Part shown: piece after piece, positions 1-20,693 of the stretch
Layout: each line of letters starts with the position of its first letter
How positions within the stretch are numbered: the first letter of the stretch is position 1
Source: a virus
Strand: one strand, 5' to 3'
IMG/VR virus record: IMGVR_UViG_3300003890_000147
Coordinates: 1 to 20,693 of that record
DNA length: 20,693 nt
The notes under the pieces: generated by a model
Seen by the model: only the letters and a program-made list of their open reading frames with translations
The model's database searches: none
Told to the model about the DNA's origin: nothing
Translations under genes and position numbers: made by a program

Positions 1-10
1 CCGGGAAGCG

Positions 11-150
11 GCGGGGAAAACTGCCGCAAAGCGGCAGGCGGCGGAGAAATACTGCCGGGAGGCGGCAGGGAAAATTGCCGGGGAGTGGCGGAGAAAAACT
101 GCCGCTTCGCGGCAGGGGGCGGCGGGGAAAACTGCCGCAAGGCGGTGGGA
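11..150. repeat. Tandem array of five GC-rich hairpins
   Basis: Five short palindromes of the form CTGCCGC-nnn-GCGGCAG sit in tandem, separated by purine-rich linkers like GGCGGGGAAAA. Clear copies are at 21-37 (AAA loop), 52-68 (CTGCCG/CGGCAG arms), 99-115 (TTC loop) and 132-148, where the right arm GCGGTGG still pairs through G-T wobbles. A degenerate copy lies near 75-90. Spacing is roughly 23-33 bp. The array begins at the left edge of the window, so it may extend further. No credible gene overlaps it; the open frame that crosses it is low-complexity and has no ribosome binding site. Its place directly before the terminase small subunit gene makes a packaging (pac/cos) region one possibility. 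A regulatory RNA structure or a mobile REP-like element are others. Confidence 0.75.
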
Positions 151-192
151 AGGGGGGAGCGTTTCGTCGGCAGGTGAAGCCAACACCTCCCA

Positions 193-269
193 CATTTTCT
201 CCAACAAACTCAATTACTCATTTTTACTCATGCGCATTTTCTCCAACACGCCCAATTACTCATTTTTAC
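193..269. repeat. Two 35-bp direct repeats, 42-bp period
   Basis: Copies at 193-227 and 235-269 start with CATTTTCTCCAACA and end with CAATTACTCATTTTTAC; 32 of 35 positions are identical. The 42-bp period (four helical turns) puts both copies on the same face of the helix, which is typical of protein-binding iterons. The stretch between them and the next gene is A/T-rich and otherwise empty, apart from a weak sigma70-like pair (TTGCTT at 298 and TACCAT at 321, 17-bp spacer). Binding sites for the adjacent terminase small subunit or for a transcription regulator are possible functions; neither is shown by sequence alone. Confidence 0.8.
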
Positions 270-354
270 CCTCCCAACGCTGAAAATAAAAAACCACTTG
301 CTTTTCTCAAAAAAACATCTTACCATTCTCCGAAAATTACAAAAGGTTGTAAAA

Positions 355-951
355 GTGCCCGTACTAGTTTCAAGAGAGATTGCTGCAAGCTGTGACCGCC
401 GTTTCAAGCCGAGCAGACGTTACACAATTCGGACGTTGTGGGTTCGTCAGCAGGAAGCAATCCGGCTTGCGGCTATGGGTATGAAACACAGAGACATTGC
501 GCGTATCGTTGGAATGAGTCCGTCACACATTAGTAACATTCTCAACAGTCCGTTGGCTCATGCGGAAGTAGTTCGTCTGTCAAATTCGCGTGACCATGAT
601 GCGATAAAAATATCCGCCCGAGTCCGTGATCAGGTGGTTAAGGCGCTTGATTTGACGGAACAAATCATTGAAGGCGCCGTAGTAGATAGTGACGGCGAAA
701 TACACATTCCGTCACTTAGTTTGCGGCAGCGTACTGCTGCCGACATCCTTGACCGTGATCCGGTCACGCAAAAACGTTCTACCAGTACTCACGTTAACAC
801 CTCTGCTTTGTCAAATGCGGACATTGCAGAAATTGTGAGTGCCGCCCGACAGATGGGTATTGTAGTTTCACCTGAAAGCGTTGAAAATGTTGAAAATGTT
901 GAAAATGTTGAAAACGTTGAAAACGTTGAAATCCAGTTAAACAAGGATTGA
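355..951 (+). CDS. Probable terminase small subunit (HTH DNA-binding)
   Basis: A 198-residue protein from a GTG start. I chose this start because AAAAGG lies 8 bases upstream; an in-frame TTG at 298 would add 19 residues but has no ribosome binding site. Residues ~32-65 form a helix-turn-helix (core RDIARIVGMSPSHISNIL). A helical region with LDLTEQIIEG and LRQRTAADILDRDP follows, then a segment like NADIAEIVSAARQMG. This order (HTH, L-x-L-x-E-x-I, A-x-D-I-L-D-R) matches phage small terminase proteins, which recognise the packaging site and load DNA into the large subunit. The C-terminus ends in six V-E-N type repeats. Odd points: the large subunit gene is about 6 kb downstream, and the HTH also looks ParB-like in a generic way. 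A transcription regulator is the main alternative. Confidence 0.6.
   Translation: MPVLVSREIAASCDRRFKPSRRYTIRTLWVRQQEAIRLAAMGMKHRDIARIVGMSPSHISNILNSPLAHAEVVRLSNSRDHDAIKISARVRDQVVKALDLTEQIIEGAVVDSDGEIHIPSLSLRQRTAADILDRDPVTQKRSTSTHVNTSALSNADIAEIVSAARQMGIVVSPESVENVENVENVENVENVEIQLNKD
880..930 (+). repeat. 9-bp tandem repeat GTTGAAAAY in terS 3' end
   Basis: Five full copies of GTTGAAAAT/GTTGAAAAC plus a partial sixth run without interruption from 880 to 930. They encode a (Val-Glu-Asn)n tail from residue 176 of the upstream-annotated small terminase. The repeat is in frame, so copy number can change without a frameshift. Copies 1-3 end in T and copies 4-5 in C, suggesting expansion by slippage in blocks. 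Confidence 0.9.
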
Positions 952-1093
952 AACAGGCATACTGTTTGCTGTAATTCAGTTGATTGGACGGTTGCTACGC
1001 AACCGTAAGCTTGAGTGAAGAAGTCGGACAGCCTCATATCATCAAACTATCCCTCCCCTCGCTGTCTCGCTCCCGTCGGCTGTCCGACTTCAC
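951..1093. other. Intergenic region with three inverted repeats
   Basis: Three potential stem-loops fill the gap between the small terminase gene and the FnIII-like gene. The first pairs AAACAG (951-956) with CTGTTT (962-967). The second pairs ACGGTTGC (988-995) with GCAACCGT (999-1006) around a 3-base loop. The third is long: GTGAAG plus TCGGACAGCC (1015-1033, with a 3-base AAG bulge) pairs with the 16-base arm at 1078-1093 around a 44-base loop. None is followed by a T run, so they are not classical intrinsic terminators. They could be RNA processing or stability elements, an operator, or a recombination site. No promoter is convincing here. Confidence 0.6.
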
Positions 1094-1106
1094 AACTGTT
1101 GAACAT

Positions 1107-1760
1107 ATGAACGCCATGTGCGGTGGACGTGATAGGGAGATATTTCTGCTGCTGCTTTTACTCCTTCCGTCCGTCTCATTCACACCGCTGACAGACAGTA
1201 AGCGTCTGCTGTGGAGCCCGTCTGACGGCGCTGTCAGCTACATAGTGAGAAGCCGTCCAGCCAATTCTCTCAACTACGTCGAATTCCCACCGCAGCCAGA
1301 TACTACCTTCGCATTACTCCAATCTGACATCGGTCGCTTCTTTAGTGTGAGCGCCGTCAACTCACGTGGAAAACGCAGTCAGTTTAGTAATGAAGTACAG
1401 TACACCATCACTACTACAGTGATGGAATGGCCTGCTGACCGAGTTCTCAGGTTTAAGCTGCATTATGTGGCGAGGGGGCAAAATGTTCACTTGGAATGGC
1501 GTCAAACTAATTTAGGTGTGGATACAGGATGGCGTGAATTGGTAAGTGGTGTTGATTTTTACGTGAGTAATGATATAATTACACTTGACATGACTCGAGT
1601 TGCTAATAGTGAAACTACGGGCGGTTTTACGAATACGCAGAGTTTTAGGGCGCGGCTGTCATATGGCGGAGTAAGTGGAAACTATGCTTACCCGCCCAAC
1701 GATTTCAAGTTTGTTGAGCCTGTTCCGCTCGACATTGAGCGCATCGAAGTACTACTGTGA
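1107..1760 (+). CDS. Secreted or membrane-anchored FnIII-like protein
   Basis: A 217-residue protein. The N-terminus has a charged stretch followed by a leucine-only core (about residues 10-19), which reads as a signal peptide or anchor. The next ~90 residues resemble a fibronectin type III domain: LLWSPSDGAVSYIV, then a series of beta strands, then FSVSAVNSRGKRSQFSNEV. The rest is beta-rich and unassigned. FnIII-type domains in phages often sit on virion surfaces and help adhesion. I took ATG 1107 because the hydrophobic core follows it; there is no obvious Shine-Dalgarno, ATG 1116 is possible, and an open frame extends back to a TTG at 984 through the hairpin region. The stop overlaps the approach to the next gene, so the two are likely co-translated. 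Confidence 0.6.
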   Translation: MNAMCGGRDREIFLLLLLLLPSVSFTPLTDSKRLLWSPSDGAVSYIVRSRPANSLNYVEFPPQPDTTFALLQSDIGRFFSVSAVNSRGKRSQFSNEVQYTITTTVMEWPADRVLRFKLHYVARGQNVHLEWRQTNLGVDTGWRELVSGVDFYVSNDIITLDMTRVANSETTGGFTNTQSFRARLSYGGVSGNYAYPPNDFKFVEPVPLDIERIEVLL

Positions 1761-1768
1761 GAGTGAAC

Positions 1769-2305
1769 ATGAAATCCGTCTTCATTTTAGTTTTGCTGGC
1801 TGTAGGCGCCGCAGGCGCCCAGGACAGAGTGGTAAGTTTGCAGGGTTTTGTGGATTTTGACACCGTCCGCGTTACCGTCAGCGCCAACAACTCAGATACG
1901 CTGTACTTTTCAAATGTGAATGCCGGCTTTCAGAAGATTGATGGGGTAGTCGGTAGGACTCCGCTGCCCAGTTTTAACACGCCGTTTGCTGCCATTCCGT
2001 CTCGTGTGTTTAACACGGGAAACAATACGCTGTTTTTCCGCAGCGCAACTCCAGCAGTATGTGATAGGGGATATGTGAAAGTACAGCCGCTTCTGTACGA
2101 TGGCAGGCCTGTGTATGGAGACAGTGTGGCTGTTGGCAATACGGCTGCGCCAGACCCTTCAAACCCGCTCAATTCTCATACTAGATGGCGTTACGTCGAC
2201 TTGACGTCAAAATTTGTACTGTATAACGCCATTCGAGTTATAATCTCGGTGGGTGATTGTACCGGCGGATGGACGGGAACCGTAGCGTACGGGAGGGTCA
2301 GATAA
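1769..2305 (+). CDS. Secreted beta-rich protein of unknown function
   Basis: 178 residues. The start is ATG 1769, with GAGAG five bases upstream; an in-frame GTG at 1757 is less likely. The N-terminus is a textbook Sec signal peptide (MKSVFILVLLAVGAAGAQ) with predicted cleavage before Gln18. The mature protein is rich in Val, Thr, Ser and Asn with alternating hydrophobic residues, suggesting a beta sandwich. It has two cysteines, at CDRGY and GDCTGG, that could form a disulphide after export. No family is recognised. The stop TAA shares its last base with the ATG of the next gene (TAATG), so translation is coupled. Its place among fibre-like genes suggests a virion accessory or cell-surface role, which is inference. 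Confidence 0.65.
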   Translation: MKSVFILVLLAVGAAGAQDRVVSLQGFVDFDTVRVTVSANNSDTLYFSNVNAGFQKIDGVVGRTPLPSFNTPFAAIPSRVFNTGNNTLFFRSATPAVCDRGYVKVQPLLYDGRPVYGDSVAVGNTAAPDPSNPLNSHTRWRYVDLTSKFVLYNAIRVIISVGDCTGGWTGTVAYGRVR

Positions 2306-3363
2306 TGAAAAACCAACTCACCACTTTTGTTCTCATTATTGCCTGTGCGTTAGCACAGGCACAAACTGGTCGTTTCGCTTTTAAAAATTCGGGCGGATCA
2401 GGTTCTTCAGGACAGTTGAGCGATTCGACGAATGTAATTCCCATTGGGAGTCATTTGAGGACGAAGGGGATTGGAAAGTATCTTACTGTCGGACGGGTAG
2501 CGACAACCGGACAGGCTTCACGGGGATGGTTAAACGTGTATGGGATGAATGATACGCTGGCAGCATTCATTGGTGATGGTAACAGACAGGTGGGAGATTC
2601 GAGTGTCACTATTACTCAAAAGGGGACTGTTCTAATTAAGGTGACTAGTGAAATGGCTTCAGACGCTGTATTGTCATTGCCAGGTGGTACTTATTTCAGT
2701 TCGTCTGGAGCACTTCGTCTGGAATACATTGAAAACTATAGCAGCGGCACAGTCTTCAGAATTTACGGCGGTGGCGCTTATGGTGGTGGTGTCAGCATGT
2801 CAATGGGCGGCGGTAACAAGGTAAAACGCGGTTTCTGGTTCATGAACACGAACGGTGATACTGCTGCTACCATCTATGTCGGGTCTAACAATCCTGACTT
2901 GGGACGGTTGGTTATCGGGAAGAAAATCAAACCTGCTGTCATGGATCAAGCATGGCTGACAGTCCGCTCCATGGCTAGCTCAGATACTGTAGTGATGTTT
3001 AGAAACGATAAGAACGCCACTCTTGATAGTACTGCGATGGTATTTGCAAATGGGGATGGTTATTTTGGCGGAAATAGTATTTATATTGGCGGGCATCGTA
3101 TTCGGAGTAATGCGGCGGGCGACTCTCTTATCTTTTACGATGGAAACACTATGATTTTTGCCATCCTTAGCGACGGTAGTACGGCGGATTTGGTAGCAGG
3201 TACGGCGCCGATGTTTAGAGGAATTCCGCCGTTGGAATATCGGATTTTGTTGTGGACAATCGCAGTTTTGCTGTTTGTGTTGGTTTCGTGGAAAGTGGCT
3301 GAATATGCGGACAGGGTTGCTGGTTGGCGTGGTAAGTTTGTGGACATTGTGCGCCAACGCTAA
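2305..3363 (+). CDS. Fibre-like protein with signal peptide and C-terminal TM
   Basis: 352 residues from ATG 2305, which has GGGAGG 8 bases upstream. Residues 1-20 form a signal peptide ending in AQAQ. The body is glycine/serine/aspartate-rich beta structure typical of phage fibres. It holds an internal repeat: a WLNV...DTLAAF unit starting at Trp75 resembles a WLTV...DTVVMF unit starting at Trp217. A single transmembrane helix (about residues 314-330, core LLWTIAVLLFVLVSW) is followed by a positively charged tail, so the predicted topology is body outside the inner membrane and tail inside. That combination is unusual for a virion fibre. It may act at the cell envelope (lysis, superinfection exclusion, adhesion) rather than in the particle. 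The last 59 bases overlap the next gene. Confidence 0.6.
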   Translation: MKNQLTTFVLIIACALAQAQTGRFAFKNSGGSGSSGQLSDSTNVIPIGSHLRTKGIGKYLTVGRVATTGQASRGWLNVYGMNDTLAAFIGDGNRQVGDSSVTITQKGTVLIKVTSEMASDAVLSLPGGTYFSSSGALRLEYIENYSSGTVFRIYGGGAYGGGVSMSMGGGNKVKRGFWFMNTNGDTAATIYVGSNNPDLGRLVIGKKIKPAVMDQAWLTVRSMASSDTVVMFRNDKNATLDSTAMVFANGDGYFGGNSIYIGGHRIRSNAAGDSLIFYDGNTMIFAILSDGSTADLVAGTAPMFRGIPPLEYRILLWTIAVLLFVLVSWKVAEYADRVAGWRGKFVDIVRQR

Positions 3364-3646
3364 CGACTTTAGAGTTATGCCGTGGAAATATGACCGGTGG
3401 CTCAGCACGGACGGTGTTGTGTTGCGTTATGATAAGCTTGAACATGCCGTTCGTGACGGTGCGCTGTTTTATTTGCTGAGTAAAACGGGAACATCAAATT
3501 TGGTCTGCTTCTTAGTGACAACTGCTGTTGCAGTTGTTTGGGAAATTCGGGACGGGTTTGCGTGGCGTGAAACGGATGGGTTTAGTTATAAGGACTTGCT
3601 GGCTGGTTCAGCCGGCCAAATTGTAGTGCTTTGTTTGAAGAGGTAG
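3305..3646 (+). CDS. YfiM/DUF2279-like envelope protein
   Basis: 113 residues starting inside the previous gene, with a signal peptide that probably cleaves after ANA (residues 17-19). The motifs DKLEH (43-47), an acidic pair E80...D83 in WEIRDGFAW, and DGFSYKDLLAGSAG (91-104) follow the layout of the YfiM/DUF2279 group of small envelope proteins: a DK-x-x-H start, a central E-x-x-D in a hydrophobic segment, and a final S-x-x-D-x-x-A-x-x-x-G. The central segment (about 64-79) could be a membrane helix. The biochemical role of the family is not established; in phage genomes it can sit near holin and lysis genes, as here. Another in-frame ATG at 3275 is possible but would not start with a signal peptide. 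Confidence 0.5.
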   Translation: MRTGLLVGVVSLWTLCANANDFRVMPWKYDRWLSTDGVVLRYDKLEHAVRDGALFYLLSKTGTSNLVCFLVTTAVAVVWEIRDGFAWRETDGFSYKDLLAGSAGQIVVLCLKR

Positions 3647-3651
3647 CATTT

Positions 3652-3861
3652 GTGGACGGCTTGTATTCAGACATTTTGATGGTTGCGATTGGAATGCTCA
3701 ACGGGATAATCGGGTGGGTTCTAACTCGGCTTGTGAAGAAGGTGGACGACCTAAACGACCGCATTCATGAAACGGTCACAAGTGTGGCAGTGTTAACTGC
3801 TCAGTTGAAGGCAAAGAACGTCATTAATGGAGAGAAGCAACATGTCAAAAGCGCTGATTAG
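3652..3861 (+). CDS. Small membrane-anchored coiled-coil protein
   Basis: 69 residues. The GTG start at 3652 is supported by GAAGAGG ending 8 bases upstream. An N-terminal membrane helix (about residues 8-28, DILMVAIGMLNGIIGWVLTRL) precedes a heptad-like amphipathic stretch (VKKVDDLNDRIHETVTSVAV). This one-helix plus coiled-coil plan resembles XhlA-type or inner-membrane spanin-type lysis accessories, but at 69 residues it is short for a spanin. It starts 6 bases after the previous stop and overlaps the next gene by 20 bases, within a run of four small membrane protein genes. Confidence 0.55.
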   Translation: MDGLYSDILMVAIGMLNGIIGWVLTRLVKKVDDLNDRIHETVTSVAVLTAQLKAKNVINGEKQHVKSAD

Positions 3862-4057
3862 GAAGATTTTGCTCACCGCCCAGATTCTGCTCGGCGTGAG
3901 TGGTGCCATTGCGGGAGTGTGGCAATACGTTCTTCCATTCAATCCGGAGGAATTGATTAGCTTTATCGACTTCATTCTGGTCATTCTGCTGCCTACTACC
4001 CTCACAATTAGTGCCGGAAGGAGGCTTCGAGATGAGTTTAAACGATTCAACTACTAA
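3842..4057 (+). CDS. Putative holin, two transmembrane helices
   Basis: 71 residues from ATG 3842, with GGAGAG 7 bases upstream; an ATG at 3827 would place this site inside the gene. There are two hydrophobic helices, about residues 9-30 (TAQILLGVSGAIAGVWQYV) and 40-58 (FIDFILVILLPTTLTISA), followed by a basic tail (RRLRDEFKRF). Small size, two membrane segments and a charged C-terminus fit class II holins, which permeabilise the inner membrane at lysis. Sequence identity to a named holin family is not claimed. No endolysin gene is recognised beside it. Confidence 0.55.
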   Translation: MSKALIRKILLTAQILLGVSGAIAGVWQYVLPFNPEELISFIDFILVILLPTTLTISAGRRLRDEFKRFNY

Positions 4058-4253
4058 TTTCGATTTGCGAAGCAAATCAGAACCGTTGGGATTGCCGCGG
4101 GGTAGTGTACGGGCGCTGCTTGCGCTGTTTGTGGTGTGTTCATATGTAGTGGCCCGTTTGGTGTTGAATGTGGATAGCGCTGAGTTTGCCGCCTTAAGCG
4201 GTGCGGTCATTACTTACTACTTTAAGGAGCGGTCGGGAACAAATGCGAATTAA
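4032..4253 (+). CDS. Small membrane protein, holin-like
   Basis: 73 residues. ATG 4032 has a strong AAGGAGG 7 bases upstream. A polar N-terminus leads into LPRGSVRALLALFVVCSYVVARLVL, a membrane helix with a basic edge. A second weaker hydrophobic stretch (FAALSGAVITYYF) ends at a charged KERSG tail. The G-x-x-x-x-YYF pattern at the end of the second helix occurs in several small phage holin-type proteins. It overlaps the gene before by 26 bases and the gene after by 11. It could be a second holin, an antiholin pairing with the upstream one, or an unrelated membrane accessory. Confidence 0.5.
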   Translation: MSLNDSTTNFDLRSKSEPLGLPRGSVRALLALFVVCSYVVARLVLNVDSAEFAALSGAVITYYFKERSGTNAN

Positions 4254-4605
4254 AGTAATTTTTGCACTGCTTTTAAGCGCCGTAGTGCCGTCCTTTGCTC
4301 AGATTGGGGGAGTTACGTACATATGGACGGACACTATTACAGTGAAAGAGTCTGGTGTTGACAGTGTGTTTAAGCAGCAGTGGGAGGAGGTGACATTTTG
4401 GAGTAGAGGGGGTGATTTGGAATTTCGCATGGCAACAAGGCCAGATACAGTAGGCTGGAAGTCGCGGGATTATGTGCGGGTGACAGAGGGACAGATGATC
4501 AGTGTTGGTCCTGCAACTAAATTGTGGCGCTGGCAAGGTAAGGCGGTGACTGACAGTATAGTTGTCTATTTTGTTGGACTGAAGAAGGTGAAGCGTTACC
4601 AATGA
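4243..4605 (+). CDS. Small secreted beta-rich protein, unknown
   Basis: 120 residues. The N-terminus MRIKVIFALLLSAVVPSFAQ is a clear Sec signal peptide with predicted cleavage just before or after Gln20. The mature part of about 100 residues is rich in Val, Thr, Trp and Asp with alternating strands (TYIWTDTITVKESGVDSV and LWRWQGKAVTDSIVVYFVG). Five tryptophans in so short a protein suggest a carbohydrate- or surface-binding module, but this is inference. GGGA lies 4 bases upstream of the ATG. Its stop TGA overlaps the tail spike ATG (ATGA at 4602-4605), so it may be a partner or attachment piece for that protein. Confidence 0.55.
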   Translation: MRIKVIFALLLSAVVPSFAQIGGVTYIWTDTITVKESGVDSVFKQQWEEVTFWSRGGDLEFRMATRPDTVGWKSRDYVRVTEGQMISVGPATKLWRWQGKAVTDSIVVYFVGLKKVKRYQ

Positions 4606-6968
4606 AAAGATTTGTCCTTCCCTACATCTTTCTGTGTTTGCTTTGCCTCGAGGGCAAAGCACAGGTGAATGTGTGGCCAAAACCGGCCACTGCTGCTATG
4701 GTTTATACAATAAACAATGTCAGTGACAATGTAACTCTGTCAAGTGCCGCGGGGGTGATGAAAATCCACTCCAGCTATGTTGACAGCATTAGAAGTGCCT
4801 ACCGAACGGTGATACCGTCCTACTTTAGTTCCAACCGGTACGGTTCCATTTCAGGTGCCCTTAATGCGGTTGGTGCGCAAAGTTACAAAAGTGGCACTGT
4901 GTTGGTACCTGGCGGTCTCAACATTATTACGTCCACTCAGTACATTAAGAATCCTGTGTTTTTACGTGGCGGGGGAAGCTTCAGTCCGAAAGACGCGGAG
5001 TGGTATAACACAGGAGCTATGTTGAAGTTTAAGGGATTGACGATTGGAGTGGTGGATAGTACGCAGGGGACACGCATTGAGGGATTGAGTTTTATTGGGG
5101 ACAGTGTGAATGTGACGAAGATTTTGCTGCAGAAGAAGCGTCCCCAACGCCAGCAGACTACGCTCGGTTATCAGGGAGTGGAGTGGAATTTGTTCCGCAA
5201 CGCAGATTCCATTGGGGTTGAGATTGTAGCGCCGGATAACAATACGTACTTTGCTCACAACAGGGTTGATTATAATAATGGCCATGGACTGGTATTGCGA
5301 GTCACTGATCCTGGTTATACTCCGCGTGGATTGAATCCGATGATTGCGTTCAATCGCTTCATTGGAAATGATTCGTGTCAGGTGAAGGTGGATGGGATTC
5401 AGTATGCGGGCATAATTGGGAATGGCATATTAGGGCCTCAGAATAACCGTCCGATGCTGTTCTTTGACGGCATTTCGAATAGGATGACGATAGCAAACCT
5501 TGTGCTGCTCAATGACATTGAACAGGAGGCGGGCGGCATTCTTAATGCTGCGGCAATCAAGTTTAATAATGGAGACTTGAATGGGGTGATGTTCAACCGT
5601 ATTGGTCAGGGGCAGAGGGGAATTGAGATTGCCGGAAGCGGAAGTAGGACGTTGCTGGTGATGCATAACAACTTCACCGGAATTGATACGGCAATTTACT
5701 TGAAGGAAGGTAGGCTCAACCTGCTCAGCATGAACAACCGATTTAGTAAAGACCCCACTTCCTATTTCAAACCGCACAGGGGGGTTGTGAAGAAAAGTGG
5801 CGGAACGCTGCGCTATCTTGATATTAGTTCAACTGACGAAGGTACAACAATTGATGCGGGTGGTAATGCCTCTAATGCAGGATTGAAACTTAATCCGTTC
5901 GCACAGGCGAACGTGTCGCTGTTTGACAGTTGTGCTAGTGGCGTGTCGAGGGAGCTTGAAATATGGTATCACCAGGCTGGTAAAGGCCGTTACCGGACGA
6001 AGTTGTTTTATCAGGACGGGAGCTTTAAGATTGTACCGGACTCTGGTTTTGTACGGCTGAGCGGAGAGGCCATCGAGATAGCCTGCGTGGATACTAACAT
6101 TCAGCGTAATAGTGCAAACTCATACATTTATGGGAGTTCGCAGAGGACTGGAAGCTCGTACCCATTTAACGTGAGCGGTCATCTTATAATCCAGCCGCGC
6201 ACGTCGTCGTCGCGGGATATTCTGTTCTATACGGGCAGTACGACACCGTCCAATAGGGTAGTTATAACAAGAGATGGAAGCGTGGGAATTGGTGGGTTCG
6301 ATGGTAGAGCTGATTCGTTGGGCAGTGGGCAGGGTGTTATTGGCCTGAGGAATGCGGCAGTAAATCCGACTGGCGTGGTTCGCGACGGTGTAATTCTGTA
6401 TGCTAAAGATGTAAATGGAAGTAGTGAGTTAGTAGTTAAGGATGAAAGTGGTACTGAGACGGTGCTGTCTAACTTGACGTCTAGTGGTGAAGCCAATACC
6501 GCGTCAAATGCCGCTGGGACGGGGGTGGGTATTTTCAAGCAGAAAAGCGGCGTCAATCTTGTGTTCAAACGGTTGAAAGCGTCCAACGGAATTAGTATAA
6601 CGGACGCGACTGATAGTGTGTTGGTGGCTGAAAAGCCGCGTGACTGGTTCTGGACAAAACACGGTTCTCTTAGTGCCAGCGACAACTACAATATCTGGTA
6701 TACCTCGCAGGCAATTACCATTACACGTGTTACCAGCTATACTGATGCTGGGACGTATAGCTTCAACTTGTATTGGCGGAGTGAAGCTTCTCCCAACAGC
6801 GGTGGTACTGCTATACTGAGCTCTACACTCGTTGCTGATACGAATGCGGAAGCAACTACCTCGTTTAGTAGTGCCACGGTACCGGCGAACAGTTGGATTG
6901 CACTCCAGTCAACCGCGTATGCGAGTGCAACGAAAGTGGGAATAAACATTACGTACAAAGTTGACTGA
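4602..6968 (+). CDS. Tail spike/fibre with beta-helix domain and signal peptide
   Basis: 788 residues. Residues 1-21 (ending GKAQ) read as a signal peptide. About residues 90-400 look like a right-handed parallel beta helix: an FLRGGG entry, GTRIEGLSFIGD, then regular rungs with Asn ladders such as DNNTYFAHNRVDYNNGHG. This fold is typical of phage tail spikes and polysaccharide lyases. Around 525-565 a GHLIIQPR...ILFYTGS...VGIGG segment matches the trimeric fibre motif seen in many phage fibres. About 638-670 carries GVGIFKQKSGVNLVFKRL...NGISIT, also common in fibres. The last ~120 residues form a beta-sandwich-like C-terminal domain. The expected role is host surface recognition. Catalytic residues cannot be assigned by eye. 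Confidence 0.7.
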   Translation: MKRFVLPYIFLCLLCLEGKAQVNVWPKPATAAMVYTINNVSDNVTLSSAAGVMKIHSSYVDSIRSAYRTVIPSYFSSNRYGSISGALNAVGAQSYKSGTVLVPGGLNIITSTQYIKNPVFLRGGGSFSPKDAEWYNTGAMLKFKGLTIGVVDSTQGTRIEGLSFIGDSVNVTKILLQKKRPQRQQTTLGYQGVEWNLFRNADSIGVEIVAPDNNTYFAHNRVDYNNGHGLVLRVTDPGYTPRGLNPMIAFNRFIGNDSCQVKVDGIQYAGIIGNGILGPQNNRPMLFFDGISNRMTIANLVLLNDIEQEAGGILNAAAIKFNNGDLNGVMFNRIGQGQRGIEIAGSGSRTLLVMHNNFTGIDTAIYLKEGRLNLLSMNNRFSKDPTSYFKPHRGVVKKSGGTLRYLDISSTDEGTTIDAGGNASNAGLKLNPFAQANVSLFDSCASGVSRELEIWYHQAGKGRYRTKLFYQDGSFKIVPDSGFVRLSGEAIEIACVDTNIQRNSANSYIYGSSQRTGSSYPFNVSGHLIIQPRTSSSRDILFYTGSTTPSNRVVITRDGSVGIGGFDGRADSLGSGQGVIGLRNAAVNPTGVVRDGVILYAKDVNGSSELVVKDESGTETVLSNLTSSGEANTASNAAGTGVGIFKQKSGVNLVFKRLKASNGISITDATDSVLVAEKPRDWFWTKHGSLSASDNYNIWYTSQAITITRVTSYTDAGTYSFNLYWRSEASPNSGGTAILSSTLVADTNAEATTSFSSATVPANSWIALQSTAYASATKVGINITYKVD

Positions 6969-8598
6969 ACGGGAATTAAAGGAAGCCGCCAGTGAGATTG
7001 ACCATGTGGCTTCTAGTGGTGGTGTTGAGTTGCTGAAGAAGCAAATACTTCCGCATGCGTTTGCTTCAATGGCAGTGTTTTGCAAGCTGTTTTTTCCCAA
7101 CCGCTTCCGCAAGGAGTTCGATCGTGGTCATCATGAGTTGTTTGAATTGATTGACGAGAAGCGCAATAGTGATGGCACAGTGTGGTGGTACCAGAAGGCT
7201 GGAGCAACGATGTTTCGTGGAGCCGGCAAAACTTCAATAGTTGCGCTGGCTCTTCCAGCCCGTGAAATTCTGTTCAGACAACGCCACTACATTGTGTATG
7301 TGAACAACAACAGTGATACGGCTATTTTTCAGACGGAGAATTTGCGCCGTGAGCTTGTTTCCAACCAGCGGATCAAGAATTTGTTTGGAGACATTAGGAC
7401 GGGTAGTGTAGACGGACTTGATGACGCGTTCGGGAAGAAATGTTGGGTGGCAAACGGACAGACGTTTGTTTTGCCGCGTGGCAGCGGTCAACAAGTACGA
7501 GGACTCTTGTTTAGGGATTATCGTCCCGACTTGATTATAGTTGACGATTTGGAAGATGTAAATGAGATGGGTGAATTGGCCAGAAAGAAGCGGGAAAACT
7601 GGTTGTTTAGTGATTTGTTTATGAGTGTGGATGCTAGTGATGATCACTGGCGCATATTCTACATTGACACGCTGAAACATCGGCAAGCTATACCTAACAA
7701 GCTGAAGGAGTTGAGTGATTGGAAATTTATCAACATTCCACTCTGTACGGATGACTTTAAGACGCTGTTTCCCAACTTCGTACCGCAGGAGAAACTGGAT
7801 GCGCAAGTTATGCAGGCGCGGGAAAGCGGTACGATGTACTTGTTTTACAGGGAAAAGATGGGCAGGATTGTTCACGGTGATGAACAGGTGTTTAAGCCGG
7901 AATATTTCAAATATTACAGTGAGTTGGATGCCAACTTTTCAACCCGTAACATTGAAACGTTTATTATTGTTGACCCAGCTAAGACTACTAATGTGGCAAG
8001 TGCGCACAGCGCGATTGTTGGGATTGGTGTTGATGTGCGGGCGAATAAGATTTACATTCGCGATGTGGATCATGGGAAGTTCCATCCGGAGGAAATTTAT
8101 CAGCGTACCTTCTCCATGGCAAAGTTGTTGGGAGCACATGTTATCGGATACGAAGTTACTGGGCTTAATGAATTTATAACGCATCCGTTTAGAAATGCGA
8201 TGCACGAGAGTGGTTTAAATTTCGAGCTGGTTGAGTTGAAGCCGCGGCGAGGTAGGGAGGAGTTTCTTGTTGATCTCGATTTGCCGGAGAAGGCACACAG
8301 GGTGGGAGCGCTGCTGCCGTATTACAGGAAGGGACAAATTTACCACAACAAGGATTGTAGGGAGATTGGGGTTCTTGAGAGTCAGCTTCTTGACTTTCCC
8401 GAACCTGATTTGTGGGACGTGTGTGATGCCACCTCTTACCTGATTCAGATGATGGAGGGAGGACTGCGCTACTTCGGATTCGGACGGACTGACGGGTTGG
8501 AGGATGATGGTGAAGATGAGTTTGCAATTTTAAACAGTGGATGGATGGAACCGCTGCGAGTGGTTGATGGCGTATGGCGGAAAGAACCATCAGCATAG
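6961..8598 (+). CDS. terL: Terminase large subunit
   Basis: 545 residues; the ATP-driven DNA packaging motor and headful or cos nuclease. The ATPase domain has a Walker A-like RGAGKT at residues 86-91, and a Walker B LIIVDDLED at 191-199 with the catalytic acidic residues at its end. The nuclease (RNase H-like) domain has D338 in IIVDPAK, E398 in GYEVTG, and D486/D489 in DVCDAT, the expected D-E-D set. The start is uncertain: TTG 6961 overlaps the tail spike stop and has no ribosome binding site, and GTG 7006 is the next in-frame choice. All domains are downstream of either. It is followed by a 25-base overlap with the next gene. Confidence 0.92.
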   Translation: MTERELKEAASEIDHVASSGGVELLKKQILPHAFASMAVFCKLFFPNRFRKEFDRGHHELFELIDEKRNSDGTVWWYQKAGATMFRGAGKTSIVALALPAREILFRQRHYIVYVNNNSDTAIFQTENLRRELVSNQRIKNLFGDIRTGSVDGLDDAFGKKCWVANGQTFVLPRGSGQQVRGLLFRDYRPDLIIVDDLEDVNEMGELARKKRENWLFSDLFMSVDASDDHWRIFYIDTLKHRQAIPNKLKELSDWKFINIPLCTDDFKTLFPNFVPQEKLDAQVMQARESGTMYLFYREKMGRIVHGDEQVFKPEYFKYYSELDANFSTRNIETFIIVDPAKTTNVASAHSAIVGIGVDVRANKIYIRDVDHGKFHPEEIYQRTFSMAKLLGAHVIGYEVTGLNEFITHPFRNAMHESGLNFELVELKPRRGREEFLVDLDLPEKAHRVGALLPYYRKGQIYHNKDCREIGVLESQLLDFPEPDLWDVCDATSYLIQMMEGGLRYFGFGRTDGLEDDGEDEFAILNSGWMEPLRVVDGVWRKEPSA

Positions 8599-9044
8599 GC
8601 AATCTGCGTAACATCGTTGTATACAATGATGAAGAATTTCCAGACGGGGTAGTAACGCCTAGTGTGTTGATAACACAAGCTCCGTCGAGTGATCAGCATG
8701 CTGCGCGGGTCAGAGATTTGAATGGGGGAACACTTGATCCGGTGTTTAACAGTGTGACTGTTAATGGGGTGTTTTCTCATCGCGGTCAGCAGTTGGAGTT
8801 GTTTGGAAGCGGTGTGCTGGTGAGCAGACCGCCGAGTGTAAATCAACTGGGTGGGACAGCAGGTGGTACTGTTGACGGTTCGATTCAAGTTCTTACTGAT
8901 CCCGCCGACCTTCCACTTACGGCAGATGCCTTGCGTGATGATTTGGTTGCAAATTTGATTCCGCAACTGCGGAACAATATTGAAGAATTGCAGCAGAAGA
9001 TTAATGAATTGGCTGCTGTACTTAACGGATTTTTCGGATACTGA
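8574..9044 (+). CDS. Unknown virion-region protein with C-terminal coiled coil
   Basis: 156 residues, beginning inside the 3' end of the large terminase gene and ending in TGATG shared with the portal ATG. The first ~110 residues are beta- and turn-rich (for example PSVLITQAPSSDQHAARVRDLNGG, quoted in part: VLITQAPSSDQHAARVRDL). The last ~40 form a strong heptad-like helix (LRDDLVANLIPQLRNNIEEL) ending in a short hydrophobic GFFGY. A beta head with a coiled-coil stalk is the plan of a short trimeric fibre, such as a head or neck fibre. Its place between terminase and portal fits a head-associated protein. No family is recognised, so the function is open. Confidence 0.5.
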   Translation: MAERTISIGNLRNIVVYNDEEFPDGVVTPSVLITQAPSSDQHAARVRDLNGGTLDPVFNSVTVNGVFSHRGQQLELFGSGVLVSRPPSVNQLGGTAGGTVDGSIQVLTDPADLPLTADALRDDLVANLIPQLRNNIEELQQKINELAAVLNGFFGY

Positions 9045-10990
9045 TGATTCCTATACAGTCACGTGACGTAAAATTTCGCACCCTTGCCGGTGTGAATTTT
9101 CCTGAATATCGGTCCCGATATCCTGAGGGACTCAACCTTAAGCCTGGCGAGCGTGATCATGACCGCATACTGCGTGCTTTGCTGCGCCGCGTTAGAGATG
9201 CGTATGACGCGATAAAGCCCCGCCACAGTGGCTGGCGTAAGCTTGATGAAAATGTCACCTCGTACATTCCGCTCAGTGAGCTTGAACGGAAGGTGAAGGC
9301 GGCGGATGACAGAAAGCCCGTTCAGATTGTGATTCCGATGACGTATGCCACTCTTGACACGCTTCTGTCCTTCTACATGAGTTTTTTGGAAAATCCCATC
9401 TACCGCTACACGACGGAGGGAAGTGTTGAAGATGTGATTGGGACAGTGTTGTTGGAGCGGCATGTAAATTTGCAGGCCAGCCGCTTTAAACATCCACTTG
9501 TGTTGCATACGCTTGCCCGTGACGGTTTCATGTATGGAGTTGGGGCGGTTGCAACAGTGTGGACGCAGGTAGAAGGGTATGTAACGAAGCGGATTGATGA
9601 GAACATCTTTGGTAACAGCGTCTCACAACGTGTTCGTGAGCGGGTTGTCCAGTACGAAGGCAACAAGTTACTGTCTATTGATCCGTACAAGTTGCTTCTG
9701 GACCCGTCCGTAAGTGTTGCTTCGTATCAGGACGGAGAGTATGTTGGATGGTATGACCGCACCACCAAGAATGCCTTGCTCAACCGTGAGAGACAGGATA
9801 CTGCCGTCTTCAATGTGAAGTATTTGCGCCACATTGACGCGCGTAGCAACATCATTGCGTTGAGTGAGACGGGACGTTCAACCCGTTTCGGGCAGAAAGA
9901 TTACTACGATGTAAACAATACGCTTGTGCCGGCAGATGTGGTGTGGATGTATGTTGACCTTGTTCCGAGTGATGAGGAATGGAAGCTGTCGTCGGGGGAG
10001 AGGAACGAGAAGTGGATGTTTGGTGTTGCCGGTGACAGTGTGATAATTGCCGCGTCGAAGCTTGAGCTTGACCACAATATGTTTCCGGTTGTGTTGTGTG
10101 CTCCAGATTATGATGGACACTCGACTACGCCGGTGAGCAGGATGGAGATGACGTATGGGTTGCAACAGGCTCTTGATTTTCTGTTTAACGCGCGGCTGAG
10201 TAATTTGCGCAAGCTGGTGAACATGTTGTTTGCTGTTGACCCGTCTCTCATCAATTTGCCTGATTTGATGGATACAAGGGATGGCATGATAGCTCGGTTA
10301 CGTAGAGAGGCATGGGGTCGTGGCGTGCTACGTGACGCTATCATGCCCATCCCAGTCAGTGACTTTAGCTCGACTGTGTTCAGCGACATTAACTTTCTGA
10401 TCAACGTGACTGACCGTGCCACGGCGGCCACTGAACAGCAGCAGGGAATCGCTCAGCGCAGTCGTGATCGCGTGACAGCAACCGAAATTCAAGCTCTGGC
10501 GACGGGCAGCGGAAGCAAGCTGAGCAAAATGGTACAGTTGATGTTTTGGCAATACCACTATGACCTGTCCTACATACTGGCGAAGCAGACCGTACAACTT
10601 GCTGACGTGGATGTGTGGACGGAATTGATGGGACCTAGCGAAGAGCAACTGAGGAAAATTTACGGCGATCAGGATAGAATACGAATAACGCCTGATCAGT
10701 TGCGCATGGGACTCGTACAGATTCACGATGGTAGTAATCCCGCTATGGGGGATGCAAATGCGTGGAATCTGTGGCTGCAGAACACGGCTCAAATTCCCGA
10801 ATTGGCGCAGGCGTATGATTTGACGCGGATTGCAGCGCAGTTTTTGCGCATGCAGGGGATCAGGAATCCGGACAGCATGCGCAGAAAACAAGTTCCTCAG
10901 ATGCAGGCACGTGTGATGCCTGACGAACAGGTTGAACAACAGGTGCGTGCCGGAAATATCATTCCAATGCGCGAGGTGGTGAATGGCTAA
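9044..10990 (+). CDS. Portal protein (head-tail connector)
   Basis: 648 residues, the usual size of podovirus-type portals, which form a dodecameric ring at one capsid vertex for DNA entry and exit. Position directly after the terminase and before the scaffold fits. Visible features: an N-terminal helical part with SGWRKLDENVTSYIPLSELE; a central stem and clip region with LLSIDPYKLLLDPSV and QDGEYVGWYDRTTKNALL; and a C-terminal crown with RDRVTATEIQALATGSGSK (TATE at 478-481), which matches the T-A-T-E-I helix common in such portals. The ATG overlaps the preceding stop. The 3' end overlaps the next gene by 8 bases. Confidence 0.88.
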   Translation: MIPIQSRDVKFRTLAGVNFPEYRSRYPEGLNLKPGERDHDRILRALLRRVRDAYDAIKPRHSGWRKLDENVTSYIPLSELERKVKAADDRKPVQIVIPMTYATLDTLLSFYMSFLENPIYRYTTEGSVEDVIGTVLLERHVNLQASRFKHPLVLHTLARDGFMYGVGAVATVWTQVEGYVTKRIDENIFGNSVSQRVRERVVQYEGNKLLSIDPYKLLLDPSVSVASYQDGEYVGWYDRTTKNALLNRERQDTAVFNVKYLRHIDARSNIIALSETGRSTRFGQKDYYDVNNTLVPADVVWMYVDLVPSDEEWKLSSGERNEKWMFGVAGDSVIIAASKLELDHNMFPVVLCAPDYDGHSTTPVSRMEMTYGLQQALDFLFNARLSNLRKLVNMLFAVDPSLINLPDLMDTRDGMIARLRREAWGRGVLRDAIMPIPVSDFSSTVFSDINFLINVTDRATAATEQQQGIAQRSRDRVTATEIQALATGSGSKLSKMVQLMFWQYHYDLSYILAKQTVQLADVDVWTELMGPSEEQLRKIYGDQDRIRITPDQLRMGLVQIHDGSNPAMGDANAWNLWLQNTAQIPELAQAYDLTRIAAQFLRMQGIRNPDSMRRKQVPQMQARVMPDEQVEQQVRAGNIIPMREVVNG

Positions 10991-11216
10991 GTCCATTCAG
11001 GTTGAGGAGCTGTGCAACAATCCTGTTTGGCAGGAATTCCGCTCCAGATTGGAAACGAGATTGGAGATTGACCGGCTTGCACTTGAAAATCTGAATTTGT
11101 CAGTTGAAGAACTGCGCATGCAACAAGGCGTCGTTGCTGCGCTTAGACAGGTGTTATACTTCATCAAGGAACTTACTGAAAACACTGATCTTAAGGAGTC
11201 TGGAGATGGACAGTGA
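10983..11216 (+). CDS. Small helical protein between portal and scaffold
   Basis: 77 residues with a GAGG site 6 bases before ATG 10983. The whole protein is predicted helical with heptad-like spacing of Leu/Val (for example LETRLEIDRLALENLNLSVE and QGVVAALRQVLYFIKEL). Small helical proteins at this position occur in many podovirus-like genomes and may aid head assembly, but no function is established for this one. It ends 11 bases past the start of the scaffold gene. Confidence 0.55.
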   Translation: MAKSIQVEELCNNPVWQEFRSRLETRLEIDRLALENLNLSVEELRMQQGVVAALRQVLYFIKELTENTDLKESGDGQ

Positions 11217-11970
11217 ACTCTGGAAGAAAATTTCCGAGCGTGTTATCGCAGCTTCTGCGGTTTCTGACGAAACCGCCAAACGGGAAGAAGCTACTGTAGA
11301 AACTGCCGAGCAAGAAGAAACTACCAAGCAGGAAGAAGCTACTGTAGAAGAAACTGCTCCTGAAAAAAGTAAGGAGGAGTTTTTCAACTTTCTGAATTCC
11401 CTAGTGGAACAACCACCAACTCAACCGTTACAACCAACTCAGTCAGCTCAACCGTTACAACCAACTCAGGTGGTTGATGATATTGACGAGAATGAGCTTG
11501 CGGCTATTTTGACTGAAGAGGGATTGAATGCGAAACAGTTGAAGAGTGTGTTGACAAAGGTTGAACAGCGTACTTATAAGCGTGCAGTCGAAGACCTTAC
11601 CCGTGATTTGTATCCGGTGATGCAGCAGGTGGCGGTTAATGTGGCCGCGTGGAGTAGTGCGGCCACACGGTTTCGGCAGAACAATCCCGATCTTGAACCG
11701 GCTATGAAGTTTGTGGCTGAGCAAAGCAATAGGATTGCCAACGCTCATCCGGATTGGTCTCCTGACAAAGTGTATGAGGAGGCCGGGAAGGTAACACGAA
11801 AGGCGATTGACTATTTCGTTCAACAGCAACAGCAGCAGCAGAAACCAAAGAAGCCTGTGTTTGCGCCGGTGCCTGGTGTGAAGCAGACACAGACGGCAAA
11901 TGGAACAGAGGACCCGAAGAAAGCCTTCATGAGACGGCTTCTGATGTGGGATGCGCAACCAACCCAGTAA
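11206..11970 (+). CDS. Capsid scaffolding protein
   Basis: 254 residues from ATG 11206, with AAGGAG 7 bases upstream; a longer open frame to 11104 is not needed. It lies directly before the decoration and major capsid genes, the standard place. The N-terminal ~60 residues are strongly acidic (Glu/Thr repeats), then comes a Gln/Pro linker of two 9-residue repeats (QPLQPTQ...). The helical core has NELAAILTEEGLNAKQLKSV, then a Q7 tract at about residues 206-212, and the C-terminus ends KKAFMRRLLMWDAQPTQ, a basic helix of the kind that binds the capsid. Low complexity, high charge and helical content are typical of scaffolds that are lost or cleaved on maturation. Confidence 0.75.
   Translation: MDSELWKKISERVIAASAVSDETAKREEATVETAEQEETTKQEEATVEETAPEKSKEEFFNFLNSLVEQPPTQPLQPTQSAQPLQPTQVVDDIDENELAAILTEEGLNAKQLKSVLTKVEQRTYKRAVEDLTRDLYPVMQQVAVNVAAWSSAATRFRQNNPDLEPAMKFVAEQSNRIANAHPDWSPDKVYEEAGKVTRKAIDYFVQQQQQQQKPKKPVFAPVPGVKQTQTANGTEDPKKAFMRRLLMWDAQPTQ
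11283..11469 (+). repeat. Two in-frame direct repeats inside scaffold gene
   Basis: A 19-bp exact repeat (GGAAGAAGCTACTGTAGAA) occurs at 11283-11301 and 11331-11349, 48 bp apart. A 23-bp exact repeat occurs at 11420-11442 and 11447-11469, 27 bp apart, encoding QPLQPTQ units. Both periods are multiples of three, so gain or loss of a copy keeps the reading frame. The second pair is flanked by AACCACC (11411) and its reverse complement GGTGGTT (11469-11475). Confidence 0.85.
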
Positions 11971-11981
11971 ATCATTTAACA

Positions 11982-11998
11982 AACAACAGGAGGTTGTT
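11982..11998 (+). promoter_or_regulatory. Shine-Dalgarno presented in a small hairpin loop
   Basis: AACAAC (11982-11987) can pair perfectly with GTTGTT (11993-11998), leaving AGGAG as the five-base loop. The full AGGAGG site (11988-11993) is 8 bases from the ATG of the decoration protein. A 6-bp A/U-rich stem is marginal in stability, but it would hold the ribosome binding site exposed and keep nearby sequence from pairing. This suits a very highly translated capsid gene. Confidence 0.5.
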
Positions 11999-12001
11999 AC
12001 A

Positions 12002-12439
12002 ATGTCAGTACTCTTTGCAGCGGATGAGTTGCAAGACCTGTCCCGCGGCGACCAGGAAGGCCTCTTCGTGGGACGTGCAAAGGTGGGAACCATCAATAAT
12101 GCTGCCGCGGTTGAGTATTCGCCTGAGCAGTTGCTCGGCGGACTGATTCTGCGTAACCCGAACGGAGGTGCGCGCAGTGACAAAGTTCCCAGTGCGGCGT
12201 CAATGTATGCGCATTTGCGTGCCGGTGGCGCCAGTGGCAGTTTCCAGCCGGCGTTCGAGTTTACTATTCGGAACACGGCAGGTGCGGCTGAAACAATTAC
12301 ACTTGTTGCCGACGCAGGTGCTACTGTTACGCTGAGCGGAACCATGACGGTGACGCAGAACAACAGCCGGCGGTTTCTGTGGGTTCAGACGGGAGCAGCT
12401 ACGGCGACTGTGTATTCACTTGGAACAAGCACTCATTGA
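12002..12439 (+). CDS. Capsid decoration (head-stabilising) protein
   Basis: 145 residues with the best ribosome binding site in the window. It sits between scaffold and major capsid genes, where decoration proteins are usually encoded. The N-terminal half has GLILRNPNGGARSDKVPSA. The C-terminal half is a compact beta domain: FTIRNTAGAAETITLVADAG, then TVTLSGTMTVTQNNSRRFLW and TATVYSLGT. This T-L-S-G-T-M-x-V-x-Q-N-N...R-F pattern recurs in phage head decoration proteins that trimerise on the capsid surface. No signal peptide or membrane segment is present. A minor capsid or fibre-cap role is the alternative. Confidence 0.65.
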   Translation: MSVLFAADELQDLSRGDQEGLFVGRAKVGTINNAAAVEYSPEQLLGGLILRNPNGGARSDKVPSAASMYAHLRAGGASGSFQPAFEFTIRNTAGAAETITLVADAGATVTLSGTMTVTQNNSRRFLWVQTGAATATVYSLGTSTH

Positions 12440-12461
12440 TAGCTGAGAGGAGATAGAAATC

Positions 12462-13742
12462 ATGCCAATTTTTGGAATGGTTGGAACGGGTAACTTTCAA
12501 GCTAATGAAGACCCGGATGGTTGGAGACAGGGAATTCTGAAGTTGTTCCCCAACTCAAGCGCCACGTTGGTTGCCATTACGTCTATGATGGGTAAAGGCA
12601 CCAGTGAGACGCACAAGGTGGTGCATTGGTGGAGTAAGACGTTGCAGGGGCAAGCCGGTAACATTACCGGTGTATATACTGACAGCGCCCTTTCAACCGC
12701 GTATGTGAGCGGTGGAGTGGCGGGCGACTTTCTCTACATCAAACTTAGCGAGAATGATGCCGGTCACTTCAGAAAGGACCACCTGGTGCTGTTGCGGGAC
12801 AACAGCGATCTGGCTGTTGATGTGAATGCAGTTGTTGAATCGGTTGTACGCAACGGTGCTAACAGTTATCTGAAGGTGAAGCTGATTGAACCGGACGACA
12901 ATTCCGGCACCCATGATTTGTCTGATGCGGATCGTGTGCTGGTAATTGGTTCAGTCGCTGCCGAGGGCACTGGAGCGCCAATTTCTCTCCAATACCAGCC
13001 CACTCAATACTCGAACAATATGCACATCTTCAAGACGTCGGTGGATGCTACTGGAACGGTGCTGGCGACTGAGTTGCGTACGGGTGACCCGTTCGAGGAA
13101 TATCAGCGTCAGGGTCTCCTGTATCACGGACTTGAGATGGAGGCGGCGTTTCTGTTCTCGCAAATTTCGAGTGGTACGGACGAGACTGGAAAACGCAAAT
13201 ATACGATGCGCGGCATCATCCCGTGGATGAAATTGTACGCCTCATCCAACATCAAGGACTTTCGCGCAGACAGGCCGAATAAGACGTGGAAGGAAGCCGG
13301 TGAAGATTGGCTTGATGATGTGCTTGCGGCATACAGCGAGTGGGTTGGCGATGGCAGTGAAGTGCTGTGCCTTGCCGGAGCCGGTGCCCTTAACGGGTTG
13401 AACAAGTTGGCCAAGTATAACGGCAACATTCAGCTCACTCCGAAGGACGTGTCGTATGGAATGCGTCTGACGCAGTGGACGAATCCGTTCGACATTCCCC
13501 TTTACATCAAGTCGTATTGGCAATTCACGAAGGAGAAGAACTCGTACAACAATTCCCTCCTGATTTTGAAGCCCTCCAACATCGAGTACATTCCGATGGA
13601 GGGCAGAGATACTGACTTGAAGACCAATCAGCAACCGCCCGACTTTGACGAGCGGCTGGATCAGTGGCTTACGGAGTGCACGTTGAAGATTGTACATCCT
13701 GAGCAGTTTTTACTGCTTCACGGTGTCGGTCTGGATGGTTAA
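12462..13742 (+). CDS. Major capsid protein, SU10/DUF5309-type
   Basis: 426 residues. GAGAGGAG lies 9 bases before the ATG. The order scaffold, decoration, this gene, terminator identifies it as the shell protein. The sequence resembles the DUF5309 (SU10-type major capsid, HK97-fold) family: an N-terminal arm (GRILKLFPNS-like: GILKLFPNSSATLVAITSMM), a beta-rich middle, and the segment DPFEEYQRQGLLYHGLEMEA from residue 209, which matches the family's E-x-x-R-Q-x-x-L-x-H-x-x-x-x-E helix. GIIPWM follows. The C-terminal domain includes LAGAGALNGLNKLAKYNG and NSLLILKPSNIEYIPMEGRD. HK97-fold shells mature by expansion during packaging; whether crosslinks form cannot be told. Confidence 0.85.
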   Translation: MPIFGMVGTGNFQANEDPDGWRQGILKLFPNSSATLVAITSMMGKGTSETHKVVHWWSKTLQGQAGNITGVYTDSALSTAYVSGGVAGDFLYIKLSENDAGHFRKDHLVLLRDNSDLAVDVNAVVESVVRNGANSYLKVKLIEPDDNSGTHDLSDADRVLVIGSVAAEGTGAPISLQYQPTQYSNNMHIFKTSVDATGTVLATELRTGDPFEEYQRQGLLYHGLEMEAAFLFSQISSGTDETGKRKYTMRGIIPWMKLYASSNIKDFRADRPNKTWKEAGEDWLDDVLAAYSEWVGDGSEVLCLAGAGALNGLNKLAKYNGNIQLTPKDVSYGMRLTQWTNPFDIPLYIKSYWQFTKEKNSYNNSLLILKPSNIEYIPMEGRDTDLKTNQQPPDFDERLDQWLTECTLKIVHPEQFLLLHGVGLDG

Positions 13743-13746
13743 TTTA

Positions 13747-13780
13747 GGGACTCACACCTTATGGTGTGAGTCTCTTTTTT
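13747..13780 (+). terminator. Strong intrinsic terminator after major capsid gene
   Basis: A 12-bp stem (left arm 13747-13758, right arm 13763-13774, core GACTCACACC with GGTGTGAGTC; one G-T pair near the base) closes on a TTAT loop and is followed by six T residues (13775-13780). It starts 4 bases after the capsid stop codon and ends only 9 bases before the next ATG. It would cap abundant capsid transcripts and lower downstream expression, as T7 T-phi does after gene 10. Confidence 0.93.
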
Positions 13781-13789
13781 CCGAGAATT

Positions 13790-14548
13790 ATGCCAAAACT
13801 TATTCACAATCCCTCAACACTGGCTCACATCCGGCAAAACTTTGTAGAGTTGAGCGGACGGTTTGATCTTGTCAGAGATACGGATACGTATGCTGACAAC
13901 GGGGCAAATTTCTTCATACAAGCTGCCAACCGATGGCTTGACAGCCGGCAGGAAAACCCAACGCAGACAAAGTCGTACAGGAAGGATTTGCTCCCTGGTG
14001 GATACAAACTCGACATTGAAAATGTAAGAAGTTTGCTTGAAGTGTGGGTGACGGACGCGGCTGGTGAGCGGCTTAAGCTCGTAAAGAGGACGCAGACGTA
14101 CATGCGTCAAAACTACAAGCCGATTCCTGAAGACAACAGCAGAGGTACTCCAGCAGAGTGGTGTCCTCTCTTCAACCAACTTGCTTATCAGCAGAAATCG
14201 CAAACGCCGTCGTCACACAGTGATTTTGCATATGACTACCATGATGTGTTGTTCGGCCTGTCCGACCAATATAGAAGCATTCTGTTGATGCCACCGGCTG
14301 ATCAGAAGTATACGGTGACGGTGTACGGACATTTTTTCGGGAAGCTCACATCCGACTCGGACAGTACGTACTGGAGTAGAGAACATCCAGACTTACTGAT
14401 TCAGGCAACATTTTTGATGGTGGAAATGTTCTATCGCAACACGCAGGGAGTGGCTGACATGCTCAATGCCATAACCCCTGCGCTGTCCGGCCTGGACAGA
14501 CAGTTGATTGCGGAGGACACGTATGAGATTAACAGAATTTTCGGATGA
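13790..14548 (+). CDS. Head-tail adaptor (tail tubular A-like)
   Basis: 252 residues from ATG 13790. Its leader overlaps the terminator tail and only a weak GAG site is present, so expression likely depends on readthrough. The start at GTG 13766 inside the terminator stem is rejected. N-terminal helices (NFVELSGRFDLVRDTDTYAD, FFIQAANRWLDSRQ) precede beta strands (GGYKLDIENVRSLLEVWV). The segment RSILLMPPADQKYTVTVYGH, followed by LTSDSDSTYWSREHPDLLIQATFLMVEMFYRN, matches the general pattern of podovirus neck adaptors: L-x-P-P-D-x-Y-x-x-x-V...L-x-D-x-x...W...P-D-L-L-I-x-A. Such proteins form the ring under the portal that receives the nozzle. Confidence 0.6.
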   Translation: MPKLIHNPSTLAHIRQNFVELSGRFDLVRDTDTYADNGANFFIQAANRWLDSRQENPTQTKSYRKDLLPGGYKLDIENVRSLLEVWVTDAAGERLKLVKRTQTYMRQNYKPIPEDNSRGTPAEWCPLFNQLAYQQKSQTPSSHSDFAYDYHDVLFGLSDQYRSILLMPPADQKYTVTVYGHFFGKLTSDSDSTYWSREHPDLLIQATFLMVEMFYRNTQGVADMLNAITPALSGLDRQLIAEDTYEINRIFG

Positions 14549-14560
14549 AAGGAAATAAGG

Positions 14561-14848
14561 ATGGGAAACTTGCGGGATGAAATTCACGAGCGGGCTCAGA
14601 AGCTTGCCTCCGGTCGTGAGAAGGTTGAAAGCTTTCTGAAGGATCGTGTCAAACTAGTAAGTCGTTCGATGCAGGACCAGGTTGACGCGGGAGCCAAAAG
14701 TGTAACCATTGAGACAGTGAAGGTGTGGCTTGGCTTTTTGAATCCACAACTGGGCATTACCAGTGAAGGAGAGGTTATTGTCACACAAGAGAGAGTGAAG
14801 CCGCTCACCACTACTACAGGAGGAAAAGGCAATGAAGGAAAAAAGTAA
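14561..14848 (+). CDS. Small helical protein of unknown function
   Basis: 95 residues. AAAGGA lies 7 bases before ATG 14561. The first ~55 residues are amphipathic helices (LRDEIHERAQKLASGREKVE, SFLKDRVKLVSRSMQDQVDA), then a short strand region and a Gly/Lys-rich tail. No family is recognised. It lies between adaptor and nozzle genes, so a neck or minor virion role is likely by position only. Its last 17 bases overlap the next small gene. Confidence 0.5.
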   Translation: MGNLRDEIHERAQKLASGREKVESFLKDRVKLVSRSMQDQVDAGAKSVTIETVKVWLGFLNPQLGITSEGEVIVTQERVKPLTTTTGGKGNEGKK

Positions 14849-14990
14849 GAAGATTGGAATCACTGGTCAGATTGCGCACGTGAAGAGCCAGAAGACAACC
14901 TACGATGCCCCGCGGCGCAGTGAAGGAACGAAACGTGACAACGGTCAAGTTACGAACGGTCACGTGCTTGGCAGTAAAGTACGCCGATGA
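14832..14990 (+). CDS. Small basic protein, 52 residues
   Basis: A short gene with a strong AGGAGG site (14818-14823) 8 bases before ATG 14832. It starts within the end of the previous gene and ends in ATGA shared with the start of the next. The protein (MKEKSKKIGITGQIAHVKSQ at the N-terminus, VLGSKVRR at the C-terminus) is highly basic with no hydrophobic core, consistent with a nucleic acid-binding or structural peptide. The ribosome binding site and the perfect junctions on both sides are the main evidence that it is real. Confidence 0.65.
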   Translation: MKEKSKKIGITGQIAHVKSQKTTYDAPRRSEGTKRDNGQVTNGHVLGSKVRR

Positions 14991-16543
14991 ATGAGTTTGC
15001 TGTGCGGATACCACTGACGCAGGGGTTGCGGAGTGATCCGCGTGTTCCCCGCAATTCCCCTGCGCTGGTAACGCTGAAAAATGCAAAACCAAGTCCGGTT
15101 GGTCTCGTTCCAATTGAACGGGTTGTGAATCCGTTTGACCCGCGAATTGGGTCGGATGCGAACTGGCCTCTTCCTCAGTTATTCAAGGGCAGAAGCAGAA
15201 CGTTTCTCGCCGACCGCCATGCCGTTTACTTTGTGAACGAGGAGGACTGGAGTCTTTATCCGCTCGATTTGTACCTGTATGAATCACCTAACACACTCGT
15301 ACAAACGCTGCCAATAGGCAATCCGTGGCAATTGATTGAGTCTTATGACAGTTGGTTGCTTACCAACGGACAGTGTGTGGTATTTTCTATAAACGATGAG
15401 CAGCTGCGGAAAGTATATGTGGTAACCAACAGTGTGTTTGAGACGGGGTGTGAACACAGGGGACGGTTTGTTGTCGGTGGGTTTGATCCGGAGAATGCTC
15501 CGCCTGCAGATTGGCAATCGTACCTACGTGCCAAAGTTGGCGATACGCTGGTTGACTCACGTGTAAAAGAACAAAGTTTGAGTTTTGGTGGAAACTTTGT
15601 TCTGTGGAGTTCGATTGGCGGTGGGGACTTTCCATTCTGGCTGTGGCATCTCAGTGCGGCAAAGTACAGCTACTATGTGAAGGGAGCTCCGTATGGGGAT
15701 GACAATCCCCTGTTGTTTGAGAGAATGCGCCACAGTACGTTCGGTTTCATGGTAATGCCGTGGCAGGGACGTGTGAGGGTGATGAAACCGCTCGGCGATT
15801 CGATTGTTGTGTATGGTGACCATGGAATTGCATTGATGTTTCTCGCCCAAACTACGTATGGGTTGAGACTGCTGAAGAATTTTGGAATCCATGCGCATGC
15901 GGTGGGGGGTGACGAGAGTGAACATGTGTTTATGGATGGAAAGGGAAACTTGTGGCGTATTAATGCGCAGTTGCAGTTCGAGCTGCTCGGTTACAGGGAG
16001 TTTCTGTATCCGATGATGGAAGGAGAAGTACAAATCTCGTATGTAGGTGAACTTGACTTGGGTCGGGAGTATGTAATTTCAGATGGTCACCAAACATATC
16101 ACCTGACGCAGAGTGGATTATGTCAAAGTACTCAGTCGTACGTTACCTCTGCCATTTACACAGCGGGCGGAGTTGTTGGCGTTGCCACGCATGCAGACTA
16201 CCTTGATGACAACGAAATGATGTTGTGTACAGATTGGACGGACTTCGGTGAAGGATTGGCTATAAAGAAGGTTGGATGGATTCAACTGGGCAACCGTGTA
16301 CAGAGTGGTGTAAAGCTCGAAGTTGCAGTTGACTATCGATTTAGCAAACATGAGGATGGGAGAAGAAGCCGTTTTACGATTGTGAACAACGAAGGTGCTG
16401 CGTATGTGGGAGTGAGTGGAACTGACTTCAGAATTGTAGTGAAATGTGATCAGTATCAGCTGGCTGATATAGATGAAGTAGTTGTACGCTACCAGCGTAG
16501 TGATAGGAGGTATGTACGCAGTGTTGACGCCATTAACGCCTGA
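14987..16543 (+). CDS. Putative tail nozzle/tail hub protein
   Basis: 518 residues, beginning in the previous stop codon (ATGA), so coupled. The sequence is beta-rich throughout with repeated short strand patterns (RTFLADRHAVYFVNEEDW, GGDESEHVFMDGKGNLWRIN, GREYVISDGHQTYHLTQSG), which suggests a beta-propeller-like fold. It begins with PLTQGLRSDPRVPRNSPALV, a conserved-looking arm. After the adaptor gene and before internal proteins, the expected function in short-tailed phages is the nozzle (tail tubular B / P22 gp10-like) that closes the channel. No signature residue confirms this, so the name rests on fold impression and position. Confidence 0.5.
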   Translation: MNEFAVRIPLTQGLRSDPRVPRNSPALVTLKNAKPSPVGLVPIERVVNPFDPRIGSDANWPLPQLFKGRSRTFLADRHAVYFVNEEDWSLYPLDLYLYESPNTLVQTLPIGNPWQLIESYDSWLLTNGQCVVFSINDEQLRKVYVVTNSVFETGCEHRGRFVVGGFDPENAPPADWQSYLRAKVGDTLVDSRVKEQSLSFGGNFVLWSSIGGGDFPFWLWHLSAAKYSYYVKGAPYGDDNPLLFERMRHSTFGFMVMPWQGRVRVMKPLGDSIVVYGDHGIALMFLAQTTYGLRLLKNFGIHAHAVGGDESEHVFMDGKGNLWRINAQLQFELLGYREFLYPMMEGEVQISYVGELDLGREYVISDGHQTYHLTQSGLCQSTQSYVTSAIYTAGGVVGVATHADYLDDNEMMLCTDWTDFGEGLAIKKVGWIQLGNRVQSGVKLEVAVDYRFSKHEDGRRSRFTIVNNEGAAYVGVSGTDFRIVVKCDQYQLADIDEVVVRYQRSDRRYVRSVDAINA

Positions 16544-16943
16544 GTTTGTCAGTGCCAATTTCAACATGTTTCAGCCTTACGTCTCTCTTATTGGAGACGT
16601 CTCAGTCTTACGGGAAATTCAGACCGGACGTCTTCAGTTGTGGGTGATTGGTGAGGTGAAGGACGAGAAGGAAAGAGTGGCACTTGGCGTAGTTGCCACC
16701 TCAATTGTTACTGACCATTTTACAGGTGAGAGGAACCTGCTAGTAAGTTTGCTGCACAAGGCTAAGCCTGATGTAAAGTTGAATGAGGAGTTGTGGATTG
16801 ACGGAATTCTGCATTTGAAGTTGTATGCGCGCCAGCAGGGATGTAAGAAGATTGTCGCATTCAGCGGAAACGAGCGTGTTATTGAGATGTTTGAGAAGCT
16901 GGGCGGAAACGCCAGCGTTAGATTTTTGCAAATGGAGGTCTGA
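16521..16943 (+). CDS. GNAT-like virion-region protein
   Basis: 140 residues from GTG 16521. AGGAGG at 16505-16510 is 10 bases upstream; the ATG at 16512 is only one base from it and so unlikely. The sequence follows a degenerate GNAT acetyltransferase plan: LQLWVIGEV strand, then VALGVVATSIVTD, NLLVSLLHKA, ELWIDGILHLKLYARQQGCK helix, KIVAFSGNERVIEMFEKLGG. Proteins of this type, often judged inactive, occur in podovirus structural operons next to internal virion protein genes (T7 gp13 is in a comparable place). The classical acetyl-CoA loop (Q/R-x-x-G-x-G/A) is not obvious, so a structural role is favoured. Confidence 0.55.
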   Translation: MLTPLTPEFVSANFNMFQPYVSLIGDVSVLREIQTGRLQLWVIGEVKDEKERVALGVVATSIVTDHFTGERNLLVSLLHKAKPDVKLNEELWIDGILHLKLYARQQGCKKIVAFSGNERVIEMFEKLGGNASVRFLQMEV

Positions 16944-16945
16944 TT

Positions 16946-17968
16946 GTGGCTGGAGGCGGTGGTGGTGCAAGCGGGAAGGTTGACTTTCCCGAGTACATGA
17001 AACTCTTCCATGAGGAGTTTCTTACTAACGGTGGTACGCCGGTATGTCCTACCGGATATGCGCTTGACGAGTTGCTGTCAGCTGCTCTTCAGGCAAATTC
17101 GCCGTTTTATGGAAGAAACGCATACAATCCTGACGGTGATATTAGCACTGTTCAATCCCGAATGAGTGCACACAATACACTCGTGGATGGACGTGATGCA
17201 AAGACGAGCTGGTCAAGTTTTGTTGACACCTCTGTGACGAAGGCAACCAGTGCGATTCCCACAACGGACCTTGATCTTACTGACGTACTTGCCTCCGACG
17301 CAATCAGCAACGTTGTGAATGCGGTATCTGGTATTTCAATCCCGTCAAGTGTTGTGACGAGTTTTGGGAACAGTACACTCGGACGCTATAGGAGAGGAGT
17401 TGCCGAATTTGCGGCAGGGATGGCAGACATCAATGCAGTCATGTCGAGTGCATTCATATGGGGTCTCGCAGAGTTAGAGATGGACAGGTTAAGGGGAATT
17501 AACGATTACGAAATACAGCTCAACAACAACATTCGCACTGCGCTGATTCAGGTTGGTGTTCAGGCTCAACTGCAGGCCGCCGCGGACAGGCTGTCTCGAC
17601 GGGACAACTTTGTTGCAACGGGGTCACAAGTTTTGGCAAATCAGGACGTTGCCTATATTGGAGAATCTGCCAGGACGGTGGATCTCCAATATCGTGTTTC
17701 GGTGGCAAAAGTTGCCGCCAAAGTGGAACAGGCAGCAAGAGATGTGGAGCTTGACTATCTTGATGCAACGTATGATTTTACCTTGTTTCAGTTCGGTGCC
17801 AACTTCCTCGCCTCCATCAGCGGAGCTCCACTAATTCCTAAAGCGCCGTCCACATTTCAAAGTGTGTTGGGCGGGGCTATAGGCGGCACAGCGGCAGGTT
17901 CATTGATTGGAGGACCTGTTGGAGCTGGAATTGGGGCTATTGCAGGGACATTACTGAGCATATTGTAG
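16946..17968 (+). CDS. Putative internal virion/ejection protein
   Basis: 340 residues from GTG 16946, with GGAGGT 6 bases upstream. There is a glycine-rich start, then a long helical middle rich in Ala, Gln and Val (ALIQVGVQAQLQAAADRLSR, RVSVAKVAAKVEQAARDVEL). The C-terminus is a hydrophobic glycine-zipper segment (GGAIGGTAAGSLIGGPVGAG and GIGAIAGTLLSIL) that could insert in a membrane. Alanine-rich helices and a membrane-active glycine tail are typical of podovirus ejection proteins that form a channel across the envelope during DNA delivery. Family identity is not claimed. Confidence 0.5.
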   Translation: MAGGGGGASGKVDFPEYMKLFHEEFLTNGGTPVCPTGYALDELLSAALQANSPFYGRNAYNPDGDISTVQSRMSAHNTLVDGRDAKTSWSSFVDTSVTKATSAIPTTDLDLTDVLASDAISNVVNAVSGISIPSSVVTSFGNSTLGRYRRGVAEFAAGMADINAVMSSAFIWGLAELEMDRLRGINDYEIQLNNNIRTALIQVGVQAQLQAAADRLSRRDNFVATGSQVLANQDVAYIGESARTVDLQYRVSVAKVAAKVEQAARDVELDYLDATYDFTLFQFGANFLASISGAPLIPKAPSTFQSVLGGAIGGTAAGSLIGGPVGAGIGAIAGTLLSIL

Positions 17969-17979
17969 GATGGATGATC

Positions 17980-18984
17980 ATGGCAACTGAGCAACATGTT
18001 AAGAGACGCGTCATCAGACCTGACGGAACGGTTAGTATTGAGTATTTCGATCCAAGTCAAGTGTTGTTACGACCGCAACAGCCTATCACACAGTCCATTA
18101 ACACGACTCCTGCACAAGTGCCTCCGCGTCCACCGCTGATGTTACCACAAGCAGGTAACTTCCTAAGTCAGGTTGGTGAATTTGTATCGAAACCGGAAAA
18201 TTTTGGTCTTCTGGGTCAGATTGCCAATGCTATTGCTCCCAACACGATTGGCGGTAATCTTGGAATGATTGCCCACCAGGGTGCTCAAGCGCAGTTGTTT
18301 CAGCAGGCGCTCAAGAAGCCTGAGGAGATGAGTCCAATGCTCAATCCAGAACTTCAGAGCGCAGTTCTCAATCAGACCAGACAGGACCAGCAGCTTGAGC
18401 TTGCCCGCAAGCAGCTTGCCCTGAACATGCTTCTCGGGAAGGCAGAACTTGGATTTAAGGAAACTCCCGAGCAAAGACTGAATAGAGAAGCTATCATCAC
18501 TCTACTCGGACAACAACCGGCAGCACCAAAAATGCACCGAGTGAGTATAAATGTTGATGCACAAAAGAAGGAGACTACGCAACCAGATAAACACATCTGG
18601 GTGGTTGATGATATGGGCAATCTTATCAAATATGTGGGGCCTGACAAACAACAGGCACCAGCTGATACAGGAGGACAGGGACTCGAAGCACAGAGAAGTG
18701 AGCTGGCAGAAATTAAACATGCAGAAGACCAAGCATACGAACTGCTCAGTTTGAAGTATCCTGACAAGCTTGTGAGAGACCCGAAAACCGGACGGTGGAC
18801 ACTCATCGGTGGAATTACTGATGAGGTTATGACTGATTTTTCGGAACTGTTAGGTCAAGCTATCAGAGCCAAGCAAAGCCGCGGTGTGATCAGAGACCCG
18901 ATTGACATTCCTCCACTTGGTAGTGTTAGCAGTATTGGAGTGGAACAGTCAAAGCCAGTCCAAAATAAGAAGAGGAAGTTCTAA
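17980..18984 (+). CDS. Putative internal virion protein, Gln-rich
   Basis: 334 residues from ATG 17980, with AGGA about 9 bases upstream; ATG 17974 (two residues longer) is the alternative and sits too close to it. It starts 11 bases after the previous stop. The sequence is Gln-, Pro- and Leu-rich: a disordered N-terminus (QVPPRPPLMLPQAG), a helical part (LELARKQLALNMLLGKAELG), IWVVDDMGNLIKYVGP, and a helical C-terminus that ends in the basic tail NKKRKF. No membrane segment is seen. Position between the ejection-type gene and the large polyvalent-type gene suggests a core protein packaged in the head. The gene ends directly before the parS cluster. Confidence 0.5.
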   Translation: MATEQHVKRRVIRPDGTVSIEYFDPSQVLLRPQQPITQSINTTPAQVPPRPPLMLPQAGNFLSQVGEFVSKPENFGLLGQIANAIAPNTIGGNLGMIAHQGAQAQLFQQALKKPEEMSPMLNPELQSAVLNQTRQDQQLELARKQLALNMLLGKAELGFKETPEQRLNREAIITLLGQQPAAPKMHRVSINVDAQKKETTQPDKHIWVVDDMGNLIKYVGPDKQQAPADTGGQGLEAQRSELAEIKHAEDQAYELLSLKYPDKLVRDPKTGRWTLIGGITDEVMTDFSELLGQAIRAKQSRGVIRDPIDIPPLGSVSSIGVEQSKPVQNKKRKF

Positions 18985-18986
18985 AG

Positions 18987-19002
18987 TGTTTCACGTGAAA
19001 CA
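18987..19002. promoter_or_regulatory. parS centromere site 1 (exact ParB/Spo0J consensus)
   Basis: The 16-bp palindrome TGTTTCACGTGAAACA is read here without mismatch. This is the chromosomal parS consensus defined for Bacillus Spo0J and conserved across most bacterial phyla. ParB binds it, loads CTP, closes into a sliding clamp and spreads along DNA; ParA then moves the complex. The site starts 2 bases after the stop codon of the upstream gene. No parA or parB gene is in the window, so recruitment of host ParB, or of a phage ParB encoded elsewhere, would be needed for function. Confidence 0.9.
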
Positions 19003-19039
19003 TTGAGACAACATGCTGAAGATGTTGAACTTAAGTGAA

Positions 19040-19055
19040 TGTTTCACGTGAAACA
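19040..19055. promoter_or_regulatory. parS centromere site 2 (exact consensus)
   Basis: A second perfect TGTTTCACGTGAAACA, with its centre 53 bp from that of site 1, about five turns of the helix, so both palindromes face the same side. A degenerate third copy (11 of 16 matching) immediately follows at 19057-19072. Two exact 16-mers within 70 bp cannot be chance. Confidence 0.9.
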
Positions 19056-19104
19056 CTCTTTCACACGAAATGTTGAGACAAACCGCTGAAAACGTTGGAT
19101 TTGT

Positions 19105-20693
19105 ATGCCTCAACAGCCTGAAGCACTGATTAGGAAGTCATACGACCGTCTCAGTGAAGTTTACGAGATGCCTACGTATGACGAGTACGTCAAGATTCTT
19201 AATACTCCAGAAGGCAGACAAAAAGCATATCAACGTCTAAGTGAAGAGTATGAATTGCCGTTTGATTTTCAAACATTTGATTCAACAATAAAACAACAGT
19301 TACCTCGCTCAATCTTCGGACAGTTTGTTGAGGGTTTCAAGCGCTCAAATATTGGTCTTGCACTCACAGGTGATACTAATTTTAAAGAACCGCAAACATT
19401 CATGCAGAGTGTTGCTACGCAAGCTGGTACACTGGTAGGTGACCTTCCGTCCATGATTGTTGGCGGTGCGATTGCAGCACCAAGTAGAAGTCCTGTTATG
19501 GTAGCTGGTGCTGCGCTTGCCGCTCCTGAAGCGATCAGGCAGGCACAACTGGAGTTCATAGAAAAAGGCACAACCAGACCATTCATTACACAGAAGGATT
19601 TGAGCGAATTGGCTGCCAGAGCAGTCGCCTTAAGAAATTTGCAGCCAGTACCAGAATACAATCCTGAGTCGATAGTGGGCAGTGTGCTCAAATCGGCGGT
19701 GGCTGGAGTGAAGGGATTTGGAACAGGTGCTGCGACTGCGGCTGCTGGCGGTGCGGCACCCATTGGCCTTAAGACGGCTGCCGAGGTTGCCGCCATGACT
19801 ACTGTTCCGCGCGTACTTGAAGGAGAGTTGCCGACTGCTCGTGAGGCGGCAGAGGCTGCTGTTATGGTGGGCGGTATTAAAGCAGCCACCAAATTGCCGA
19901 AGCTCGTAAAGCGTGGTAAAACGACCACCACCGAAGAACCACCTAAACCAACTAAAGAGGAACCACCTAAACCAACTAAAGAGGAACCACCTAAACCAAG
20001 ACCTCTTACATACGCCGAACAGTTCAAAGAAGCTGCGGCTATTGCAAGATCAAACCTGATGGTGACGCGCGGTCTTGATGAAAACGTGCGCTATACCAGA
20101 TTAAAGGAAGCGCTCAAAGAGTATGATGAGATTGTATCGGAGGAAATTACAAATCCGCGACGGGCACGCGGCGAAGCCACAAGCAGGGAGGAGCGGGTTT
20201 TAGCTGCAGTGGAACCCGACGTGGTGCGCAAACCGTACGTGGATGCGATAGCACAAGCGTCAGTCCCAGTCTCTAATTTGCGGGCACAAATTGAAGCAAT
20301 CAAAAGTGAACTTGAGAAAAGGCAACCTTCAGAACAACAGCAGAAAACCGTCCAAAAAGACGTTGAACGGATTGGGATTGGATTTGAAGTAATTGCCACG
20401 CCAGAGAAGATTCCCAAATTTGACTTCTCCATTACGCCTACCGAACAGCTCGTTCAGATGCTCGAACCGCTCAAGAAAACTCTTGAAGAGCGCACAAAAG
20501 AGCTGAATATGGCGAAGAAATTGGGTGAAGACGCACTCATAAACTATTTCTTCGAGAACAAAGCACAAGGTAAGGCTGCCGCTCCGCTGCGTGGGACAAC
20601 TCCGTCTGGAGAGGTGGTTGCTGTAAAGGTGAATAGGGCGCGAAGCGTATGGAAGTATGTAGAGGAACAACAACAACAACTTGCGGCGGAAAC
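19105..20693 (+). CDS. Large polyvalent/internal virion-type protein, 3' truncated by window
   Basis: An open frame of at least 529 codons from ATG 19105 that has no stop before the window end. A weak GGA lies 5 bases before the ATG. Residues 13-28 (YDRLSEVYEMPTYDEY) and 42-58 (YQRLSEEYELPFDFQTF) are a tandem repeat of 29-residue period, similar to short N-terminal repeats seen in giant phage virion proteins. Two Ala/Gly-rich hydrophobic stretches (about 108-143 and 200-225) could be membrane-active. Residues 277-299 are a Glu-Pro-Pro-Lys-Pro-Thr-Lys repeat linker. The rest is charged helical sequence with short poly-Gln runs. This profile fits a long ejection protein or a multi-domain polyvalent protein; catalytic domains, if any, lie beyond the window. 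Confidence 0.65.
   Translation, partial: MPQQPEALIRKSYDRLSEVYEMPTYDEYVKILNTPEGRQKAYQRLSEEYELPFDFQTFDSTIKQQLPRSIFGQFVEGFKRSNIGLALTGDTNFKEPQTFMQSVATQAGTLVGDLPSMIVGGAIAAPSRSPVMVAGAALAAPEAIRQAQLEFIEKGTTRPFITQKDLSELAARAVALRNLQPVPEYNPESIVGSVLKSAVAGVKGFGTGAATAAAGGAAPIGLKTAAEVAAMTTVPRVLEGELPTAREAAEAAVMVGGIKAATKLPKLVKRGKTTTTEEPPKPTKEEPPKPTKEEPPKPRPLTYAEQFKEAAAIARSNLMVTRGLDENVRYTRLKEALKEYDEIVSEEITNPRRARGEATSREERVLAAVEPDVVRKPYVDAIAQASVPVSNLRAQIEAIKSELEKRQPSEQQQKTVQKDVERIGIGFEVIATPEKIPKFDFSITPTEQLVQMLEPLKKTLEERTKELNMAKKLGEDALINYFFENKAQGKAAAPLRGTTPSGEVVAVKVNRARSVWKYVEEQQQQLAAE
19933..20000 (+). repeat. 24-bp tandem repeat encoding EEPPKPTK
   Basis: Units at 19933-19956 and 19957-19980 differ by one base (GAAGAA vs GAGGAA at the start), and a partial third unit runs to 20000 (about 2.8 copies). 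Each encodes Glu-Glu-Pro-Pro-Lys-Pro-Thr-Lys. The sequence is a flexible, charged proline linker that separates the hydrophobic N-terminal part of the protein from its helical C-terminal part. Confidence 0.9.

Follow-up and report, generated by a model that had tools for sequence, protein, structure and literature searches.

The 16-bp consensus of chromosomal parS, the site of Spo0J/ParB, is taken here from PMC10197239, where it follows Livny et al. 2007. Our search of the literature on phage-borne parS returned as precedents only phi29 and SGI1, in addition to a cyanophage with its own parAB. The genome of phi29 carries four TGTTTCACGTGGAACA sites, each matching the consensus at 15 of 16 positions. 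In PMC9437464, which cites Meijer et al. 2005, entrapment of the phi29 genome in the spore is attributed to the host Spo0J. For phi29, then, a virulent phage is already described as using host ParB, in a form tied to sporulation. SGI1 carries two mimics of the parS of IncC plasmids, which are bound by the IncC ParB and from which the element gains stability; its parS copies also destabilise the helper plasmid (PMC10954446).

We analysed a stretch of viral DNA of 20,693 bp (the window), which is a complete virus record and part of a larger genome, the replication half (about half of the genome) lying outside it. Judged by its sequence, the window is a fragment of an SU10/PaP2-like podovirus. 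Among named genomes, the Desulfofustis phage LS06-2018-MD01 (OP947158; capsid 34%, terminase 40%) is nearest, and the Pseudomonas PaP2-like phages are more distant relatives. The gene order is shared with the Desulfofustis phage, and the gene that follows the parS sites of the window corresponds in position to the large protein with which the late operon of that phage ends. A scan of viral contigs with the capsid protein found no close relatives, and a terminase scan of genomes matched phage-size contigs only, in nanohaloarchaeon, Nitrospirae bacterium, WOR-3 and bacterial assemblies. Because the terminase matches are phage-size contigs in such assorted assemblies, they point to no particular host. 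A tRNA search found none. Three repeats were noted in passing: CATTTTCTCCAACA...CAATTACTCATTTTTAC is present at 193-269 in two copies, 91% identical and 42 bp apart; a 9-bp tandem repeat coding VENVENVEN lies at 873-931, in the final part of the small-terminase-like protein; and an exact 24-bp tandem repeat coding EEPPKPTK lies at 19936-19999, in the last late gene.

A mismatch scan of the whole window located two exact copies of the palindrome TGTTTCACGTGAAACA and no further match with three mismatches or fewer (Table 1). Dinucleotide shuffles gave a mean of 0.20 matches at this tolerance, and the expected number of exact occurrences of one 16-mer in 20.7 kb is about 5e-6 (length / 4^16). A chance origin of the two exact sites is excluded, and their identity as parS is very probable on sequence grounds, since a chromosomal-type parS is this 16-bp palindrome or a close variant of it. 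Noc-binding sites have a CCCGGG core (ATTTCCCGGGAAAT); the core is CACGTG in both window copies, which does not fit a Noc-binding site. The two copies lie in a gap of 120 bp, from the stop of the 336-aa ORF at 18984 to the next start at 19105, as compared with 2 bp for the corresponding gap of the Desulfofustis phage. The preliminary description had reported two perfect copies of the Spo0J/ParB consensus in the largest gap of the downstream gene block. We confirm the copies and their agreement with the consensus of PMC10197239, and the gap is the largest from terL onward and the only large one in the late operon.

Table 1 Features of the window that bear on the two parS sites.
Feature	Position	Strand	Basis
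Terminase large subunit (phrog_38)	6961..8598	+	family match
SU10-type portal protein	9044..10990	+	family match
SU10-type major capsid protein	12462..13742	+	family match
336-aa late protein, upstream of the parS sites, without family match	17974..18984	+	ORF and family search
Perfect 20-nt inverted repeat holding both parS sites, predicted RNA hairpin	18985..19057	.	repeat search and RNA folding
parS site 1, exact chromosomal consensus TGTTTCACGTGAAACA	18987..19002	.	sequence scan
44-nt direct repeat, copies 18989-19032 and 19059-19102, 75% identical	18989..19102	+	repeat search
parS site 2, exact chromosomal consensus TGTTTCACGTGAAACA	19040..19055	.	sequence scan
Degenerate third parS-like copy TCTTTCACACGAAATG, 5 mismatches	19057..19072	.	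direct repeat and reading of sequence
Final, large late gene (529+ aa), incomplete at the contig end	19105..20691	+	ORF; synteny with OP947158

The two sites lie in the arms of an inverted repeat (18985-19004 and 19038-19057, 20 nt each, 100% complementary, 33 nt between), in which the nucleotides flanking each 16-mer are likewise complementary between the two arms. Because the arms pair, the RNA fold of the gap is strong (z = -5.7). The repeat and its fold allow a reading in which an RNA or DNA hairpin would act as a signal for processing or stability of the late transcript, with an incidental likeness to parS, and both the pairing over 20 nt and the complementarity that extends just beyond the 16-mer agree with it. 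However, an exact match of an arm to the parS consensus would then be a coincidence of about 5e-6, the stem has no run of T and no intrinsic terminator was found in the gap, and an Rfam search of the gap gave no credible match. We regard such a hairpin function as very improbable. The third, degenerate copy, a decayed site, is carried by the 44-nt direct repeat.

The preliminary description had proposed that related phages be compared for conservation of both 16-mers relative to the surrounding bases. The comparison did not reveal such conservation. None of 134 related loci (1.8 Mb), fetched by terminase and portal searches, contains parS within two mismatches, and 47 long relative records show no match within one mismatch and a single match with two. 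Among these relatives we therefore do not find parS kept while its flanks drift, and the sites do not look like a core feature of the clade by this comparison.

One distant relative, L119, which was found via its parS and not via its terminase, carries an exact site and, 40 bp from it, one with three mismatches, at another position than in the window. Its sites are intergenic and upstream of a small-terminase-like gene, and a gene diverging from terS lies just downstream. A terminase tree does not place L119 and the window as sisters, with long branches that leave the placement unsure, and common descent of the two sets of sites is not supported by it. A search for kin of L119 found no further parS carriers. 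Because the 47 long relatives are without a site within one mismatch, the window pair does not appear to be ancestral, and the sites look gained, probably more than once. The region of the L119 sites corresponds to positions 1-160 of the window, where 17-nt palindromes (CTGCCGCAAAGCGGCAG type) occur in GC-rich repeats, 24-35 bp long, upstream of the small-terminase-like gene; these repeats are possibly a packaging or replication site.

The ten largest proteins of the window were checked, and none could be recognised as ParA or ParB. The neighbours of the sites are the 336-aa ORF and the last late gene, and parA and parB do not stand next to parS as in a phage or plasmid ParABS module. To this extent we agree with the earlier statement that the window holds neither gene. 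It does not follow that the phage is without a ParB, since about half of the genome is missing and relatives carry a ParB_N-methyltransferase. Of 25 long relatives of the clade (e.g. L371-L374), 24 encode a protein with ParB_N, in most cases about 450 aa long, and it is fused to an N6_N4 methyltransferase in all four relatives examined as well as in the Desulfofustis phage OP947158, whose ParB-like gene is ruled out as a partition protein by this fusion. Fusions of this kind are described as common in phages (PMC12704722), and the window's phage probably carries one.

The sites might thus be the target of a phage-encoded ParB-fold protein, for instance the ParB_N-methyltransferase of the clade, rather than of host ParB. 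The wide occurrence of ParB_N among the long relatives would suit this explanation, and the gene would lie in the half of the genome outside the window. On the other hand, relatives that bear the ParB_N gene are without parS, so that parS is not its general target, and most parS-bearing phages of other families are without ParB_N. The relatives with the gene and without the sites make the ParB_N-methyltransferase a partner that does not seem likely for the window sites, and we consider the explanation improbable.

A plasmid-like prophage, one of the roles first suggested for the pair, is not indicated by the relatives, because no tyrosine integrase (PF00589) was found in any of 26. A lineage without integrase, here of the tyrosine type, is what is expected of an orphan parS in a virulent phage.

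To place the sites in a wider context, we considered parS across viral contigs, where the exact 16-mer TGTTTCACGTGAAACA occurs in at least 120. The raw count is weak evidence because control palindromes of equal composition gave 0 (first) and 54 (second) matches, and intergenic placement and multiple sites per locus were used as tests in its place. Among the matches listed, 57 of the 146 copies of parS are not within an ORF of at least 50 aa, compared to 0 of 54 for the control (Fisher p = 6e-10). Several copies are present in 17 of 120 parS loci and in 0 of 54 control loci, again among the matches listed, and the parS loci are not all independent, some being related. No ParB_N match was obtained in 44 of 48 virus records with parS; with one exception, the 48 records are longer than 18 kb. 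Protein scans of four carriers (L011, L045, L084 and L119) showed a phage terminase in each, and portal, connector or capsid proteins in three of them.

Several carriers have sites in larger numbers. The related phage contigs L045, L018 and L054 contain clusters of three to five exact parS sites; that of L045 lies at the upstream end of terL. L011, an 18-kb contig without ParB_N, has three close pairs of parS (5525, 5551, 12130, 12154; two more beyond the locus), and its terminase, capsid, tail and connector are of families typical of phi29-type phages. L088 (116,662 bp), also without ParB_N, has 24 sites with two mismatches or fewer, mostly TGTTTCACGTGGAACA among the sites listed; it may be viral or misclassified actinobacterial DNA.

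Conservation of the site was measured in the marine podovirus family of L084, which is unrelated to the window's phage. The terminase of L084 alone was used as query, and relatives were fetched regardless of parS; the best 80 loci were taken with near-identical phages included, so that the counts below are not independent events. Among these best 80 matches, 71 loci have at least 180 nt upstream of terL. An exact parS is found within 170 nt upstream of terL in 39 of the 71, two more have a site with one mismatch, and in none does the best site have 2-3 mismatches. The distance to terL is variable (35-166 nt), and in the marine carriers flank identity is about 30% at a terL identity of about 76%. 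An exact site that is either present or absent, in surroundings that drift, looks in these sequences like the mark of a protein-binding site under selection. Most marine carriers have a single palindrome without partner, which also counts against the hairpin; some of the phages have a second palindrome, TGTTCCACGTGGAACA, 23-24 bp off, and each long carrier holds a single site or a single close pair. ParB_N was found in 0 of 10 marine-family phages examined, and a tyrosine integrase in 0 of 4 long carriers searched. The cultured Pelagibacter phage HTVC027P (L366; terminase 61%) is a relative of this family and has one 15/16 parS site at 15891-15906, between small genes near terS, which makes the host-ParB question testable in culture.

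We propose, with a probability of about 0.5 for the explanation as a whole, that the window holds an orphan parS pair on which host ParB would form clamps, allowing the host machinery to handle the phage DNA. Recognition by host ParB is the best reading of the sites because of their exact identity with the consensus, the exact upkeep of parS in a virulent phage family without ParB_N, and the precedent of phi29; it is weakened because, the distant L119 apart, no relative has the sites. The suggestion of the preliminary description that the sites are meant for host ParB is thus retained, with the qualification that the phage's own clade does not conserve them. We infer that host ParB dimers would recognise the two palindromes, and that bound ParB would form closed CTP clamps able to slide along the phage DNA next to the sites. 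The host segregation machinery (ParA gradient, SMC loading) would then handle the loaded DNA, and phage genomes would be positioned in the cell, or split between the daughters when lysis is delayed. The sites are likely to be genuine loading sites of host ParB. Whether they are used for positioning or segregating phage DNA is evenly balanced; segregation as the benefit is weakened because the need of a virulent phage for partition is not obvious. A role on the DNA is favoured over a transcriptional one because genes beside native parS in B. subtilis are unchanged on loss of Spo0J (PMC7022226).

The strongest rival is a copy-number-dependent control of late genes, in which host ParB, in excess early in infection, would load at parS, slide over the neighbouring late gene and damp it. 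Once phage DNA outnumbers ParB, the clamps would be diluted and the gene freed, and parS would serve to time the gene by phage copy number. Regulation also fits the placement because the sites of L119 and of the marine family are just upstream of genes: the window pair directly precedes the last late gene, the L119 site the gene diverging from terS, and the marine sites terL. Moreover, the ParB-like clamp KorB silences genes at a distance (PMC11790492). However, the B. subtilis result speaks against such control, and a scan of the gap for sigma-70 types found no promoter-like sites. We consider late-gene control unlikely, and the decoy, the phage ParB-fold partner and the RNA hairpin less likely than this. 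In a broader form, virulent phages would have gained orphan parS widely and repeatedly as a control element, with host ParB as a packaging copy-number timer in non-sporulating hosts; ParB clamps beside terminase or late genes would keep the phage at a stage before packaging for as long as phage DNA does not outnumber ParB. This generalisation is likewise unlikely.

The weakest of the four functions proposed in the preliminary description is that of a decoy, in which host ParB/SMC would be titrated off the chromosome by replicated phage parS, to the detriment of host segregation or division. In its favour, the sites would multiply when the phage reaches a high copy number, and the effect of the SGI1 copies on the helper plasmid is of this kind. 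A decoy needs no fixed place, whereas the long genomes of the terL family keep one site or close pair at one gene, and we hold this function to be improbable as well.

Within the literature searched, two observations appear to be new: parS in the lineage of the window, and the exact maintenance of the site upstream of terL in marine phages. The presence of the exact site both in the window's podovirus, which is unrelated to phi29, and in many marine phages without ParB_N suggests that phages commonly use the bacterial centromere protein as a host factor.

Compared with chromosomal parS/Spo0J (ParB) sites, those of the window share the exact 16-bp consensus and differ in that they are on a virus, away from oriC and without adjacent parAB. 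The phage parABS modules of P1, N15 and the cyanophage Mic1 (PMC7156551) similarly place a parS-like site on a phage, but these phages have their own parA/parB, of which none is seen in the window. SGI1 resembles the window as a mobile element with two parS copies and a reliance on the ParB of another replicon, binding and stabilisation having been shown for SGI1; its parS, however, is of the plasmid type, and it is an integrative element and not a virion-forming phage. Finally, phi29 belongs to an unrelated family, its 15/16 sites are genome-wide and unpaired, and its host is a spore-forming Gram-positive; like the window's phage, it is a virulent podovirus with several parS sites at or near the consensus.
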